64,000 bases of DNA. It comes from Paenibacillus sp. FSL H3-0469. GTDB taxonomy: Bacteria; Bacillota; Bacilli; Paenibacillales; Paenibacillaceae. The position numbers were made by a program, and so were the translations under genes. Of the stretch, positions 1 to 64,000 are shown in pieces; position 1 is the stretch's first letter, and every line of letters starts with the position of its first letter. The notes under the pieces were generated by a model. It was not told where the DNA came from and searched no databases. It saw only the letters and a program-made list of their open reading frames with translations. Where the stretch lies: positions 7,068,001 to 7,132,000 of the forward strand of contig NZ_CP150302.1 in NCBI RefSeq assembly GCF_038051945.1, read 5' to 3'.

Positions 1-13
1 TGAACTGGAGCCT

Positions 14-931
14 ATGAACACTCATCCAATCATCGAGACACAGCAATTGACCAAGACCTATGGGGGAACTCTACGGGTCGATCAGGTAAATCTGAAGGTG
101 CAGCAAGGAGAGATTTTTGGCTTCCTCGGTCCGAATGGAGCAGGGAAGACGACTACGCTCAAGATGCTGCTGGGACTGGTGCAGCCCACCCAGGGAACAG
201 TTAAGCTGTTCGGGCAAGAGCTGCGGAACCACCGGCTGGAGATTCTGAACCGGACGGGTTCCCTGATCGAGTCGCCTTCCTATTACGGACATCTGACAGG
301 TCTTGAGAATCTGAGAGTTATGCAGCGGCTGCGCAGTCTGCCCGCCAAGAATATCGATAAGGTGCTGCAGATTGTGCGGCTGGATAATCACCGGCACAAG
401 CTTGCCGGGCAGTATTCACTTGGAATGAAGCAGCGCCTGGGTCTGGCGATGGCCCTGCTGGCTTTCCCCAGTCTGCTTATACTGGACGAGCCCACCAATG
501 GTCTTGATCCTGCGGGGATCGGGGAGATCCGGGAGCTGATTAAGTCCTTGCCTGCCCAGTATGACATGACGATTGTAGTGTCCAGCCATCTGTTGTCCGA
601 GATCGAGCAGACTGCTACCTCGGTTGGAATTATCAGTGAAGGCAAGCTGCTGTTCCAGGGAACGATGGCTGCACTTCAGACGCAGAATCAGGCGACGGTG
701 CATTTTCGGATTGATGATCCAGCCAGGGCAGTAAGGATACTGTCGGAGCACGGGTACCGGCCCAGAATGCAGGAGGGGCAGCTGGTGTTCAGTGCCATGC
801 CGGACGCTGAGGCGGCGCGGATCAATGAGATCCTGGTGGCAGGCCAGCTTGCTGTGAGCCGGATCGTGGAGTCGAGGAAGAGCCTGGAGGATATCTTCCT
901 GGATCTTACCGGAAAGGAGCGGAGCCTGTGA
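14..931 (+). CDS. ABC transporter ATP-binding protein, lantibiotic/bacitracin-protection type (LanF/BcrA-like)
   Basis: This is the ATPase of an ABC-2 exporter. It has a Walker A motif GPNGAGKTT at residues 39-47, a signature region YSLGMKQR near residue 135, and Walker B LILDEPTNGLDP near residue 157. The roughly 80-residue C-terminal extension is typical of the BcrA/LanF group. A GGAG lies just before the ATG. The next gene starts at a GTG overlapping this stop codon (GTGA), and a third membrane gene follows, giving the F-E-G order known from lantibiotic self-protection transporters. It probably powers removal of cationic peptide antibiotics from the membrane. No lantibiotic biosynthesis gene is visible, so it may serve resistance rather than producer immunity. 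The family assignment is firm; the substrate is inferred. Confidence 0.9.
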   Translation: MNTHPIIETQQLTKTYGGTLRVDQVNLKVQQGEIFGFLGPNGAGKTTTLKMLLGLVQPTQGTVKLFGQELRNHRLEILNRTGSLIESPSYYGHLTGLENLRVMQRLRSLPAKNIDKVLQIVRLDNHRHKLAGQYSLGMKQRLGLAMALLAFPSLLILDEPTNGLDPAGIGEIRELIKSLPAQYDMTIVVSSHLLSEIEQTATSVGIISEGKLLFQGTMAALQTQNQATVHFRIDDPARAVRILSEHGYRPRMQEGQLVFSAMPDAEAARINEILVAGQLAVSRIVESRKSLEDIFLDLTGKERSL

Positions 932-1680
932 CGAGAGCCTTGTTCCTCGAATATTACAAGCTCCGGCGGAGAAAGGTGTGGGCGATGATGACGCTCTTTC
1001 TGGCCGCCGAGCTGGGCTGGGCGGCCATGTCCATAAGCATCTCGATCTCGCGGAGTGCAGACAATGCCGCCTGGGAAGCGCTGATTTTCAGCCTCTCGTC
1101 CATGAACGGGCTGTTCCTGCCGATTCTGTCGGCGATTGTGGTGTCAAGGATTTGCGACATGGAGCATAAAGGGGATACCTGGAAAATGCTGATGACCACC
1201 TCTGTCGGACGCCAGGCGGTCTATGCCGCCAAATTCGTCTGCGCCGGAAGTCTGATCCTCTACGGCATTCTGGCCCAGGTTGTTTTTATTGCCGGCTTTG
1301 GCATGTTCCATAGACTCTCAGAACCGCTTCCGGCAGACCTGCTGCTTCAGTTCACTGCGGGTACTCTAATTGCCAGTCTGCTGATTATTGCTATGCAGCA
1401 ATGGATATCGCTGGCGGTGAAGAACCAGGCGTTTGCCCTATGTCTTGGCATGCTGGGCGGGTTCCTGGGGACAACCGCAAGCTTATTCCCTGCCGCTGTC
1501 CGGCAGTTGGTCGTCTGGTCTTATTATTTGGATCTCAGTCCGGTGACTTATCTCTATCAAGCTTCTGCGGGCTCTTATATTACAGGGACAATACCTGTCC
1601 TTCAATGCATTACAGCTCTATTCATCACGCTGCTCCTGTATATGGGCGGAAATGCCCATATCTCAAGACAAGCAATATAA
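928..1680 (+). CDS. ABC-2 permease, lantibiotic-protection type (LanE/MutE-like)
   Basis: A 250-residue integral membrane protein with about six hydrophobic segments and an N-terminal basic stretch, YYKLRRRKVW, just before the first membrane segment. That layout is typical of LanE/LanG permeases. It starts at a GTG overlapping the stop codon of the ATPase by four bases, so translation is probably coupled. A second permease of similar size and fold follows 12 bp downstream after AAGGAGG. The two permeases would form a heterodimeric channel driven by the upstream ATPase. The substrate cannot be read from the sequence. Confidence 0.85.
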   Translation: MTRALFLEYYKLRRRKVWAMMTLFLAAELGWAAMSISISISRSADNAAWEALIFSLSSMNGLFLPILSAIVVSRICDMEHKGDTWKMLMTTSVGRQAVYAAKFVCAGSLILYGILAQVVFIAGFGMFHRLSEPLPADLLLQFTAGTLIASLLIIAMQQWISLAVKNQAFALCLGMLGGFLGTTASLFPAAVRQLVVWSYYLDLSPVTYLYQASAGSYITGTIPVLQCITALFITLLLYMGGNAHISRQAI

Positions 1681-1692
1681 GGAGGGAAGCTT

Positions 1693-2418
1693 ATGCTTAG
1701 AAGTGTTGCGGCCGAATGGCCCAAGCTGCGCCGCTCGCGGATGGGGCTGGTGCTGGTCAGCCTGCCTGTGGTCAGCCTGATGATCGGCTGTGCCAACTTT
1801 GTTATGAATCGTGAGGCGCTCGAAGGCGGCTGGTTTAGCCTGTGGACTCAGGTAAGCTTATTTTACGGGGAGTTCTTCCTGCCGATTCTGATTGCCATCT
1901 GCTGCGCCTTTGTCTGCAGGCTGGAGCATGTGAACCGGAACTGGAACATGATTCTGGCTGCTCCAGTATCCGTAACTGGCATCTTTATAGCCAAGCTTGT
2001 GATTGCAGGCGTGCTGATTGCCGGAGCGCAGGCGCTATTCCTGCTGCTGTATTGGGCGGCAGGACAGATGCTGTCTATGACGGGGACCTTTCCGCTGGAC
2101 ATCATCCTGTGGACCTTCCGCGGCTGGGTGGCTTCACTCAGCATTGCCGCTCTGCAGCTCGGCTTGTCCATCCGTATCCGCAGCTTTGCCACACCGGTCG
2201 GCATCAGCTTGTGTGCGGTTTTTGTCGGGCTGGGCCTGTATGTATTGAAGCTGGGGCTGCTGTTTCCGCACTCGCTTTTGACGATTGGTATGGGCGTTCT
2301 TACTCAGCGCGGGCTGACGCCTATAGAGAATCTGCTGTTCTTCTTAATGAATGGGGTGTATCTCATAGTCTTGTCAATCTGGTCGATCCGCAGGCTGAAA
2401 TATAAGGATATTGCCTGA
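1693..2418 (+). CDS. ABC-2 permease, lantibiotic-protection type (LanG/MutG-like)
   Basis: A 241-residue membrane protein with about six membrane segments and the same N-terminal pattern as its upstream neighbour (WPKLRRSRMG before the first hydrophobic segment). The start follows a strong AAGGAGGGAAGCTT. It is the third and last gene of the LanFEG-like unit. The transcript converges on a leftward asparaginase gene, and a hairpin lies between them. It is likely the partner permease of the preceding gene. Confidence in the family is good, but the exported compound is unknown. Confidence 0.85.
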   Translation: MLRSVAAEWPKLRRSRMGLVLVSLPVVSLMIGCANFVMNREALEGGWFSLWTQVSLFYGEFFLPILIAICCAFVCRLEHVNRNWNMILAAPVSVTGIFIAKLVIAGVLIAGAQALFLLLYWAAGQMLSMTGTFPLDIILWTFRGWVASLSIAALQLGLSIRIRSFATPVGISLCAVFVGLGLYVLKLGLLFPHSLLTIGMGVLTQRGLTPIENLLFFLMNGVYLIVLSIWSIRRLKYKDIA

Positions 2419-2433
2419 GATCTGCCGGGCAGG

Positions 2434-2475
2434 CGAAAAAAAGACAAGTGGAGGATACGGTCCTCCGCTTGTCTT
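2434..2475 (-). terminator. Rho-independent terminator of the asparaginase gene
   Basis: A 15-bp stem (AAGACAAGTGGAGGA against its complement, with one G-T pair) and a 5-base loop. Read on the minus strand it is followed by a run of T (AAAAAAA on the plus strand at 2436-2442). It sits between convergent genes and may also slow the rightward transcript. Confidence 0.85.
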
Positions 2476-2529
2476 AGGTATCACGATATGGAGTGGTTAA
2501 TGCGGGGAATTCACTCAAGCTGCGGCTTC

Positions 2530-3672
2530 CTATTTACTCATATCGAAATCCGGCATGCCGATGGTAGAGAACCACTGGCGGATCTGCTCCTGATCCTTGG
2601 AGAAGGTGAGGCCTAGCTGGAGCAGGAGTCTGGCCTTCTGTGGAAGCAGATCGCCTGCGCCGATGATTCCTTTGGCACCGGTGTCATACACTGCCCCTGA
2701 GCCTGCACGCGTAGCGCTTACGAACAGGACGCCTTTCTCAATGGCCGCTGTGCGGGCGGCCTGCTGCGCGGTCGAGATCCCGCCGGCCCCGTGACCCGCA
2801 GTAACTATTCCTTGGACTCCATCATTGGCCAAAGCCGTAATTGGTGTAGCGGAGGCTTCTGTATAACTATACACAACATCGACTTTCGCCAAATCCTCCG
2901 GCTGGATGGTACTGAGATCGAAAGGAGTCTTCCACTTCTCTGTTCCGGCATCCTTGACGCGGGCCGGGGCACGGACTGCACGAATCCGGTTCTCATCCAC
3001 CGTACCGAGGGCACCATAACGGCCTCCGTCAAAGGTATCCAGACGCAGCGCATCGGTCTTGGTGACCTCTCTTGCCGCAAAGAATTCATCGTTCATCATT
3101 AGAACAGTACCATAGTAGGCTGTCTTTTGGCTGGCAGCCAGCCGGATGGCATTCAGCAGGTTAGCTTCTCCGTCGAAGGAGATCGTATTGGATTGCCGCA
3201 TTGACCCTGTGAAGATGACGGGCTTCGGGCTGCGGACCGTCAGATCGGTCCAGTAAGCCAACTCTTCCATAATATTGGTTCCGGTAGTCACCACTACAGC
3301 GTTCACTGCCGGATTAGCCAGTTCCTTATCGATGGCAATGGTGAGGTTATATAAGTCCTTGGAGGCGGTCTGCGCCGAACTGATGTTGCTGAGCTCAGTG
3401 CTGGTCACATTGGCAATTTTGGACAGCTCGGGTTGTAATCTTTGGATAATATCATTGATGGAGACCTTGGGGGTGCCGTAAGTCTGAAACAGCTCTCTAG
3501 AAGGTGAAGTGGAGGTGATGGTGCCGCCGACACCGACCACTACGACATTGGGAATGACCTTCCCGGGTACTACGGGGTCCGCAGCTTGGGTAATGGAGGG
3601 AAACGATAACAGGGTGAAGAGGGCAAGCAGGACAGTAAAGCTCCTCAGAGTCCGTTTGTGAATAAATTTCAT
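2530..3672 (-). CDS. Secreted type II L-asparaginase
   Basis: Hydrolyses asparagine to aspartate and ammonia, probably outside the membrane. The ATG at 3672 is preferred because a perfect AAGGAGGT lies 5 bases upstream and the product then opens with a clear signal peptide (MKFIHKRTLR, a hydrophobic core, and a cut after ITQA). The reading frame is open further upstream, but that part is AT-rich and holds the promoter. The family's first catalytic threonine is in VGGTIT (about residue 51). The second threonine is in TTGTN (about residue 130), and the lysine is in EVTKTDALRLDTF. The usual GTD is GTN here, replacing a substrate-binding aspartate. The gene is monocistronic, with its own promoter and terminator. 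Confidence 0.9.
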   Translation of the reverse strand: MKFIHKRTLRSFTVLLALFTLLSFPSITQAADPVVPGKVIPNVVVVGVGGTITSTSPSRELFQTYGTPKVSINDIIQRLQPELSKIANVTSTELSNISSAQTASKDLYNLTIAIDKELANPAVNAVVVTTGTNIMEELAYWTDLTVRSPKPVIFTGSMRQSNTISFDGEANLLNAIRLAASQKTAYYGTVLMMNDEFFAAREVTKTDALRLDTFDGGRYGALGTVDENRIRAVRAPARVKDAGTEKWKTPFDLSTIQPEDLAKVDVVYSYTEASATPITALANDGVQGIVTAGHGAGGISTAQQAARTAAIEKGVLFVSATRAGSGAVYDTGAKGIIGAGDLLPQKARLLLQLGLTFSKDQEQIRQWFSTIGMPDFDMSK

Positions 3673-3705
3673 AAATGACCTCCTTATAATATTAAAATTA
3701 ATGTG

Positions 3706-3735
3706 ATTATATATGACATAAATCATAATTGTCAA
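3706..3735 (-). promoter_or_regulatory. SigA-type promoter of the asparaginase gene
   Basis: On the minus strand TTGACA (3735-3730) and TATAAT (3711-3706) are separated by 18 bp, about 35 bp before the chosen start codon. Both boxes match consensus exactly. The surrounding 150 bp is very AT-rich. Confidence 0.8.
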
Positions 3736-3940
3736 AATGATATATTTACTTTTATGTAAAAATAATCTATAAATATACGTTTTTAATGCATAAAAATAAA
3801 AATAATTTATCTTTATGTTATAAAACATAACATCAAATCCGCCATCATGTTCGCTCCTTCCTTCCATATCGATTGCTGGGGAAGGGGGAGGCATGATAAG
3901 CGGCTTGTGATTTTCCTGCCTGATTCGTTGAGTATAGGTT

Positions 3941-4792
3941 TTACTCCGGATGCCCGTTGCTCATCCAGCTGTTCACGTGCAAGTCCCCGGCATAGTTCTC
4001 ACGCGCGGCGATTGCTGCGAGCTTCTGCTCAGCTTCTTCACGGGTGGCAAAGCCCCCGATGACAGCGGCGAAATCACCGGAGGCAGTCTTCAGGAAGGTG
4101 ACATCATCCTCCAGATAGATCTCTTCCAGGATAGCCAGTGATTCTCCCTGCGGCATTCCTTCGCTGCGTACATAATAGACTTCTTTAGGTGCGGCGGTCT
4201 TGCCCTCTGCTGTCAGCTTCAGTTCAAGCGTACCCGGATTGCTGTACTCGGTCAGGGTATGCCGGGTGCCTTCCTTCAGTTCGACCACGAACCGCATGGC
4301 GGAGTCATCCAGGATGATATTTCTGTACACATCGCTGACCAGCGGAGAGGCGACCATATCCTGCTCCAGTGCGTCATAATCGAAGCTACGGACGCCGTTA
4401 AAGGTGAAGATCAGACGGTTCGGAGCCTCCCGTTGATCGACGGTATAGGAAGGCACACTTGCGGCTGTATCGCCTTCCTGATTGAATACGATGCGAATCG
4501 TATCCTCAGCGGTCACGGTGCTTACAGCAGCGCCGTCGGTACGCTCGCCTCCAGTCCCGAACTGCAGCACCTTCACGATGCTTCCCACTACAGGAACCTT
4601 GGAGAGGGCGCTTGCCACATCCGGGATATTCAGCACCAGCAGACAAGCTATGAGGGCTGCGGACGCCGAGCCTAACCATCGCAAGCGTACGGTTCTTTTA
4701 CTGCGGGCCGCTGCTTTTCTCTGGGCTTCCACCAGAACGTCTCCGAGCTGTGCGGGAATTTCGATCTGTGCATAACGGTCTTTTCCTGTCAT
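3941..4792 (-). CDS. Membrane-anchored anti-sigma factor candidate with SPOR-like C-terminal domain
   Basis: The gene overlaps the stop codon of the upstream sigma factor by four bases (ATGA), the standard arrangement of an ECF sigma factor and its anti-sigma. The 283-residue product has a short cytoplasmic N-terminus, a basic stop (KRTVRLRW), one membrane helix at about residues 42-62, and a long extracytoplasmic part. The last 50 residues (FAAVIGGFATREEAEQKLAA) resemble a SPOR repeat, which in other proteins binds denuded peptidoglycan. The middle part is beta-rich and AMIN-like. The anti-sigma role is inferred from position and topology; I do not recognise a classical ZAS zinc motif. Confidence 0.7.
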   Translation of the reverse strand: MTGKDRYAQIEIPAQLGDVLVEAQRKAAARSKRTVRLRWLGSASAALIACLLVLNIPDVASALSKVPVVGSIVKVLQFGTGGERTDGAAVSTVTAEDTIRIVFNQEGDTAASVPSYTVDQREAPNRLIFTFNGVRSFDYDALEQDMVASPLVSDVYRNIILDDSAMRFVVELKEGTRHTLTEYSNPGTLELKLTAEGKTAAPKEVYYVRSEGMPQGESLAILEEIYLEDDVTFLKTASGDFAAVIGGFATREEAEQKLAAIAARENYAGDLHVNSWMSNGHPE

Positions 4793-5343
4793 ATTCCCTC
4801 GACCTCCCCATCCTTTAAGTGAGCTTTCAGTTTGCCGATAATCCGGTAGAACCTGGTCTTGACGGTGTTCTCCGGCAGCTCCAGAATGTCCGCCATGTCC
4901 TTGAAGCGCAGATCCTCAAAAAATTTCAGGATAATATACGCCTTCTCCTCGGGCAATAGTCTATCCAGAGCCTGGTACAAATCCAGCTTCTCTTCCAGTG
5001 GAACAGCATGCTCATCCCCGGCATAGCTCTGCGAGTGATCCTCCATGTAAGTAACCCGTTTGTTCCGGTTAAGATGGTCAATGGCGGTGTTGATGACAAT
5101 CCGGGTCATCCAGGTCTCGAAATACTGCGGTTCCTTCATCCGTCCGAAGGCAAGATACCCTTTATAGGTAGCCTCCGAGACGATTTCGAGCGCTTCATGC
5201 TCATTTTTGACATAACAGTAGGCCTTGCGGAACAGATTGTTCCGGCAGTCTTGAAGTTGTTCAGCGAATCGTTGGGGTACTTGCGGCTGGGCTTTCAGTT
5301 CGTTCACTCCTTTATGGGCTTCTTGAAGCACTTGATTGAACAT
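4789..5343 (-). CDS. ECF-type RNA polymerase sigma factor
   Basis: A 184-residue sigma-70 family protein. Region 2 is seen in KAYCYVKNEHEALEIVSEA and FETWMTRIVINTAID. Region 4 is seen in LLPEEKAYIILKFFEDLRF followed by the helix-turn-helix MADILELPENTVKTRFYRI. The start ATG follows TAAGGTCTA. Translationally coupled to the membrane protein downstream, it should be held inactive by that protein and released by an envelope signal. The regulon is unknown, and no obvious autoregulatory promoter was resolved upstream. Confidence 0.9.
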   Translation of the reverse strand: MFNQVLQEAHKGVNELKAQPQVPQRFAEQLQDCRNNLFRKAYCYVKNEHEALEIVSEATYKGYLAFGRMKEPQYFETWMTRIVINTAIDHLNRNKRVTYMEDHSQSYAGDEHAVPLEEKLDLYQALDRLLPEEKAYIILKFFEDLRFKDMADILELPENTVKTRFYRIIGKLKAHLKDGEVEGI

Positions 5344-5381
5344 TAGACCTTATAGTGGAGCAAATAGTTTCAACATCCTGC

Positions 5382-5417
5382 AAAAAGAATAAACCTGCGG
5401 GCAAGGAGCCGCAGGTT
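5382..5417 (-). terminator. Terminator of the iron-ABC permease/ATPase operon
   Basis: A perfect 9-bp stem AACCTGCGG/CCGCAGGTT with an 8-base loop. On the minus strand it is followed by TTTATTCTTTTTG. It lies just past the ATPase stop codon. Confidence 0.8.
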
Positions 5418-5447
5418 GTAGAAGAACTATTATTTCTGTCTGAAGAG

Positions 5448-6215
5448 TTACCTTGTCTCCAGATAGGCGATGCCCAGCGCCCCGGTGACCGGATTGCGGT
5501 AGGTCGCGCACTCCACATCGAAGACCTCGCGGATTAATTCCTTCGTTAGAATATCCTCAGGGACTCCGCTGGCCGCGACCCGGCCTTCCTTCATAACATA
5601 CAGATAGTCGCAGTATTCAGCGGCCAGGGTGAGATCATGGAGGGCGGCGAGAATGCCGATATCCAGCTTTCGGACGATATTCAGAATCTGCAGCTGGTAT
5701 TTGATATCCAGATGGTTGGTCGGTTCGTCCAGAATCATGAATTCCGGCTGCTGGGCCAGCACACGCGCCAGAATGACCCGCTGCTTCTCGCCGCCGGATA
5801 AGGAATTATAGCTGCGGCCAGTATGCCCCTCCAGATTGACCTTGCGGAGTGCGGCCGAGACAATGTCAGCGTCCTGCTGGCTGTCGGTTTCCAGCATGCC
5901 TTTGTGGGGCGTCCGGCCCATTGCCACCATCTCACGAACGGTGAAGTCGAAGCTCAGCTCGTTGAACTGGCCGACTACGCCCAGCTTCCGGGCAACAAGC
6001 TTCGGGCTGGCCTTGATCACATTAAGCTCAGAGAGGAAGACATCGCCCTGGCGCGGTTTAATGACTTTATAGATGCTCTTGAGCAGTGTCGATTTGCCGC
6101 AGCCGTTCGGGCCGATCAGACCGACGAATTGCTTATTTTGCACCCTCAGAGAGACCTCCTGCACAATCTTCGCCTCACCGAAAGAGACGCTTAGCCGTTC
6201 AACATTCAGATTCAT
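5448..6215 (-). CDS. Iron-siderophore ABC transporter ATP-binding protein (FecE/FhuC-like)
   Basis: The ATPase partner of the overlapping FecCD-type permease. Walker A is GPNGCGKST (about residues 35-43), the signature is LSGGEKQR, and Walker B is FMILDEPTNHLD, the form usual in siderophore, heme and B12 importers. At 255 residues it is the standard length. Its start overlaps the permease stop codon, so the two are co-translated. The substrate-binding lipoprotein is encoded divergently at 8077, next to paired Fur boxes, pointing to ferric-siderophore import. Confidence 0.92.
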   Translation of the reverse strand: MNLNVERLSVSFGEAKIVQEVSLRVQNKQFVGLIGPNGCGKSTLLKSIYKVIKPRQGDVFLSELNVIKASPKLVARKLGVVGQFNELSFDFTVREMVAMGRTPHKGMLETDSQQDADIVSAALRKVNLEGHTGRSYNSLSGGEKQRVILARVLAQQPEFMILDEPTNHLDIKYQLQILNIVRKLDIGILAALHDLTLAAEYCDYLYVMKEGRVAASGVPEDILTKELIREVFDVECATYRNPVTGALGIAYLETR

Positions 6216-7327
6216 CAGCTTTTCCCTCCGAAGGCATAGCCTTTTCTAATCAGCATGTACATGAACATCGGCGCGCCAATCAGGGCGGTAATGATCCCGA
6301 TCGGCAGCTCCACATTCGGTACGATGGTCCGGGCAATGACGTCCGTCCAGATCAGGAAGATCGCCCCGAACAGAATCGACGCCGGCAGCAGTCTGCGGTG
6401 GTCCGAGCCCACCAGTCCCCGCACCAGATGGGGGATAATCAGTCCCACGAAGCCGATCATCCCGCAGCTTGCTACCATAACGCCGGTAATCAGCGCTGTG
6501 AGAATCATGTAGACTCTGCGGTAGGCACCCAGATGAATGCCCAGCGTAACCGCCGCCTCATCTCCGAGCAGCATGGCATTCAGCACGCGGAACTGCGAGA
6601 GGAACAGGATAACGGCGAGCAGAACGGTGATTGAGATCAGCGGCAGCTTGTCCCAGCTTGCGGCGGCCAGGCTGCCCATTGTCCAGAAGGTCACGGTCTT
6701 GATGCCTTCGGCATTGTTCGCGAAATAGACAATGAAGTTGGCGAAGGCGGTACATAGAGCGTTAATGACCATCCCGGCCAGCACCAGCTTGACGGAGGTC
6801 ATTTTGCCGCCCGCACTGGCGAGTGTGAGGACCAGCAGAGAAGCGCCAACCGCCCCTGCAAAAGCCCAAAAGGCGACACCCGACTGCCCGAGCAGCCCCA
6901 TCGAGCCGAAGCCGATCAGGATGGCGAAGGTTGCACCCAGCGAAGCGCCGGAGGAAATACCGAGTATGTATGGATCAGCCAGGGGGTTCTGTACCGCTGC
7001 CTGCATGATTGTTCCGCACAGCGTAAGTCCGGCGCCGATGAACATCGCCATCAGGACACGCGGGAAGCGGATTTTCCAGATAATATCGACGAACGAACCG
7101 GAGGTCAGGTCCTGCATATCTCCAATCTGAATCCCTGTGATGTGGTGAAGCAGAATCCGGTAGGATTGGGAGACAGGAATGTCCACCTGCCCGAAAGAGA
7201 CCGCCGCCCCGGCAGACAGCAGGGTAATAATGAACAGGATGCCTATAACAGCCATGAAGCCGTAACGAGAATGGATGAGCGATTGCTTAGGCTGTGAAGG
7301 TACGGCTAGATCAGTATGCATTTGCAT
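6215..7327 (-). CDS. FecCD-family iron-siderophore ABC permease
   Basis: A 370-residue permease with about ten membrane segments. The family landmarks are RFPRVLMAMFIGAGLTLCGTIMQ, NPLADPYILGISSGASLGA and GMIGFVGLIIPHLVRGLVG, the last being the ATPase-contacting loop. Most organisms use a heterodimer; here a single permease gene suggests a homodimer. AAAGGAG sits 13 bases before the ATG, a rather long gap. Upstream on the minus strand lies a nine-unit hairpin array. If transcription starts near the Fur boxes, that array would form a roughly 600-nt leader of this mRNA. Confidence 0.92.
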   Translation of the reverse strand: MQMHTDLAVPSQPKQSLIHSRYGFMAVIGILFIITLLSAGAAVSFGQVDIPVSQSYRILLHHITGIQIGDMQDLTSGSFVDIIWKIRFPRVLMAMFIGAGLTLCGTIMQAAVQNPLADPYILGISSGASLGATFAILIGFGSMGLLGQSGVAFWAFAGAVGASLLVLTLASAGGKMTSVKLVLAGMVINALCTAFANFIVYFANNAEGIKTVTFWTMGSLAAASWDKLPLISITVLLAVILFLSQFRVLNAMLLGDEAAVTLGIHLGAYRRVYMILTALITGVMVASCGMIGFVGLIIPHLVRGLVGSDHRRLLPASILFGAIFLIWTDVIARTIVPNVELPIGIITALIGAPMFMYMLIRKGYAFGGKS

Positions 7328-7440
7328 GTCTGTAATAAAGCTCCTTTATTGAAAGAGAATAAGAACATATAAGTGTTGGGACCCCGGCAAAGTATGCAGG
7401 AGAGTCATGAGGAGCATAGGATGTATGCCCGCGGCCAAAT

Positions 7441-7874
7441 GTAATCGAAAAACCGATCACAATTGGACCGAGGGCACCACGTAGGCCAAATGTAATCGAA
7501 AAACCGATCACAATTGGACCGGGGGCACCACGTAGGCCAATTGTAATCGAAAAACCGATCACAATTGGACCGGGGGCGCCGCGTAGGCCGGATGTAATCG
7601 AAAAACCGATCACAATTGGACCGAGGGCACCACGTAGGTCGGATGTAATCGAAAAACCGATCATAATTGGACCGGGGGCACCACGTAGGCCGGATGTAAT
7701 CGAAAAACCGATCACAATTGGACCGGGGGCACCGCGTAGGCCGGATGTAATCGAAAAACCGATCATAATTGGACCGAGGGCACCGCGTAGGCCGGATGTA
7801 ATCGAAAAACCGATCATAATTGGATCGGGGGCACCGCGTAGGCCGGATGTAATCGAAAAACCGATTACATCCGG
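7441..7874. repeat. Hairpin array 1: nine tandem 51-bp units with a GTAATCG/CGATTAC palindrome
   Basis: Units begin at 7441, 7492, 7543, 7594, 7645, 7696, 7747, 7798 and 7849, exactly 51 bp apart. Each carries GTAATCGAAAAACCGATYAC followed by about 30 bp of nearly constant sequence (AATTGGACCG...GTAGGCC). The last unit forms a perfect 13-bp stem (CCGGATGTAATCG and its complement) around a 6-base A-rich loop. Because 51 is a multiple of three, both strands stay open in several frames, giving spurious repeat peptides (IGFSITSGLRGAPG or FFDYIRPTWCPRSN). No ribosome site or conserved protein supports coding. Confidence 0.9.
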
Positions 7875-7932
7875 CCAGATACAAGGCAGCGCGACTACGC
7901 AGCGGTAGGGTCTTTTTTAATATACGGTACAT

Positions 7933-7963
7933 TGAGAATGATTGTCAATGATAATAATTCTCA
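7933..7963. promoter_or_regulatory. Two tandem Fur boxes
   Basis: Two 7-1-7 inverted repeats lie side by side: TGAGAATGATTGTCA at 7933-7947 and TGATAATAATTCTCA at 7949-7963. Both match the TGATAATNATTATCA Fur consensus closely. They lie between the binding-protein gene and the hairpin array plus permease, so Fur-Fe could silence both directions under iron sufficiency. Confidence 0.85.
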
Positions 7964-7992
7964 TTGACATGTGGCTAAACTTTCTATATTCT
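7964..7992 (+). promoter_or_regulatory. Candidate promoter for the siderophore-binding protein gene
   Basis: TTGACA at 7964-7969 directly abuts the second Fur box, and TATTCT at 7987-7992 follows after 17 bp. A start near 8000 would fall right after the strong GGAGGT at 7995-8000, excluding it from the transcript. Either this promoter or the short leader ORF at 8006 is therefore wrong. Confidence 0.45.
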
Positions 7993-8005
7993 ACGGAGGT
8001 ATTCC

Positions 8006-8080
8006 TTGCAAGGCCATAGGCTTAATGCCATTTCCGCAGGGGAACTAACGTACATACAGAAATGGGGACAAAGAGAATGA
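8006..8080 (+). CDS. Possible 24-residue leader ORF upstream of the binding protein
   Basis: A TTG codon sits 5 bases after a near-perfect ACGGAGGT. It opens a 24-codon frame (MQGHRLNAIS...WGQRE) whose TGA overlaps the ATG of the lipoprotein gene as ATGA. That geometry would give translational coupling and would explain why the lipoprotein has only a weak GGGG ribosome site of its own. There is no homology evidence. The frame may be fortuitous if transcription starts at about 8000. Confidence 0.3.
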   Translation: MQGHRLNAISAGELTYIQKWGQRE

Positions 8081-9147
8081 AGAAAATATTCAAAAGATAT
8101 GTACCGCTGCTGGCGGTTCTGGTGATGGCGGTTATGCTGGCGGCTTGTTCTTCCAACGCAGGTAATGAGAAGGAAGCGGCGGCAACGGCTGCACCTGCAT
8201 CGGCCAGTCCGGCACCGGCGGAGACTGCACCGGCGGCAGCCAAGACGGTATATCCGCTAACCACCCAGAACCACACGAATAACGGGGAAGGCACCGAATG
8301 GACGGCTAAATCGCAGACCTTCGATAAGGCTCCTGAGAAGGTAGTAGCGAATACGCAAGGTGCGGCGGAGCTGCTGATTAAGCTGGGGCTTACCGACAAA
8401 ATGGTCGGAGTAGCGGCTCTCTACGGTGCAGGCGATCCAGCGGTTCAAGAGGAATTCAAGAAGATTCCTGTCATCTCCCAGGACTATGCCAGCAAAGAGC
8501 TGGTTGTAGGCGCAAGTCCAGATCTGGTGATGGGGCGCGGCGGCCTGTTCGCAGATGCGGATTGGGGAGTCGGGACGGTAGGCGGACTCAATGAGCTGGG
8601 CATCAAGACCTTCGTGCAGAGCACCAGTCTGCAAGGGGCAACGCTAGACAGCCTGTACAAGGATATTGAACAGTTAGGCCAGATCTTCGATGTGCAGGAG
8701 AAGGCCACGGCATACATTGCAGAGCTGAAGGAGCGTGCAGCGAAGCTGAAGGAGGGAGCGGCAGCTACTGGTGCCAAGACCTTCGCTTATGTATCTGATG
8801 CAGGCAACGGGGCTATCGCTGTCTATAGCGGGAACGTGGATACTTTTGCGGGAGATGTGCTGGGACTGCTTGGACTGACCAACAGCTATGCCGATGTGAC
8901 CGGTGAGATCAGCAAGGAGCAATTGATCGCGACCAACCCGGATGTCCTGCTGATCTCGGTGTACACAGGCGGTATTGATGCCGACCAGTCGATAAAAGCG
9001 TTCTATGCCGATCCGTCACTACAGAGTCTGAAGGCGATCCAGAACAAAGCGATCTATAAGATTGACTTCAACCAGTTCTGGGGCTACAGCTATTCCATCT
9101 TTGACGGGGCGGAGAAGCTTGCGTCTGAGCTGGCTGCTGCGAAGTAA
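8077..9147 (+). CDS. Iron-siderophore substrate-binding lipoprotein (FecB/FhuD-like)
   Basis: A type III periplasmic-binding-fold protein on the outer face of the membrane that hands substrate to the permease/ATPase encoded divergently. The ATG at 8077 gives a lipoprotein signal (MKKIFKRY, hydrophobic core, LAACSS lipobox). It is followed by an Ala/Pro/Thr-rich tether to about residue 65, then the binding fold starting at FDKAPEKVVANTQGAAELLIKL. An alternative ATG at 8062 adds five residues but has no ribosome site. Fur boxes and a promoter lie directly upstream, and a bidirectional terminator follows. Siderophore use is inferred; heme or cobalamin is less likely given the Fur control. Confidence 0.9.
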   Translation: MKKIFKRYVPLLAVLVMAVMLAACSSNAGNEKEAAATAAPASASPAPAETAPAAAKTVYPLTTQNHTNNGEGTEWTAKSQTFDKAPEKVVANTQGAAELLIKLGLTDKMVGVAALYGAGDPAVQEEFKKIPVISQDYASKELVVGASPDLVMGRGGLFADADWGVGTVGGLNELGIKTFVQSTSLQGATLDSLYKDIEQLGQIFDVQEKATAYIAELKERAAKLKEGAAATGAKTFAYVSDAGNGAIAVYSGNVDTFAGDVLGLLGLTNSYADVTGEISKEQLIATNPDVLLISVYTGGIDADQSIKAFYADPSLQSLKAIQNKAIYKIDFNQFWGYSYSIFDGAEKLASELAAAK

Positions 9148-9177
9148 GCCGAAGCTAGAAGCTAATAGTAGTCTGAT

Positions 9178-9228
9178 AAAAAAGCAGCCTGAACTGTCAC
9201 TCTAACGGGTGACGTCCAGGCTGCTTTT
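9178..9228. terminator. Bidirectional terminator between convergent genes
   Basis: A 12-bp stem AAAAGCAGCCTG/CAGGCTGCTTTT with an inner GTCAC/GTGAC stem. T runs are present on both strands. The hairpin includes the stop codon of the leftward ABC ATPase gene. Confidence 0.85.
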
Positions 9229-10212
9229 GGCATTCTCATAGATATTCATTACGACTTGCTGGATCGGGAGTTCCTTGACGGAAATATCCGAGAAGGCATG
9301 CTTGCGGGAGATGCCTTCAATGAACTCGCTGATTGAAATCCGGGCGGTGTCTACCTCAAGCGTAATCTGGAGGTCGGAGGGGCGTTCCATTACCTTGGTC
9401 CAGTCATTGTCGAAAAGGGTGTCCCGCACAGACTCGTTAAAGGTAAAGCTTACGCGCTTCTTCTCTCCGAGGAACAGCTTCAGCCGCTGCAGCGAGTCAT
9501 CAAACACCTTCTCGCCGTGATTAATGACAATCACCCGGTGGGCTAACTCCTCCACATCCTCCAGATCATGGGTGGTGAGAATGCAGGTCATGTTCTGCTG
9601 CTTGTTCATCTGGCGGATGAATTCGCGGATTTTGAGCTTAGCGATTACATCCAGCCCGATGGTCGGCTCATCCAGGAACAGGATGTCCGGCTGGTGCAGC
9701 ATCGCCATCACGAACTCGCATTTCATGCGTTCGCCTAGCGACAGTACGCGGGTGGGCTTCTCCATCACTCCGGAGATATCCAGCAGCGTTGCCAGCTCTT
9801 CCAGCCGGTTGCTGAAATCCGTGGCTGAGATGCCATAGATCGCTTTGTTCATCTTGAAGCTGTCGATGGGCGGAATATCCCAGATGAGCTGGGATTTCTG
9901 GCCGAAGACCGCTCCGATGGTGCGGACATAATGCTTCCGGTCCCGGGCCGGGGAATAACCGAGTACGTCGATCTCCCCGCTGGTCGGGTAGAGCGCGCCG
10001 CAGAGCATTTTGATCGCAGTGGATTTGCCTGCCCCGTTCGGACCCAGCATCCCGCAGATTTCACCCCGCTCAATGGCGAAGCTAATATCGTTCACAGCCT
10101 GAACAGAGACCGCTTCACGCCGGAAAAAGCTCGCGAAGGTCTGCCCCATGCCTGCGCCCCGCTTATAGGTGGTATAGGACTTCGTTAAATGCTTGACATC
10201 GATCACCGGCAT
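9202..10212 (-). CDS. ABC-2 exporter ATP-binding protein (NatA-like, with C-terminal extension)
   Basis: Last gene of a four-gene overlapping operon. Walker A is GPNGAGKSTAIKMLCG, the atypical signature is SLGERMKCEF, and Walker B is ILFLDEPTIGLD. The roughly 100-residue C-terminal extension is typical of ATPases that pair with DUF990/ABC2_membrane_6-type permeases. The start overlaps the permease stop codon (TGATG). With the two upstream permeases it should form an exporter for a small toxic or antibiotic-like compound. Relatives are described as viologen exporters, but the substrate here is unproven. Confidence 0.88.
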   Translation of the reverse strand: MPVIDVKHLTKSYTTYKRGAGMGQTFASFFRREAVSVQAVNDISFAIERGEICGMLGPNGAGKSTAIKMLCGALYPTSGEIDVLGYSPARDRKHYVRTIGAVFGQKSQLIWDIPPIDSFKMNKAIYGISATDFSNRLEELATLLDISGVMEKPTRVLSLGERMKCEFVMAMLHQPDILFLDEPTIGLDVIAKLKIREFIRQMNKQQNMTCILTTHDLEDVEELAHRVIVINHGEKVFDDSLQRLKLFLGEKKRVSFTFNESVRDTLFDNDWTKVMERPSDLQITLEVDTARISISEFIEGISRKHAFSDISVKELPIQQVVMNIYENAKSSLDVTR

Positions 10213-10994
10213 CAGCCGCCAACCCCCTCATATAATCTGATCATGTGCCGGTATACCCAAATGCCTGCCCAGAGAAAGACAAAGCAAGGCAGAATCGCGA
10301 TAAAATCACCGGCCTGTACCCGGCCGAGCAATGCGGAGGCCGGGAGGTAGCCAACCATCCCCACGGGAATGATCAGCGTAGCTGCCGCCTGCACCGCCTT
10401 CGGGAAGATCGGCAGCGGATATTTGCCGACATGCAGCACACTGTCCGCCAGCTCGGAAATTCGTGAATTGCCGACCCATTTGAAGGACATCGCCGCCATC
10501 ATCAGCGATAATCCGGCGAGTACAGCCGTCCCGGCCAGGAACATTCCAGTGAATTGCAGCCAGGCAAGGGCGGAGATAGCGCCGATATGCATAGCGGAGA
10601 AGATGAATAAGGCAGCCCCGCCAAGGAATAATCCGACACTCTCTACAGAGAAGGTAGTTGCAACAATGTAGAACAGCGGATTCAGCGGCTTGAGCAGAAT
10701 GACCTCGAAGCTTCCCTCACGTACATGCGACATCGTTGTCCATAGCAATCCTCCGAAGACCAGACTGGAGAGACCGCTGGACATGGTGAATATAGATTGA
10801 ATCAACAGTACTTCGTATAAGCTCCAGCCGGGAAAGCTGGTGCCCGCCCGGTAGATTAACAGCGTCACCAGCGGAAACAGAATGTTGCCTATGAGTGTAA
10901 TCAGACTGCTGACGATGAAGTTCATCCGGTAGGCCGAAGCGGTCTGGATAGCAGAGTACATACACTGCTTGTATACATCTACATATTTTTTCAT
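10212..10994 (-). CDS. ABC-2 family permease (ABC2_membrane_6/DUF990-like), second subunit
   Basis: About 260 residues and six membrane helices. It begins MKKYVDVYKQCMYSAIQTASAYRMNF, the usual amphipathic entry helix of this family. The ATG at 10994 has AAAGGAA about 10 bases upstream. An earlier ATG at 11027 overlaps the stop codon of the previous gene (ATGA) and would add eleven residues (MNTRKERNVPV). Either is possible. It pairs with the next upstream permease and the downstream ATPase. Confidence 0.85.
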   Translation of the reverse strand: MKKYVDVYKQCMYSAIQTASAYRMNFIVSSLITLIGNILFPLVTLLIYRAGTSFPGWSLYEVLLIQSIFTMSSGLSSLVFGGLLWTTMSHVREGSFEVILLKPLNPLFYIVATTFSVESVGLFLGGAALFIFSAMHIGAISALAWLQFTGMFLAGTAVLAGLSLMMAAMSFKWVGNSRISELADSVLHVGKYPLPIFPKAVQAAATLIIPVGMVGYLPASALLGRVQAGDFIAILPCFVFLWAGIWVYRHMIRLYEGVGG

Positions 10995-11023
10995 AACAGG
11001 AACGTTCCTTTCCTTCCGTGTAT

Positions 11024-11842
11024 TCATGCGCCGACCGCCGTGAACTGCTTCATTGCCCGGCGGCGGACCCACTCATTACAGCCGAACATTACCAGTACAG
11101 CAGCGGCCTGCATGCCTACAGCTTCGGGAAGGGATAGCTCAAGACCGCCAAGTGAATAATGCCCGGTGAACACCATGGCAGGCATATAAGCAATGTACTG
11201 GAAAGGCAGGAACAGCTGGGTGACCTGTAGCCAGTGCGGGAAGAAATCAAGCGGAATCAGCGCCCCCGAGAAAATACCCGATACCAGCAGGAAGGCGCTG
11301 CGAATCCCGCCGGATTGCACCAGCCAGAAGGAGGTCAGGCCTATTGTATAATTGACATAGAAGTTCATAAGAAAGGCAAGCAGCACAGATACCAGTGTCC
11401 ATGGGAGGCTCGCCGGCCGCATATCGATCCCGAAAATATAGATAAAGATCAGCAGGCAGGGCAGGAACTCAAATAAGAAGCCGAGCATCCGGTGCCCCAG
11501 CTTCTGGAACAAGGCGAAGGAACGGTGATGCACCGGGCGCAGATGGAAGGTGAGGAATTTGCCGGTGCGCACCAGCATCGACAGATTCCAGTCGGCAAAA
11601 TCCATAATCAGATACCCGATCAGCGCCGTTGCCCCGAAATAGCGGATCATTTGCTGGAGATCAAGCCCGCCGAGTGTAGTTTGCCCGCCATAGACGGCGG
11701 TCCAAATGAAATATTGCACCATGAAATAGACAGGTCCGACAATAACAGAGACCAAGGAATGGGTGCGGTAAGCACTCCATTCCTTGTAAGTAACCTCTGC
11801 AACGGCCCGGCAGATGAGCCAGTTATGCTTGAGACGGTTCAT
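11024..11842 (-). CDS. ABC-2 family permease (ABC2_membrane_6/DUF990-like), first subunit
   Basis: A 272-residue membrane protein with six predicted helices (WNLSMLVRTGKFLTFHLRP forms the typical cytoplasmic loop, and PLDFFPHWLQ precedes the last helices). Its ATG overlaps the stop codon of the serine hydrolase gene (TAATG). The C-terminus abuts the next permease. It is likely half of a heterodimeric exporter channel. Confidence 0.87.
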   Translation of the reverse strand: MNRLKHNWLICRAVAEVTYKEWSAYRTHSLVSVIVGPVYFMVQYFIWTAVYGGQTTLGGLDLQQMIRYFGATALIGYLIMDFADWNLSMLVRTGKFLTFHLRPVHHRSFALFQKLGHRMLGFLFEFLPCLLIFIYIFGIDMRPASLPWTLVSVLLAFLMNFYVNYTIGLTSFWLVQSGGIRSAFLLVSGIFSGALIPLDFFPHWLQVTQLFLPFQYIAYMPAMVFTGHYSLGGLELSLPEAVGMQAAAVLVMFGCNEWVRRRAMKQFTAVGA

Positions 11843-13035
11843 TACATCAGTCCTGACCAGATCACATTGGTTACATTGAACAGGGCTTCCGCATACCAGT
11901 TATCATCCGTGAAGGGCACGAACCACACGGCCGTGAGCTGCTCCACCGGATCGATGACCATACAGCAGGCGCCGGCTCCTTCATGAAAATAACTGCCCTC
12001 GGAATACAGAAATGCGGGGCCTTTGCGCATATCCAGGCCAATGCCATAGCTCCGGTCTTTGACATTGTTACCCCAGCAGTAATCAGGTTTGCCATAGAGT
12101 GTGCGGGTGGTGAGCTTCTCTACGGCTTTACGGCCGATAATCCGCGTATCCCCCAAGGTACCCATGCCCAGGAGCATATTGGCGAAGCGGGTGAGGTCCG
12201 CAGTAGTAGAGACCAGTCCCCCGCCTGTGCTGGATACGTTCTTCCACAGCTTCTCTGCTGGAGGTTCTTCCTGCTGTACGCCATGGATCAGGTCATGGAG
12301 CTGCTTTTCTTTATGTTCATTTCTTATGATGAAGCGCTCCGCTAATTCGGGAGTCGGCTCCCACATCGTATCCTTCATGCCGAGCGGCTGCAGGATCTGC
12401 TCCTCTATGTACTGTTCAGCGGAAATACCTGTGACCTTCTTAATGATCTCACCAAGAATACAGAAGCCGAAGGAGCAGTATTGCCATTCCTCACCGGCCG
12501 GTTTGTCGATCCCGCAGCTCAGTGCAGCTGTGATCCAGTCCAGCTCGCCGTCCTCCGGATTGTACTTGTCGAAATATTCGCCAATCAGCTGCCAGTAAGA
12601 CTTGTGATAAGGAATCATGCTGCCCGCACAGTCAGGGAACAGGCCGGAGGTATGGGTCAGCAGGCTGTAGATGTCGATTTTATTGAACGGCTCCACATTA
12701 AACGGTTCCAGAAAAGCGCCAACGGGAAGGTCAAACCGCAGAATACCATCTTCTACGAGCTTGGCTATCGCCACAGAGGTAACCGCCTTGGTGATGGATG
12801 CGATGCGATGAACGGTTGTCGGCAGCAGCGGGTCCGTCCGGTCCTTGCGGTAGGAGAGGGGGCCGATGGCACCGTTCATGAACGTCTTGCCGTACCGGGA
12901 GACGCTGTAAGCGGCGGCCTGGATTTTGTTCTCGTCGATCAATTTCTGAAAGAGGGCATGGAGTACCCCGATTCTTGATGCGTCATAGTGAACCTCTGCC
13001 GGTGAGCAGTCGGTAATGCCGGGAGTGTGCAGCAT
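11842..13035 (-). CDS. Serine hydrolase of the beta-lactamase/PBP4* family (PF00144)
   Basis: A cytoplasmic-looking 397-residue protein with no signal peptide at the chosen ATG (13035), which has AAGGAGG 12 bases upstream. The SxxK motif is present (RIASITKAVTS). The second motif, normally YxN, reads YCS (EEWQYCSFGFCILGE). The C-terminal box is around HEGAGACCMVIDP. This class includes esterases, D-aminopeptidases and penicillin-binding enzymes, so the substrate is open. It is the first gene of an operon with a two-permease ABC exporter, sharing a good promoter upstream. That suggests a combined modify-and-export resistance function (inference). Confidence 0.85.
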   Translation of the reverse strand: MLHTPGITDCSPAEVHYDASRIGVLHALFQKLIDENKIQAAAYSVSRYGKTFMNGAIGPLSYRKDRTDPLLPTTVHRIASITKAVTSVAIAKLVEDGILRFDLPVGAFLEPFNVEPFNKIDIYSLLTHTSGLFPDCAGSMIPYHKSYWQLIGEYFDKYNPEDGELDWITAALSCGIDKPAGEEWQYCSFGFCILGEIIKKVTGISAEQYIEEQILQPLGMKDTMWEPTPELAERFIIRNEHKEKQLHDLIHGVQQEEPPAEKLWKNVSSTGGGLVSTTADLTRFANMLLGMGTLGDTRIIGRKAVEKLTTRTLYGKPDYCWGNNVKDRSYGIGLDMRKGPAFLYSEGSYFHEGAGACCMVIDPVEQLTAVWFVPFTDDNWYAEALFNVTNVIWSGLM

Positions 13036-13089
13036 AAGTAGATGATTCCTCCTTAAAGTTAGTAGATAAATGAAAGCGCCCTCACTTTT

Positions 13090-13119
13090 AGTATATATTC
13101 CATATAGTGGATAGTTCAA
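13090..13119 (-). promoter_or_regulatory. Promoter of the serine hydrolase/ABC exporter operon
   Basis: On the minus strand TTGAAC (13119-13114) and TATACT (13095-13090) with an 18-bp spacer, about 55 bp before the start codon. Confidence 0.7.
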
Positions 13120-13232
13120 TGGGGAGTTTATTTTATAGTCAATTAATCCGGCCAAAAGCAGGGGAGTAGAGGCGCCGCAGAGAAATACACACATATACAT
13201 ATTCACAGAATGGAAGGACAAGGAATGAAGTT

Positions 13233-14540
13233 ATGACAACAAAGCCGTTAACCAAAAGTATTACGTTCATGCAAGCGCTGGCCCTCGTGGTCGGGATGAT
13301 TATCGGATCGGGGATTTTTTTGAAGCCAGGAATTGTGTTGAATCATGCGGGCAGCCCGTGGCTGAGTATTCTGGCCTGGGGTGTTGGAGGGATCATTACC
13401 CTGGCTTCGGCGCTGAGCGTGGCGGAGATTGCGGCCGCCATTCCGAAGTCGGGAGGTCTATATACTTATTTAAGTGAATTGTACGGCGGAGTGTTCGGGT
13501 ATCTGCTCGGCTGGGTGCAGGCGGTCATCTCCTATCCGGCTTCTGTGGCGGCGCTGGCGATTGCTTTTGCTACCTATTCCGGTTACTTCCTGCCGCTGAA
13601 CGCATGGCAGCAGAAGCTGCTTGCGGTGGGCATTCTGGCCTTCATTCTGCTGATGAATGTCATCGCCACGAAGTTCGGCGGGATCATTCAGACGGTGGCT
13701 ACGGTCGGTAAGCTGATTCCGGTAGCGGGCATTGTGGGTGTCGGGCTGTTCTCGGATCTGGCTCCCGGCTTCGGAGGCATTAGCACAGCAGTTGCGGGTG
13801 CGGGCTTCGGGGCAGCGGTGCTCGGCACACTCTGGGCGTATGACGGCTGGATCAGCGTGACCAATATGGCGGGAGAGATCAAGGACCCGGCCAGGACGCT
13901 GCCCAAAGTCATTTCGATCGGTGTTATTTTTGTCATCGCCGTATATGTGCTGTTCAATATAGCGGTGTTCCAGGCGCTGCCCTATGACCAGATTGTGTCA
14001 TCACAGACTCCGGGAGCCGATGCGGCAGAGGCCCTGTTCGGTAGCGGCGGCGGAGCGTTTATTACGGCAGGCATTATCGTCTCTGTGCTGGGGGCGCTAA
14101 ACGGTTATCTCATGACCGCAGCGCGGGTGCCGCAGGCGATGGGGGAGCGGGGACAGCTTCCGTTCTCCCGGGTGCTGAGCAGCATTCATCCGAAGTTTCA
14201 GACACCGGCGAATGCGCTTGTTTTTCAGAGTGTGCTGGCGGTGGTCTACATCTTCTCGGGAACCTTCAATACGCTGACGGATCTGCTCGTGTTCGTGCTC
14301 TGGATCTTCTTCACCATGGGCGTGTTCGGCGTGTTCCTCCTGCGCAGGAAGCTGCAGCCCGTACAAGGCCGCTACCGCGTGCCGCTCTACCCGTTCACCC
14401 CGATTCTTGGCGTAGCAGGGGGGCTCTATATTCTAGCCAGTACAATTATCAGTGACCCGCTGCGCTCGCTTATAGGAATTGGCATCACGCTTGCCGGACT
14501 CCCGGTGTATATGGTGATGATGCGGAAGAATCGCGTGTAA
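13233..14540 (+). CDS. APC-family amino acid permease (SteT/LAT-like exchanger)
   Basis: A 435-residue protein with 12 membrane segments. The family entry motif is MIIGSGIFLKPG in helix 1, AAAIPKSGGLYTYLSELYGG follows helix 2, and GTLWAYDGWISVTNMAGEIK is in the helix 6 region. The closest known type is the bacterial serine/threonine exchanger SteT and the light chains of heteromeric transporters. It stands alone between a divergent hydrolase operon and the tRNA-Lys gene. Substrate specificity is inferred only from family resemblance. Confidence 0.88.
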   Translation: MTTKPLTKSITFMQALALVVGMIIGSGIFLKPGIVLNHAGSPWLSILAWGVGGIITLASALSVAEIAAAIPKSGGLYTYLSELYGGVFGYLLGWVQAVISYPASVAALAIAFATYSGYFLPLNAWQQKLLAVGILAFILLMNVIATKFGGIIQTVATVGKLIPVAGIVGVGLFSDLAPGFGGISTAVAGAGFGAAVLGTLWAYDGWISVTNMAGEIKDPARTLPKVISIGVIFVIAVYVLFNIAVFQALPYDQIVSSQTPGADAAEALFGSGGGAFITAGIIVSVLGALNGYLMTAARVPQAMGERGQLPFSRVLSSIHPKFQTPANALVFQSVLAVVYIFSGTFNTLTDLLVFVLWIFFTMGVFGVFLLRRKLQPVQGRYRVPLYPFTPILGVAGGLYILASTIISDPLRSLIGIGITLAGLPVYMVMMRKNRV

Positions 14541-14583
14541 ACAGCAGTTCATAGCTGAGTGTGAGAAAGTTTTAATAAAACAG

Positions 14584-14613
14584 TTGACAAGCGCCCGTTC
14601 AAAAAAGTATACT
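14584..14613 (+). promoter_or_regulatory. Promoter of tRNA-Lys
   Basis: TTGACA at 14584-14589 and TATACT at 14608-14613, with an 18-bp spacer and an A-rich stretch before the -10 box. It gives a leader of about 65 nt before the mature tRNA. Confidence 0.85.
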
Positions 14614-14685
14614 ATGAAAGTACTTTTGAGCGGACGCAGTCAGCTTAGAGATTATCGTCTAGAGAATCATACATAGACACCATAC

Positions 14686-14758
14686 GGACTCTTAGCTCAG
14701 TTGGTAGAGCAGTAGACTCTTAATCTATTTGTCCAGGGTTCGAGCCCCTGAGAGTCCA
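14686..14758 (+). tRNA. tRNA-Lys (anticodon CTT)
   Basis: A 7-bp acceptor stem GGACTCT/AGAGTCC with discriminator A. The D arm is AGCTCAGTTGGTAGAGC. The anticodon loop CTCTTAA reads AAG codons, and the T arm contains GGTTCGAGCCC. The mature length is 73 nt, with no encoded CCA. It has its own promoter and terminator. Confidence 0.95.
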
Positions 14759-14767
14759 TCCCTTAAG

Positions 14768-14791
14768 AAACGGCAGAAATGCCGTTTTTTT
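14768..14791 (+). terminator. Terminator of tRNA-Lys
   Basis: A perfect AAACGGCA/TGCCGTTT stem with a GAAA tetraloop, continuing into a run of T. Confidence 0.9.
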
Positions 14792-14856
14792 GCTGTCCGG
14801 AGAATTGTATGCGAAAAAGCGAACACATTAGGTAGTGTGGTGAGTAGGTGGCGCGA

Positions 14857-15136
14857 ATGTAATCGGAAAACCGATTACAATGGAGCGTGTGAAGGCGCGT
14901 GGTCCGAATGTAATCGGAAAACCGATTACAATGGGGCGTGTGAAGGTTTGTGGCGCGAATGTAATCGAAAAACCGATCACAGTGGGGCGTGTGAAGGTTT
15001 GTGGCGCGAATGTAATCGAAAAACCGATTACATTGGGTCGTGTGTAGGTGCGTGGCGCTAATGTAATCGAAAAACCGATTACATTGTGGCGTGTGTAGGC
15101 ACGTGGGCCGAATGTACTCGAAAAAGCGGATACATT
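14857..15136. repeat. Hairpin array 2: six 51-bp units with the same palindromic core as array 1
   Basis: Cores start at about 14859, 14910, 14961, 15012, 15063 and 15114, all 51 bp apart. They read ATGTAATCGRAAAACCGATTACA; the last has drifted to AATGTACTCG...CGGATACATT. The roughly 30-bp stretches between cores (for example TGGAGCGTGTGAAGG...) differ from those of array 1 but are similar among themselves. Frames stay open on both strands only because of the 3n period. The array fills the gap between the tRNA terminator and the leftward VOC gene. Confidence 0.9.
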
Positions 15137-15169
15137 ATGCATCCGCAAATTCCGCAAGTAGGCTTACCC

Positions 15170-15537
15170 CTACATATGCTCGGCAAGCTGCACCTCGAAC
15201 CCGTCCGGGTCCAGGATATAGAAGAAGCGCAGGCTGGGATTCGGCGCGATGGGGCCGCGGGCGACCGGAATTCCTTCCTTACTAAGTTCCGCCATAGCTT
15301 CGTCCAGCGATCTAACCTCGAAGCCTACAGACACTCCGCATTCCGGCTTCACCGGCGGGTCACTGCCCTCAATGAGCTCAAGCTTCGGCTGTCCCTCTAT
15401 TCCCAGCATGACGATCTGTTTCCCTCTGCTTTCGAATCTGCGCTCCAGCGGAAGCCCTAGAATTCTGTGATAGAAATCAAGGGAAGCCTCCAGATTGCGT
15501 ACCCTGAGTGTAATCCAATTCATCGTGAGCTCCATCA
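15170..15537 (-). CDS. VOC-superfamily (glyoxalase-like) protein
   Basis: A small single-module vicinal-oxygen-chelate protein of about 122 residues. It shows the paired beta-alpha-beta-beta-beta pattern: WITLRVRNLEASLDFYHRILGLPLERRF, then VGFEVRSLDEAMAELSKEGI and FFYILDPDGFEVQLAEHM. Candidate metal or substrate ligands are the Glu near the end of the C-terminal strand and residues of the first strand. The start at 15537 follows AAAGGATGG; an inner ATG at 15522 is also possible. Members act as lyases, dioxygenases or antibiotic-binding proteins, and the role here is not determinable. Confidence 0.8.
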
Positions 15538-15622
15538 TGATCCATCCTTTACTGTACAATTCAATTGTTGCTAATATTAGCTATCCGCATATTTTAACAT
15601 ATTCGATCAGGAGGTTATAGTG

Positions 15623-15673
15623 ATGAACAAGCCTCCATGCAGCTCATACTGGAACCGGAAACCCCGGATATGA
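15623..15673 (+). CDS. Possible 16-residue leader ORF
   Basis: ATG with an excellent AGGAGGTTATAGTG ribosome site, encoding MNKPPCSSYWNRKPRI and then TGA, 47 bp before the M16C peptidase gene. No homology is claimed. It could be a leader peptide or chance. Confidence 0.3.
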   Translation: MNKPPCSSYWNRKPRI

Positions 15674-15719
15674 TAAGCTCATGGAATCAGGGCAGTCCTG
15701 AACTAAGGAGGGGAAAGAT

Positions 15720-18650
15720 ATGAGCAGCTTAATAGCAGGTGAGGTCTATTCCGGGTTTCAAGTGATACGCAAGGAGTACATACGGGAAATCGAATCCTCC
15801 GTATACACGCTGGAGCATCAGCAGAGCGGCGCACGGCTGCTCTATGTACAGAATCAGGATGACAATAAGGTGTTCAGTGTTACGTTCCGGACTCCGCCTG
15901 CGGACAGCACGGGAGTGTTTCACATTCTGGAGCATTCGGTTCTGTGCGGCTCGGACAAATTCCCGGTGAAGGAGCCGTTCGTGGAGCTGCTGAAGGGCTC
16001 GATGAAGACGTTCTTGAACGCTTTTACCTTTGGCGACAAAACGATGTATCCGGTAGCCAGCCAGAATGACCAGGATTTTGCCAATCTGATGGAGGTCTAT
16101 CTGGACAGCGTCTTTCAACCGAATATTTACAGTCAGCCGGAGATCTTCGAGCAGGAGGGCTGGCATTATGAGCTGCCGCATTCCGGGGATGAGCTCATCT
16201 ACAAGGGCGTTGTTTACAATGAGATGAAGGGCTCATATTCCTCGCCGGTGACGGTGCTGATTGACCGGATCAAAAAATCGCTCTACCCGGGTACGATCTA
16301 CCGTCACTCCTCCGGCGGTGATCCGCAGAATATCCCTTCCTTGACCTATGAACAGTTTCTGGAGGCGCACCGGAATTATTATCATCCGTCGAACAGTTAC
16401 TTCTATTTGTATGGGGATCTGAATATCGAAGAACGGCTGCAGTTTATCCACGCGGAATATCTCAGCCGCTATACCCGCAAGGCTATGGATACTTCGATTG
16501 CTCTACAGGCACCGGTCGGCATTACCCAGCTTACGGCGGAGTATCCCATTCTGGAGACGGAAACGGCTGCGGACAAGACATACTTGAGCTTGAATTATGT
16601 AATAGGAACCTCTATGGACCGGGAGCTGAATCTGGCTTTTGCCATTCTGAAAAGCATGCTGATGGACAGCAACGCCGCCCCGCTGAAGCAAGCGCTGCTG
16701 GAGAGCGGCCTGGGCAAGGATGTGGTTGCCTTTTATTCAGATAGTATGGTTCAGCCTATGCTGGGTATTGCCTTGACGCATTCTAACCCTGAGGCTAAGG
16801 AAGAATTCGTGAATCTGGTCAGAGCGACGCTGAGCCGCCTTGCAGCAGACGGACTGGATGAGAAGCTGGTGCTGGCTGCGGTGAACAGCAAGGAATTTGA
16901 ACTGCGGGAAGCCGATTTCAGTCAATATCCGAAGGGTCTAACCTACAATATGGAAGTCATGAAGGCTTGGCTGTATGATGGCTTGCCGTCCACGTATCTG
17001 GAGTACGAAGCGGCACTTACGGCGATCCGCGAACAAAGTTCGGGCCGCTATTTCGAGCGGCTGATTGAGACCTACCTGCTGAACAGTAACCACTGCAGTG
17101 TTGTTGTCCTCCAGCCCTCTCAGACTCTGGCGGGGGAAAAGGATGCGGCGGTCCGCAGCCGTCTGGCGTCATACAAAGCCTCTTTGGCCCCAGCCCAGCT
17201 GGATGAGCTGGTGCTTAGCACGCAGAAGCTGCTTGCCCGGCAGAACACTCCTGACCCCGCTGAGGAGCTGGAGAAGTTGCCGAAGCTGACCTTGCAGGAT
17301 ATTAACCCTATCGCTCCGGCAGGGGTACCCACAATGGAGTATGTGCTGGATGGGGTTAAGGTGCTGCATCATGAAGTCGCTGCCGGTGCAATCGCCTATA
17401 TCAAGCTGTACTGGGACACCAGCGTGCTTGCCGCGCAGCAGATTCCTTATCTGGAGCTGCTGGCGAGAGTGCTTGGACAGCTGGAGACGGAAGCCTACAG
17501 TATTGAGGAGCTGACTAGTGAGATTGGGATTTCGACCGGGGGCATCCGTTTTCAGAATGAGGTGTTCGGAGCCGGGAAGTCTGCGGAAGGAAGCTATCAG
17601 GCCAAATTCAGCGCGCGGATCAAGGTCATGCAGGGCAACATCGGCGGTTCCCTGAAGCTGCTGCACGAGCTGCTCTACGGCAGCAATCTGGATAATCTGT
17701 CCAAGCTGCAGGAGATTGTCCGCCGCGAAGCCTCCGGGATGGAGGCGATGCTGACCCAGAAAGGCAATGAGATTGCAGCCAGCCGGGTGCTGTCCTATTT
17801 CTCGGACCGGGGGATGTACGAGGAGCAGCTTGGCGGAGTGGCCTATTACCGCTTCATCAAGGAGCTTGCCCGCACCATTGACCAGCAGGCGGAGGGGCTT
17901 GCGGATACCTTGAAGGAAATTTGCGGGGTGTTGTTCAATACGCATAATCTGACGCTCTCCATCACCGGTACGGCGGATTCGTATGCGGAATTCGCCGCAC
18001 ATGTGCAGGAGCTGGACCTGAGCAGCCGGGTGGTAGAGTCCCAGCCGCTCTTGTCTGCACAGGACCAGGCGGTCAACGAAGGCTTCATGTCCGCAAGCCA
18101 GGTGCAATATGTAGTCAAAGGCTATGACTACAAGAAGCTGGGATTCGCCTATTCCGGCAAGCTTCAGGTGCTTAAGAAGATTCTCAGCCTAACCTACCTG
18201 TGGAATACGGTCCGGGTCAAAGGCGGTGCGTATGGCGGCAATCTGCTCCTGCGCCGTGACGGAGTGATTCTGTTCACTTCCTACCGCGATCCGAACCTGC
18301 TGGAGACGCTGGAGGTCTATGACCGGGCCTCTCAGTTTGCCGGAGAATATACGGCAGATGAAGCGGAGATGGAGAGGGCAATTATCGGGACTCTGGCTAT
18401 GCTTGACCAACCGCTTAGTCCCGGCGCGCAAGGCCGTCAGGCAGACCGGCATTATTTCGAACAGATCACTGCGGAAGACCTTCAGCAGGAACGTAATGAA
18501 ATCCTGTCGGCCAAAGCTGCGGATATCAGGAGCTATGCCAGTCTGCTTGAGGCGGTAACACAGCAGAATTACTTCTGTGTAGTCGGAGGCGAATCCAAGC
18601 TGAAATCGGCCTCCGGTGCCTTTGGCAGCCTGGAGGAACTGGTGAAATAA
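15720..18650 (+). CDS. M16C-family zinc metalloprotease (presequence-protease/insulinase-like)
   Basis: A 976-residue cytoplasmic peptidase made of two M16 halves. The inverted zinc motif HxxEH is HILEH at residues 68-72. The usual downstream segment follows (CGSDKFPVKEPFVELLKGS, then TFLNAFTFGDKTMYPVAS), and the third zinc ligand lies in the VVYNEMKGSYSS region. The C-terminal half lacks the zinc site and carries the YVVKGYDYKKLG and VKGGAYGG segments that shape the substrate chamber. The length fits the PreP/M16C family. AAGGAGGGGAAAGAT precedes the ATG. It probably degrades oligopeptides. It is monocistronic. Confidence 0.93.
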   Translation: MSSLIAGEVYSGFQVIRKEYIREIESSVYTLEHQQSGARLLYVQNQDDNKVFSVTFRTPPADSTGVFHILEHSVLCGSDKFPVKEPFVELLKGSMKTFLNAFTFGDKTMYPVASQNDQDFANLMEVYLDSVFQPNIYSQPEIFEQEGWHYELPHSGDELIYKGVVYNEMKGSYSSPVTVLIDRIKKSLYPGTIYRHSSGGDPQNIPSLTYEQFLEAHRNYYHPSNSYFYLYGDLNIEERLQFIHAEYLSRYTRKAMDTSIALQAPVGITQLTAEYPILETETAADKTYLSLNYVIGTSMDRELNLAFAILKSMLMDSNAAPLKQALLESGLGKDVVAFYSDSMVQPMLGIALTHSNPEAKEEFVNLVRATLSRLAADGLDEKLVLAAVNSKEFELREADFSQYPKGLTYNMEVMKAWLYDGLPSTYLEYEAALTAIREQSSGRYFERLIETYLLNSNHCSVVVLQPSQTLAGEKDAAVRSRLASYKASLAPAQLDELVLSTQKLLARQNTPDPAEELEKLPKLTLQDINPIAPAGVPTMEYVLDGVKVLHHEVAAGAIAYIKLYWDTSVLAAQQIPYLELLARVLGQLETEAYSIEELTSEIGISTGGIRFQNEVFGAGKSAEGSYQAKFSARIKVMQGNIGGSLKLLHELLYGSNLDNLSKLQEIVRREASGMEAMLTQKGNEIAASRVLSYFSDRGMYEEQLGGVAYYRFIKELARTIDQQAEGLADTLKEICGVLFNTHNLTLSITGTADSYAEFAAHVQELDLSSRVVESQPLLSAQDQAVNEGFMSASQVQYVVKGYDYKKLGFAYSGKLQVLKKILSLTYLWNTVRVKGGAYGGNLLLRRDGVILFTSYRDPNLLETLEVYDRASQFAGEYTADEAEMERAIIGTLAMLDQPLSPGAQGRQADRHYFEQITAEDLQQERNEILSAKAADIRSYASLLEAVTQQNYFCVVGGESKLKSASGAFGSLEELVK

Positions 18651-18811
18651 GCGGGAGCGGCTGCGATCAGCCAGCTAACACATGACGGGGTGCCTTAAGA
18701 GCTGTTTACACAGCCGGGGCGCCCTGTTTGCTGCGGGTTAAAGTTTTCTTTGAATATTTAACTATTTAGTTTTAGAATATAAAGATTACTGACTTTTAGG
18801 AGGAACAAGAC

Positions 18812-19855
18812 GTGGAACTTGGAATAAGCACCTTTGTCGAGACAACGCCTGATGTGAATACCGGAGTGACTCTAAGCCATGCGGAGCGGCTGCGCGAAGC
18901 GGTGGAGGAGATCGTGCTTGCGGATCAGGTGGGACTGGATGTATACGGCGTGGGTGAGCATCACCGGCCTGATTTTGCAGCTTCATCGCCTGCTGTGCTG
19001 ATGGCGGCGGCTGTACCACTGACGACCCGAATCCGTCTGACCAGTGCGGTCATGATTCTGTCCTCAGCCGATCCGGTGCGGGTATTTCAGGATTTCGCAA
19101 CACTGGACGGGATATCGGGCGGCCGTGCCGAGATTATGGTGGGCCGGGGCTCGTTCACCGAGTCGTTTCCTCTATTCGGCTATGATCTGAAGGACTACGA
19201 AGAGCTGTTTGACGAGAAGCTGGACCTGCTGCTCAAGCTAAGGGAACCCGGCAAGGTCAGCTGGAGCGGCAAGCACCGTCCGGCTATAACGAATCTGGAG
19301 ATCTATCCGCGCCCGGAGCAGCATCCGCTGCCCGTATGGATTGCGAGTGCGGGAACTCCGGAGTCTGCGGTCCGTGCGGGTACCCTGGGTCTGCCCTTTG
19401 CCCTGGCGATTATCGGCAATGTGAACCCCTCCGATTATGCCAGGCATGTAAGGCTCTATAAGGAGGCAGCAGCCAAGGCGGGCCATGATGTATCCAAGCT
19501 TCCAATCGCCTCACACTCTCATGGTTATGTTGCGGAGACGGACGAGCTTGCGGTAGAGGGCTTCTTCCCGTCCACACATGCACGTACGAATGTCCGGGCG
19601 GAGGAGAAAGGGCTCCCGCCGTATCACCGTGCGGATTACGATGCCGCCCGCAGCTTTGACGGTGCTCTATATGTAGGCGATCCGGACACAGTTGCCCGCA
19701 AAATCATCCACCTCTACGAGCATGTAGGGATCACCCGCTTCCTGCTGCATGTCCCGCACGGCTCCATGCCGCATGCCCAGGTGATGCAGGCCATCCGTCT
19801 CTTCGGGACAGAGGTAGCGCCTAGGGTGCGGGAGGGCATTAAGCGGCTTAAGTGA
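18812..19855 (+). CDS. LLM-class flavin-dependent oxidoreductase (luciferase-like)
   Basis: A 347-residue TIM-barrel protein of the bacterial luciferase superfamily. It shows VGEHHRPDFAASSPAVLMAA near residue 50, TSAVMILSSADPVRVFQDFATLDGIS, GRGSFTESFPLFG and, late in the protein, YVGDPDTVARKIIHLYEHVGITRFLLHV. Such proteins use reduced flavin to oxidise small organic substrates, and the substrate here is unknown. The GTG start is supported by AGGAGG 9 bases upstream. A long perfect hairpin follows the stop codon. Confidence 0.88.
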   Translation: MELGISTFVETTPDVNTGVTLSHAERLREAVEEIVLADQVGLDVYGVGEHHRPDFAASSPAVLMAAAVPLTTRIRLTSAVMILSSADPVRVFQDFATLDGISGGRAEIMVGRGSFTESFPLFGYDLKDYEELFDEKLDLLLKLREPGKVSWSGKHRPAITNLEIYPRPEQHPLPVWIASAGTPESAVRAGTLGLPFALAIIGNVNPSDYARHVRLYKEAAAKAGHDVSKLPIASHSHGYVAETDELAVEGFFPSTHARTNVRAEEKGLPPYHRADYDAARSFDGALYVGDPDTVARKIIHLYEHVGITRFLLHVPHGSMPHAQVMQAIRLFGTEVAPRVREGIKRLK

Positions 19856-19885
19856 GCATCTCTCCTGCGGAACTTATATTCGGAA

Positions 19886-19935
19886 TATACAGAAGAGGAC
19901 CCTGCGGCACTAGGCCTGGGGTCCTCTTCTGTATA
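19886..19935. terminator. Hairpin between convergent genes
   Basis: A perfect 17-bp stem TATACAGAAGAGGACCC and its complement with a 16-base loop. There is no clear T run on either side, so it is a likely but not classical terminator. Confidence 0.6.
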
Positions 19936-19968
19936 TGAAGCTATGAGCTTAAATGAGCATGGATATGA

Positions 19969-20856
19969 TCAAGTAATCGAAGCCTCATAGATGGCCTGGA
20001 TCGATGCAGCGAGGGTGCTATTGAATTCGTCCTCGGATTGCTGATCGCTGAGCCCCTGGGATAAGGCGCGGGAGAAGCTGGCAATCACTCCATGCTGGCG
20101 GGCCAGCTTCTCGTTGGCTTCAGCCTGGGTATACCCTCCTGAGAGGGCTACGATCCGAACTACATGGGGATCTGCGGCGAGCCCGCTGTATAAATTATCC
20201 TCTGTCGGGATCGACAGCTTGAGCATGACCTTCATGCCATCTGGCAGCTCAGACAAGCGTGCGGCCAGTTCCCGTTTCAGCAATTGCTCTGATTCCTGCT
20301 TGTCGTTACTGAGGATATCTACTTCAGGTTCAATAATCGGAACGAGTCCGAAGGCGGCGATCTGCCGGGCCAGCCCGAACTGCTGCTCCACTACCTGCCG
20401 GATACCCTCCGGGTTCGCCTCATGGATCACGGAGCGCATTTTGGTGCCGAAGATATGCTTGCTGACTGCCCGCTTCAACAGATCATCGAGGGCGGGAATA
20501 GGCTTCATAAGCTGGACTCCGTGCTCAGGAGCGGCCAGTCCCTGGTCTATTTTGAGAAAAGGCACGACGCCCTTCTGCTCCCACAGGTAATCGGCAGTAT
20601 ATTGCCCGTCTATGAGGCGGTCCATCGTGTTCTCGAACAGAATTGCACCGAGAATATGCTCGCCTGTAAAGGCGGGACTCTGAATAATGCGTGTTCTCAT
20701 GCTGTGAACCATGGTGTACATCTCTTCGTCCCCTGAATAACGGTCTTCCTTAATACCGTATTGCAGCAGCGCTTTGGGGGTGCTTCCTCCGCTCTGGTCC
20801 AGAGCAGCTATAAAGCCTTGGCCAGTGTGAATCCGGTCCAATTGTTCAGTATTCAT
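19969..20856 (-). CDS. fda: Class I fructose-bisphosphate aldolase
   Basis: Schiff-base aldolase of the type found in staphylococci and lactic bacteria, cleaving fructose-1,6-bisphosphate. Landmarks are GQGFIAALDQSGGSTPKAL at the N-terminus, ILFENTMDR, VVPFLKIDQGL, FGTKMRSVI, VPIIEPEVDI, and KVMLKLSIP with the Schiff-base lysine region. The ATG at 20856 is preferred: GAAGGGA lies about 12 bases upstream, while ATG 20868 has the ribosome site touching it. It is monocistronic and converges on the oxidoreductase gene. Confidence 0.9.
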   Translation of the reverse strand: MNTEQLDRIHTGQGFIAALDQSGGSTPKALLQYGIKEDRYSGDEEMYTMVHSMRTRIIQSPAFTGEHILGAILFENTMDRLIDGQYTADYLWEQKGVVPFLKIDQGLAAPEHGVQLMKPIPALDDLLKRAVSKHIFGTKMRSVIHEANPEGIRQVVEQQFGLARQIAAFGLVPIIEPEVDILSNDKQESEQLLKRELAARLSELPDGMKVMLKLSIPTEDNLYSGLAADPHVVRIVALSGGYTQAEANEKLARQHGVIASFSRALSQGLSDQQSEDEFNSTLAASIQAIYEASIT

Positions 20857-21031
20857 GGTTAGTGTCATTCCCTTCTGCAAGATGAGATGGTTACTGTACC
20901 CTGTCTAGTATAGCACTTGCGCATAAGGACATACATCCGGGTCCGGCAGAGCTTTCCATTTGCGCCTGAGAGATATGGTATGTTACCTTGTTCAATAGGA
21001 TGGTATGATAGAAAGTGGGGTGAATTTAACT

Positions 21032-21679
21032 ATGACAAACGAAACAACCAATGAGACTACGAATGAGCCGGTCAACGGGGAAGCGGAAGCTGCCGGGAAA
21101 GAAATGACCGAAGAGAATTGGAATGAGCTGCTCAAGGCTGTTTTTCATAACGGCATTGTAGCTCTCAAAATGAGCTTCAGCGATGTGGAAGGACAGGTGC
21201 TGAACCTGGACAACTACGGCCCGGTATTTGTATTCCGTGTGAAGGATAAAGATAACGCTGATTATTACTGCGGTTTCTTCCTTCGTGAGCTGGCTGGCCG
21301 CTTCCAGACCGGCAACAGTCCGGAGATCTGGATGGCATCCTTCTTCCACGAGATGATGAAGACCAAGGGAGGCAACTCCATGCCTAAGCCGCTCGCCAGT
21401 GAAGAGGAAGCCAAGGCTGCTGTCGACAATGTGCTGGTTCCGATGTGTATCGCCGCTGTAACGGAGGAGTTCGCACCGGAGCAGGTGCATGCCGGACTGG
21501 CCTGGAACGAGGAGCATGGACCGGTCTTTGAAGCAGGCTTCCCTGCAATCACGGACGGAAATAACGTCTGCGCTATCCCGCTCCATCTGCTACTGACGCA
21601 TCTGCAGCTTAACCGTGATCCTTCGGAGCTGCTCGTGCAAGGGATGTATAAGATCCGCGAGGAGCACGGACTCGAGTAG
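21032..21679 (+). CDS. Conserved-looking hypothetical protein
   Basis: A 215-residue soluble acidic protein that I do not recognise. It starts with a small repeat (TNETTNETTNEP) and a Glu/Ala-rich linker, then a compact domain (WNELLKAVFHNGIVALKMSF, YYCGFFLRELAGRF, FAPEQVHAGLAWNEEHGPVFEAGF). ATG 21032 follows AGTGGGGTGA; an upstream ATG at 21005 adds nine residues. No signal peptide or membrane segment is present. It has its own terminator and no operon partners, and no function can be assigned. Confidence 0.75.
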   Translation: MTNETTNETTNEPVNGEAEAAGKEMTEENWNELLKAVFHNGIVALKMSFSDVEGQVLNLDNYGPVFVFRVKDKDNADYYCGFFLRELAGRFQTGNSPEIWMASFFHEMMKTKGGNSMPKPLASEEEAKAAVDNVLVPMCIAAVTEEFAPEQVHAGLAWNEEHGPVFEAGFPAITDGNNVCAIPLHLLLTHLQLNRDPSELLVQGMYKIREEHGLE

Positions 21680-21707
21680 TACGGCAATCACTCTTTGCAA
21701 AAACAGG

Positions 21708-21735
21708 AACCGCCTCCGTTGGAGAGCGGTTTTTT
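21708..21735 (+). terminator. Terminator of the 21.0-21.7 kb gene
   Basis: AACCGC/GCGGTT stem with an inner TCC/GGA stem, followed by TTTTT. Confidence 0.85.
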
Positions 21736-21977
21736 GCTGTGTTTGGGGGTGACAAGGAGTACTTTCCAAAAGGACAGCCCCTCCTTTCCGCCAGGTTCGC
21801 TGAATTGTCAAATTTCTGGTTCTTCCGGGAAGCAAAAGCGATATATATGGGATGTAACAGAAGAAGGCGCTGCCATATTCATGTCCGAAACCGGTTGGGT
21901 AAGGTTTCAACTGCGCGAACGTACGCGTGCATTGAAATAAGCAGGGCAACTTCGAAACGCAAAAAAGGAGGACGAAG

Positions 21978-23216
21978 ATGTTTAGAAGAGGTAAAGTCTT
22001 AAGCTTGTTCATGCTGTTCACGTTATTAATCGCACTGGTCCCAGCGGGAAGCGCAAGCGCAGCAACCTGGAATCTGGCCTGGAGCGACGAGTTCGACGGA
22101 TCTTCCCTGAACACTGCCAACTGGACAGCCGAGATTGGCACAGGCACCGGGGGCTGGGGCAACAATGAATTGCAATACTATACCAACCGTTCACAGAATC
22201 TGAAGGTAACCGGCGGCAATCTGGTCATTACTGCGCAGAAAGAATCCTATGAAGGCATGAACTATACCTCGGCGCGGATTAAGACGCAGGGGCTTAAGAA
22301 TTTCACATACGGCAAAATCGAAGCCAGAATCAAGCTGCCGTCCGGGCAAGGCTTATGGCCTGCGTTCTGGATGCTCGGCTCCAATATTAATACGGCCTAT
22401 TGGCCGGCCTGCGGTGAGATCGATATTATGGAGCGGGTAAATAATAACGCAGCCGTTAACGGCACGGTGCACTGGGATGCAGGAGGCCATGCCGAATTCG
22501 GCAGGGTGTCCGGTAATCTGGACTTCTCTCAATATCATGTGTACAGCGTGGAATGGGATTCCAAGTACATCAGATGGTTCGTGGACGGCAACCAGTTCAA
22601 TGAATTCTATATTGAGAATGGAACCGGCAATACAGAGGAATTCCAGAAACCGTTCTTCCTGCTGCTGAATCTTGCGGTAGGCGGCAACTGGCCTGGCGCT
22701 CCGAATGGAGCAACCAGCTTCCCGGCGCAGATGCTGGTGGATTATGTGCGGGTGTATCAGGCGGGCGCTCCTTCGAGCGGCATTGTCAGCGGCGGAGTCT
22801 ACACCTTGATGAACAAAGCCAGCGGTAAGGTACTGGATGTGACGGATGTCTCTACAGCAGACGGAGCCAAAATGCATCAGTGGACTAATTACACCGCCGC
22901 CAATCAGCAATTCAGAGTGGAGAGCACGGGAGACGGCTTCTACAAGCTTACAGCGATGCATAGCGGCAAACTGCTCGATGTGCCGAACGCTTCCACGGCA
23001 AGCGGAGTCCAGCTCCAGCAGGCGAATGACAACGGCAGTAACGCCCAGCGGTGGAGCATCGTCGATGTGGGCGGCGGATATTACAAGCTGATCTCCAAAG
23101 CCAGCGGGCTGGCCATGGATGTCTCGAACTCCTCTACCGCAGACGGAGCGGCCGTGCAGCAATGGACGGACAACGGAACCGACGCCCAGAAGTGGCAGCT
23201 TACCAAAATTAATTAG
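21978..23216 (+). CDS. Secreted GH16 beta-glucanase with C-terminal ricin-type carbohydrate-binding domain
   Basis: An exported endo-beta-glucanase of the laminarinase/lichenase type. The signal peptide spans about 1-31 (MFRRGKVL, hydrophobic core, cut after GSASA). The GH16 domain covers about 32-265, with catalytic motif GEIDIMER (nucleophile and acid/base glutamates) near residue 140 and WPAFWMLGSNI before it. A beta-trefoil of about 140 residues follows, with three QxW-like repeats (MHQWTNY...QQFRV, LQQANDN...QRWSI, VQQWTDN...QKWQL), that is CBM13. AAAGGAGGACGAAG precedes the ATG. It is monocistronic with a strong terminator. Confidence 0.94.
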   Translation: MFRRGKVLSLFMLFTLLIALVPAGSASAATWNLAWSDEFDGSSLNTANWTAEIGTGTGGWGNNELQYYTNRSQNLKVTGGNLVITAQKESYEGMNYTSARIKTQGLKNFTYGKIEARIKLPSGQGLWPAFWMLGSNINTAYWPACGEIDIMERVNNNAAVNGTVHWDAGGHAEFGRVSGNLDFSQYHVYSVEWDSKYIRWFVDGNQFNEFYIENGTGNTEEFQKPFFLLLNLAVGGNWPGAPNGATSFPAQMLVDYVRVYQAGAPSSGIVSGGVYTLMNKASGKVLDVTDVSTADGAKMHQWTNYTAANQQFRVESTGDGFYKLTAMHSGKLLDVPNASTASGVQLQQANDNGSNAQRWSIVDVGGGYYKLISKASGLAMDVSNSSTADGAAVQQWTDNGTDAQKWQLTKIN

Positions 23217-23247
23217 GGAGTGGAAGTTCCAAAGTCCAGATAAATAA

Positions 23248-23290
23248 GCAAGAAGCCCCGCAAGCCTGTCGGCTGGGCGGGGCTTCTTGC
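23248..23290. terminator. Terminator between convergent genes (GH16 / anti-sigma)
   Basis: A perfect 14-bp stem GCAAGAAGCCCCGC/GCGGGGCTTCTTGC with a 15-base loop. The T run is weak on both sides. Confidence 0.75.
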
Positions 23291-23296
23291 TGTAGT

Positions 23297-24817
23297 CTAT
23301 TTCTTTGAGAACAGCTCGATGCTCTGTGTCTCCATAATTGGATTCCAAATGCGCGATACCGATAGGGTAAGCGGCTGCGGGTAATCTGCAGCTTGACTGT
23401 CAAAAGATAAACTCATCTCATCAATTCCCGTACCATCTCCAGAGATCATGGTGCCGCCGAAGTTGATTAGTGGTGTTTCCCGATTGGTTCTATCATGCAC
23501 CTGGCCGTTCGCATCGGTGAATTTGTCGGCCAGTTGTGCGCCGATGTACTCCGCCTGAACTGCCCCTTGCGAATCGGTATAATAAGACAGGCCGGTCACC
23601 TTGCGCCGTAGCAGAATCTCTGCCGCTGTTGCAGAATGTTCTTTCTTGGATGTGACAATTTCAAAACCGTTTGCCGGTGCTTCAATCACTTGCTGTTTGT
23701 TCAGATCGACCACAAATTTCATACGCTCCGGCTCCAGAGCCGAGATGCCGGCAATCTTCAGCGCGATGGAGTCCGGCTCGTTAAGCCCGGTATACCTGAA
23801 CACCAGCGTTGCCTGCGAGGAGTCTTTGTACACCTCGGAATTATTGGACGTGATTCTACCCGGATACACCAATTTCTCGGTTTGGCTCCCGGTTGTTGCG
23901 GTCAGAACAGGATTCAGCAGGCTGAAAATCTGTTTGGTGTTCGCCTTGTCATACTCCAGATCGACATAAGTGTTGAACGGAGTATACTGTACTTGGTGCA
24001 CTATAATCTGTTGACCGTCCACTGTAAGCGTGCGGTTCACAGGCAGCGTGCGCACCTGGTCTTTGAAATCGTCTGGATCAAGCTGAAACGATACCTCCAG
24101 GCTGGTCCGATACTTGCTGCTGCTGGAAGCGAGCGCCTGTTCCGACGTTCCGGTGAGAATTAGAGTGAACTTCACCTCTTTGGAATCAGTGATGGAAGCA
24201 GGATAGTTGGTGGAATAAATAAAATTCTTGTTTTCGCCAGGCTGGATTCTGGATTCGCCACTGTTCGCTAATTCCAGGGCTGCGCCCCGATGTGGATATG
24301 GAACCTCGAAATCACCGAATTGAATTTTCGTATCCGCAGGAATAACTTCTTTATCCGAACCGTTGTGCACATTGAATAGGATATACACTTTACGGCCATC
24401 CGTAACGGCGCCATCCACATCCATACGGTATCCTTTGTTTGATGCGCTTTGACGGACCGGCTTTACCAAATTTCGTTCCAGGATGCCGCCAACCAGCCGG
24501 TTCGTTAATGGCTGTGTGCGATAGTCTGCAAAATCATTCCAGCTTGTGGTGCTGACCGTCTGCACTGAACCGCCGAGGACGGAATCGTCTGTACCTCCGG
24601 CCGGTAAGCCGATGGATGAGATAATCACAAAAATGGCTGCGGCCGCGGCTAATACGGCGCCGGCCCCATAGGAATAGAAACGCCGTTTGCTGCGTTTTTT
24701 CCCTTGCGCCATTCCACTGCGCATGGCCTTATAAATTTTCATTTCCTGAATCGTCTGGGCATCAAGATTGACCTCCTGGGCATCCTGTTTCAGAACGCGC
24801 TCTTCTTTTTCCAACAT
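23297..24817 (-). CDS. DUF4179-type membrane anti-sigma factor
   Basis: A 506-residue protein. It has a cytoplasmic N-terminus of about 50 residues, a basic flank (KKRSKRRFYSYGAG), one membrane helix near residue 70, and a long extracytoplasmic region. That region begins with the DUF4179 pattern (NDFADYRTQPLTNRLVG, GYRMDVDGAVTDGRKVYILFNV). The ATG at 24817 is preferred because GGGAGGTGGCAGAA precedes it; a GTG at 24841 overlapping the sigma stop codon is the alternative. It sits directly after an ECF sigma gene and should sequester that sigma factor. The sensed signal is unknown. Confidence 0.82.
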   Translation of the reverse strand: MLEKEERVLKQDAQEVNLDAQTIQEMKIYKAMRSGMAQGKKRSKRRFYSYGAGAVLAAAAAIFVIISSIGLPAGGTDDSVLGGSVQTVSTTSWNDFADYRTQPLTNRLVGGILERNLVKPVRQSASNKGYRMDVDGAVTDGRKVYILFNVHNGSDKEVIPADTKIQFGDFEVPYPHRGAALELANSGESRIQPGENKNFIYSTNYPASITDSKEVKFTLILTGTSEQALASSSSKYRTSLEVSFQLDPDDFKDQVRTLPVNRTLTVDGQQIIVHQVQYTPFNTYVDLEYDKANTKQIFSLLNPVLTATTGSQTEKLVYPGRITSNNSEVYKDSSQATLVFRYTGLNEPDSIALKIAGISALEPERMKFVVDLNKQQVIEAPANGFEIVTSKKEHSATAAEILLRRKVTGLSYYTDSQGAVQAEYIGAQLADKFTDANGQVHDRTNRETPLINFGGTMISGDGTGIDEMSLSFDSQAADYPQPLTLSVSRIWNPIMETQSIELFSKK

Positions 24818-24837
24818 TTCTGCCACCTCCCACATAC

Positions 24838-25332
24838 TCACATATATTTCCGCAACTGCATGAGCCCTTGACGCATCCAGGTCTTGATCGTGCCTTCCGG
24901 CTTATTCAGGAACTTGGCAATTTCGGCGTTCGTCATATCCTGGTAATACTTGAGCATCACGGCATGCCGGTATTTCGGCTTCATTCGCTTCATCGCCCGC
25001 TCCAGATCGAGACGATCGCTGCTCCTCATCTCCTGGGCTTCTTCCTCTTCAAGCTTCTCCGTCAGCACGACGCGTTTTTTACGCCTTAGCTCATCCATGC
25101 AGCAGTTGATGGTAATCCGGAGTAGCCACGGTGTGAAGGCCTGCTCGTTCTTAAGCTGTTTGCGCTTCATCCAGGCCCGGCACGAGGCTTCCTGCACCGC
25201 TTCCAGGGCATCTGCTTCTGAGCGCAGATAGCTGTACGCGAGCGCATACAGTTTACGGTGCTCACTTGCAAGCCGCTCATAGAACACCTCTTCATCCATC
25301 AGCGCCAGCTCTGCTGTATTGGCTTTTTTCAT
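24838..25332 (-). CDS. ECF-type sigma factor (SigV/SigW-like)
   Basis: A 164-residue sigma-70 family protein. Region 2 contains LYALAYSYLRSEADALEAVQEASCRAWMKR and FTPWLLRITINCCMDELRRKKR. Region 4 contains KYRHAVMLKYYQDMTNAEIA with the recognition helix KPEGTIKTWMRQGLMQLRK. The ATG at 25332 follows GGGGGGAAGACA. It is the first gene of a two-gene unit with its DUF4179 anti-sigma. Confidence 0.9.
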   Translation of the reverse strand: MKKANTAELALMDEEVFYERLASEHRKLYALAYSYLRSEADALEAVQEASCRAWMKRKQLKNEQAFTPWLLRITINCCMDELRRKKRVVLTEKLEEEEAQEMRSSDRLDLERAMKRMKPKYRHAVMLKYYQDMTNAEIAKFLNKPEGTIKTWMRQGLMQLRKYM

Positions 25333-25599
25333 TGTCTTCCCCCCATTCACCATCCCCTCTTCCTTGTTATGTTGGTCTATGGAAGAAGTCGTCCTCGAAA
25401 TATGTTTTCATAAGTAAGACGCAGCAGACCGGAAAAACGATTGATTTTTATTAAAACACATATAAGATAGGCCAACCAGTAGTTGCTGGCTGACTTAATA
25501 ATACAAAGACAACATAATTGTTCTACTATTAATATCCAGTTCCATGATATTGTTTATTGTAAGCGCTAAGATTGTAGCGGAGAACGGGAGGCGGCCGAT

Positions 25600-26532
25600 A
25601 TGAAAGGTTCTCGAAGCTCCAGACTGTATCTGCTTCTGATCATACTGTGTATAATGCTGGCAGGTTGTTCACGGAACTCAGGCGAAGACTCTGAAGGTGC
25701 TCCAGACAAAGTTGAGACGGCACCGCTGCAAAGTCCCGGCGTTCAAAATCTAATTTTTTACAGTGAGGCCCTGGACCGGGAGATGCGGCTTAGTGTCTAT
25801 CTTCCCGCAGGGTACAAGGCTTCTCAGCGTTATCCGGTGCTCTATTTCATCCATGGCTATGGCAGCAAAGAAACAGATATGTGGGGCGGGCTGGAGCTTC
25901 AGCAGAATGCAGACCGACTGATTGAGAACGGTCAAATCGAGCCGCTCATAATCGTTGCTCCCCAGATGGACAACAGCTATGGACTGAATGCTATAGCTAA
26001 TCCGGGTGATCCCACAGCGCTGGGTGGTGAACGGTATGAGGATTATTTGGTCGAGGATGTTGTGAAGTATACTGACACGCATTTCAATACTCTGGCTGAG
26101 CGCGGTTCCCGCTATATTGGCGGCATATCGATGGGCGGTTTTATCAGCCTGCATTCTGCGTTCTTGCATAGCGATGTGTATAGCAGGGTTGGCGGGCATA
26201 GCCCGGCGCTGTTCCTGGATGACTGGTCGGCAGCAGGCGGGGCGAACGGACTGGTCCAGTTCCTGTATCCGACGGAAGCGCTGCGGCAGGAGCGCGATCC
26301 GCTTCTTTTGGCGCAGAATAGGGACTTATCGAACTTGAGTATCTACCTGGACTGCGGAGCAGAGGACAGCTACCGGTTCTATGAAGGCACGGAACGCCTG
26401 TATACCCTGCTTAAGGGGAAGGGCGTGCCGGTGGAATATCACCTCAGGGCAGGTCAGCATGACGGGGACTATTGGAAGAGCCATATGGACGAATATTTGA
26501 AATTCTATGCCGGGAGGACGAAGGAATCATGA
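25600..26532 (+). CDS. Lipoprotein alpha/beta-hydrolase, esterase-D/enterochelin-esterase-like
   Basis: A 310-residue esterase attached to the outer membrane face. The lipobox is LAGC at about residue 22 after a hydrophobic signal. The fold entry is MRLSVYLPAGYKASQRYPVLYFIHGYG, the nucleophile elbow is GGISMGGF (Ser near 183), a candidate acid is in LDCGAEDSY, and the His is in GQHDGDYW. The substrate is probably a carboxylic or acetyl ester. About 40 bp upstream there is a sequence resembling a catabolite-responsive element (TTGTAAGCGCTAAG at 25557-25570), but its right half is poor. It appears monocistronic. Confidence 0.87.
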   Translation: MKGSRSSRLYLLLIILCIMLAGCSRNSGEDSEGAPDKVETAPLQSPGVQNLIFYSEALDREMRLSVYLPAGYKASQRYPVLYFIHGYGSKETDMWGGLELQQNADRLIENGQIEPLIIVAPQMDNSYGLNAIANPGDPTALGGERYEDYLVEDVVKYTDTHFNTLAERGSRYIGGISMGGFISLHSAFLHSDVYSRVGGHSPALFLDDWSAAGGANGLVQFLYPTEALRQERDPLLLAQNRDLSNLSIYLDCGAEDSYRFYEGTERLYTLLKGKGVPVEYHLRAGQHDGDYWKSHMDEYLKFYAGRTKES

Positions 26533-26634
26533 CGCTTACGCATTATAATTTGAATTTGGAAAAGCTGTGTGCTACATATAAGTTGGGCTTACTTAACTAC
26601 GCCTATGAACCAGCCCAAGGGAGATGAAGCCGAA

Positions 26635-27021
26635 GTGGACAAGAATAAAGTTACCTATGAATCGGTTGACCAGTATATTGCGGACTTTGCGCCGGAGGTC
26701 CAGGAGCTTCTGCAGACCTTGCGTAAGGTCATTTCGGAAGCTGCGCCGGAGGCAGTGGAGAAGATCAGCTACCAGATGCCGACCTGGTTCCTGCATAAGA
26801 ATCTGGTGCATTTTGCCGCCTACAAGACGCACATTGGGTTCTACCCGGCACCCAGTGGAATCGAAGCCTTCAAGGAGGAACTGGCGCAGTATAAAGGGGC
26901 CAAAGGGTCGGTACAGTTCCCCATCAAGGAGCCGCTCCCCTATGAGCTCATTGCCAGAATCGTCAAATTCAGAGTGGAAGAGAACAAGCAGGAGGCTGCA
27001 GAGAAGGGGAAGAAGAAGTAG
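26635..27021 (+). CDS. DUF1801 / YdhG-like protein
   Basis: A small protein of about 128 residues. Landmarks are VDQYIADFAPEVQELLQTLRKVISEAAPEAVEKISYQMPTW, FAAYKTHIGFYP and FPIKEPLPYELIARIVKFRV, all typical of DUF1801 (YdhG/Fra-like, structurally frataxin-like). The GTG at 26635 has AAGGGAG 11 bases upstream; ATG 26605 adds ten residues but lacks a ribosome site. Iron-chaperone activity is proposed for some relatives; this one is unproven. Confidence 0.82.
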   Translation: MDKNKVTYESVDQYIADFAPEVQELLQTLRKVISEAAPEAVEKISYQMPTWFLHKNLVHFAAYKTHIGFYPAPSGIEAFKEELAQYKGAKGSVQFPIKEPLPYELIARIVKFRVEENKQEAAEKGKKK

Positions 27022-27071
27022 CAAGTCAGTAGAAGTAATGAAAAGATTAATTTCATTGCAGGAGGTTCGAG

Positions 27072-27266
27072 ATGAGAAACGAAGAATGTTGTCCAGAATG
27101 TGGAGGGACAAAATGGGGGGAGGGCAAGTCGCACGGCGAAGCTAGGGTGTATCCTATGAAAAAGATGCTAACATTAGGATCAGATGTTACTCATGTAATT
27201 TGTATAACGTGTGGATTTATTTTAAAAAGTTTTGTTAAAGAGCCACATAAATTTGAGGATAAATAA
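27072..27266 (+). CDS. Small zinc-ribbon protein
   Basis: A 64-residue protein with two cysteine pairs (CCPECGG near the N-terminus and CITCG near residue 46), consistent with one treble-clef or ribbon zinc site. Strong GCAGGAGG precedes the ATG. Its base composition is more AT-rich than its neighbours, which may mean recent acquisition. I do not recognise a specific family. Confidence 0.65.
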   Translation: MRNEECCPECGGTKWGEGKSHGEARVYPMKKMLTLGSDVTHVICITCGFILKSFVKEPHKFEDK

Positions 27267-27284
27267 AATGAAGATCAGTAAAGA

Positions 27285-27321
27285 GCTGTCCCAAGTAGCC
27301 GTTTGATGGCTTTGGGACAGC
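27285..27321. terminator. Terminator between convergent genes
   Basis: A 10-bp stem GCTGTCCCAA/TTGGGACAGC enclosing a second AGCC/GGCT stem. On the minus strand it runs into TCTTTAC. It serves the zinc-ribbon gene and probably the M3 peptidase gene. Confidence 0.7.
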
Positions 27322-27420
27322 CCCTAATCTTAGTTAGTTGGGGCGTTAGCGGTCAGTAGCTGCATAACCGCAGGTATTACTACCATTAGACTGGAGCAAA
27401 ACAAGCATCAATTTCAGTCC

Positions 27421-29121
27421 CTACAGCGCCTTATCGTCTATGCTGTTCAGCCAGCCCTCAATCTCACCGATGACGGAGCCGATGCAGCCATCCTCGAACG
27501 GGGAGGTTAATCCGGCAAGCTTCACCAGCTCGGTGAAGGAGCGGCTGCCTCCGGCCTGGCAGAGCTTCAGATAATCCGGCCAGGCCGAGGTGAAGTCCTC
27601 GTTCGAGCGTTTCCAGAACTGGAAGGCGCAGAGCTGGGCCAGGGTATAGTCAATATAGTAGAACGGGGAGCGGAAAATATGGGCCTGCTTGTGCCAGAAG
27701 CCGCCTTGTTCCAGATAAGCATTACCGTCATAATCACGGTGCGGCAGATATTTCCGCTCAATGTCCCGCCAAGCCTGCTTGCGTTCCTGCGGCGTAGCTT
27801 CCGGATGCTCGTACACAAAATGCTGGAATTCATCGACAGATACGCCGTAAGGAATGAACTCCAGACTGTCAGCCAAGTGGTTGAAACGGTACTTGTCCGC
27901 CTCCTCCTTGAAGAACAGGTCCATCCATGGCCAGGCGAAGAACTCCATACTCATCGAATGAATCTCAGCGGCTTCGGAGGTTGGGAATGCATATTCAGGG
28001 ACCGCCATATTCCGGCTGGAATACACCTGGAACGCGTGCCCGACCTCATGGGTCAGCACATCGATATCCCCGGCGGTTCCATTGAAGTTGGAGAAAATAA
28101 ACGGAGCACGGTAGTCGCTGAAGAAGGTGCAGTAGCCGCCGAATTCCTTGCCTTTTTTGCTGACCAGATCCATCAGCCCGTTCTCCTGCATGAAGGTGAA
28201 GAATTCACCGGTCTGCGGGGACATCTCCTGGTACATCTTCGCACCATTCGCCACGATCCAGTCCGGGTCTCCCTTAGGGGTCGCGTTGCCGGAATTGAAC
28301 TTAATGCCCTCATCGTAAAATTTCAGTCCGTCCAGCTGAAGGCGTTCGCGCTGGCGCTGCTTCAGCTTCCCCGCAACCGGCACGATATGCTCATGCACCT
28401 GCTTGCGGAAGCCCGCCACCATCTCAGCATTGTAATCGGTACGTCCCATCCGGTCATACCCGAGCTCCACGAAGCTCTTGTACCCCAGCTTGGCAGCGAT
28501 TCCTGCCCGGACCTTCACCAGCTCGTCATAGATCCGGTCGAATTCGGGTTCATGCTCTGCCATGAAGGCATTGCGGGCCTCGAATACACCTTTACGAACT
28601 TCACGGTCCGTGGAAGAATCGAACGGAATCAGCTGTGCCAGCGTGCGTTCTTCGCCCTGGAACATGATTTTGGCGGACGCGATCAATTGGGAATATTCGG
28701 AGGACAGCTTATTCTCCAGCTGCAGATCTTCAATGACTTCAGGGCTGAAGGTGCGCAGTGAGATCTCGGCCAAGCTTAGGAGCTGTGTTCCCCATTCCTG
28801 CTCGAACTCGGCTCTATACTTGGAGTTGACGAGGGCTCTGTAATAATCCGTGATATACTCCTGGATCACCGGTCCGGTCTCGTCCATATAGTCCTGCTCT
28901 GCCTTGTAGAATGCATCCTCCGTATCGATGGAGTGGCGGACACTCACGAGGGTCTCCATCGTATCGAAGCGGCTGCGCAGCTTATTGATTGCTGTCACGG
29001 CAGCCTTTTGCTCCTCCAGATTGCCTGTCTCCAGGTCCTTCAGCAGAGTGGTGAACTCCTGCTTGAATTGAGCCACATCCGGTCGTTCGTATACATATTC
29101 TGAGAATTTCATTTGCTGCAT
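27421..29121 (-). CDS. M3-family oligoendopeptidase
   Basis: A 566-residue cytoplasmic zinc oligopeptidase. The catalytic HExxH is HEVGH (followed by AFQVYSSRN), with a downstream glutamate in SEAAEIHSMSMEFF. The typical substrate-side segments NFNGTAGDIDVLTHE and SPFYYIDYTLAQLCAFQFW are also present. Its length fits the M3 oligoendopeptidase F relatives of about 565 residues. The ATG at 29121 has AAAGGAT 5 bases upstream. It degrades short peptides and is monocistronic. Confidence 0.93.
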   Translation of the reverse strand: MQQMKFSEYVYERPDVAQFKQEFTTLLKDLETGNLEEQKAAVTAINKLRSRFDTMETLVSVRHSIDTEDAFYKAEQDYMDETGPVIQEYITDYYRALVNSKYRAEFEQEWGTQLLSLAEISLRTFSPEVIEDLQLENKLSSEYSQLIASAKIMFQGEERTLAQLIPFDSSTDREVRKGVFEARNAFMAEHEPEFDRIYDELVKVRAGIAAKLGYKSFVELGYDRMGRTDYNAEMVAGFRKQVHEHIVPVAGKLKQRQRERLQLDGLKFYDEGIKFNSGNATPKGDPDWIVANGAKMYQEMSPQTGEFFTFMQENGLMDLVSKKGKEFGGYCTFFSDYRAPFIFSNFNGTAGDIDVLTHEVGHAFQVYSSRNMAVPEYAFPTSEAAEIHSMSMEFFAWPWMDLFFKEEADKYRFNHLADSLEFIPYGVSVDEFQHFVYEHPEATPQERKQAWRDIERKYLPHRDYDGNAYLEQGGFWHKQAHIFRSPFYYIDYTLAQLCAFQFWKRSNEDFTSAWPDYLKLCQAGGSRSFTELVKLAGLTSPFEDGCIGSVIGEIEGWLNSIDDKAL

Positions 29122-29317
29122 CGCATCCTTTCTTTACCATATAGTTTCTATTATATAATCGGTGCGCGCAAAAAACTAATGTTCTTCCGGTAATATTTGA
29201 TTATAGCTAAACGCTATACTCCTGGTACCGCACACATCCGTTGTTGAACCGATATGGAAATTATTTTAGAATAGAGTTAATCTGCACCAATTATTGAATC
29301 CCGGGAGGTGATGACCC

Positions 29318-29374
29318 ATGTTTCGGATGAGTCAGTATGTGAACGGCACGCTCCATGCAAAGCCTGTGGAATAA
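29318..29374 (+). CDS. Possible 18-residue leader peptide ORF
   Basis: ATG with a near-perfect GGGAGGTGATGACCC ribosome site. It encodes MFRMSQYVNGTLHAKPVE and then TAA. The 3' half of the ORF lies inside two mutually exclusive RNA stems (see the next entry), the geometry expected for a regulatory leader peptide. There is no homology evidence. Confidence 0.4.
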   Translation: MFRMSQYVNGTLHAKPVE

Positions 29375-29483
29375 CTAAGGCGAAAGCTTGGCATGGAGCG
29401 GATTTATTCGCCTGAAGTATGTTTTATGTAATACAGTTATTTACACAGGCTTTGCCCTTAAAAGATTAATATATTTTAAGGAG
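29349..29483 (+). promoter_or_regulatory. Structured leader with competing stems upstream of the CD3324-like gene
   Basis: Stem A: CGCTCCATGC (29349-29358) pairs with GCATGGAGCG (29391-29400) and extends after one mismatch. Stem B: GCAAAGCCTGTG (29357-29368) pairs perfectly over 12 bp with CACAGGCTTTGC (29444-29455). A and B share bases 29357-29363, so they exclude each other. A third stem, CCTTAAAA/TTTTAAGG (29456-29463 with 29474-29481), covers part of the AAGGAG ribosome site of the next gene. This resembles an attenuator or translational switch. Confidence 0.5.
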
Positions 29484-29493
29484 CGAGCCAGAT

Positions 29494-29769
29494 ATGCAAT
29501 GTGTAAATGCAGCAAAGCTGTTGCCAGACCACCTGCTGAAGGAGATTCAGCAATATATTCAAGGGGAAGCCCTGTATATCCCGACCTGCAAGAGCAAACG
29601 CAAAAAATGGGGCGAAAGCTCAGGGGCAGCCGATTACTATAAAGTCCGCAATGCTGAGATCCGTAGCCGCTTCCAAGAAGGTGCAGAGTTGGACCAATTG
29701 TGTGAGCAATACGGGTTATCGATAGATAGCATCCGCAAAATCGTATATTCCAGGAACCCGCAGAGCTGA
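29494..29769 (+). CDS. CD3324-family small HTH protein
   Basis: A 91-residue protein. Its N-terminal half (NAAKLLPDHLLKEIQQYIQGEALYIP) is the typical CD3324-family opening. A basic linker (KSKRKKWGE) follows, then a helix-turn-helix-like C-terminal half (RNAEIRSRFQEGAELDQLCEQYGLSIDSIRKIVYS), reminiscent of Mor-type regulators. AAGGAG lies 10 bases before the ATG. It is probably a DNA-binding regulator of unknown targets. Its own mRNA leader is unusually structured, and a clean terminator follows. Confidence 0.8.
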   Translation: MQCVNAAKLLPDHLLKEIQQYIQGEALYIPTCKSKRKKWGESSGAADYYKVRNAEIRSRFQEGAELDQLCEQYGLSIDSIRKIVYSRNPQS

Positions 29770-29783
29770 TCTGCGGGTTTTTC
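29755..29783 (+). terminator. Terminator of the CD3324-like gene
   Basis: A perfect 10-bp stem AACCCGCAGA/TCTGCGGGTT with a 5-base loop, then TTTT. It overlaps the last codons of the gene. Confidence 0.9.
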
Positions 29784-29914
29784 AGGCTTGGGGAGGCGGG
29801 GCTGACTTGACCGGGAAAAGGGCCGAGCGAAGGCTGCGGATGGTCAAGTGTGCATGGGTAATAGAAAGCGTGTGATCAAGGGCATCCGCTAAACTGCTAT
29901 GGCCAAGTGTTCTA

Positions 29915-30091
29915 AGCGGCTGCGGACTGAGATTCCGCTATTGTGGATTTACAGCGCCATAGTGACTTTTGGCGGACTGACAATCCGCTATTGCTGCACA
30001 AATAGGCTGTTTGGGTGACTTCTAGGGCGGATAGCGGAATCTCTGTCCGCGAAGCGCAGAAAAACCTTATTTTTAGCAAAATAGGCGCTTC
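29915..30091. repeat. Intergenic repeat, GCGGACTGA type, 50-bp pitch
   Basis: GCGGACTGAGATTCCGCTATTG begins at 29922, and a copy (GCGGACTGACAATCCGC) begins at 29972, 50 bp apart. An inverted copy with one mismatch lies at 30031-30050. Each core is a GCGGA-7-TCCGC palindrome. GAAGCGC/GCGCTTC at 30051-30091 closes the block. There is no gene in the 390 bp between the CD3324-like terminator and the frameshifted regulator. Confidence 0.7.
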
Positions 30092-30158
30092 TCAGTCCAC
30101 GCCGGCAGACTCGTCCACCAAAAGCGGGGGGAGTCAAGATTAGCGGTTCTCACCAAAG

Positions 30159-30807
30159 TTAGCCCCGGAGCTTATAGGTGCGAATCCGCGTAGAACCACT
30201 CGCCACCTCCAGGATTTGCAGCTCAACGAGATGATGAAGAATGCGCCTCGCTTGACGGTCACATACCCTTAGGTGCGCGGCCAGCTCCAGTGGAGTCAGC
30301 GGGCGCAGAACGCGCCGGGCCAGGCGGACCGTTTCCGCCTCCAGCCAGGATAAGGATGCGGTTACATCAGTAGCAGCGAATCTGCCAATGAACGCAAGCA
30401 CGAGCTGCTGGCAGAGCTGAGGCTCTTCTGTAATAGACGGATAGGCGATGGGCAAAAAAGTCCAGCCGTCCAGCGCTAATAGACAATGCCGTCGGCATAA
30501 GTCTTTGAACCGCCCTGACATCAAGATCCCGTGCATGCGGACCAAAGCCTTGAATCTCAATGCCGCCCTTAGCACCGCCTGGCATATACGCCAGATCTAA
30601 GTAACGGTAACCGTTGTTGAAATCACGGACCTCCCACTCCGCATACAGAGACTTGAAATTGCCGACAGCGGGAAACCAGATGGAGCGCAGAAACTCTATG
30701 GTCCCGTGCCCCAACCCCTTATTAAGAAACTCCAATCTTATTGAACTTGTCTCCGCATGAATTTGTTCCTGAAGCCATTCCTCATATTGCTGCTCGAATC
30801 TCGACAA
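30159..30807 (-). pseudogene. Frameshifted regulator-like gene (nuclease-fold domain plus C-terminal HTH)
   Basis: Two overlapping minus-strand frames form one protein if a single G is removed from the GGG at about 30523-30525. The upstream frame then runs from ...GPHARDLDVR directly into RFKDLCRRHCLLALDGWTF of the downstream frame. The N-terminal part (LDLAYMPGGAKGGIEIQGFGPHARD) looks like a restriction-endonuclease-like fold with acidic residues. The C-terminal part (LTPLELAAHLRVCDRQARRILHHLVELQIL) is a winged-helix-like DNA-binding domain. A TTG at 30807 preceded by AAAGGGGAAGCTTCA is the best start. It could be a true pseudogene, a programmed shift or a sequencing error. Confidence 0.65.
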
Positions 30808-31123
30808 TGAAGCTTCCCCTTTACAGTAGATTGGCCGTGAATCTGCAGTGAATCCGAAGCCGAACACAAGAAAAGCCGCCCCGATACAACGTATCCAGAG
30901 TCAGCTCCAGATAAACGTTCTATTGAGACGGCGTGTTCTTCACGGCCTATACCGGTATTATATCGTATTTCCCTTTATAACCGTTACCTTATATTGCAGA
31001 AGAGCCAACGAAGGAGTTGGACTTGGTTGCACCTTGTTGGATTTGGTTGGATTTGGTTGGACCAGCTTGAACCTGCCAAACCTGCAGCTTGAACCCGCTA
31101 GAGTGCAGCTTGCGCAAAGGCCA

Positions 31124-31152
31124 TTGTATAAGTCATTTTACAAAAATATACT
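31124..31152 (+). promoter_or_regulatory. Promoter of the LytTR/DUF3021 pair
   Basis: TTGTAT (31124-31129) and TATACT (31147-31152) with a 17-bp spacer. The start would be near 31159, 15 bp before the AGGAGG of the LytTR gene. The upstream 31030-31060 stretch is a short TTGGATTTGG repeat. Confidence 0.7.
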
Positions 31153-31187
31153 GTAGCTGTAGGGAGAGAAGGCAGGAGGCGGTGGCG

Positions 31188-31625
31188 GTGAAAATCACGA
31201 TTGAGCAGGTTCCGGAGGGCGGTGAGCCTGAAATTATTCTCAGGTGCAATGACCCGGATGAAGGCTTGCTGGCGCTGATCTACTCGGTGAACGCAGGCGC
31301 AAGGAAGCTGATCGGTATGACCGGGCTACAGATGCACATCATCCATCCGCGTGACGTCTATTATTTCGAGGCGGTAGATCATAAGGTGTTCATCTACTGC
31401 CAGGAGAAGGTGTATGAGTCGAGGCTGAAGCTGTATGAGCTGGAGACGGAGTATGAGTCTGGTGATTTTTTCAGGGCCTCCAAATCCAGTATCCTGAATG
31501 TGGCGAAGATTGAGTCGCTCCGTCCGGTGCTCTACGGAAGATACGAAGCGCTGCTGCACAACGGTGAGAAGGTCTACATCTCCAGACAATATGTCCCGGT
31601 GCTGAAACGGAAGTTAGGGTTATAG
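31188..31625 (+). CDS. LytTR-domain DNA-binding regulator
   Basis: A 145-residue protein without a receiver domain. The C-terminal hundred residues are a LytTR domain: IHPRDVYYFEAVDHKVFIYCQEKVYESRLKLYELE, FFRASKSSILNVAKIESLRP and NGEKVYISRQYVPVLKRKLG. GTG 31188 has AGGAGG 8 bases upstream. A four-pass DUF3021 membrane protein follows 34 bp downstream. Such pairs are common in Firmicutes, where the membrane partner is thought to modulate the regulator, and they often autoregulate. Confidence 0.88.
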   Translation: MKITIEQVPEGGEPEIILRCNDPDEGLLALIYSVNAGARKLIGMTGLQMHIIHPRDVYYFEAVDHKVFIYCQEKVYESRLKLYELETEYESGDFFRASKSSILNVAKIESLRPVLYGRYEALLHNGEKVYISRQYVPVLKRKLGL

Positions 31626-31659
31626 CTGCGTCATCAAGACTCAAATAGGAGGAAAGCTC

Positions 31660-32115
31660 ATGATTACAACCAGAAAGTATGTATCTTTGTTCGTGAAGGA
31701 TCTGCTGGTGGCTTGCGGGGGGCTGATGGTGCTTGCAGCGGTTGTGCTGGCTCTGAATGCTACGGAGATGATCCGGGGCTCGCTGCTGGTGCAGCTGTTC
31801 CTGGGGGCGGCGGCTTTTACCTGCTTCCGGTATGCGCTGGTGAATACGTATGAAGTAGATCCCAAAGTGCAGACGATCAGCTTCTACCTCTGCTTCATCC
31901 TGGCCGATGTGCTGGTCATTCTCTGGCTGTGGCTGTTCGCGGACGGCCCGCTGATGGATAAGGGAGTGCTGGTGCCGTTCGTCATCGTTATTCTGGTGGT
32001 CAAAAGTATGGTGTACGCGATGATGCACATCGACGGGAAACGGGAAGCCAGGCAGCTTAATCAGAAGCTGAATGAGTATAAGCAGGGCGGAGATCAAACC
32101 AACGAAGAGCTTTAG
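31660..32115 (+). CDS. DUF3021 membrane protein
   Basis: A 151-residue protein with four membrane helices (about 13-35, 48-66, 78-98 and 108-128) and a charged cytoplasmic tail (HIDGKREARQLNQKLNEYKQ). GGAGGAAAGCTC precedes the ATG. It is encoded right after a LytTR regulator, the usual neighbour of DUF3021. It probably controls, or is controlled by, that regulator. Confidence 0.85.
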   Translation: MITTRKYVSLFVKDLLVACGGLMVLAAVVLALNATEMIRGSLLVQLFLGAAAFTCFRYALVNTYEVDPKVQTISFYLCFILADVLVILWLWLFADGPLMDKGVLVPFVIVILVVKSMVYAMMHIDGKREARQLNQKLNEYKQGGDQTNEEL

Positions 32116-32139
32116 GAAGCACTGGAGCCAGGGAGCATG

Positions 32140-32178
32140 AAAGCCATCTTGGAGGGGAAGCGGCCCGGGTGGCTTTTT
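32140..32178 (+). terminator. Terminator of the LytTR/DUF3021 operon
   Basis: AAAGCCA/TGGCTTT stem with a 23-base loop, followed by TTTTT. A short GAGCATGAGTAT direct repeat follows at 32179-32212. Confidence 0.6.
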
Positions 32179-32295
32179 GAGCATGAGTATGAGCATGAGT
32201 ATGAGTATGAGAAAACCTAGGAATTTCTGTTACCTTTTGCTGAGTGAACCGTAATAAGCCAAATGCTATACATAATCTTCCATGGAGATGATCTT

Positions 32296-33603
32296 ATGCT
32301 GCTTCACAAGGTATCCCTGACAGAAATGATGAGCCGGATTCAAGAGCCCGGATATTCACCTGAAACTGTGCTTGACCCGTACTTGGAGCGTTACAGACAG
32401 CTTGAGCCGCATATCCATGCGTTTGTCCCTGAGGATGGGATTGAAGGGCGTCTGGATTCGGAAAAAGCTTTGCTGCAAAGGATTTACAGCGCAGATGAAC
32501 GAAAACCGGCCCTATTCGGCATTCCTGTAGCCATTAAGGACCTGCTCCACGTGGACGGCTTGCCGACCCGGGCGGGATCGCAGCTATCCGCTGAGCGGTT
32601 AACCGGCGCCCAGGGGTCTCTGGTTACCAAGCTGCGTGCCCTCGGGGCCGTGATTGCAGGCAAGACGGTGACCGAGGAATTTGCTTACAACGGACCGATT
32701 GCAACGCGTAACCCGCATAACACCGCACATACTCCCGGCGGGTCCAGTGCAGGCTCCGCCGCAGCGGTGGCTGCAGGGCTCTGTCCGCTGGCTGTGGGCA
32801 CACAGACGCTGCGTTCGGTGATCGCTCCGGCGTCCTTTTGCGGGGTGGTCGGGTTCAAGCCCAGCTATGACCGGGTTCCGCTGGATGGGGTGCTGCTGTT
32901 CTCGCCGTCTTTTGACACGGTAGGGTTCTTCACGCAGAATTTGCCTGATATGGAGGCAGCGGCGGCCTTGCTTGTCCCAAGTTGGCAGAACCGCTCTGCC
33001 GAAGTCTCCCGCAAGCCGGTTCTGGGTATCCCTAAGGGAGTCTATATGGAGCTGATGAGCGCAGAAGTCAAAGGGGTGTTCCAGGCTCAGATCTCAGGGC
33101 TTGAACAGCTTGGATATGAAGTCCGTTACGTCCAAATGCCGTGGGAGGATGAACTCATCTACGGAAATGCCATGCTGCGTTTCATTGAGGGGGAGCTGGC
33201 ACGGGAGCATGAAGATAGATTCGCGGAACATAGAGTAGAATACGGCGTTCCCGTGCAGGAAGCGATCCTTAGAGGACAGCAGATTCCGGAGGAGGAGCTG
33301 GAGCAGTACCGCACCCGGCAACGGGAGCTGCGGCGTGATCTGATGGAGCTTATGGAGCAGGAGGGGATCGACCTGTGGGTCTCTCCGGCCCAAGGGGGGA
33401 CTGCGCCGAAGATCGAGGAGCGGAATACGGGCTGGGCTGGGATGCCTGCGGTCTGGGGGTTCGCGGGAGTGCCTACGGTCAGTCTGCCTGCGGCAACGCT
33501 TGAAGGCCTGCCGCTCGGCTTCCAGTGCATAGGAAGATATGGAGAAGACGAGCTGCTGTTAGCCTGGGCGCGCCAGCTATGGCCGCAGCTGGCTGAGGAG
33601 TAA
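32296..33603 (+). CDS. Amidase-signature-family hydrolase
   Basis: A 435-residue amidase. The catalytic Lys is in GIPVAIKDLLHVDG, and the cis-Ser is in TPGGSSAGSAAAVAAG. The expected nucleophile Ser lies in GTQTLRSVIAPASFCGVVGFKP. In almost all members the latter reads T-G-G-S or T-A-G-S, the glycines shaping the oxyanion hole. Here it is T-L-R-S, so activity or specificity may be altered. ATG 32296 follows GGAGATGATCTT. It is monocistronic, and the substrate is unknown. A GatA subunit is unlikely because gatB and gatC are absent nearby. Confidence 0.87.
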   Translation: MLLHKVSLTEMMSRIQEPGYSPETVLDPYLERYRQLEPHIHAFVPEDGIEGRLDSEKALLQRIYSADERKPALFGIPVAIKDLLHVDGLPTRAGSQLSAERLTGAQGSLVTKLRALGAVIAGKTVTEEFAYNGPIATRNPHNTAHTPGGSSAGSAAAVAAGLCPLAVGTQTLRSVIAPASFCGVVGFKPSYDRVPLDGVLLFSPSFDTVGFFTQNLPDMEAAAALLVPSWQNRSAEVSRKPVLGIPKGVYMELMSAEVKGVFQAQISGLEQLGYEVRYVQMPWEDELIYGNAMLRFIEGELAREHEDRFAEHRVEYGVPVQEAILRGQQIPEEELEQYRTRQRELRRDLMELMEQEGIDLWVSPAQGGTAPKIEERNTGWAGMPAVWGFAGVPTVSLPAATLEGLPLGFQCIGRYGEDELLLAWARQLWPQLAEE

Positions 33604-33631
33604 CCGCTCCCCGTGAAATAAGGAGCGGTTA
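33601..33631. terminator. Hairpin between convergent amidase and subtilase genes
   Basis: A perfect 10-bp stem TAACCGCTCC/GGAGCGGTTA starting at the amidase stop codon, with no immediate T run. It is probably a convergent terminator. Confidence 0.6.
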
Positions 33632-33658
33632 CCAGGCGGGATATTTTGTTTTGGGGAG

Positions 33659-34948
33659 CTAAGGTCTCACTTTGTGGGGTTTCTTGGGCGAGCAGCGCCG
33701 CTTCAGGAACCGTACGTCAATCTCCCCGCTGCCGCCGGTATTCGGCTTCAGGCGGAGAGGGAAAGCATTACGCTTCAGCAGGAGCTTCACCTGGCGCGGC
33801 GTGAGGCAAGGACGGAGCTGCAGCAGCTGCGCAGCGGCACCGGACACGATGGGCGTGGAGATGCTGGTGCCGGACAGCTTGAAATACCGCTTGCCGACCT
33901 TATTGCGCGGCAATTCACGGACCAGCCGGGAGCCGGGGGCGCGCAGCGAGATCACTGAATCGCCGGGGGCGACCAGATCCGGCTTCACCCTGCCGCCGGG
34001 AGCGGGCCCGCGGCTGGAATAGACGGCGATCCGGTCATCCTTCTGCGTCAGCGTCCGCCGGTCATTGACGGCTCCGACGGTGATCGCGGAGGGGCTGATC
34101 CCGGGGGACTCAATAGTCCGGCGTCTAGGGCCGGCATTACCGGCGGCGATGACTACGGTGAGCCCGGCTTTGACGGCTTTTTCAACGGCCTGAACGAGAA
34201 GGTCATCCTTGACATGCGGGGCCACCGGACCGCCGAAGGACATGGAGAGGATGCGCAGCTTCAGCTTTTTGCGGTGAGTGATGCAGTACTCAATGGCCTT
34301 GATAATGGTGGAGTCATAGCCGTCCCCATACTTATCGAGCACCTTGATTCCGACAATTCCCGCTTCCGGCGCGGGTCCCCGGTACTTGCCCCGGCTGGAC
34401 CAGCCGTTACCGGCGGCATCCCCGGTGATATGGGTGCCGTGTCCGTTGTCATCATACGGGCATTTCCGGTGATTGATATAATCCTTGAACGCCAGAATGC
34501 GGTTCACCGGCCGGGTCAGATCGGGATGCGGATAGACTCCGGTATCGAGCACAGCGATGTTGATGCCTTTGCCGGTAAGCCCTCTTGAGCGTCTAACCGC
34601 TGTAGCGCCTATGGATGGAGTTGCAATGTTGAGCGTAGCCTTCTTAATGCCGTCCAGATAGACTTTATGGACTCCATTCCAGCGGCATACATGCTCCAGA
34701 CATTTCAGGGATACCTGTGAAGCCACGGCCTGGTGCAGCCGCAGATGATGCTTGACCGGGAGGACATGCCGTCCCAAATGCTTCCTAAGTTCGCGGAGTC
34801 CCGCCGGAGTAAGCGGTTGTCTGAACTGTATAATCACCGGTATAGCAGCAGTTGAGGCAGCAGTGGAATAGGCTCGGCGGATCTTATGCTTCAGGGGCCG
34901 GTTGAGCTTGGCGGTGTGACGCCTGACCCATGATGGTTCACTCTTCAT
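33659..34948 (-). CDS. S8 subtilisin-family serine protease
   Basis: A 429-residue protease. The catalytic triad appears in order: Asp in NIAVLDTGVYPHPDL, His in DNGHGTHITGDAAG, and Ser in LSGTSISTPIVSGAA. The oxyanion Asn is in VVIAAGNAGPRRR. An N-terminal I9-like propeptide precedes it (VIIQFRQPLTPAGLRELRKHLG). ATG 34948 follows AGAGGTGATTACATT. No signal peptide is visible at this start, so it may be intracellular or use a non-classical route. It is transcribed divergently from the small basic protein at 35114. Confidence 0.9.
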   Translation of the reverse strand: MKSEPSWVRRHTAKLNRPLKHKIRRAYSTAASTAAIPVIIQFRQPLTPAGLRELRKHLGRHVLPVKHHLRLHQAVASQVSLKCLEHVCRWNGVHKVYLDGIKKATLNIATPSIGATAVRRSRGLTGKGINIAVLDTGVYPHPDLTRPVNRILAFKDYINHRKCPYDDNGHGTHITGDAAGNGWSSRGKYRGPAPEAGIVGIKVLDKYGDGYDSTIIKAIEYCITHRKKLKLRILSMSFGGPVAPHVKDDLLVQAVEKAVKAGLTVVIAAGNAGPRRRTIESPGISPSAITVGAVNDRRTLTQKDDRIAVYSSRGPAPGGRVKPDLVAPGDSVISLRAPGSRLVRELPRNKVGKRYFKLSGTSISTPIVSGAAAQLLQLRPCLTPRQVKLLLKRNAFPLRLKPNTGGSGEIDVRFLKRRCSPKKPHKVRP

Positions 34949-35113
34949 AATGTAATCACCTCTATGAAGCAGTGTATGCGGCCAGCTGCTCGGTGGGTAC
35001 GAAACCAGGAATGAGTACAGCGATACATTTATGTAACTAACAGGCAATAACGCGTTTCGGCTGATTCTTCTCTTGCATTTACTACTGTATTCCAATAGAA
35101 AGTGGTGAAGCAA

Positions 35114-35476
35114 ATGAAAGAATCAGAGAAGAAGGCATTGCTGGCAAAACGTCAATGGATGGCTAAAAAAGCAAGAGCAGCGGCGGTAGTAAGACCCAAA
35201 AGACGGCGGATCAGACAGGTGCTTAATAATTTCATCGTGCTTGCCGTGAACAATAACAATGTCCCATATGAAACGCAGGACTGGAAGGCTACACTGACCC
35301 GGAGCTCCGGCACTGTGATCACGGCTCAATTCGATGAATTCGGCGTCGCCCAGTTCAATACGATCAGTACGCTGACAACGGTCAGCTACACGCTCCGGAT
35401 TATCGATGCGGATAATGTGCAGCGCACACAGAAGTTCGTCCCGTCGAACCGCGAGTTTTTTGTAGCACGCTTCTAA
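35114..35476 (+). CDS. Small basic hypothetical protein
   Basis: A 120-residue protein whose first 35 residues are strongly basic (KKALLAKRQWMAKKARA, VRPKRRRIRQVL). A predicted beta-rich C-terminal domain follows (FIVLAVNNNNVPYETQDW, TVITAQFDEFGVAQFNTI). I do not recognise a family. ATG 35114 has AAAGTGGTGA upstream. It is divergent from the subtilase gene, so a shared promoter region (34949-35113) is likely. It might be a protease substrate or partner, but that is speculation. Confidence 0.65.
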   Translation: MKESEKKALLAKRQWMAKKARAAAVVRPKRRRIRQVLNNFIVLAVNNNNVPYETQDWKATLTRSSGTVITAQFDEFGVAQFNTISTLTTVSYTLRIIDADNVQRTQKFVPSNREFFVARF

Positions 35477-35484
35477 GTAACAAC

Positions 35485-35513
35485 AGCGCGCCCGGATTTA
35501 TTGAGGGCGCGCT
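35485..35513 (+). terminator. Terminator of the small basic protein gene
   Basis: A perfect 9-bp stem AGCGCGCCC/GGGCGCGCT with an 11-base loop, followed by a T-rich stretch. Confidence 0.75.
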
Positions 35514-35617
35514 GCTTTATGGTCATGTCTGAAATAATAGATGCTATAGAGAATCACCGGAATGATCAGGAAGTTGGCTAGCTGGATATAGAGCAGGTAA
35601 TCGAGCAGCTTGAACAT
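35498..35617 (-). CDS. Possible 39-residue membrane peptide or gene remnant
   Basis: A minus-strand frame encoding MFKLLDYLLYIQLANFLIIP... with one hydrophobic segment and a His/Arg tail. The frame stays open upstream (...NFEADRAVN), no good ribosome site is present, and the end runs through the neighbouring terminator. It may be a 3' remnant of a membrane protein gene rather than a functional ORF. Confidence 0.2.
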   Translation of the reverse strand: MFKLLDYLLYIQLANFLIIPVILYSIYYFRHDHKAARPQ

Positions 35618-35659
35618 ATTGACTGCCCGGTCCGCCTCGAAGTTCTTTGGGGGCGTTTG

Positions 35660-35860
35660 GCTTAGCGTAACGGACCCAGGGGCTCTTATCCGGGAAGAAA
35701 GTCGTCACTTGGGCGATTAACGGACCGCAAGGACCTTATCCCCTGCCATTCAGCTCCAAAACGTCTCGCAGAAAGACGATAAGGTCGCCTGAGTCCGTTA
35801 CGCTGCACAAGGTGGCGTTCTCGTGGGGATAAGGTCTCTACGGTCCGTTAGATTTTTTGG
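35660..35860. repeat. Intergenic repeat, TAACGGACC/CTTATCC type, 50-bp pitch
   Basis: TAACGGACC followed by CTTATCC occurs at 35668 and 35718. The inverted form (GATAAGG ... GTCCGTTA) ends at 35800 and 35850. Direct and inverted pairs are both 50 bp apart, so the block is a large imperfect palindrome. No ORF with a ribosome site is seen from 35618 to 36153. Related sequence occurs at 52.0-52.3 kb. Confidence 0.75.
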
Positions 35861-36153
35861 GATCTTCTGTGGTGCCGCGCCAGCGGCACGGATGGCTTTG
35901 TGGGATTATTTTGCGGATGCGTGTTGAATAATATTCCGTTTGTCAAGCATTAAGGGGAGTTGGCGTTAAAATATTGGCTCCATGTACAATCCCGTTCACC
36001 GAATTCAGCTCTTATGACAATAAACCTTCCATCAATATTCAAAAGCGGGGGCATACCCTATATAATATCGCCATAGATGTATATCAGGGATTGTGAAACA
36101 GGATATAGTGAGCGGCAGCTATGCGCTGAAGATGCTCCGGAAAGGTCTGAGGA

Positions 36154-37560
36154 ATGATGAGCCTGGAAGCCTTGAATGAACGTGTGAACACGGATCTCTC
36201 GTACCTCGCCTATGGCGGCGCGGACTGGGTTCGCCCTGTGGAGCATGCCGAAGGCCATGTCTATGATGTCGTCATTGTGGGCGGGGGCCAGAGCGGGCTT
36301 GGTGCGGCTTTTGGCTTGCTGCGCGAACGGATCTCGAATCTGCTGATTATCGATGAGAATCGTGACGGGCTGGAGGGGCCTTGGGAGACCTACGCCCGGA
36401 TGGTGACGCTGCGTACGCCCAAAGCTCTGACCTCGATTGATCTCGGCATCCCGTCGCTGACCTTCCGTTCCTGGTGGGAGGCTCAGCATGGGGCGGAGGC
36501 CTGGAGTGAGGTGGACAAAATCCCGCGCGGGCAGTGGATGGAGTATCTGCGCTGGTACCGGCAGGTTCTGAAGCTCCCGGTACGTAATGAGGTGCGGCTA
36601 TTGCTGGTCGAGCCTGGTGACGATGGGATCTACCGTCTGCAGGTTACAGGAGCGGGTGCGCAGGCCGGAACACTGCTGGCCCGTAAGGTGGTGCTGGCTA
36701 CCGGCATTCAAGGCGGAGGGCAGTGGCATGTTCCGCCGATGATTGCAGATCATCTGCCGGAGCACTTGTATGCCCATACCTCCCGGCAGATTGATTTCGC
36801 CGCCCTTCGCGGCAAGCGGGTGGGGATTCTCGGCGGCGGGGCGTCCGCCTTCGACAATGCGAATTATGCGCTTCAGGAGGGCGCGGCGGAGGCCCAGGTC
36901 TTCGTCCGCCGGGCGCAGCTTCCGGGGGTGAATCCGATCCGCCAGATGGAGGGCTCGGGCATGATTGAGCGGTTCCATACCCTGGCGGATGCGGACAAAT
37001 ATGCGGTCATCTCGCATTTCTTCCAGTATAATCAGCCGCCGACGAGCGATACCTTCCGCCGCGCAGCGGCATGGCCCGGCTTCCGGCTGCATCTCGGCTC
37101 GCCGTGGCTGAAGGTGGAGGCTTCAGGGGAGCAGGCGGTGGTGACTACGCCCGCCGGAGAGTTCAGCTTCGACTATCTGATCGTCAGCACGGGCCTGCTC
37201 AGCGATCCTGCCCTGCGGCCGGAGCTGCGGCAGGTGGAGCCTCATATTGCCCGCTGGAGCGACCGGTACACAGCACCTGCGGGAGCGGCGAATCCGCTGC
37301 TGGACGCACACCCGTACCTTAGCCCCGGCTTTGCACTTCAGAGCCGGGATGAAGCAGGCCGCAAGCGGCTGCATGGCTTATTCGTGTTCAACTATTCCGC
37401 TCTGGCCAGCTGCGGGTTATCGGCATCGGCCATCTCGGGCCTGCGGAATGCGATTCCGAGACTGGTCAGCGGTGTGGCTGACCAGCTCTTCCAGGATGAC
37501 CGGCAGCAGATCCTCCAGGCTTATTATGATTACGATGAGATTGAATTTACAGGCCAGTAA
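36154..37560 (+). CDS. FAD/NAD(P)-dependent oxidoreductase, flavin-monooxygenase-like
   Basis: A 468-residue flavoprotein. The first Rossmann motif (FAD) is VVIVGGGQSGLGAAFGLL at about 31-48. The second (NADPH) is RVGILGGGASAFDNANYAL near 225. The linking ATG motif is VVLATGIQGGGQ, and the late motif is DYLIVSTGLLSDP. The sequence DGLEGPWETYARMVTLRTPK resembles the substrate-side region of class B monooxygenases. The start follows AAAGGTCTGAGGA. It is monocistronic. The substrate is unknown, and N- or Baeyer-Villiger oxidation are the family options. Confidence 0.87.
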   Translation: MMSLEALNERVNTDLSYLAYGGADWVRPVEHAEGHVYDVVIVGGGQSGLGAAFGLLRERISNLLIIDENRDGLEGPWETYARMVTLRTPKALTSIDLGIPSLTFRSWWEAQHGAEAWSEVDKIPRGQWMEYLRWYRQVLKLPVRNEVRLLLVEPGDDGIYRLQVTGAGAQAGTLLARKVVLATGIQGGGQWHVPPMIADHLPEHLYAHTSRQIDFAALRGKRVGILGGGASAFDNANYALQEGAAEAQVFVRRAQLPGVNPIRQMEGSGMIERFHTLADADKYAVISHFFQYNQPPTSDTFRRAAAWPGFRLHLGSPWLKVEASGEQAVVTTPAGEFSFDYLIVSTGLLSDPALRPELRQVEPHIARWSDRYTAPAGAANPLLDAHPYLSPGFALQSRDEAGRKRLHGLFVFNYSALASCGLSASAISGLRNAIPRLVSGVADQLFQDDRQQILQAYYDYDEIEFTGQ

Positions 37561-37569
37561 GACGGCCTG

Positions 37570-37615
37570 AAGAGGCTGTACCTGAGGCGGGCAATGACCT
37601 CTGGTGCAGCCTCTT
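37570..37615. terminator. Hairpin between convergent genes
   Basis: A 9-bp stem AAGAGGCTG/CAGCCTCTT with a 28-base loop, between the flavoprotein and the ltrA-like gene. There is no T run. Confidence 0.4.
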
Positions 37616-37668
37616 GGCGTGCAGAGCGAATAGATGGGCCAGTGCCTGAGAGCTGACTGGCAGACGGG

Positions 37669-38757
37669 TCAGGCAGTAATTCTGGCGTACAGCGTGAAGA
37701 ACAGCGCCAGCTCGCCCATGATCAGGACATCCGGTACATGGACTACAAGATCCAGCACATAGAAGCAGGCCAGAATGAGGGTCAGCAGGGCCAGCGGCTT
37801 CATTCCCAGCCGGTGCTGCTTATGCCTGTAGACCTGAAAGACCAGTGCCGTGGAAGCGAAATAGAGCAGCACGGAGCCGAACAACAGGTTCAGCATCTGC
37901 CCATAATGAAGCTGATCCAGGAACAATAGCTGGATTGACGCAGCAAGCATACATAGCGACAGATAAATGAACAGATGCCCGTAGATAATCGTCTGTCCGG
38001 CAGTCTGGATATGCATATCGACCTTCTTCTCCAGGTTGTCATAATACTGCCACCAGATGGCGATGATCAGCACAAAGGTGAGCGCAGCGAAACCGACAGA
38101 TGGTCCGGTCCAGCTGCTGGACTGCAGCACGGCGAGGATACTGACCACGGATTCGCCGAGCAGGATCAACGCGAACAGGGAGAAGCGCTCCAGCAGATGA
38201 TGGGTATTGGCGGGAGTCTTCACCAGAATCCTCCGTCCCGTCAGCGGGAGAATGATGTCCAGGATAATCCCGGCGTATAGTACCGCATACCTGAGCCAGG
38301 AATCGAAGAACAGGGAGCAAGCCGAAATCGCAAGTCCAATCCAGAAGCGTGATCCCAGATAACGGGCTGTGTTGCGTAAATGTCCGCTTTCTCTGGAATG
38401 GCTGTAATGATACTGGACCGCTGTCATGATCCGGAGCCCCAGGTAGCCGATCAGAAACGGCAGATAGTTGGCATCGAAATCCACAGACAGACTGGCCGTC
38501 ATGATCAGCACGAAGAATAATTGAATGATCAGAAACACGCGGTGCGGGACGGTATCCTTCCCATAGCGGTTAACGAAGAGTGTCTGCCCGACCCAGGCCC
38601 ACCAGATCGGAATGAAGATCAGTACGAATTTGCCGAGTGTCTCAAGGGACAGCGTCTCGTGTTCTACATGCAGCAGCACATGGCTGGCTTTGGAGACCGC
38701 AGCGACAAACAGCAGATCGTAGAAGAGCTCAAGCCAGGTAACCTTTTTGATGATCAT
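37669..38757 (-). CDS. Low-temperature-requirement A (LtrA) family membrane protein
   Basis: A 362-residue protein with about ten to twelve membrane segments. The family opening is VTWLELFYDLLFVAAVSKASHVL, followed by IPIWWAWVGQTLFVNRYGKD and, after the middle helices, ERFSLFALILLGESVVSIL, all diagnostic of LtrA. ATG 38757 with AAAGGGGACTAACGCA upstream is preferred over longer frames. LtrA was named from a Listeria cold-growth mutant, but its biochemical role is unknown. Confidence 0.88.
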   Translation of the reverse strand: MIIKKVTWLELFYDLLFVAAVSKASHVLLHVEHETLSLETLGKFVLIFIPIWWAWVGQTLFVNRYGKDTVPHRVFLIIQLFFVLIMTASLSVDFDANYLPFLIGYLGLRIMTAVQYHYSHSRESGHLRNTARYLGSRFWIGLAISACSLFFDSWLRYAVLYAGIILDIILPLTGRRILVKTPANTHHLLERFSLFALILLGESVVSILAVLQSSSWTGPSVGFAALTFVLIIAIWWQYYDNLEKKVDMHIQTAGQTIIYGHLFIYLSLCMLAASIQLLFLDQLHYGQMLNLLFGSVLLYFASTALVFQVYRHKQHRLGMKPLALLTLILACFYVLDLVVHVPDVLIMGELALFFTLYARITA

Positions 38758-38945
38758 TGCGTTAGTCCCCTTTGCCGTTTGTATGCCCGGAGCCGTCCGG
38801 TTTACAAGTATAATAATAGCTCTCCGCAGAAGAAGGCAAGAATATTTGTGATAACTGGAGAGGTTGCCCTGGCGGCAATTGACCTGACGGACACACTCAT
38901 TGATAATAAAGAGGTTCATATTCTTGAGAGAATGGGAGTAGAAGC

Positions 38946-40787
38946 ATGTCATATCGCACTATGGAAGAATGTATTATTGACCTGGAGAAGCACGGGCATT
39001 TAATTCGCATACATGAAGAGGTGGACCCGCATCTGGAGATGGCGGCGATACATATGAAGGTCTACGAGGCAGGCGGTCCCGCTCTGCTCTTCGAGAAGGT
39101 CCGGGGCTCGAAGTACCGTGCGGTCTCGAATCTGTTCGGAACGATTGAGCGCAGCAAGTTCATTTTCCGCGACACGTGGGAATCTTCGCAGGCGGTCATC
39201 GCCTTGCGCAGCAATCCCATGAAGGCGCTCAAGCAGCCTTTAAGGTATATCGGGACAGGCCTTGCCGCCCGTAAAGCGCTGCCGATCAAGAAGGGCAGCG
39301 GTGTGCCGGCCGGATTCGAGGAGATTAGGATCTCCGATCTTCCGCAGATTAAGCACTGGCAGGGCGACGGAGGGGCGTTCGTCACGCTTCCGCAGGTGTA
39401 CTCCGAAGATCCCGATAAGCCGGGCATTATGAACTCCAATCTGGGGATGTACCGTATCCAGCTTAGCGGCAATGAATATGAGCTGAATAAGGAAGTGGGC
39501 GTCCATTACCAGATTCACCGCGGCATCGGCATTCATCAGGCCCACGCGAACAGACGCGGCGAGCCGCTTAAGGTTAGCTGCTTCATCGGCGGCCCCCCTG
39601 CGCATACGCTCTCGGCGGTGATGCCGCTGCCGGAGGGCTTAAGTGAAATGACCTTTGCCGGGCTGCTCTCGGGGCGTCATTTCCGCTACAGCTATGTAGA
39701 CGGCTTCTGCGTCAGCAGCGATGCCGACTTCGTGATTACCGGAGAGATTCATCCCGGGGAGACGAAGCCGGAGGGGCCGTTCGGCGATCATCTGGGCTAT
39801 TATAGCCTGACTCACCCGTTTCCGGTGATGCGAGTACACAAGGTTTATGCCAAAAAAGGGGCCATCTTCCCCTTCACAGTGGTCGGCCGTCCGCCACAGG
39901 AGGACACTGCCTTCGGAGAGCTCATCCATGAGCTGACCGGCGGGGCGATCCGCTCGGAGATTCCCGGCGTGAAGGAGGTACATGCGATAGATGCTGCGGG
40001 AGTGCACCCGCTGCTGTTCGCGATCGGCAGTGAACGGTATACCCCGTATCAGCAGCTTAAGCAGCCTGCAGAGCTGCTAACGATCAGCAACCGGATTCTC
40101 GGAACCGGCCAGCTCAGTCTGGCGAAATATCTGTTCATCACGGCAGAAGAGGACAAGCCGGTCAGCACGCATGATATCGCCGGGTTCCTGACTTACATCC
40201 TGGAGCGGATCAATCTGCGCCGCGATATTCACTTCCAGACGAACACAACGATCGATACGCTGGATTATTCCGGCACCGGGATCAACAGCGGAAGCAAGGT
40301 GGTCTTCGCAGCCGTAGGGGAACAGAAGCGGAGCTTGTGTACGGAGGTGCCTGAGGTTCTTCAGCAGGTAGACCGGGGCTGGGGTCCGGCGGCCATGATT
40401 ATGCCGGGGATTGCCGCCATGCAGGGGAAGCCGTTCCGGGATTACGCCTCGGCGGCAGAAGAAATCTCCGCACTGAGTGCTGCCATTGCAGCGCAGGGGG
40501 CGCTTGATTCCTGCCCCATGATTATTCTGTGCGATGACAGCAGCTTCATGTCAGAGTCGCTGAACAACTTCCTGTGGGCGACCTTCACCCGCAGCAATCC
40601 TTCCCATGACATCCATGGGGTGAACAGCACGGTGGAGCATAAGCACTGGGCCTGTGATAATGTGATCATCGACGCCCGGGTGAAGCCGCATCAGGCGCCG
40701 CCGCTAATTCCTGACCCTGAGGTGCAGCGGAGGATTGAGCGGGTATTTAGTGAAGGAGCAAGCTTGGGTGGACTGCGGCGACGGTAA
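38946..40787 (+). CDS. UbiD-family prenyl-FMN-dependent decarboxylase
   Basis: A 613-residue protein. Typical UbiD features are SNLFGTIERSKFIF near the N-terminus, the metal/prFMN region GEPLKVSCFIGGPPAHTLSAVMPLPEGLSE and EGPFGDHLGYYSL, and the C-terminal THDIAGFLTYILERIN and NNFLWATFTRSNP. Such enzymes reversibly decarboxylate unsaturated or aromatic acids using prenylated FMN. The UbiX-type prenyltransferase is not in this window. The start has GGGAGTAGAAGC upstream. The native substrate is unknown. Confidence 0.9.
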   Translation: MSYRTMEECIIDLEKHGHLIRIHEEVDPHLEMAAIHMKVYEAGGPALLFEKVRGSKYRAVSNLFGTIERSKFIFRDTWESSQAVIALRSNPMKALKQPLRYIGTGLAARKALPIKKGSGVPAGFEEIRISDLPQIKHWQGDGGAFVTLPQVYSEDPDKPGIMNSNLGMYRIQLSGNEYELNKEVGVHYQIHRGIGIHQAHANRRGEPLKVSCFIGGPPAHTLSAVMPLPEGLSEMTFAGLLSGRHFRYSYVDGFCVSSDADFVITGEIHPGETKPEGPFGDHLGYYSLTHPFPVMRVHKVYAKKGAIFPFTVVGRPPQEDTAFGELIHELTGGAIRSEIPGVKEVHAIDAAGVHPLLFAIGSERYTPYQQLKQPAELLTISNRILGTGQLSLAKYLFITAEEDKPVSTHDIAGFLTYILERINLRRDIHFQTNTTIDTLDYSGTGINSGSKVVFAAVGEQKRSLCTEVPEVLQQVDRGWGPAAMIMPGIAAMQGKPFRDYASAAEEISALSAAIAAQGALDSCPMIILCDDSSFMSESLNNFLWATFTRSNPSHDIHGVNSTVEHKHWACDNVIIDARVKPHQAPPLIPDPEVQRRIERVFSEGASLGGLRRR

Positions 40788-40839
40788 GGGGTGAAGCTGC
40801 CATTCCATAACCGCTGAAACCGCTGAAAAGAGGGGTTGT

Positions 40840-40974
40840 ATGGCTGAGCTATTCGGAATGCTTTTCGAAGTTATGCTGGATCTTCTGCTCTACCGTAAGG
40901 ACCGCAAGCGGAGGAGAGAACGAAGAAGAGAGCGAAGAATGGAGCGGAGAATGAAAAGGCAGGGGCGTTTGTAG
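40840..40974 (+). CDS. 44-residue protein with hydrophobic helix and Arg-rich tail
   Basis: The ATG has AGAGGGGTTGT upstream. The product begins MAELFGMLFEVMLDLLLYRK (an amphipathic or membrane helix), and almost all the rest is Arg/Lys/Glu (RKRRRERRRERRMERRMKRQ). The last codons lie in the 5' arm of a terminator, so it is transcribed from the left, probably with the ubiD-like gene 52 bp upstream. No family is recognised; membrane-surface or nucleic-acid binding is possible. Confidence 0.5.
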   Translation: MAELFGMLFEVMLDLLLYRKDRKRRRERRRERRMERRMKRQGRL

Positions 40975-40987
40975 ACGCCCTGCCTTT
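40957..40987 (+). terminator. Terminator 1 after the Arg-rich small gene
   Basis: AGGCAGGGGCGT pairs with ACGCCCTGCCT with one bulged G, followed by TTTC. It overlaps the stop codon of the small gene. Confidence 0.75.
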
Positions 40988-41011
40988 CATTTGCCGGCGG
41001 CTGGATGGCAG

Positions 41012-41058
41012 GCGCATAAACGTCATTTTTTATATGATGACGTTTATGCGCTTTTTTG
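41012..41058 (+). terminator. Terminator 2, strong
   Basis: A perfect 15-bp stem GCGCATAAACGTCAT and its complement, then TTTTTT. It is the second terminator within 60 bp, placed between convergent genes. Confidence 0.9.
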
Positions 41059-41116
41059 TCGTGGCCGAAAAAATGTTTGCGAAAAACCGAATTCATCGAA
41101 TGTGAAGTGCAGCTGC

Positions 41117-42289
41117 TCAGTTCTGGCTGCCCGGCAGCGTATATGTCTGCACGATATTTTGACTGCCATCCATTCTGTGGATGTTGAAGCTCAACACATT
41201 GTCTTTGCGCCCGGTGAAGTAGATATAGTCTCCCGGGAACATGAAGTCGGGCTGCTCTACCTCGCGCTGGCGCTCCGAACTTAGCAGTTGCTTGTATAAC
41301 AAAGTCTGCTCACCGCTAGCACGGTCAACGAGGGTCAGGAAGGCGGTGTCTGTAGGGCGGACCAGCAGAACATCGGGGTAGACGGCTTCGACATTGTAGT
41401 AGACATCCTGGGTAACGGTTGCACCCAGCAGCTTCGGTATATCTACCGTCTCGCTGACTGCTCCGGTTCCATCCTCAATGAGCCTTAGCGTGCGGCCGTC
41501 ATTGAATACCAGCTTATCGCCGGCCCAGACCGGGGCTGTGCCGAAGGAGGTGTGGATATCCGTATGCCCCTGACGGATTACACTATTGTTCTTCACTAGA
41601 TAGGTGTAGTACTCCGCATGCACATGGGGCTCGCCATAGGAATTGACGACTTGAAGCAGCGTCAGACCGGCAGGTGTGCGCTCGAAGGTGAAATCTACTA
41701 CATCCAGTCCTCTACCGAGAACAGCAAGCTTATGCTTAGTGTTCTGCTTCGTTGTCAGATACAGCTCGCCGCTGTCCAGCGACAGGGAGTACACTCCGCC
41801 GTCGAACACTTCTGAATAACCGCGGTACATATGCAGACCGTTGGCCCGTATCGTATTCGTGGCGGCATCCCATCTTACGGGTCCGCCTTCAAGGGCCGCT
41901 ACTACAAATTTGACAGGCACATACAGCTGCTTATCAGCCATATAAGGTGTGCCTCCAAGGGAGACCTTCTTCCCGTCCAGTACGCCGGTGGATTGACCAA
42001 GCTTCACACTGAAGCTTTTGTTCCACCCGCTGAAGGCAGCGGTTTTGTCCGCATTATTCCACTTGACCTCAAGACCCATGATTGTGGCCAGGTTAGCCGG
42101 CATATAAGAGATGCCGTTCTTGATCTGTGCGGTGCCTCCGGCCATGCCCGATAACCCGCTTCCGTTACTGTAGGTTAATTGGAGCTGCACGCCTGGGGCA
42201 GGCTTGGCCGAAGCCGGAACGGCTTCAGTTCCTCCGGTCAAGGCCAGTGCGAGTGCGGCGAGGACTAACATTCTCCGGTTGATCTTCAT
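41117..42289 (-). CDS. Secreted protein with copper-amine-oxidase-N (stalk) domain
   Basis: An exported protein of about 390 residues. It has a signal peptide (MKINRRML, hydrophobic core, cut near PASA). A stalk domain of the PF07833 type follows at about 45-145 (NGISYMPANLATIMGLEVKWN, KKVSLGGTPYMADKQLYVPVKFVVAALEG, a standard pair of half repeats). The rest is beta-propeller-like (ELYLTTKQNTKHKLAVLG, DKLVFNDGRTLRLIEDG). ATG 42289 has AAAGG 9 bases upstream. It is probably a cell-surface protein; the ligand is unknown. Confidence 0.8.
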   Translation of the reverse strand: MKINRRMLVLAALALALTGGTEAVPASAKPAPGVQLQLTYSNGSGLSGMAGGTAQIKNGISYMPANLATIMGLEVKWNNADKTAAFSGWNKSFSVKLGQSTGVLDGKKVSLGGTPYMADKQLYVPVKFVVAALEGGPVRWDAATNTIRANGLHMYRGYSEVFDGGVYSLSLDSGELYLTTKQNTKHKLAVLGRGLDVVDFTFERTPAGLTLLQVVNSYGEPHVHAEYYTYLVKNNSVIRQGHTDIHTSFGTAPVWAGDKLVFNDGRTLRLIEDGTGAVSETVDIPKLLGATVTQDVYYNVEAVYPDVLLVRPTDTAFLTLVDRASGEQTLLYKQLLSSERQREVEQPDFMFPGDYIYFTGRKDNVLSFNIHRMDGSQNIVQTYTLPGSQN

Positions 42290-42431
42290 GTTCATCATCC
42301 TTTCTGGGGTGCAGCCGCTGCTGGATCAGCCGTTCCCCGTCCCGTGACCCATAGGCTGAACCACGGATTGTACAGCAGCCTCTGTAACAGATTCATACCC
42401 CCCCAGGGGCTGAATGGCTATAAACGCCAAG

Positions 42432-43829
42432 CTACATGAAACTAGAAGCATAATCATTTTTCTTATCATTGGATTCTTGCACCTCTCCAATCAGAAGTCT
42501 GTATTGTTCTGTCTGTTCCTCAGTGGCTTGATGCCGGAATTGTTCAAACAGATTCACACATTTAATGATTATGCTATCACTCTTTATTTTAGCAGAAGAT
42601 TCCAGACTTTGGAGCAGGAAGCCCATTCCTTCCAGGCGGTGATTGCGTAAATAATACTTGGCTAATTCCGCGAGAAAGGTAGAGTACTGGTCAGCCAGGA
42701 TCTGCTGGTTGTGAAGCTCCCCGAAGTCCTTCAGGTTGGTCCGGTAAGGGATATAGGAAGGGAACTGTTCAAGCACCTCATCGACATTCCAGGAGAAACG
42801 GTTGGCTGAGATCATAATATGGTACAGGGCTACAAAGATCTCACTGGCATGCGGAGCAATATAGGCCACATATTCAGGCAGCACTTCATAGTCGCCGGAC
42901 ATCATCCGGTAGAGAAGGGTATTGGCCGTGCCCCATTCCTGGAATTGGTCCAGGATGTGCCGGGTGTCTTCATCTTTTTCGCGTATCCAGCTCCTATCCA
43001 TATATAGTGCTACGTATTTCAGCGCCGATTCATAGTCCCGGAATTCTTCGCACACACTTGCCCGCATCAGATGCGAATACAGCGCATAGAAGAAAACCGG
43101 CTTCTCCGGGCTTTTATCCTGGCGGTCCCTGCGCTGCGACCGGTGCAGATGGTGGTAGCTGAGCATGGCAAGACGGTGCATCTCCTGGGCCAGCGCATCC
43201 ACCTTGTCCCACTTGTGCAACGAGTAATAGACATGCATCAGGGTCTTGAGTCCATCGAGCTGATCCGGCACCTCAAGCCGTTCAATATAACATTCGAATA
43301 AAAGAGCAGCCTGGAGGTTGAGTGTCTGGCTGTCTCCGAGGGTGATACGGAACAAACGGTACTGGCAGAGGGCCAGCCGCTCCGAATGCTGATACTTCTC
43401 GCTTGCGCTGATATTCTTGTAGAGCACGGCCGCGGCCTGCCAGTGATGCTCCTGAAACAGGTCCTCGGCCACTTCAAAAAGCATCGGAGCGTAGGTTAGG
43501 TTGTCCAGCAGATTTTTGGCTACAAGCTCAATACAGTCCAGCCGCCCCAGCTCCGCCGAATTCAGGATGAAGGGGCGCAGCCGCCGCCAGGTTGGTGCCG
43601 AATATAAGAAGCACTCATCGACATACATGCTATAGAAATGATCCTCCGGCAATGACATGCCCCGGGTAATCAATTTCAGGTGGTTCATCGCAATCGGCTG
43701 CTGGCCGCTAAGGATACGGCTTAAGGTGCCGGAATTAACGCCGGACTGAATGGAGAACTGGTTGATGGACAACTGCTGGGAATAGAGATAAGCCTCAAGA
43801 TGACTCCGGATCGTTGTGAGAGGCTTCAA
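42432..43829 (-). CDS. HTH transcriptional regulator with TPR-like repeats (Rgg/PlcR-like layout)
   Basis: A 465-residue protein. The N-terminal XRE helix-turn-helix is about 5-60 (IRSHLEAYLYSQQLSINQF, SGVNSGTLSRILSGQQPIAM). A long all-helical region with TPR-like repeats follows. The layout matches peptide-responsive regulators, but no cognate signal-peptide gene is evident next door. The TTG at 43829 preceded by GGCGGTGATCAA gives a natural start; the frame upstream contains no conserved sequence. The next gene in the same direction encodes the stalk-domain protein, a possible target. Confidence 0.75.
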   Translation of the reverse strand: MKPLTTIRSHLEAYLYSQQLSINQFSIQSGVNSGTLSRILSGQQPIAMNHLKLITRGMSLPEDHFYSMYVDECFLYSAPTWRRLRPFILNSAELGRLDCIELVAKNLLDNLTYAPMLFEVAEDLFQEHHWQAAAVLYKNISASEKYQHSERLALCQYRLFRITLGDSQTLNLQAALLFECYIERLEVPDQLDGLKTLMHVYYSLHKWDKVDALAQEMHRLAMLSYHHLHRSQRRDRQDKSPEKPVFFYALYSHLMRASVCEEFRDYESALKYVALYMDRSWIREKDEDTRHILDQFQEWGTANTLLYRMMSGDYEVLPEYVAYIAPHASEIFVALYHIMISANRFSWNVDEVLEQFPSYIPYRTNLKDFGELHNQQILADQYSTFLAELAKYYLRNHRLEGMGFLLQSLESSAKIKSDSIIIKCVNLFEQFRHQATEEQTEQYRLLIGEVQESNDKKNDYASSFM

Positions 43830-43935
43830 TTGATCACCGCCTGACTGAATTCCATATTTTGGATTATTGTATATGTGTATAATATAAGTCATTATTCCAA
43901 TGGTCAATAGAGCGATGGGGAGAAACCGTGAACAA

Positions 43936-43969
43936 TGGAAAAAAGCATTCCCGTGGTCCCGGGAACGCT
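43936..43969 (-). terminator. Terminator of the glycosyltransferase gene
   Basis: On the minus strand, AGCGTTCCCG pairs with CGGGAATGCT (one mismatch) and is followed by TTTTTTCC. It lies just past the GT4 stop codon. Confidence 0.75.
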
Positions 43970-43997
43970 TAGTCTTCATAGGCGGGCAGACAGCCGC

Positions 43998-45155
43998 TCA
44001 GGCGGTGTAAATCCCTGCTTCATTCTTGATCCTGCGGCGCTCGATGACCTCTTCATAATCCTTAATCAGCCTGTCAAAAATCTGCTCCCAGGAGCGCTGG
44101 AGAGCTTGGCGCCGCCCTTCGCGGCCCATTGCGCTCCGCAGCAGATGCCCGGCGGCGGCAGTGCAGATCTGCTCTGCCATGGCTGCCGGACTGCGGGGGT
44201 CGAACAGCATGCCGGTGACACCGGGTGCGACCAGTTCCCGCGTTCCGCCAGCATCTGCGGCGATGACAGGGAGCCCCGACGCCATGGCTTCAAGCACGAC
44301 ATTGCCGAAGGTCTCCGTGCAGGAGGGGAAGACGAACAAATCGGCGGAGGCGTACAGCTCTGCCAGCTCTTCGCCGTGCCTGGCACCGGTGAAGGTGACA
44401 TTGTCCGGTGCCTGCGATTTCAGTTCAGGCAGCAGCGGCCCATCGCCGACAATCACCAGCTGAACCGCTACACGCACGGACTCCGGCAGGAGCGGCATGG
44501 CCTGAAGGAGGGTGGTGAGATCTTTTTCCGGGGCAATCCGTCCGACATAGAGCATCATCAGTGCTGCTCCCTTGCTGTAACGCTCCCGCACTTCTTCGCT
44601 TCGTCTCTCTGGCGAGTATAGGGTGCAGTCCACGCCTCTGGACCACAGGCGCAGCTTGGTGAAGCCCTCCATGCGTAAGCTGGTTAGGGTCTCGCGGGAA
44701 GGGGCCAGGATGGCATCGCAGGACCGGTGATACCACTTCATGTATTTCCAGTAGAGCGGGAGGATTCTTCTCATTTTGTAGTATTCGAGGTAACGGTCGA
44801 AGTGGGTGTGATAGGAGGCGACATGGGGGAGCTGCTGCTTGCGGGCATACCGGAGGCCGGTTAGGCCGATATTGAACGGGGTGGCGAGATGGAGCAGGTC
44901 GGGGGCGAAGGCAGCCAGTTCACTCTGCATGGAGGACATGCCGGGCAGGGCCAGCCTGCACTCGGGATACAGGAAAAAGGGGATGCTGGCCACGGGTCTG
45001 ACAGGATCGGGGTAGCTGCTCTCCGGGGCTGATTTTGGCGTGAACAGCAGATGTTCTATTCCCCGGCGGTGCAGATGGCCGGTCAGCCGGCTGAGTGTGC
45101 GGGCAACGCCATTCGTCTGCGGAAGAAAAGTGTCCGTGAATAGTGCCAGACGCAT
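43998..45155 (-). CDS. GT4-family glycosyltransferase
   Basis: A 385-residue GT-B fold enzyme. The N-terminal acceptor domain begins MRLALFTDTFLPQTNGVARTL, the usual start of the PimB/MgtA-like lipid mannosyl or glucosyl transferases. The C-terminal donor domain contains LMMLYVGRIAPEKDLTTLL, FTGARHGEELAELYASADLFVFPS and the EX7E motif ETFGNVVLEAMASG. ATG 45155 follows GGGAGGGATACCG. It is probably cytoplasmic at the membrane face, acting on a glycolipid or polymer. The sugar and acceptor are not determinable. Confidence 0.88.
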   Translation of the reverse strand: MRLALFTDTFLPQTNGVARTLSRLTGHLHRRGIEHLLFTPKSAPESSYPDPVRPVASIPFFLYPECRLALPGMSSMQSELAAFAPDLLHLATPFNIGLTGLRYARKQQLPHVASYHTHFDRYLEYYKMRRILPLYWKYMKWYHRSCDAILAPSRETLTSLRMEGFTKLRLWSRGVDCTLYSPERRSEEVRERYSKGAALMMLYVGRIAPEKDLTTLLQAMPLLPESVRVAVQLVIVGDGPLLPELKSQAPDNVTFTGARHGEELAELYASADLFVFPSCTETFGNVVLEAMASGLPVIAADAGGTRELVAPGVTGMLFDPRSPAAMAEQICTAAAGHLLRSAMGREGRRQALQRSWEQIFDRLIKDYEEVIERRRIKNEAGIYTA

Positions 45156-45289
45156 CGGTATCCCTCCCAGTAATCTTGTTGCTTTGATCTTAACAACCAA
45201 CTATTACTTGGAGATCAACCGCAGGTTAAACATCTCGCACGAAGGAGGGATTTTGCAGGGAGGGTCGGAGGGAATTCGTGAGGACCCGT

Positions 45290-45478
45290 GAGGAGTAGGG
45301 AGGACGAGGGGGGAGTAGGTAGGAGTAGGGAAGACTAGGGAAGACTAGGGAAGACTAGGGAGGACCAAGGAGGAGGAGGGGGAGTAGGGAGGACAAGGGG
45401 GGCTAGGGCAATAAGGGAAGACTAGGGAAGACTAGAGAAGACTAGAGAAGACCAGGGGAAGACTAGGGCAACAAGGTT
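45290..45478. repeat. Purine-rich low-complexity repeat
   Basis: Imperfect tandem copies of an 11-mer close to GGGAAGACTAG on the plus strand, mixed with GGAGTAGGGAGGAC variants. Almost one strand is purine only. It lies between the GT4 start and the proline-rich small gene, and no gene is seen here. Confidence 0.75.
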
Positions 45479-45535
45479 AAAGGAGGAGCGGATCGGGTAT
45501 ACATGAGGTATCAGGAATGAAGGAGGTATAAGGAG

Positions 45536-45727
45536 ATGAGTAAAGATCTGCCGCCAGAGGTTCCGCCGAAGGTTGTCCCGGATGTAAAGCCGGATATCCT
45601 CCCGGAGCCGGTTGTGATCCCGCCGGAGATTGTGCCGGAGAAGCATCCCGAAATCGTACCGCCGGAGCAGCCCGAGATTATTCCTCCAGCCCCGCCGGAG
45701 ATTCTTCCGAATGCTGATCCGCTGTAA
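45536..45727 (+). CDS. Short proline-rich repeat protein
   Basis: A 63-residue protein made of degenerate P-E-I/V-x-P repeats (PEVPPKVVPDVKPDILPEPV, PPEIVPEKHPEIVPPEQPEI, PPAPPEILP) with 24 prolines. GGAGG lies 9 bases before the ATG, and a clean terminator follows 50 bp after the stop codon, so I judge it real. No signal peptide is present. It is probably an extended, unfolded chain; the function is unknown. Confidence 0.6.
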   Translation: MSKDLPPEVPPKVVPDVKPDILPEPVVIPPEIVPEKHPEIVPPEQPEIIPPAPPEILPNADPL

Positions 45728-45773
45728 GCTGGAATGCTATCTGACATAAGGATAATGTATAGATTATGCTGAG

Positions 45774-45796
45774 CGCCCGGGGAACCGGGCGTTTTT
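45774..45796 (+). terminator. Terminator of the proline-rich gene
   Basis: CGCCCGG/CCGGGCG stem with a GGAA tetraloop, then TTTTT. Confidence 0.9.
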
Positions 45797-45920
45797 GTGA
45801 AAATATATAGGAGACTATAGATTCCTGCTGCTGTGGAAAAGGTGAGTGTAAATTTGTGTGGAGATGACTTCTTGGAATGATTCGCTGAATGACTTTGATG
45901 CTGAATGTGACTGAAGGCTG

Positions 45921-46101
45921 AATGTATGTGAAAAACAGCATACATTCGCTCGCAAGCAGGTAGAAGGACCAAATGTATGGCAAAAACAGCATAGATTGTG
46001 CTCGTAAACAGGCACGCGGTCTGAATGTATGTGGAAAACAGTATACATTCTGCTCGCAAGCAGGTAGATGGACTAAATGTATAGCAAAAACAGCATACAT
46101 T
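45921..46101. repeat. Hairpin array 3: four units, 51-52 bp pitch, AATGTATG/CATACATT palindrome
   Basis: Cores AATGTATGNNAAAAACAGCATACATT start at 45921, 45972, 46024 and 46076 (steps 51, 52, 52). Stems are 6-8 bp around an A-rich loop. The between-core sequence (GCTCGCAAGCAGGTAGA...) is unrelated to arrays 1 and 2. The first and last bases of the core (ATGTA...AAAAC...TACAT) match those of arrays 1 and 2. The changing step breaks any reading frame. Confidence 0.85.
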
Positions 46102-46232
46102 GCGTTCGTGCAAAGTACCTGAGCAGGTATAGGAGCCAGAGCCGGAGGGCGGTATGGCTTTGTGGTTATTTTAGCTGCTGAGGGGGAAGGAGGGACGTTC
46201 GGACAAGCAACGAGTTACTGTAAAGGGAATAG

Positions 46233-46360
46233 GTGGATTTTGTACACTTGCTGATGAACGAAGGCTCTCTGCTGGAACCACAGTTGGATAAACAACACTT
46301 AATTTGCCCGTTTCCTCCAACAGTAGCGAAAACTAACTGGAATAAATGTACAAAATCCAC
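46233..46360. repeat. MITE-like inverted-repeat element, copy 1
   Basis: Perfect 14-bp terminal inverted repeats GTGGATTTTGTACA (46233-46246) and TGTACAAAATCCAC (46347-46360) enclose 100 bp that include GTTGGATAAACAACACTTAAT. A related element is at 61747-61877, and both are followed by AAGATACGTTTTTCC. No transposase is seen, and there are no genes from 45728 to 46674. Confidence 0.75.
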
Positions 46361-46674
46361 TTGTTACCCGATATTCTTGAGAAACCGGCGAAATAAGATA
46401 CGTTTTTCCGATTGTTTACGGCAGGCACTCGTTTCCTCCAACAGGAAAAGGGTGCGGAGGTAAAAAGGGCGGGCCAGATATTTGCTGTGGGGCTGCTCCC
46501 GCTGCCGGGTTCCTGTTCCCCATCCCCGATTACGATACACGTACCTCCGTTCCTGGTCCCCTGTACCGTGCGCGTACCTAATACCCGCTACTCCTTCAGG
46601 CACCCTTGTGTGGCTCCCCGTTCCCGCTCCACTGGACTCGCTCCCCGTTCCTGTACTCCATTCCCCGATCCCCC

Positions 46675-47658
46675 TCAACTCCCCGGCAGACTTGTCCAGA
46701 TCGGTTCGGCGTATTGATTCTGCAGATTCATGCTGCAATCCTTGCCGGTATCGTAGGAGCGGTTGCCCAGCACCTGTGCGAATTGCTCCAGGTTGCGCCT
46801 TGCCGCAGCGGGGTCCTTGCTCTCCAGCCAATCGGCAAGCGCTCCGAGCACCATCCGGCCTTCCGTAAGAGCCGCCTCCCACAGCTCCCACACCGATTCT
46901 GTGCGGACCTCGGAATAGAGTGCGGGATGCCGCCATTCGGAGTGCCGTTCATTCAGATAATCCAGCTGCTCCTCGCGCGCGGTAAGCTTACGGGAGAACA
47001 GCAGGCGTGTCCGTCCCCAGGTGATAGCCTTTTTCCAGCCCTTCGGGTCATACAGGCACCGCTGGGCCAGCACCATATCGCGGTAAGAGGTCTGCCAGAT
47101 CTCCTCAGGCAACCGGGCCATCGCCTCCGGGTAATGCTTAAGGGCTGTAGTGTGAAGGATGCGGTGAACCGGACCGGGCAGGCGGGAGCCGGCGTCGATC
47201 AGGGACCAGGCCGGGTTCTGCCACGTGTTGAGCTTCCGCCGCCGGTTCATGAACAAGGTGTCCAGATCAATCTCGAACCGCTGATGATCGCGGTATTGAT
47301 AGCCCGCTTTCCAGTTAATATAGGGATGGAGATTGCGGTCCAGCAGATGATGGGTGAGGAAGCCTAGGAAGTAGAGCCGGGCCTGATCGCCCTCCGCTCC
47401 GCCGAGGTTCCGCGCTGACTCCCAGAAGTCTATAAGTACAGGCCCGCAGCTGCGCGAATGCATCAGATCCCCGAGATGCAGCGCCCCGGCATCCTTGCTC
47501 CAAGGGAGAAAGCTGTGATACAGCAGAATATCCGGACCCTGACAGCCAAGATGATAGAGGGGCTTCTGCTGCTCCAGCTGCTGAAGAAACGGAAGACGAT
47601 TACTGAATTCTCCGGCCAGCTGCCGCCCGTACTCGATATGCATCCAGATATTAGGCAT
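46675..47658 (-). CDS. Zinc-dependent phospholipase C-like protein (PF00882)
   Basis: A 327-residue all-helical protein with the His/Asp zinc-ligand layout of the family: MPNIWMHIEYGRQL at the start, YHLGCQGPDILLYHSF, LHLGDLMH and FLGFLTHHLLDRNLHPYINW. Unlike classical secreted phospholipase C, no signal peptide is present, so it is probably cytoplasmic. AGGAGGTAACGATC precedes the ATG. Substrate hydrolysis is unproven. Confidence 0.83.
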   Translation of the reverse strand: MPNIWMHIEYGRQLAGEFSNRLPFLQQLEQQKPLYHLGCQGPDILLYHSFLPWSKDAGALHLGDLMHSRSCGPVLIDFWESARNLGGAEGDQARLYFLGFLTHHLLDRNLHPYINWKAGYQYRDHQRFEIDLDTLFMNRRRKLNTWQNPAWSLIDAGSRLPGPVHRILHTTALKHYPEAMARLPEEIWQTSYRDMVLAQRCLYDPKGWKKAITWGRTRLLFSRKLTAREEQLDYLNERHSEWRHPALYSEVRTESVWELWEAALTEGRMVLGALADWLESKDPAAARRNLEQFAQVLGNRSYDTGKDCSMNLQNQYAEPIWTSLPGS

Positions 47659-47865
47659 GATCGTTACCTCCTATATGTTCTTGTGTCAGCCGCAACTAAG
47701 CATATTTATATATTTTACCCCCTGTATGTAAAAAGAAAATCAGAAATGCCGCATAAAACAGCATGCATTCTTTTACAATTCTGTGAATGAACCCAATATG
47801 AAAAATAAAACATACACCGGCACAGATTAGCGCTATCCTGAGAAGACATGATCGGAGGTAAGGAG

Positions 47866-48633
47866 ATGGATCAGCGGTTAACCTTCAACGAGGACTCGGC
47901 GAATTATGAGCGCTGGAGGCCGGTCTACTGCGCAGAATTATTCCAGGACATCATCGCTTACTCACACATCGGACCAGGCAAGAAGGCGATTGAGATCGGA
48001 ATCGGTATGGGGCAGGCGACCCGGCCTGTGCTGGAGACTGGCTGTGAGCTGGCGGCGGTGGAGCTGGGCAGGAATCTGGCGGAGTACACACAGCAGAAAT
48101 TCCTGGAGTACACAGGGTTCAAGGTGCATCATACATCGTTTGAGGATTTTGCAGCCCGCGCGGGGAGTAGCGATCTTATCTATTCAGGCACCGCCTTTCA
48201 CTGGATTCCAGAGCAGACCGGCTATCCGAAAGTCTTGCAATTATTGAAGACCGGAGGGGCCGTAGCGTTATTCTGGAACCGGCCGTTTGCCGCACGGACA
48301 GACGATGAATTACATCAGCAGCTCCAGCAAATATACCGGAAGTACAGGCCCGACAGTTCCCCGTTAATTGAGCACGATACGGCAAGGTACAATGTGGTCT
48401 CGCAGCATCTGCATACCTACGGATTCAGAGAGGTTGAGCTGAAGCTGTATCATCTGACGAGAGCCTTCTCCTCAGCGGATTATATCGGCTTGCTCAATAC
48501 CTATTCGGATCACAGAGGAATGCCCGCTGCGGCGAGGTTGCTGTTAGAGGAAGAGATCAGAGCGGCGATCCTGAACAGCGGGGATGTGCTGACGGTTTAT
48601 GACACGATAGACCTGCATTTGGCCAGAAAATAA
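47866..48633 (+). CDS. Class I SAM-dependent methyltransferase
   Basis: A 255-residue enzyme. Motif I is KAIEIGIGMGQATRPVLETG (SAM glycine loop), the acidic end of strand 2 is in LAAVELGRNLAEYT, and a motif II/III region is SDLIYSGTAFHWIPEQTGYPKVLQLLKTGGAVALFWN. GGAGGTAAGGAG precedes ATG 47866. It is monocistronic. The target, likely a small molecule, is unknown. Confidence 0.87.
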   Translation: MDQRLTFNEDSANYERWRPVYCAELFQDIIAYSHIGPGKKAIEIGIGMGQATRPVLETGCELAAVELGRNLAEYTQQKFLEYTGFKVHHTSFEDFAARAGSSDLIYSGTAFHWIPEQTGYPKVLQLLKTGGAVALFWNRPFAARTDDELHQQLQQIYRKYRPDSSPLIEHDTARYNVVSQHLHTYGFREVELKLYHLTRAFSSADYIGLLNTYSDHRGMPAAARLLLEEEIRAAILNSGDVLTVYDTIDLHLARK

Positions 48634-48689
48634 CACAGCAAACAGCGGCAGCCAGGGATGAGAAGTCCCGGCTGCCGCTATTTGCTGTG
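48634..48689. terminator. Long convergent hairpin
   Basis: A 20-bp stem with one mismatch (CACAGCAAACAGCGGCAGCC against its complement) enclosing GGGA/TCCC. It serves the methyltransferase gene and the leftward GNAT operon. Confidence 0.75.
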
Positions 48690-48709
48690 CTCACACAATA
48701 CAATCTTAT

Positions 48710-49189
48710 TTAGTCCATGCTGATCAGGTCACGGAATACGCCGGGAAAAGAATCAGGGATCGCAATCGCACCCACGGTCTTCTCATAGAAAGGGACGGCG
48801 TCCGCCACCCAGCCGATAATGGCATAGCCATAACCGCTCTGGTGCATGGCCGACAGGCATTCCAGCAGCAGCGCCTTTCCGATGCCCAGTCCCCGGTAAT
48901 CCTCCAGCACCCCGGTCGGACCGAAGAAGTTCTTCACCACGACATCATGGCAGGCGAAGCCGATGACCTCGCCCTGCTTCACCGCAATATAGCAGTGGAC
49001 GGGCAGATGGGCGAAGGCCGTCTCGCACTCATTCCGCCAGCTGGCTGTGAAATGGCGGCCGACAAAATCCACAATCGCCTGCTTATCTCCGGTCATCGCC
49101 CGTTTGATGGCGATCCCTTCACCCCGCAGACGCTCCAGCAGCGCTCCGTTGTCCGGCAAATCGTATAGCTTCACAAGCATATCAGGCAT
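48710..49189 (-). CDS. GNAT-family N-acetyltransferase
   Basis: A 159-residue acetyltransferase. The CoA-binding loop is EDYRGLGIGKALLLECL, preceded by the strand IGFACHDVVVKNFFGPTGV. The C-terminal motif is GYGYAIIGWVADAVPFYEKTVGA. Its ATG overlaps the GH20 stop codon (TGATG), so it is the third gene of the SIS-GH20-GNAT operon. It may acetylate an amino sugar or glucosamine-like product of this pathway (inference from context). Confidence 0.85.
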   Translation of the reverse strand: MPDMLVKLYDLPDNGALLERLRGEGIAIKRAMTGDKQAIVDFVGRHFTASWRNECETAFAHLPVHCYIAVKQGEVIGFACHDVVVKNFFGPTGVLEDYRGLGIGKALLLECLSAMHQSGYGYAIIGWVADAVPFYEKTVGAIAIPDSFPGVFRDLISMD

Positions 49190-51000
49190 CAAGGTTCCCC
49201 CGCTTTCTGTTCTATGATCTCAAGATCGGTTATCATGGCTTGCAGATTGGTCTCGAATAATTCAGGCCGGTAGAACCGGGAGCGGATGAACAGCTCCGCC
49301 ATCTGCGGCACCAGCAGCTCGGCAAGCACGCTCTGCATTCTTAGCTTGGCCCGCTGGAGATCGCCGTAGCCGCTCCGGTATTTGTCCCGGAGGAAGGTCA
49401 TCACTTCCTCGCTGCCCGGCGACATCGCTCCCCGGAAGAGGAAGGTATGCAGCGGCGAGCGGCGCTGTGCCGGAAGCTCATACTGGATCATGGCATCGAT
49501 CAGCTCAGCGGTCAAGCGGTTCTTCTTGACCTCGGGCAGAAGCTGCGGAATCAATGCGTAATAGTCAGTGACTGCATAATCCGCCCATTCTTCCCCGCTC
49601 AGCCGGTCCGCAGGCAGGCCGTGGAACTGGTGCAGGAACCGTGTCAGGAACGTCGCGGTCTCCGCTCCGGCGTTCCAGCTCTGCTCCGCAGCGAAGACAG
49701 CCGGATAACGTGAGGTCTCGAACAATCCGTAGGGGCTGCCTAACGAGAACGGGCACCCCCAGTTCGTATGAATAATACCCTCCAGCTGCTCGGTGCGGGC
49801 GAGCTGAATCCAGTCCTGCACATTCTTGATCCGGTTATGGATCACCGGATAATTCTGGTCGCCGTTATCGTCCCAGCAGCGGACAGAGGAAGCGCCAAGG
49901 GTCTGGATACCCGCATCCCGCAGCTTGTGGAGAATCTGCCGGGCATCCGCCTTCATCCGGTGCCCGCCATAGATCCAGACAACCACGATCACACGCTTGT
50001 CCAGCGCCGCAATCTCCTCTGCTGTAGCCTGCATGATCATATCATGCCAGATCATCGGCTGTTTGCCGAGGCTGAGCGTCTTCTCCGCCAATTGATTGAC
50101 GAAGCGGATGAACGAAGCCTCGGGGGTAAGCCCGGAGTGCTTGCAGTCTTCGCAGGTGCCAAGGGTCCAGACCTCGTCACAGCCGAGGTGAAGATAGCGG
50201 CTGTGCGGATGAAGAGCCGCCACCTCTTCCAGAATCCCGGCCATCATCCCGAAGGAGCCGTCGCGGTGCGGGCACAGCTCCGACACGGTCTCCGGGACCT
50301 CGCGCAGACCGATGTAGGGTGGATGCTTCAGAATGTATTCCAGATGCCCGAAGGACTGCTGCTTTGGAATCACGGTGACAAAGTGGTCATGTGCGACCTG
50401 GAGCAGCCGGCGGTGTTCTTCCTCTGTGAAGGCAAGCTCAGGATGGCGCAGGAAGGCCAGTTCCCGGAACGGCAGTTTGTCCTCATATTCGATAATCAGC
50501 GTATTGATCTTATAATCGGCCAGCTCCGCGATGTACTCCAGCAGATGCTCATACGTAGGATAGACGGTGCGCAGATCGAGATAATCGCTGCGCAGCTTCA
50601 GCTCGGCCCAGTCGGCAACCGTTACTGCAGGCACGGTACCGCCGCCGCTCCCCAGCAGCTGTTCCAGCGTCTTCAGCCCGTAGAATAGGCCAGGAGCGCT
50701 GAGTGCATACAGCTCGATCCGGTCCTTATCCGTAATCAGCACGTAACCGTCATGCTTGCCCTCAACCCGCCGGGCCAGCAGCGGATTGAGCGGAGTCCCC
50801 TCCGTGACTAGGGCGAATACACCGCTGCCGCCCTGAGCAGCATGCGCGGTTACCCCAGCGAATATCCGTTTAGCCGCCACCACTAGCCGGACATCCTCCC
50901 CGGGGCTCCATAACTGCACTGCCCAGCCGCGAATTCCCCTGACCTGCTCCGGTCCACGGCTCTGCACCACCTGAGGGGCTGGAATCAGCTGCAGGCTCAT
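49189..51000 (-). CDS. GH20 beta-N-acetylhexosaminidase, cytoplasmic
   Basis: A 603-residue glycosidase. An N-terminal GH20b-like domain (about 1-130) ends in YGLKTLEQLLG. The barrel begins LKLRSDYLDLRTVYPTYEHLLEYI, and the catalytic Asp-Glu pair is in YLHLGCDEVWTLG. There is no signal peptide, so it acts on imported oligosaccharides such as chitobiose or other GlcNAc-containing sugars. The start overlaps the SIS gene stop codon (ATGA). The divergent operon encodes a sugar importer and nagB/nagA, which supports the substrate class. Confidence 0.87.
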   Translation of the reverse strand: MSLQLIPAPQVVQSRGPEQVRGIRGWAVQLWSPGEDVRLVVAAKRIFAGVTAHAAQGGSGVFALVTEGTPLNPLLARRVEGKHDGYVLITDKDRIELYALSAPGLFYGLKTLEQLLGSGGGTVPAVTVADWAELKLRSDYLDLRTVYPTYEHLLEYIAELADYKINTLIIEYEDKLPFRELAFLRHPELAFTEEEHRRLLQVAHDHFVTVIPKQQSFGHLEYILKHPPYIGLREVPETVSELCPHRDGSFGMMAGILEEVAALHPHSRYLHLGCDEVWTLGTCEDCKHSGLTPEASFIRFVNQLAEKTLSLGKQPMIWHDMIMQATAEEIAALDKRVIVVVWIYGGHRMKADARQILHKLRDAGIQTLGASSVRCWDDNGDQNYPVIHNRIKNVQDWIQLARTEQLEGIIHTNWGCPFSLGSPYGLFETSRYPAVFAAEQSWNAGAETATFLTRFLHQFHGLPADRLSGEEWADYAVTDYYALIPQLLPEVKKNRLTAELIDAMIQYELPAQRRSPLHTFLFRGAMSPGSEEVMTFLRDKYRSGYGDLQRAKLRMQSVLAELLVPQMAELFIRSRFYRPELFETNLQAMITDLEIIEQKAGEP

Positions 51001-51761
51001 AGCCAGCGTACCCGGCCCTTGAAGCGCTCAATAAAGCGGTTATTCCACTCGTCCCCGCCCGGGGCGTTGCCGCTGCGCCAGACCGGCACCTCGATCCCTT
51101 TTGCCCCGAGGCAGGCGGCCGTGGTCATCATCAGGGAATTCAGCAGAAAAGCGTTGGCGAAGGTAGAGGTGGAGCCCATCTTCGGCTCAATGCCGTCAAT
51201 GTGAAGCGCAGCGTCACCAGTCTTGACCTTGCTGTCCAGAACATAATCGCAGAGTGCGTAGAGATTCTGTCCCGAAGGGTGGCGGGCAATATGCTTGGCT
51301 GGGGTTGCTTCGGCATGGCCCACGGAGGTCACCGCAATAGTGATTACGCCCCGGCGGCGTGCTTCCAGAGCGGCATCGACACAGGCTGTGTTGATTCCGT
51401 ACGCATTGGCGATGATCAGAATATCGCCTTGTCCAAGCCGGTTGTCTTCAATGACTAATGTGCCATAGCCGGGAGTGCGTTCAACCGCCATGGAGCGCAG
51501 GGCGCCATTCGAGATCATCGTACCTTCATCTAAAATGGCGCTGATATGCATCAGTCCTCCGGCACGGAAGAAGACCTCGGTGGCATTCATATTGGAGTGT
51601 CCTCCCGGTCCGTAGAGATAGATCAGCCTGTCCTCTGCAATATGCTCCGCGAGCAGCTCCGCCACCTCCAGCAGCTTGTCCTGCGGCTCACTCCGTATCT
51701 CATTCAGCAGTTCGACAATAGTATCCATATAAGCGGACATAATATCTGACTTCACGTTCAT
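50997..51761 (-). CDS. SIS-domain sugar-phosphate-binding protein
   Basis: A 254-residue protein. SIS core motifs are RLIYLYGPGGHSNMNATEVFFRAGG, DILIIANAYGINTACVDAALEARRRGVITIAVTSVG and GSTSTFANAFLLNSLMM. It resembles the stand-alone sugar-isomerase-domain group (UPF0309/COG4821) rather than the MurQ etherase. ATG 51761 follows AGGAGGGATAGTG. It is the first gene of the leftward amino-sugar operon and probably binds or isomerises a phosphorylated amino sugar. Confidence 0.85.
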   Translation of the reverse strand: MNVKSDIMSAYMDTIVELLNEIRSEPQDKLLEVAELLAEHIAEDRLIYLYGPGGHSNMNATEVFFRAGGLMHISAILDEGTMISNGALRSMAVERTPGYGTLVIEDNRLGQGDILIIANAYGINTACVDAALEARRRGVITIAVTSVGHAEATPAKHIARHPSGQNLYALCDYVLDSKVKTGDAALHIDGIEPKMGSTSTFANAFLLNSLMMTTAACLGAKGIEVPVWRSGNAPGGDEWNNRFIERFKGRVRWL

Positions 51762-51782
51762 CACTATCCCTCCTAAAAGTTT

Positions 51783-51855
51783 TGTAAGCATAAGCCCCCT
51801 GGGTCTCTTCGCCAAACTGGCATCGGAAGCATTTACTTAAGATGTAAGCCTAAGC
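51783..51855. promoter_or_regulatory. Direct repeats TGTAAGCNTAAGC upstream of the SIS-GH20 operon
   Basis: TGTAAGCATAAGC at 51783-51795 and TGTAAGCCTAAGC at 51843-51855, 60 bp apart. The reverse complement of GCATAAGCC recurs at 52360-52368, just before the rightward operon. It could be a shared operator of the divergent amino-sugar operons; this is a weak, pattern-only call. Confidence 0.3.
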
Positions 51856-52044
51856 TTCTGCTTGCCTAGAAGATAACAAACCGGACTGCCTCAGTAAATC
51901 AACTATTTTGCGCAAATCGGGACCGTTTTTGACTGATTTGGCCAACCGGATGTCATAGAGGTGCATCAGATGTAATTCTGTGAATAAGGTCTGATCCCGG
52001 AGGTTCAGTACAATGAAACTGCACCGGCCGGTCGAGTTTGCTCC

Positions 52045-52316
52045 TAACGGACCTAAGAGACCCTATTCCCTGGAAAACGCTACTTTTTGCGGGTTAACGG
52101 ACTGAGTGGAGCTTATCCTCTCTCTATAAGATGTTTAAAGTAGAAATTCCAAGAATAAGGCCCATGGGGTCCGTTTCCTTTCCCAAGTGGAGACTATCCT
52201 CCGCAATAAGCGCGCCTCAGTCCGTGATGCCGTGCCAAACGCTCTAATGGACAACTATCCGCAATAAGCGCGCCTCAATCCGTGATGCCGGGCCAAACAC
52301 TCTAATGGACAGCTCC
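52045..52316. repeat. Intergenic repeat block (TAACGGAC type, then a 58-bp duplication)
   Basis: TAACGGAC occurs at 52045 and 52095, again 50 bp apart, with an inverted copy (AATAAGGCCC...GTCCGTT) near 52155-52175. A 58-bp tandem duplication follows, starting GCAATAAGCGCGCCTCA at 52203 and 52261. The block is related to the 35.66-35.86 kb repeat. It fills most of the divergent intergenic region; no gene is seen. Confidence 0.7.
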
Positions 52317-52385
52317 CGTCTTCGGCAGGTAAAAATTTTTCCGAACGGGTCAGGATCGTGGCTTATGCCTATTGCCTTACCTTTC

Positions 52386-52391
52386 TATAAT
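52386..52391 (+). promoter_or_regulatory. Candidate -10 box of the rightward amino-sugar operon
   Basis: A perfect TATAAT 36 bp before the TTG start. No good -35 box is present (TTATGC at a 17-bp distance), suggesting an activator-dependent promoter, as expected for a YesN-type regulator. Confidence 0.4.
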
Positions 52392-52427
52392 GAGAGATAA
52401 GATCACGCAAGAGGGGGGACAGAGCCA

Positions 52428-53363
52428 TTGAAGACGTCAGTTACCTTACCGCAGTCCCGTGAGAAACCAACCGCAGGCAGCAGAAAAAGAAAACGGCTGG
52501 AGGCCGGGATGGGATACCTGTTCACCGGTCCGATGCTGCTGGGTGTGCTAGTATTTACGCTAATTCCAATGATATTCTCCTTTGTGCTCAGCTTCACCAA
52601 ATGGTCGTTCGTCACCGGGTTCGACAAGATCCGGTTCAATGGCTTCGATAACTTCCGCCAGCTGTTCCAGGATGAGGTGTTCCTGAAGTCGCTGGGCAAT
52701 AACTTCATTATGCTGCTGGCCGTACCGGCCGGAATGGGGATCGCGCTGATCCTGGCGGTAATTATCACGAGTCATGTGTACGCGCCGGGGGCTTTTAAAG
52801 TCATCTACTTCATGCCCCAGATTTCCAGTGTCGTCGCGGTAGCGGTCGTGTGGCAGGTGCTCTTCCATCCTTCGTATGGTCCGGTTAACGGCTTCCTGTC
52901 AGCGCTCGGCGTGGACCATCCGCCCAAATGGCTGGCCGATCCGTCGTATGCGCTTCCTTCGGTCATGCTGCTGATGATCTGGATCGATCTCGGGGTCTCG
53001 CTGATTATCTATATCGCCGGAATCAAGAATATTCCTGCCGATCTGTATGAAGCGGCGACGATTGACGGCGCCTCGAAGCTGGCCCAGTTCCGCTCGATCA
53101 CCTTTCCGCTGCTGACGCCGACGACCTTTTTCCTGCTGGTGACCGGGATTATCGGCAATTTCAAATCCTTCGCCCTGGTCAAGGTGCTGACGGACGGCGG
53201 ACCGGCCCATTCCACCTCTGTTGTCGTATATGACATGTACCAGACGGCTTTCGTCGATCTTCAGACCGGGTATGCTTCATCCATGGTTATGATTCTGTTC
53301 GTCATCGTGCTGGCCATTACCGGCTTGCAGTGGCTGGGGCAGCGCTATTGGGTCAATTACTAG
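52428..53363 (+). CDS. Sugar ABC transporter permease (MalF/UgpA-like)
   Basis: A 311-residue permease with six membrane helices. The ATPase-contacting EAA loop is LYEAATIDGASKLAQFRSITFPLLTP. The TTG start is supported by GAGGGGGGA 8 bases upstream. It is the first gene of a run: permease, permease, binding lipoprotein, sensor kinase, response regulator, nagB, nagA. No ATPase gene is present, as usual for importers served by a shared MsmX-type ATPase. Confidence 0.92.
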   Translation: MKTSVTLPQSREKPTAGSRKRKRLEAGMGYLFTGPMLLGVLVFTLIPMIFSFVLSFTKWSFVTGFDKIRFNGFDNFRQLFQDEVFLKSLGNNFIMLLAVPAGMGIALILAVIITSHVYAPGAFKVIYFMPQISSVVAVAVVWQVLFHPSYGPVNGFLSALGVDHPPKWLADPSYALPSVMLLMIWIDLGVSLIIYIAGIKNIPADLYEAATIDGASKLAQFRSITFPLLTPTTFFLLVTGIIGNFKSFALVKVLTDGGPAHSTSVVVYDMYQTAFVDLQTGYASSMVMILFVIVLAITGLQWLGQRYWVNY

Positions 53364-53382
53364 AGAAGGGAGGCACACACCT

Positions 53383-54219
53383 GTGAGAATAGGCAATCTG
53401 GATTGGGGAAAAGCCATCATCACCCTGATCATGGCGCTGCTGGGGATCGTGTTTTTGCTTCCTTTTATATGGATGCTGTCCGCTTCGCTCAAGCCTGAGG
53501 CCGATGTATTCAAGTATCCGATTGAATGGATTCCGCAGACCTGGAGGGCGGCCTTCAACTATCATTCCGTCTGGTTCGGCAAAGCCAACTTCACGCTCTA
53601 TTACTGGAACTCGATCAAGGTCACGGCGCTCACCACGCTCCTGTCTGTGGGGGTGTCGAGCATGGCCGCTTACGGCTTCACCAAAATCCGCTTCCCCGGC
53701 AGAAATGCACTGTTCGTCCTTGTGCTGGCAACCTATATGATTCCTGCGGAAGCCACACTGGTGCCGCTGTTCATCATCTTCCGGTCGACCGGCCTATACG
53801 ATACGCATCTGGGCCTGATCCTGCTGGGCGGGTTCAGCGTGCTGGGCACCTTCCTGCTCCGCCAGTTCTTCGCTTCGCTCTCGAACGAATATATCGAATC
53901 GGCACAGATTGACGGTGCGGGCCATCTGCGCATCTTCACCTTCATTCTGTTCCCGCTGGTCCGGCCCGCGATTGCCACGTATGCGATTCTGCGGTTTATC
54001 TGGACCTGGAATGATTTTCAGACGCCGCTGGTCTTCCTGAACAGTAAGACGCTCTACACGCTACAGCTTGGTATGAACGCCTTCGCCGACCGCAACGGCG
54101 CCTTCTATTCGCTGATTATGGCGGCTTCGGTCTCGGCTATTGTCCCGCTGCTGATTGTGTTCATCCTTGGGCAGAAGCAGGTTATCGAAGGTATTTCCTT
54201 AGGGGGGGTGAAGGGGTGA
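53383..54219 (+). CDS. Sugar ABC transporter permease (MalG/UgpE-like)
   Basis: A 278-residue permease with six helices and the EAA loop NEYIESAQIDGAGHLRIFTFILFPLVRP. The C-terminus ends QKQVIEGISLGGVKG, the typical MalG tail. The GTG start follows GAAGGGAGG, 19 bp after the first permease. It forms the heterodimeric channel with that gene product for a GlcNAc-type oligosaccharide (inference from the locus). Confidence 0.92.
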   Translation: MRIGNLDWGKAIITLIMALLGIVFLLPFIWMLSASLKPEADVFKYPIEWIPQTWRAAFNYHSVWFGKANFTLYYWNSIKVTALTTLLSVGVSSMAAYGFTKIRFPGRNALFVLVLATYMIPAEATLVPLFIIFRSTGLYDTHLGLILLGGFSVLGTFLLRQFFASLSNEYIESAQIDGAGHLRIFTFILFPLVRPAIATYAILRFIWTWNDFQTPLVFLNSKTLYTLQLGMNAFADRNGAFYSLIMAASVSAIVPLLIVFILGQKQVIEGISLGGVKG

Positions 54220-54282
54220 GGGCGGGCAGGTTCCCGGAAACTGCATAACCGGGTGTAAACCACATTAGAAGGGGTGTTATTG

Positions 54283-55644
54283 ATGAAAAAGAATGTGTTC
54301 GCTCTGGTATGGATCGTCGTGCTTCTGGTAGCCCTGGCGGGCTGCGGCAATTCAAACAACACCAATGGCGCAGCTCCCGCTGCTGGAAGTACGGCTGCAC
54401 CGGAGGCAGGGGAGAGTGCCGCACCTTCCGCAGAACCGGTAACGATCAAGGTTGCCAACTGGTCCCCTGCGGCGGATATGGAGCCTGTGCTGAAGGCCTA
54501 TGAGGATTCACATCCGGGCGTCACCCTGGAATATGTCGAGCTTGCCGACAACGGGGACTCTGTGGCTGGCATGAAAAAGCTGGATCTGCTCGTGGCTTCC
54601 GGCGAGAACCTGGATGTGGTGTTCATGCCCGGAGCCACCGACTATTCACAGCGTGCCGGACTTGGCCTGCTGGCTCCGCTGAATGACCTGATCACCAAGG
54701 AAGGGATCACGCTGGCTGACGAATACACGATTGATCCATCCGTGGACGGCAAGGTGTATGCACTCCCGGATACGCTTGAGAATTATTTCGTCCTCTTGAA
54801 CAAGGACAAGCTGGATGCGGCAGGGTTAGCCGTTCCGACGGAATGGAGCTGGGACGACTATCTCGATTATGCAGCCAAACTGACCAGCGGCACTGGCCCC
54901 TCCAAGACCTTCGGCACCTATTTCCATACCTGGGCCATGTACTGGGAGCTCGGAATCATCAACCAGGAGAAGGACAATAATCTGGTCAATAACGGTATCG
55001 TAAATATTGACAGCGCGGGCATCCGCAAGTCTCTGGAGCTGCGCAATAAGGCTGAGGAATCCGGAGTGGCCGTACCGTATGCCGATACGATCTCCCAGAA
55101 GCTCGCATACCGCTCAGAATTCTTCACCGGACATGCCGCGATGATCGTGACCGGCAATTGGATGATCGGTGAAGCCGGCGGGTCGGAGGAGTTCCCGGCT
55201 ACGTTCACCACCGCGTTCGCGCCGATGCCTTCGAACAGTGCAGGAGAACCGAGCGGGGTCAGTATTGCTAACGGCAACTACGTTGGAATTCTGGAAAAGT
55301 CGAAGCATCAGCAGGAAGCGTATGATTTCATCCGCTGGTACTCCACGGAGGGCGAGCAGATGCAGAATGTATATTCTGCCTGGAAGAAGCAGGATGTGGA
55401 CAAGTTCATTGCAGGCGTCAAAACCAAGGCCATGAGCCCGGACAACATTGACGAAACCTCACTGGCCTATGTGATCAAGAATGCGAAGCCTGCTCCCTTA
55501 AGTGTGCCGCCGACCTATCAGGGCGAGCTGGAGACAGCCTTTACCAAAGAAACGGAGCTGTTCATTCTGAAGCAGCAGGACCTGGAGACTACAATCAGCA
55601 AAGCGCAGGCGGAGCTGCAGAAGATTGTGGACGCCAACAAGTAA
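54283..55644 (+). CDS. Sugar-binding lipoprotein of the amino-sugar ABC importer
   Basis: A 453-residue extracellular solute-binding protein (family 1 type). The lipobox is ALAGC near residue 21, followed by an Ala/Gly/Pro linker, then the two-lobed fold (VTIKVANWSPAADMEPVLKAYEDSHPGV at entry; ENLDVVFMPGATDYSQRAGLGLLAPLNDL; FFTGHAAMIVTGNWMIGEAG in the second lobe). ATG 54283 has AGAAGGGG 8 bases upstream. It delivers sugar to the two permeases just upstream. Preference for chitobiose or other GlcNAc oligosaccharides is inferred from the GH20 and nag neighbours. Confidence 0.92.
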   Translation: MKKNVFALVWIVVLLVALAGCGNSNNTNGAAPAAGSTAAPEAGESAAPSAEPVTIKVANWSPAADMEPVLKAYEDSHPGVTLEYVELADNGDSVAGMKKLDLLVASGENLDVVFMPGATDYSQRAGLGLLAPLNDLITKEGITLADEYTIDPSVDGKVYALPDTLENYFVLLNKDKLDAAGLAVPTEWSWDDYLDYAAKLTSGTGPSKTFGTYFHTWAMYWELGIINQEKDNNLVNNGIVNIDSAGIRKSLELRNKAEESGVAVPYADTISQKLAYRSEFFTGHAAMIVTGNWMIGEAGGSEEFPATFTTAFAPMPSNSAGEPSGVSIANGNYVGILEKSKHQQEAYDFIRWYSTEGEQMQNVYSAWKKQDVDKFIAGVKTKAMSPDNIDETSLAYVIKNAKPAPLSVPPTYQGELETAFTKETELFILKQQDLETTISKAQAELQKIVDANK

Positions 55645-55768
55645 AAATTGGCAGGGCTAAACGGCCGGATTTTACCTGAAATCCTGCGGTGAAATCAGCT
55701 GCTGGAGGCGGAAAGCTGATATGATAGAAGCATAGACACGATAGTCTGATTGTGAAGGGGGATTGCCA

Positions 55769-57568
55769 TTGCTGCCAAGAGGATGGAGACTCGGTTTTCG
55801 CAATAAGCTGCTCGTCGCTTCTCTGCTCTGTCTGCTGCTTCCCGCCTCTATTACCCTGTATATTTCCAATTCCTACACAGAGCATATCCTCCGCTCCCAG
55901 GTGATTCAGAATGAACGCCGTTCACTGGAGCAGGAGAGCCTGTACATCTCGAACCTCTTCAGCAATATGGTGCTGGTGGCGAATTATATCCAGTTCGATC
56001 CCGGCATTACACTCATTCTCAAAGAAAACTGGCAGCGCAGCAAGCTGCACCAGCCTGATACAGCCAGACATATCCTGGACTTCAAAGAGGTGACCGACAA
56101 ACTGGTCAGCGTGACCTCCATGATGGAAAAAACGTTCGTGACCGTCCTCACCTCGGACGGGCAATACTACTCCAATTATTCCTACGCTAAGCTCGATGTC
56201 GGGGCACTGCTCCAGCAGCCCTGGATGGATACCGCCCGCAAGCAGCCTGCCTTCGAGCTGTACTGGGCAGGCGTGATTGATAATTATATTCCGACCGCAG
56301 CAGCCGGCAGCCCGCAGGTGCTTACGATTGCCCGCAATCTCAAGCTGTCCTCCAGTTCAACCTACGCTACGGTGATCATTAGTATCGCTGAGAGCCGGAT
56401 CAGCCAGATCTTGAGTGATAGCGGGAAGGGACAGCAGACCCTGCTGATTGCGCCGGACGGAACGGTGATTGCCGCCCGGGACAAGTCCCTGCTGGGCCGG
56501 CCGTTCTCACTTATGGATGCCGTGAAGCCCGCCGCCGCTTCCAGCTTTATCGATTACCGGGGGGAGCAGTATCTGCTCAGCAGTCTGGAGATCCCTTACG
56601 GCAATTACCGGATTGTCAGCCTGGCGCCTTACCGTGAGGCGGTCAGCCGGATCAGTGCGACCCACCGCTGGAGTACGGCGGTGCAGGTGGTTTCGGGTGC
56701 TTTTTTCCTGCTGATCCTGGTGCTGCTGGTCAGGCAGTTCACGAAGCCGGTCATCCGGCTCGATCAGGTGGCGGCGCGGGTGGACCGGGGGGAGCTGGGC
56801 CTCCGTTCGGGAGTCCGGGGATATGATGAGATCGGGCGGCTGGGCAAATCCTTCGACCATATGCTGGACCGGGTAGAGCGGATGGTTGTCCAGATCAAGG
56901 AAGAGCAGGCACAGAAGCGCAAGGCGGAGCTGGCGATGCTGCAATCGCAGATTAATCCCCACTTCCTGTTCAATATCCTGAACTCGATCCGTCTGCGCAT
57001 TATGATGCGGGGAGATGAGGAGAATGCGGAGCTGCTCTTCTCGCTCTCCCGGCTGCTCCGTATGACGATTCAACAGCGGGATGAATATACTACGCTGCAT
57101 GATGAGCTGCATATTGTCAGGAGCTATGTGGAGCTGCTGAATTTCCGCCAGTCCGAGGAGGTGGCGCTGGATACAGACTGTACCTCCGAGAGCCTCAGCG
57201 TCCGTATCCCCCGCTTCCTGCTGCAGCCGGTCATTGAGAATGCCTACATTCATGGGCTGCGTCAGGCAGGCGGGCGTATTCTGATCCGAACGTGGACACA
57301 GGATCACCGGCTGTTCATTGAGATCGAAGACAACGGGCAGGGGATGGATGAGGTCACTCTGAACCGCCTGCGCGCCGAACTAAGCTCCAAGCCGCCGGGC
57401 AAGGAAGCAATGCCGCCTGGCAGGCTGGCCCATATCGGAATGTCCAATGTCTATGAGCGTCTGTATCTGACTTACGGTTCAGCCTTCCAGATTACAATGG
57501 ACAGCAGGGCCGGCGGGGGGACAACCTTCCGGTTCGTGCTGCCCGGGCAGATTCCGGATCAAGCTTAA
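55769..57568 (+). CDS. YesM-type sensor histidine kinase
   Basis: A 599-residue membrane kinase. The first membrane helix is at about 10-30, a large extracellular Cache-like sensor domain follows to about 290, then a second helix (VVSGAFFLLILVLLV) and HAMP (VRQFTKPVIRLDQVAARVDRGELG). The histidine-kinase core has the phospho-accepting His in INPHFLFNILNSIRLR and the ATP site in IEIEDNGQGMDEV. TTG 55769 has GGGGGA 6 bases upstream. It pairs with the adjacent AraC-type regulator. Such pairs sense extracellular sugars or the loaded binding protein. Confidence 0.9.
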   Translation: MLPRGWRLGFRNKLLVASLLCLLLPASITLYISNSYTEHILRSQVIQNERRSLEQESLYISNLFSNMVLVANYIQFDPGITLILKENWQRSKLHQPDTARHILDFKEVTDKLVSVTSMMEKTFVTVLTSDGQYYSNYSYAKLDVGALLQQPWMDTARKQPAFELYWAGVIDNYIPTAAAGSPQVLTIARNLKLSSSSTYATVIISIAESRISQILSDSGKGQQTLLIAPDGTVIAARDKSLLGRPFSLMDAVKPAAASSFIDYRGEQYLLSSLEIPYGNYRIVSLAPYREAVSRISATHRWSTAVQVVSGAFFLLILVLLVRQFTKPVIRLDQVAARVDRGELGLRSGVRGYDEIGRLGKSFDHMLDRVERMVVQIKEEQAQKRKAELAMLQSQINPHFLFNILNSIRLRIMMRGDEENAELLFSLSRLLRMTIQQRDEYTTLHDELHIVRSYVELLNFRQSEEVALDTDCTSESLSVRIPRFLLQPVIENAYIHGLRQAGGRILIRTWTQDHRLFIEIEDNGQGMDEVTLNRLRAELSSKPPGKEAMPPGRLAHIGMSNVYERLYLTYGSAFQITMDSRAGGGTTFRFVLPGQIPDQA

Positions 57569-57588
57569 GGAAAGGGAGCGTGGTAGTG

Positions 57589-59232
57589 ATGTATAGCGTA
57601 ATGCTGGTGGATGATGATCAGCCGGTACTGGATTTTCTGTCGGCAATGATTCCCTGGGACGAGCTTGGATTCACGCTGCATTCGGCCTGCAAGAACGGTC
57701 TGGTTGCTCTGGAGAAGGCCGGGGCGGACATGCCGGATATTGTGATTACCGACATTGGCATGCCGTATATGGATGGTCTGGAGCTGATCCGCGAGCTCAA
57801 GCTGCGATGCGGGGAGGTGCGCGTGGTGGTGCTGTCCTGCATGGATGACTTCACCTATGCGCAGCAGGCGGTCAAGCTGATGGTGAGCGACTATATTCTG
57901 AAGGAGACGATGAATAGAGAGCTGATCACGAATCTGCTCCGGGAATTAGGCGTGGAGCTGCGCCGCAGGGATGAAGAGAAGGCCCAGACGCTGAAATGGA
58001 AAAGCATGGCTGAGCATCAAAAGGGGCTGCTGAAGCAACGGGTACTGGAACGGATCATTGCCCGGGAGCTGTCAGGCAGCGAGTGGCAGAGTGACGCTGC
58101 CGAGCTGGGCATTCAGCCTGAGCTCACAGCCCATGTCGCTGTGCTCTGCCGGATCAGCGGAGACAGCGGGGAGGCTCCAGGGGAGGAGCTTGCGCGGATG
58201 TCCCTGGTGGCATCGGCGGCTGAGTCGGTGTATCAGGACAATAATGCCGCCCTATGTCTGCCCTACAGCGGCCGTGATTGTGTACTGGTTTTCACCGGCG
58301 GTATGGGGAACGGGGCAGAGGCCGGACACATTTCTATGCTTGGCAGGCTACGCTCAGCTATTCAAGCCGTGCCGGGGGTGAGGGCGTCCTTTCAATACCT
58401 GTGTATCCCTCGGGGCAGCGGGCATTTTCGCGAGGGGCTGATAGGGCTGCTAACCCAAGGCCGGGAGCATGCCTTCTACCTGAAGCCGGGTGAGCTGGCC
58501 GGACTGAAGGAGCTTCCGCCGTTCACCGGGGAGGACCTGTTCACCCGTTACGCCGAGGCTGCGCATGAGATCCGTGAAGCCTTCCTGGAGGAATCAGCGG
58601 ACAGGCTTGCGGAGCTGCTGACCAAATGGATGGACCACATCCGTCTGAAGCGTTATGCCCCGCGTCAGGTGAAAGAATGGATGCTCAAGCTGCTCTATGA
58701 CAATCAGATGCGGCTGATGGCCCGCCAGCAGTTCCAGTCCACTTTTTCGCTGGAGCTGCTGCATGATACCCTGGCAGATATTGACGATATCGGCACGCTG
58801 GAGAGCTGGTCCCTGGCCTTCTTCTACGAACGGCTTCCTTATATCCGCGAGATGTACCAGGAGACCCGCCGGGAGGAGATTAAGAAGGTAAAGCAATATG
58901 TAGACCGCCATCTGAGCCGGAAGATCACCCTGGAGGAGGTGGCGGAATATACGCATTTGAATTCGAGTTATTTCAGCCGTCTGTTCAAGAAGGAGACCGG
59001 AATGAGCTTCATCCACTACGTCACCCATATCAAAATGGAGCAGGCCAAGGAATGGCTGGACCAGTCTCCGCAAAGTGTGGAGCAGGTTGCCGAGCGGTTA
59101 GGATATGAGAATAAAAGTTATTTCACGAAGCTGTTCAAGCTGCATACTGGAGCTACGCCCGGAGAATTCCGGGGAGAGGAAGGCAGCCGTTCCGCACAAC
59201 CCCCTGAAGCAAGGAGGCACTACCCATGCTGA
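57589..59232 (+). CDS. YesN-type response regulator (receiver plus AraC HTH)
   Basis: A 547-residue regulator. The receiver domain is about 1-120 (acidic pocket DDDQP, phospho-acceptor Asp in IVITDIGMPYMDG, Lys in DYILKE). A long middle domain follows, then two AraC helix-turn-helix units at the C-terminus (KITLEEVAEYTHLNSSYFSRLFKKETG and SVEQVAERLGYENKSYFTKLFKLHTG). ATG 57589 has AAGGGAG about 11 bases upstream. It probably activates the importer and nag genes on sugar signal. Its last codons lie inside the first unit of the 78-bp repeat. Confidence 0.92.
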   Translation: MYSVMLVDDDQPVLDFLSAMIPWDELGFTLHSACKNGLVALEKAGADMPDIVITDIGMPYMDGLELIRELKLRCGEVRVVVLSCMDDFTYAQQAVKLMVSDYILKETMNRELITNLLRELGVELRRRDEEKAQTLKWKSMAEHQKGLLKQRVLERIIARELSGSEWQSDAAELGIQPELTAHVAVLCRISGDSGEAPGEELARMSLVASAAESVYQDNNAALCLPYSGRDCVLVFTGGMGNGAEAGHISMLGRLRSAIQAVPGVRASFQYLCIPRGSGHFREGLIGLLTQGREHAFYLKPGELAGLKELPPFTGEDLFTRYAEAAHEIREAFLEESADRLAELLTKWMDHIRLKRYAPRQVKEWMLKLLYDNQMRLMARQQFQSTFSLELLHDTLADIDDIGTLESWSLAFFYERLPYIREMYQETRREEIKKVKQYVDRHLSRKITLEEVAEYTHLNSSYFSRLFKKETGMSFIHYVTHIKMEQAKEWLDQSPQSVEQVAERLGYENKSYFTKLFKLHTGATPGEFRGEEGSRSAQPPEARRHYPC

Positions 59233-59285
59233 CGATCAAACCGATTCATACGCTAACGATCAAACCGATTCACACAACCCTCTGA
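59226..59285 (+). CDS. Leader ORF 1 (19 residues) from duplicated nagB start
   Basis: An intact AAGGAGG and ATG identical to those of nagB. It encodes MLTIKPIHTLTIKPIHTTL, then TGA. It overlaps the last codons of the response regulator gene. It arose from duplication and is likely translated because its initiation region equals that of nagB. Confidence 0.45.
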   Translation: MLTIKPIHTLTIKPIHTTL

Positions 59286-59303
59286 AGCAAGGAGGCATTA
59301 CCC

Positions 59304-59363
59304 ATGCTGACGATCAAACCGATTCATATGCTGACGATCAAACCGATTCACACAACCCCCTGA
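59304..59363 (+). CDS. Leader ORF 2 (19 residues) from duplicated nagB start
   Basis: AGGAGG at 59290-59295 and ATG at 59304. It encodes MLTIKPIHMLTIKPIHTTP, then TGA, 18 bp before the true nagB start. It contains a second internal ATG. Confidence 0.45.
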   Translation: MLTIKPIHMLTIKPIHTTP

Positions 59364-59381
59364 AGCAAGGAGGCATTACCC

Positions 59382-60161
59382 ATGCTGACGATCAAACCGA
59401 TTCATACCGAGCTGTCGGGTGCTATGCTTGTCCGGGTATACAAAAACCGTGCACAGCTTGGAGCTGCTGCCGGACGTGAGGCAGCGGGGGCCATCCGGGC
59501 GCTGCTGGCCTCCAAAGCGCAGGTGCGGATTGTCTTCGCCGCCGCCCCCTCGCAGAATGAATTCCTTGCTGAGCTTGCCGCTGCGAAGGAGTTGGACTGG
59601 AGCCGGATTACCGCGTTCCATATGGATGAATATACCGGCCTGCCAGAAGACTCGCCGCAGAGCTTCGGCGCCTTCCTACGTATGGCGCTGTTCGACAAGG
59701 TACGGCCGGGAACAGTTCATTATCTGAATCCTGCCGCTGGTAGCGAAGCGGAATGCAGGCGTTATGGACAGCTGCTGGCAGAAGCACCTATCGATATAGT
59801 CTGTCTTGGCATCGGGGAGAACGGTCACCTGGCGTTTAATGATCCGCCGGTAGCCGATTTCGCTGATCCGCTTCCTGTGAAGCTGGTGGTTCTGGATGAT
59901 ATCTGCCGGAGGCAGCAGGTGAATGACGGGTGTTTTGCCAGTCTGGAGGAAGTGCCGCAGCAGGCCTTGACGCTGACGATTCCGGTGCTGCTGTCCGCGC
60001 AATGGCTGTTCTGCATGGTACCGGGCGCTTCCAAGCGCGGTGCGGTGACCCGTACGCTGCATGAAACCATCTCTACGGCCTGTCCGTCCACCATCCTGCG
60101 GGAGCATGGAGATTGCCGGATGTTTGTGGACACGGACTCTTTCGGGGCGGTCTTCTCATGA
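59382..60161 (+). CDS. nagB: Glucosamine-6-phosphate deaminase
   Basis: Converts glucosamine-6-phosphate to fructose-6-phosphate and ammonia. A 259-residue protein with the family motifs FHMDEYTGLPEDSPQSFG (catalytic Asp/Glu), VCLGIGENGHLAFNDPP, and VPGASKRGAVTRTLHETISTACPSTILREH near the C-terminus. The start at 59382 has AGGAGG 8 bases upstream and is the third copy of a triplicated initiation region. The stop codon overlaps the nagA ATG (ATGA), so the two are translationally coupled. It feeds imported amino sugar into glycolysis. Confidence 0.94.
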   Translation: MLTIKPIHTELSGAMLVRVYKNRAQLGAAAGREAAGAIRALLASKAQVRIVFAAAPSQNEFLAELAAAKELDWSRITAFHMDEYTGLPEDSPQSFGAFLRMALFDKVRPGTVHYLNPAAGSEAECRRYGQLLAEAPIDIVCLGIGENGHLAFNDPPVADFADPLPVKLVVLDDICRRQQVNDGCFASLEEVPQQALTLTIPVLLSAQWLFCMVPGASKRGAVTRTLHETISTACPSTILREHGDCRMFVDTDSFGAVFS

Positions 60162-61330
60162 AGCTGGAGGCGCTGCATTACCGGACGGGCGAGCCGGTCC
60201 GGCTTACGGTGGAGGAGGGCTTAATTGCTGTTATCGAACCGCTGGAGACGCGGCTGACGCTGGAGGAACAGGCAGAGCTGCCGCTGGTGGCTCCGGGGCT
60301 TGTCGATCTGCAGATCAACGGCTATGGCGGACATGATTTCAATCATCCGGCGCTGACGGCAGAGGATGTCAAGAAGGCAGTCCGCGCGGTATGGCGGGAG
60401 GGGGTGACCGCCTGTTACCCTACGGTGATTACCGGCGCGCCGTATACCATCCTGGGAGCAATGCGGGCCCTTGCCCGGGCCTGTGACGAGGACGCAGCCA
60501 GCGCGGCAACCATCAAGGGCATCCATCTGGAGGGCCCGTTCCTCTCGCCGGAGGACGGTCCGCGCGGGGCGCATGCCCTGGAGCATATCCGGCCGCCGGA
60601 CACGGCCCTGCTGGATCAGTGGCAGGCGGCCTCCGGCGGGCGCATCGCCATCGTGACGCTGTCCCCCGAGTGGGAGGGGAGCGCGGAGTTCATCCGCCAC
60701 TGTGTACGGCAGGGGATCACCGTCTCCATCGGGCATACGTCAGCGGATGCCGCGCAGATTGCCGGGGCGGTAGCCGCCGGAGCGCGGCTGTCCACGCATC
60801 TGGGCAATGGCGCGCATGCTATGCTGCCGCGCCATCCGAACTACCTGTGGACCCAGCTCGCGGCAGATGAGCTGTGGTGCACATTGATCGCCGACGGCTT
60901 CCACCTCCCGGAGGAGGTGCTGAAGGTGGCGATGAAGGTCAAGGGCCAGCGGGCACTGCTGGTCAGCGATGCCGTTGCCCTGGCCGGGCTGGCGCCCGGC
61001 AGCTACGACACGCCGGTCGGCGGCCGTGTCGTGCTGACCCCGGCGGGCCGGCTGCATCTCGCCGGCGAGCCCGGGCTGCTGGCGGGCTCGGCGCAGATGC
61101 TGCTGCGCCACATCGCGCGCCTCAGCGCCGCGGGCCTGGCCGCGCTGCCGGACGCCTGGGACATGGCGTCCGTGCGCCCGGCAGGCTTCATGGCCCTGCC
61201 GGCGGCGGCGGGCCTGGCGGCCGGGGCACCGGCCGATCTGGCGCTGATCCGCCGCACCGGGCCGGGCAGTGCCGGGCTTACGCTGGCGGCGCTGTGCCAG
61301 GCCGGCGGCTGGGTGTACCGCCGGGACTGA
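60158..61330 (+). CDS. nagA: N-acetylglucosamine-6-phosphate deacetylase
   Basis: A 390-residue amidohydrolase removing the acetyl group before NagB. The metal/substrate sites are PGLVDLQINGYGGHDF, IHLEGPFLSPEDGPRGAH, VSIGHTSADAAQIAGAVAAGARLSTHLGNGAH and the catalytic Asp in LLVSDAVALAG. The ATG overlaps the nagB stop codon. The last third is very GC-rich compared with its neighbours (runs of GCC/GCG codons). A clean terminator follows. A sugar kinase producing GlcNAc-6-phosphate is not in this window. Confidence 0.93.
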   Translation: MKLEALHYRTGEPVRLTVEEGLIAVIEPLETRLTLEEQAELPLVAPGLVDLQINGYGGHDFNHPALTAEDVKKAVRAVWREGVTACYPTVITGAPYTILGAMRALARACDEDAASAATIKGIHLEGPFLSPEDGPRGAHALEHIRPPDTALLDQWQAASGGRIAIVTLSPEWEGSAEFIRHCVRQGITVSIGHTSADAAQIAGAVAAGARLSTHLGNGAHAMLPRHPNYLWTQLAADELWCTLIADGFHLPEEVLKVAMKVKGQRALLVSDAVALAGLAPGSYDTPVGGRVVLTPAGRLHLAGEPGLLAGSAQMLLRHIARLSAAGLAALPDAWDMASVRPAGFMALPAAAGLAAGAPADLALIRRTGPGSAGLTLAALCQAGGWVYRRD

Positions 61331-61352
61331 GCGGCGCGGCGGTAAGGTGTGC

Positions 61353-61379
61353 ACAGGCCCCCAGGTTATGGGGGCCTGT
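61353..61379 (+). terminator. Terminator of the amino-sugar operon
   Basis: A perfect 11-bp stem ACAGGCCCCCA/TGGGGGCCTGT with loop GGTTA, then TTAT. Confidence 0.85.
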
Positions 61380-61394
61380 TATGATATGTAAGTG

Positions 61395-61415
61395 AATCGC
61401 TCAAATTGAGCGATT
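61395..61415. repeat. Solo palindrome AATCGCTCAA/TTGAGCGATT
   Basis: A perfect 10-bp inverted repeat around one base, flanked by GTG and ACAG. The ends (AATCG...CGATTAC) resemble the cores of arrays 1 and 2. It is followed at 61420-61515 by low-complexity AGGGCAAGGAC repeats; no gene is seen up to 62147. Confidence 0.55.
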
Positions 61416-61557
61416 ACAGAGGGCGAGCGCGGCAGGTGCTGGGCGAGGACAGGGCAGAGCAAGGGCAGGGCAGGGCAAGGCAAGGACAGGGCAAGGACAA
61501 GGACATGGACATGGCTGTTGCGCCAGCGTCTGCACCACGCCAGTAACATTAATAGTA

Positions 61558-61583
61558 AATGTATTCGGTTTTCCGCATACATT
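61558..61583. repeat. Solo copy of the AATGTA-TACATT hairpin
   Basis: AATGTATTCGGTTTTCCGCATACATT: the same ends as array 3 and the last unit of array 2, but in inverted orientation (T-rich loop on the plus strand). Confidence 0.6.
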
Positions 61584-61746
61584 CGTATTAGCATCTGCGC
61601 GATGCACGCACTAGCGTCAACGTCTGCGCCAGCACCTGGACCACAAGCTGCATCACATCAGCATCAACATATGTGTACTGAATTAGCCTTATCGTCTGCA
61701 TCAGCACCAGCCTCACCTTCAACCTCAGCCCCAGCCGCAGGGAACA

Positions 61747-61877
61747 GTTGGATTTTGGGCACTTGTTCAGGGGCGGAAGGGGGCATAGCGAGTCCGTAGT
61801 TGGATAAACGACACTTAATATGCTGGCATCAGAGCCATAGAGGGAGTTCGCACGAACATAAATGTCATAAATCCAAC
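61747..61877. repeat. MITE-like inverted-repeat element, copy 2
   Basis: Ends GTTGGATTT (61747) and AAATCCAAC (to 61877) enclose a body with GTTGGATAAACGACACTTAAT, matching the copy at 46233-46360 in size (131 against 128 bp) and in internal blocks. AAGATACGTTTTTCC follows at 61911. Confidence 0.7.
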
Positions 61878-62147
61878 TAAGTTCCGCAAATGCTCCAAAT
61901 GTTCTAGATTAAGATACGTTTTTCCAACCATTATGCATTATGTAATCTCAGTCATGTAATCTCCATCATGTAATACCCATCATGCAGAGCAACCCCCAGT
62001 TACTTTCAATGCACCCATCACACATCCCCACACCTACCGCTTGCGCAAACCATTCAGGATCTACATGCCCCAACTGTATGGACAATTTGTCCGAAATCAA
62101 CCTCACCAACAGAACTAATAATCCACCACAACTACACTCCAACAGAA

Positions 62148-62717
62148 CTAATAATCCAGCAGACGCCCGCCGTCATGCCATTGGCCGTACATTTTGTTCA
62201 CTCTGGTATTCTCTATGAATTTGTCTAATCTGCGTTCGAACAGCTCCGGCTGGCGGATGTAGCTCTGAATGGTGTCGATCCGCACCCGCTGATACAGCGC
62301 CGGGAAAGCCAGGAAATGGCGGTACACCTGCTCGTCCGCCTTCAATCTCTGCTCAATCACGGGATCAATTCGAAAAGCTTCTACATCCATATCCGGCAGG
62401 CACCGCCGTCCCTCGGCGCGCATCAGTCCCAGCTTCTCCAGGCGGCGGACGCGCTCCTTATTCAGCTCGGTCCATGAGCTGCGCTTGCTGCGCGGGGATA
62501 ATCTCTGCGCCAGCTTCGAGTCAGCCCCCGCCTTCTTCACCCCGTCAATCCAGCCGAAGCACAGCGCTTCTTCCACGGCGTCCAGATACAGTATCGTCCC
62601 CGGGAGCGGCTTGAGACTGACTTCTATCCAGCAAGAACCCTCTGTGGTGCTGTTCGCCATTAGCCAATCTCTTAATTCTTCTCTTGAAGTAGCTTCAAGC
62701 CTATTTTCAATGCTCAC
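62148..62717 (-). CDS. YdeI/OmpD-associated family protein
   Basis: A 189-residue protein of the YdeI-like (bacteriocin-protection) family. Landmarks are SREELRDWLMANSTTEGSCWIEV, YLDAVEEALCFGWIDGVKK, LAQRLSPRSKRSSWTELNKERVRRLEKLGLM, and a C-terminal DUF1801-like helical region (FLAFPALYQRVRIDTIQSYI). The GTG start has only a modest purine-rich ribosome site. The molecular function of the family is poorly known. It stands alone between repeat-rich stretches. Confidence 0.85.
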   Translation of the reverse strand: MSIENRLEATSREELRDWLMANSTTEGSCWIEVSLKPLPGTILYLDAVEEALCFGWIDGVKKAGADSKLAQRLSPRSKRSSWTELNKERVRRLEKLGLMRAEGRRCLPDMDVEAFRIDPVIEQRLKADEQVYRHFLAFPALYQRVRIDTIQSYIRQPELFERRLDKFIENTRVNKMYGQWHDGGRLLDY

Positions 62718-62824
62718 TGTTACTCTTCAGTCCCTTCTTGCGTATGCCTTCTGCGCTCTTGCTGGTACAAATCCTGCATATTATACAACTTCTCCCTCAT
62801 TAAACTAATCCTAATCTGAAAATA

Positions 62825-62891
62825 TTGCACAAAAGGCAGCATTTCCTCTTCTCTAAGGGGTTGGGCGGCGATATTCCTGCATTTTGTGCAA
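62825..62891. repeat. Inverted repeat TTGCACAAAA/TTTTGTGCAA
   Basis: Perfect 10-bp arms at 62825-62834 and 62882-62891 separated by 47 bp. A diverged third piece (TGTTGCAATTTGTACAACAA) lies at about 62926-62945. The layout is similar to the MITE-like elements. Confidence 0.55.
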
Positions 62892-62954
62892 CAATCTTTA
62901 GAATTACCCTTTTATCGGTATATCAATGTTGCAATTTGTACAACAACCGGGCCT

Positions 62955-63296
62955 GTCGCTGCTGTCCCACCAGTCGCTGCAGTCCCACCAGTCGCTGCTG
63001 TCCCATCAGTGGTTGCTGTCCCAGCAGTCGCTGCTGTCCCACCAGTCGCTGCTGTCCCACCAACCGTTGCAGTCCTACCAGTCACTGCTGTCACACCAGC
63101 CGCTGCTGTCCCACCAGTCGCTGCAGTCCCACCAGTCGCTGCTGTCCCATCAGTGGTTGCTGTCCCAGCAGTCACTGCTGTCCCACCAGCCGTTGCTGTC
63201 CCACCAGTCGCTGCTATCCCACCAGTCGCTGCTGTCCCACCAGATGTTGCAGTCCCACCAGTCGCTGTTGTCCCACCAACCGCTGCTGTCCCACCT
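62955..63296. repeat. 18-bp tandem repeat block with 144-bp higher-order period
   Basis: About 19 imperfect copies of GTCGCTGCTGTCCCACCA. A variant segment (TCCCATCAGTGGTTGCTGTCCCAGCAG) recurs at 63001 and 63145, giving a 144-bp (8 x 18) higher-order unit. Frames are open on both strands (for example VAAVPP, CCPTSR, SLLSHQ and, on the minus strand, GGTAAT repeats). None has a ribosome site, so I do not call a gene. Confidence 0.85.
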
Positions 63297-63545
63297 TGTC
63301 TCTCTGACCCCAACCGGCCGAATCGTCCCGTACAAATAAGCCGTGTCCCTATCCAATAGTCCCAATAGTCCTATTAGTCCTGTCATTCCTTAAATTCTGC
63401 ACATTTGTTAACAGTATCGCAACAGATTCTTTACGCTGCGCATACATAACTTAGGAGGACAATTAATATCCGGCTTTTACAATTAGAGAGTATTAGCAGA
63501 ATATACCTATTGCAAAATCAGGCTGGATATGAAGGGATGATACTT

Positions 63546-64000
63546 TTGAAGGGGAAGCCGCTGCACTTTTCGATGAAATGGAAGCTGATCTTGAGTTTCT
63601 CGGCGATTACACTTATTTTTCTGGGTGTGGCCCTGTACCAGGGACATAAAATCAAGCAGGTCGAGCAATCCATGGAACGGCAGAAGAGCGAAATGGAGAA
63701 TAGAATTACGGTCTCAACCATCACCCAGCAGCTGCAGGAGCTGAACCGTGCGGAGACTTCCTTGGCGGAATCCAGTGACCTGGAGCAGGCCGAACCGTTG
63801 CGGGAAAAGCAGCAGCAGCTGTCTGCGGAGCTGGGCAAGGTGAATTTTGAACAGGGTACGCCTGCTTCTGCCAGTTATAAGCTGCTGTCTGCACAAGCAA
63901 AGGAATATGGCGCTCTAACGAAAGAACTGGTAACGACGATGTCGGACGAGACCCTTGATCCGCTGAGTGTGCTGGAGACCATAGATGGTATACATACAAA
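63546..64000 (+). CDS. Partial membrane protein, probably a sensor or chemoreceptor N-terminus (cut by window end)
   Basis: The frame opens at TTG 63546 (AAGGGATGATA upstream; an in-frame ATG at 63537 is too close to it) and stays open to the last base. About 150 residues are visible: a short basic start (HFSMKWKLILS), one membrane helix (ILSFSAITLIFLGVALYQG), then a long charged coiled-coil region (QVEQSMERQKSEMENRI, LREKQQQLSAELGKVNF). This is the usual N-terminus of methyl-accepting chemotaxis proteins or similar receptors with a helical-bundle sensor domain. The diagnostic C-terminal part is outside the window. Confidence 0.7.
   Translation, partial: MKGKPLHFSMKWKLILSFSAITLIFLGVALYQGHKIKQVEQSMERQKSEMENRITVSTITQQLQELNRAETSLAESSDLEQAEPLREKQQQLSAELGKVNFEQGTPASASYKLLSAQAKEYGALTKELVTTMSDETLDPLSVLETIDGIHT

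Follow-up and report, generated by a model that had tools for sequence, protein, structure and literature searches.

Attenuators have usually been described gene by gene. In those of the ermC type, helices 1:2 and 3:4 alternate with an anti-sequestering helix, the choice being set by the stalled ribosome, and the leader described below is alike in this alternating-helix logic. The whiB7/wblC regulator of Actinobacteria belongs to a family and a phylum unrelated to those of the CD3324 regulators considered here. The likeness lies in the control: a uORF ahead of the regulator senses ribosome-targeting drugs of several classes (PMC12121999). The same source describes the toiL-topAI leader of E. 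coli, in which the sequence of a leader ORF is paired with the RBS that follows it, a ribosome stalled on the ORF uncovers that RBS and several drug classes are proposed to be sensed; unlike the present case, it is a single proteobacterial locus, Rho-linked and placed before a toxin-antitoxin gene, and the comparison is one of logic (PMC12121999). In Clostridioides difficile, cplR combines uORF-controlled SD sequestration with a ribosome-protection gene downstream, but its uORF is very short (MRI) and its leader holds an intrinsic terminator, according to the account in PMC10201436. Of the known systems, toiL, cplR and whiB7 come nearest in logic.

A FusB-type EF-G-binding gene behind a leader is also known from pUB101. 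PMC12493156, PMC12008383 and PMC3352095 state that fusB is governed by translational attenuation, with fusidic acid stalling ribosomes on the leader and alternative mRNA structures exposing the SD, and one of the three calls the regulation of FusB homologues unknown. The leader family reported here likewise precedes FusB-type genes, whereas the pUB101 leader ORF is a different one by eye; the staphylococcal pUB101 fusB leader gave no covariance-model match at E up to 5, nor was there a match at the FusB-type genes of Priestia, Enterococcus and Listeria.

The window, a stretch of 64,000 nt from Paenibacillus sp. FSL H3-0469, contains a leader of this family ahead of a small CD3324-family regulator gene. 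With a probability of roughly 0.8, I take this leader to be a translational attenuator that opens the SD of the regulator when a ribosome stalls early on the leader ORF, probably in connection with antibiotics, and the regulator and FusB-type genes to mount a resistance response.

Leader and regulator in the window

The arrangement set out in the original prediction was recovered from the sequence: a leader ORF with its own SD overlaps the stems, stem A of 10 bp and stem B of 12 bp are both present, and a third stem (hairpin D) hides part of the regulator's SD (Table 1). Seven bases had been said to be shared by stems A and B; this is true of an extended stem A, which lengthens past one mismatch to 29363/29386 and overlaps stem B at 29357-29363, while the strict 10-bp and 12-bp stems have 2 nt in common.

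Table 1. Coordinates of leader, regulator and associated signals within the window.
Feature	Position	Strand	Basis or remark
Promoter-like TTGAAC-17-TAGAAT	29244..29272	+	pattern scan: 1 found, 1.4 expected by chance
SD of leader ORF, GGGAGGUGAU / GGGAGGTGAT	29303..29312	+	sequence
Leader ORF, MFRMSQYVNGTLHAKPVE, 18 codons + stop	29318..29374	+	ATG 29318, UAA 29372-29374
Stem A 5' arm CGCUCCAUGC	29349..29358	+	10 bp with 29391-29400
H1 5' arm CGCUCC, first part of stem A 5' arm	29349..29354	+	pairs with regulator SD
Stem B 5' arm	29357..29368	+	12 bp with 29444-29455
Stem C 5' arm AGGCGAA	29378..29384	+	pairs with 29407-29413
Stem A 3' arm GCAUGGAGCG	29391..29400	+	holds GGAGCG, which repeats the core of the regulator SD
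Stem C 3' arm UUCGCCU	29407..29413	+	pairs with 29378-29384
Stem B 3' arm	29444..29455	+	29448-29455 also outer 5' part of sequestering hairpin D'
Hairpin D (third stem) 5' arm CCUUAAAA	29456..29463	+	pairs with UUUUAAGG 29474-29481, which overlaps the regulator SD
Hairpin D/D' 3' arm	29474..29489	+	includes SD AAGGAG 29478-29483 and H1 3' arm GGAGCG 29480-29485
CD3324-family small regulator, 91 aa, Mor-like helix-turn-helix	29494..29769	+	NF040785, PF08765
Apparent intrinsic terminator over regulator stop codon	29757..29782	+	hairpin 29757-29777 + U tract; missed by pattern scan

The leader folds far more stably than expected by chance, with an MFE of -72.6 against -49.5 +/- 3.9 for shuffled sequences (z -5.98; none of 200 shuffles as low). 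In the predicted MFE fold, leader strand CGCUCC pairs with GGAGCG of the regulator SD; this helix, H1, encloses stems B and C, and the remaining half of the SD is taken up by hairpin D. H1, stem C and the extended sequestering hairpin D' are predicted features that go beyond what had been described for the locus. The promoter-like sequence has counterparts that look alike by eye in several close orthologues. The pattern scan returned no terminator-like site in 29100-29850, though it overlooked the apparent one at 29757 as well; on inspection by eye, none of stems A, B, C and D is followed by a U tract, and between the leader ORF and the regulator no hairpin runs directly into one, unlike in cplR.

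The regulator belongs to the CD3324 family, scoring 106.4 bits with NF040785 against a cutoff of 65. It also passes the gathering score of PF08765 (Mor; 29.2 against 24.9), below which one homologue, L079, falls at 20.8. Its structure was predicted with moderate confidence (mean pLDDT 79.1, pTM 0.49), and a Foldseek search with the model returned nothing under E 0.001, the Mu Mor and Mu C complex entries standing at ranks 5 and 6 (E 0.35 and 0.71). A profile search of solved structures yielded no useful match: a 'CAP REPEAT' entry reached 1.2e-14, with no stretch passing alone. The nearest named relatives of the protein are found in P. silagei (96% identity) and P. tritici (86%).

Conservation and distribution of the leader RNA

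When orthologous leaders were aligned, the predicted stems proved to be conserved and covarying. Alignment A1 comprised 24 of 29 orthologous leaders, five near-duplicates being omitted, and yielded the covariance model R1. In A1, 97.4% of the cells were paired and 34 cells carried two-sided changes, compared with 11.7 after shuffling, a count reached in none of 500 shuffles. Neither the number of pairs with two-sided change (7 vs 5.9) nor that of further pair types (21 vs 20.7) exceeded the shuffles; within A1, two-sided changes were lacking from helices H1 and D, and stem A had one-sided changes only.

Alignment A3, built from 96 R1 matches at E <= 1e-6 with the second copy of the window's own genome (L081, 29.2 bits) omitted, gave the model R2. 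Here, 94.1% of the cells were paired, and two-sided changes were found at 21 of 29 pairs and in 324 cells as opposed to 107.8 after shuffling, figures that lean upward since the rows are fitted to the model and related, so that the shuffle counts overstate independence. Sliding the partner strand by 1-3 columns lowered pairing to 38-48%. Two-sided changes occurred in all four helices of A3, the leader:SD helix included, where the strands vary in concert and one pair is UA in 69 leaders and CG in 23. Stem A was followed across 75 clusters: each of its 7 pairs is standard in 73-75 of them, with two-sided changes at five. Because both the leader:SD helix and stem A show such changes, the leader strand appears to covary with two partners, namely the SD and an SD look-alike in the 3' arm of stem A.

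In hairpin D', the 3' arm of stem B (CUUUGC) pairs with the spacer that follows the SD. D' forms in 73 of 74 clusters, with a mean of -15.9 kcal/mol as against -13.0 kcal/mol for shuffled spacers, and is stabler than the shuffled mean in 67 of the 74; RNAalifold found no consensus structure in the segment from the stem B 3' arm to the start codon when this was folded alone. The primary sequence is highly conserved at CUCYAUGCAA and CCUUAAAA. A further candidate for an anti-sequestering helix, helix E (stem C 5' arm with the B 3'/D 5' strands), is perfect in one locus (L017) by eye and was rejected in favour of stem B, as by eye it fails in the L020 and L021 clades.

The regulator has a match in 96 of 100 genomes of the same genus. 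The same RNA segments stand ahead of it in 29 of the best 30 regulator matches, the exception being L010, and R1 matched every one of 98 loci apart from L010, besides some weak spurious matches. L010 (also L195) is from P. phytohabitans: by eye, the leader is replaced there by the 3' end of an apparent TnpB-type insertion-sequence ORF that leaves the last bases of the SD region alone in place, and the regulator frame is open with 81% identity. At E <= 0.01, R1 found the element in 80 of the 100 genomes of the genus. R2 extended this range to the family, with matches in 241 of 295 sampled genomes and 15 of 19 genera (E <= 0.001), to the class, with 96 of 398 sampled genomes and 27 of 145 genera, and, at E <= 0.01, to 12 of 299 genomes of the phylum; of these 12 matches, four are weak and one, L176, is strong (93.7 bits) and comes from a different class.

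The window's own genome holds three clear copies: that of the window, one at 2058790 before a FusB-type gene, and one at 7214831 ahead of a second CD3324 gene, behind which lies an APH-family gene. A fourth match in this genome was weak (E 0.037), and L134 (E 0.037) was dropped as a weak covariance-model match. Elsewhere, two copies lie 765 nt apart in one genome (L271, G561:C4 174768 and 175533), which suggests a tandem duplication of the leader-regulator unit.

Rfam 15 recognised no family at its gathering score, other than a tRNA in the window. The best match on the leader was sR10, with 10.9 bits against a gathering score of 45, and none was found in 8 loci. Judged by this comparison of sequences, the leader is a member of a widespread structured RNA family that is absent from Rfam 15. 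Among the matches listed, the open-licence literature held no account of this leader or of CD3324 regulators. An RNA-seq study of P. riograndensis compared its 5' UTRs with Rfam (PMC5670726) and therefore could not have named this leader family.

An ORF runs into the element in all 134 distinct elements. A leader SD match of at least 5 nt precedes it in 87 of them, compared with a mean of 19.7 (maximum 24) over 20 rounds of shuffling the upstream bases. The RNA core is read in three frames depending on the clade (LHAKP in 34, SMQSL in 24 and SCKA/PCK in 14 of 72 clusters; three elements lack a clear core), and thus it is apparently the RNA rather than the peptide that is conserved where the core frames differ between clades. 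Given this use of three frames, the idea that the main signal is a conserved peptide encoded by the core was rejected. The peptide ahead of the core does show in-frame constraint: in the window clade (11 loci, 8 distinct), pN/pS was 0.36 in frame and 2.73 and 2.02 in the other two frames, and in the IDFVL clade 0.51 as against 0.97 and 1.38. For the GVGFL clade (0.37 in frame, 0.45 at +1 and 1.48), the true frame and +1 were not separated. Within the clade-based sets, the start of one leader (L016) is mis-set.

Genes downstream of the element

Among 97 element matches within the genus, a hand-chosen and non-random set of which 27 entered via the regulator, the downstream gene was of the CD3324 family in 65 cases by similarity and in two more by a CD3324 match (L027) or by eye in a broken frame (L095). 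The rest comprised 24 FusB-type genes, two APH, three beta-lactamase/esterase-like and one SpoU methylase gene, the assignments outside CD3324 and FusB coming from Pfam for L112, L114, L115 and L117 and from likeness for the other two. With 65 of 97 matches before CD3324 genes, such an arrangement is not unusual for this regulator family, contrary to what had been claimed; nor is it universal, as ten of 44 named CD3324 relatives carry the element. The other 34 lack it at E <= 0.05, one of them being the insertion-disrupted P. phytohabitans leader, and the regulator family is therefore wider than the leader.

In 44 further loci, five of which repeat elements of the first set, 38 CD3324 genes (some with shortened frames), five FusB-type genes and one weak match with neither were found, and in 39 additional loci 28 CD3324 genes, nine FusB-type genes, one SpoU-like gene whose start resembles that of L115 and one gene read as CD3324 in another frame. 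In L095, L161, L165 and L237, the CD3324 frame behind the element is truncated or shifted, with regulator decay or sequencing error as possible causes. The four weak matches in more distant genomes scored 28-31 bits: one precedes an Lsa-family ABC-F gene (833 bits, cutoff 750), one a Mef-like MFS gene (132.7, cutoff 675) and one a weakly GrdA-like gene (29, cutoff 170), while L183 was taken as a chance match since it lies, by eye, inside an apparent other coding sequence.

Three FusB-type downstream proteins scored 70.4-74.7 with PF07299 (gathering score 27.1), and FusB-type proteins fell short of the NCBIfam FusB/C/D/F cutoffs (86-105 vs 375-450); the FusB-type gene of the own genome (L132) was assigned by eye from its sequence and by similarity. 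A CD3324 gene stands directly before a FusB-type gene in nine loci from four families of the class. On a plasmid of Pseudalkalibacillus hwajinpoensis (L189 94-1130), an annotated CD3324 gene lies immediately 5' of a FusB/FusC-family gene, and on a Priestia megaterium plasmid (L188 1-1133) an EF-G-binding gene comes right after a macrolide-family glycosyltransferase gene.

The gene behind the regulator was surveyed in a deduplicated set with a first gene of 80-120 aa, in which 86 of 95 loci had a same-strand ORF of at least 100 aa starting within 450 nt. Pfam (E <= 1e-5) assigned these 86 genes most often to APH (15), GNAT (Acetyltransf_1; 13), amidase (11), EF-G-binding (9), alpha/beta hydrolase (Abhydrolase_3; 8) and nucleotidyltransferase (5) families. 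As a control, the longest ORF on the upstream side was scored at 49 of the 51 of these loci for which upstream sequence was taken: GNAT occurred three times, and APH, amidase and EF-G-binding were absent from the 25 of 65 families listed, among the remainder of which single matches could be hidden. As the loci are related, no probability is attached to these counts; Fisher tests on the neighbouring genes were set aside, since they depend on upper counts assumed for the control families as well as on related loci. Membership of the APH, GNAT, amidase or beta-lactamase-fold families does not by itself make a protein a resistance factor. An Amidase gene (PF01425) is found in the window at 32263-33603; such a gene is close behind CD3324 in the relatives L008 and L011, and in the window other genes intervene. 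Taken as a whole, the gene company of the element probably points to sensing of ribosome-targeting antibiotics.

A proposed stall-responsive switch and its alternatives

Without a stalled ribosome, the SD of the CD3324 gene would be hidden in either of two ways. In one, leader strand CGCUCC pairs with the SD as H1, over stems B and C; in the other, stem A would form locally and the freed 3' arm of stem B would extend the SD hairpin to D'. If a ribosome halts so that its leading edge rests on CGCUCC, with the P-site near codons 7-9 of 18, it should block both H1 and stem A while leaving the 5' arm of stem B free. Stem B could then draw its 3' arm away from D', leaving the SD under a weak A/U-rich hairpin alone, and the regulator would be made. 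The switch would most likely be set off by ribosomes that a ribosome-targeting antibiotic slows or stalls soon after they have begun translating, and the output is likely a small Mor-like DNA-binding regulator that contributes, with FusB-type genes under the same leader, to a resistance response.

This scheme was modelled at equilibrium by masking the ribosome footprint codon by codon and computing how much energy it takes to open the SD. For the window leader, the modelled cost of 12.4 kcal/mol dropped to 6.9 when the ribosome sat at codons 7-8 and went back to about 11 once the ribosome covered the stem B 5' arm. The first dip arises in the model because covering strand S1 removes H1 and stem A, and stem B blocks D': in the modelled structures, stem B then holds its 3' arm from D' and hairpin D is left alone, and D' can form when the B 5' arm is covered. 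Over 60 clusters, the mean change was -1.1 and -1.4 kcal/mol with the leading edge at S1 nt 0-2 and 3-5; it turned positive at nt 9-41 (+1.2 to +2.3) and slightly negative once more at nt 51-74 (-0.2 to -0.7). The cost dropped by at least 3 kcal/mol in 51 of 134 elements, and the change was below -1 in 45% of the 60 clusters at the best position. The modelled effect is thus modest, uneven and not universal, and a switch that works kinetically is beyond what an equilibrium calculation can decide.

The window leader also shows a second modelled dip at codon 16 (7.6 kcal/mol), which the proposed mechanism does not explain and which would suit a simpler scheme: a stall anywhere in the leader might free the SD in the style of toiL-topAI, with leader translation competing against leader:SD pairing. 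That the leader pairs directly with the SD in a covarying helix fits such competition, and the toiL model presented in PMC12121999 is the same. I nevertheless regard a stall at any position as a rather doubtful trigger, since at equilibrium the modelled cost of SD opening is on average higher with the ribosome at later positions, through D' in the structures inspected, and stem A and D' are conserved yet needless for simple competition.

A second question is what slows the ribosome. Shortage of amino acids or tRNAs, or a general slow-down of translation, could be sensed instead of antibiotics: by eye, the leaders have no codon run common to all, so any slow ribosome could act, and whiB7 is reported in PMC12121999 to be inducible by amino-acid starvation too. 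The genes downstream, however, are largely of ribosome-protection and drug-modification families and not of biosynthesis, which makes starvation an unlikely signal. It is less probable still that the leader is a small-molecule riboswitch or is bound by a protein, for instance in autoregulation by CD3324, with an incidental ORF. The high primary conservation noted above could be read in this way, but most of the conserved bases are engaged in alternative pairing, the leader ORF has a good SD far above the control and is constrained in frame, and Rfam offers no match. That the stems are chance pairings in an ordinary untranslated sequence draws on the general ease of finding stems and nothing more, and can practically be dismissed given a z of -6.0, covariation in four helices and stem A, and presence across the class.

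Translation-responsive attenuation, the core of the original prediction, is well supported by comparison: alternative helices that covary, sequestration of the SD, in-frame constraint on the leader ORF and shared use of the element before ribosome-protection genes all speak for it. The leader family offers a directly testable answer on how FusB-type genes are regulated in Paenibacillus and its relatives, and ties these genes to the CD3324 regulator. If one homologous sensor is indeed common to regulator, ribosome-protection and drug-modification families, it would open a systematic route to finding the inducible, intrinsic resistance of Bacilli; the leader family can now be searched for with a covariance model.

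More tentatively, and at somewhat less than even odds, the element may be a portable stall-sensor RNA, found across Bacilli and at least one other class, that reads the position of the stalled ribosome by RNA geometry and stands before several unrelated resistance-type genes and before a small regulator acting as a Firmicutes counterpart of WhiB7. Lineages would therefore be free to shift the frame of the core and to tune the stall motif upstream of it. The residues at the predicted P-site window are alike within clades, namely FVL, YVN, RFK/RLK, GFL and RLP, the first of which presumably stands in the register of the ErmCL stall motif.
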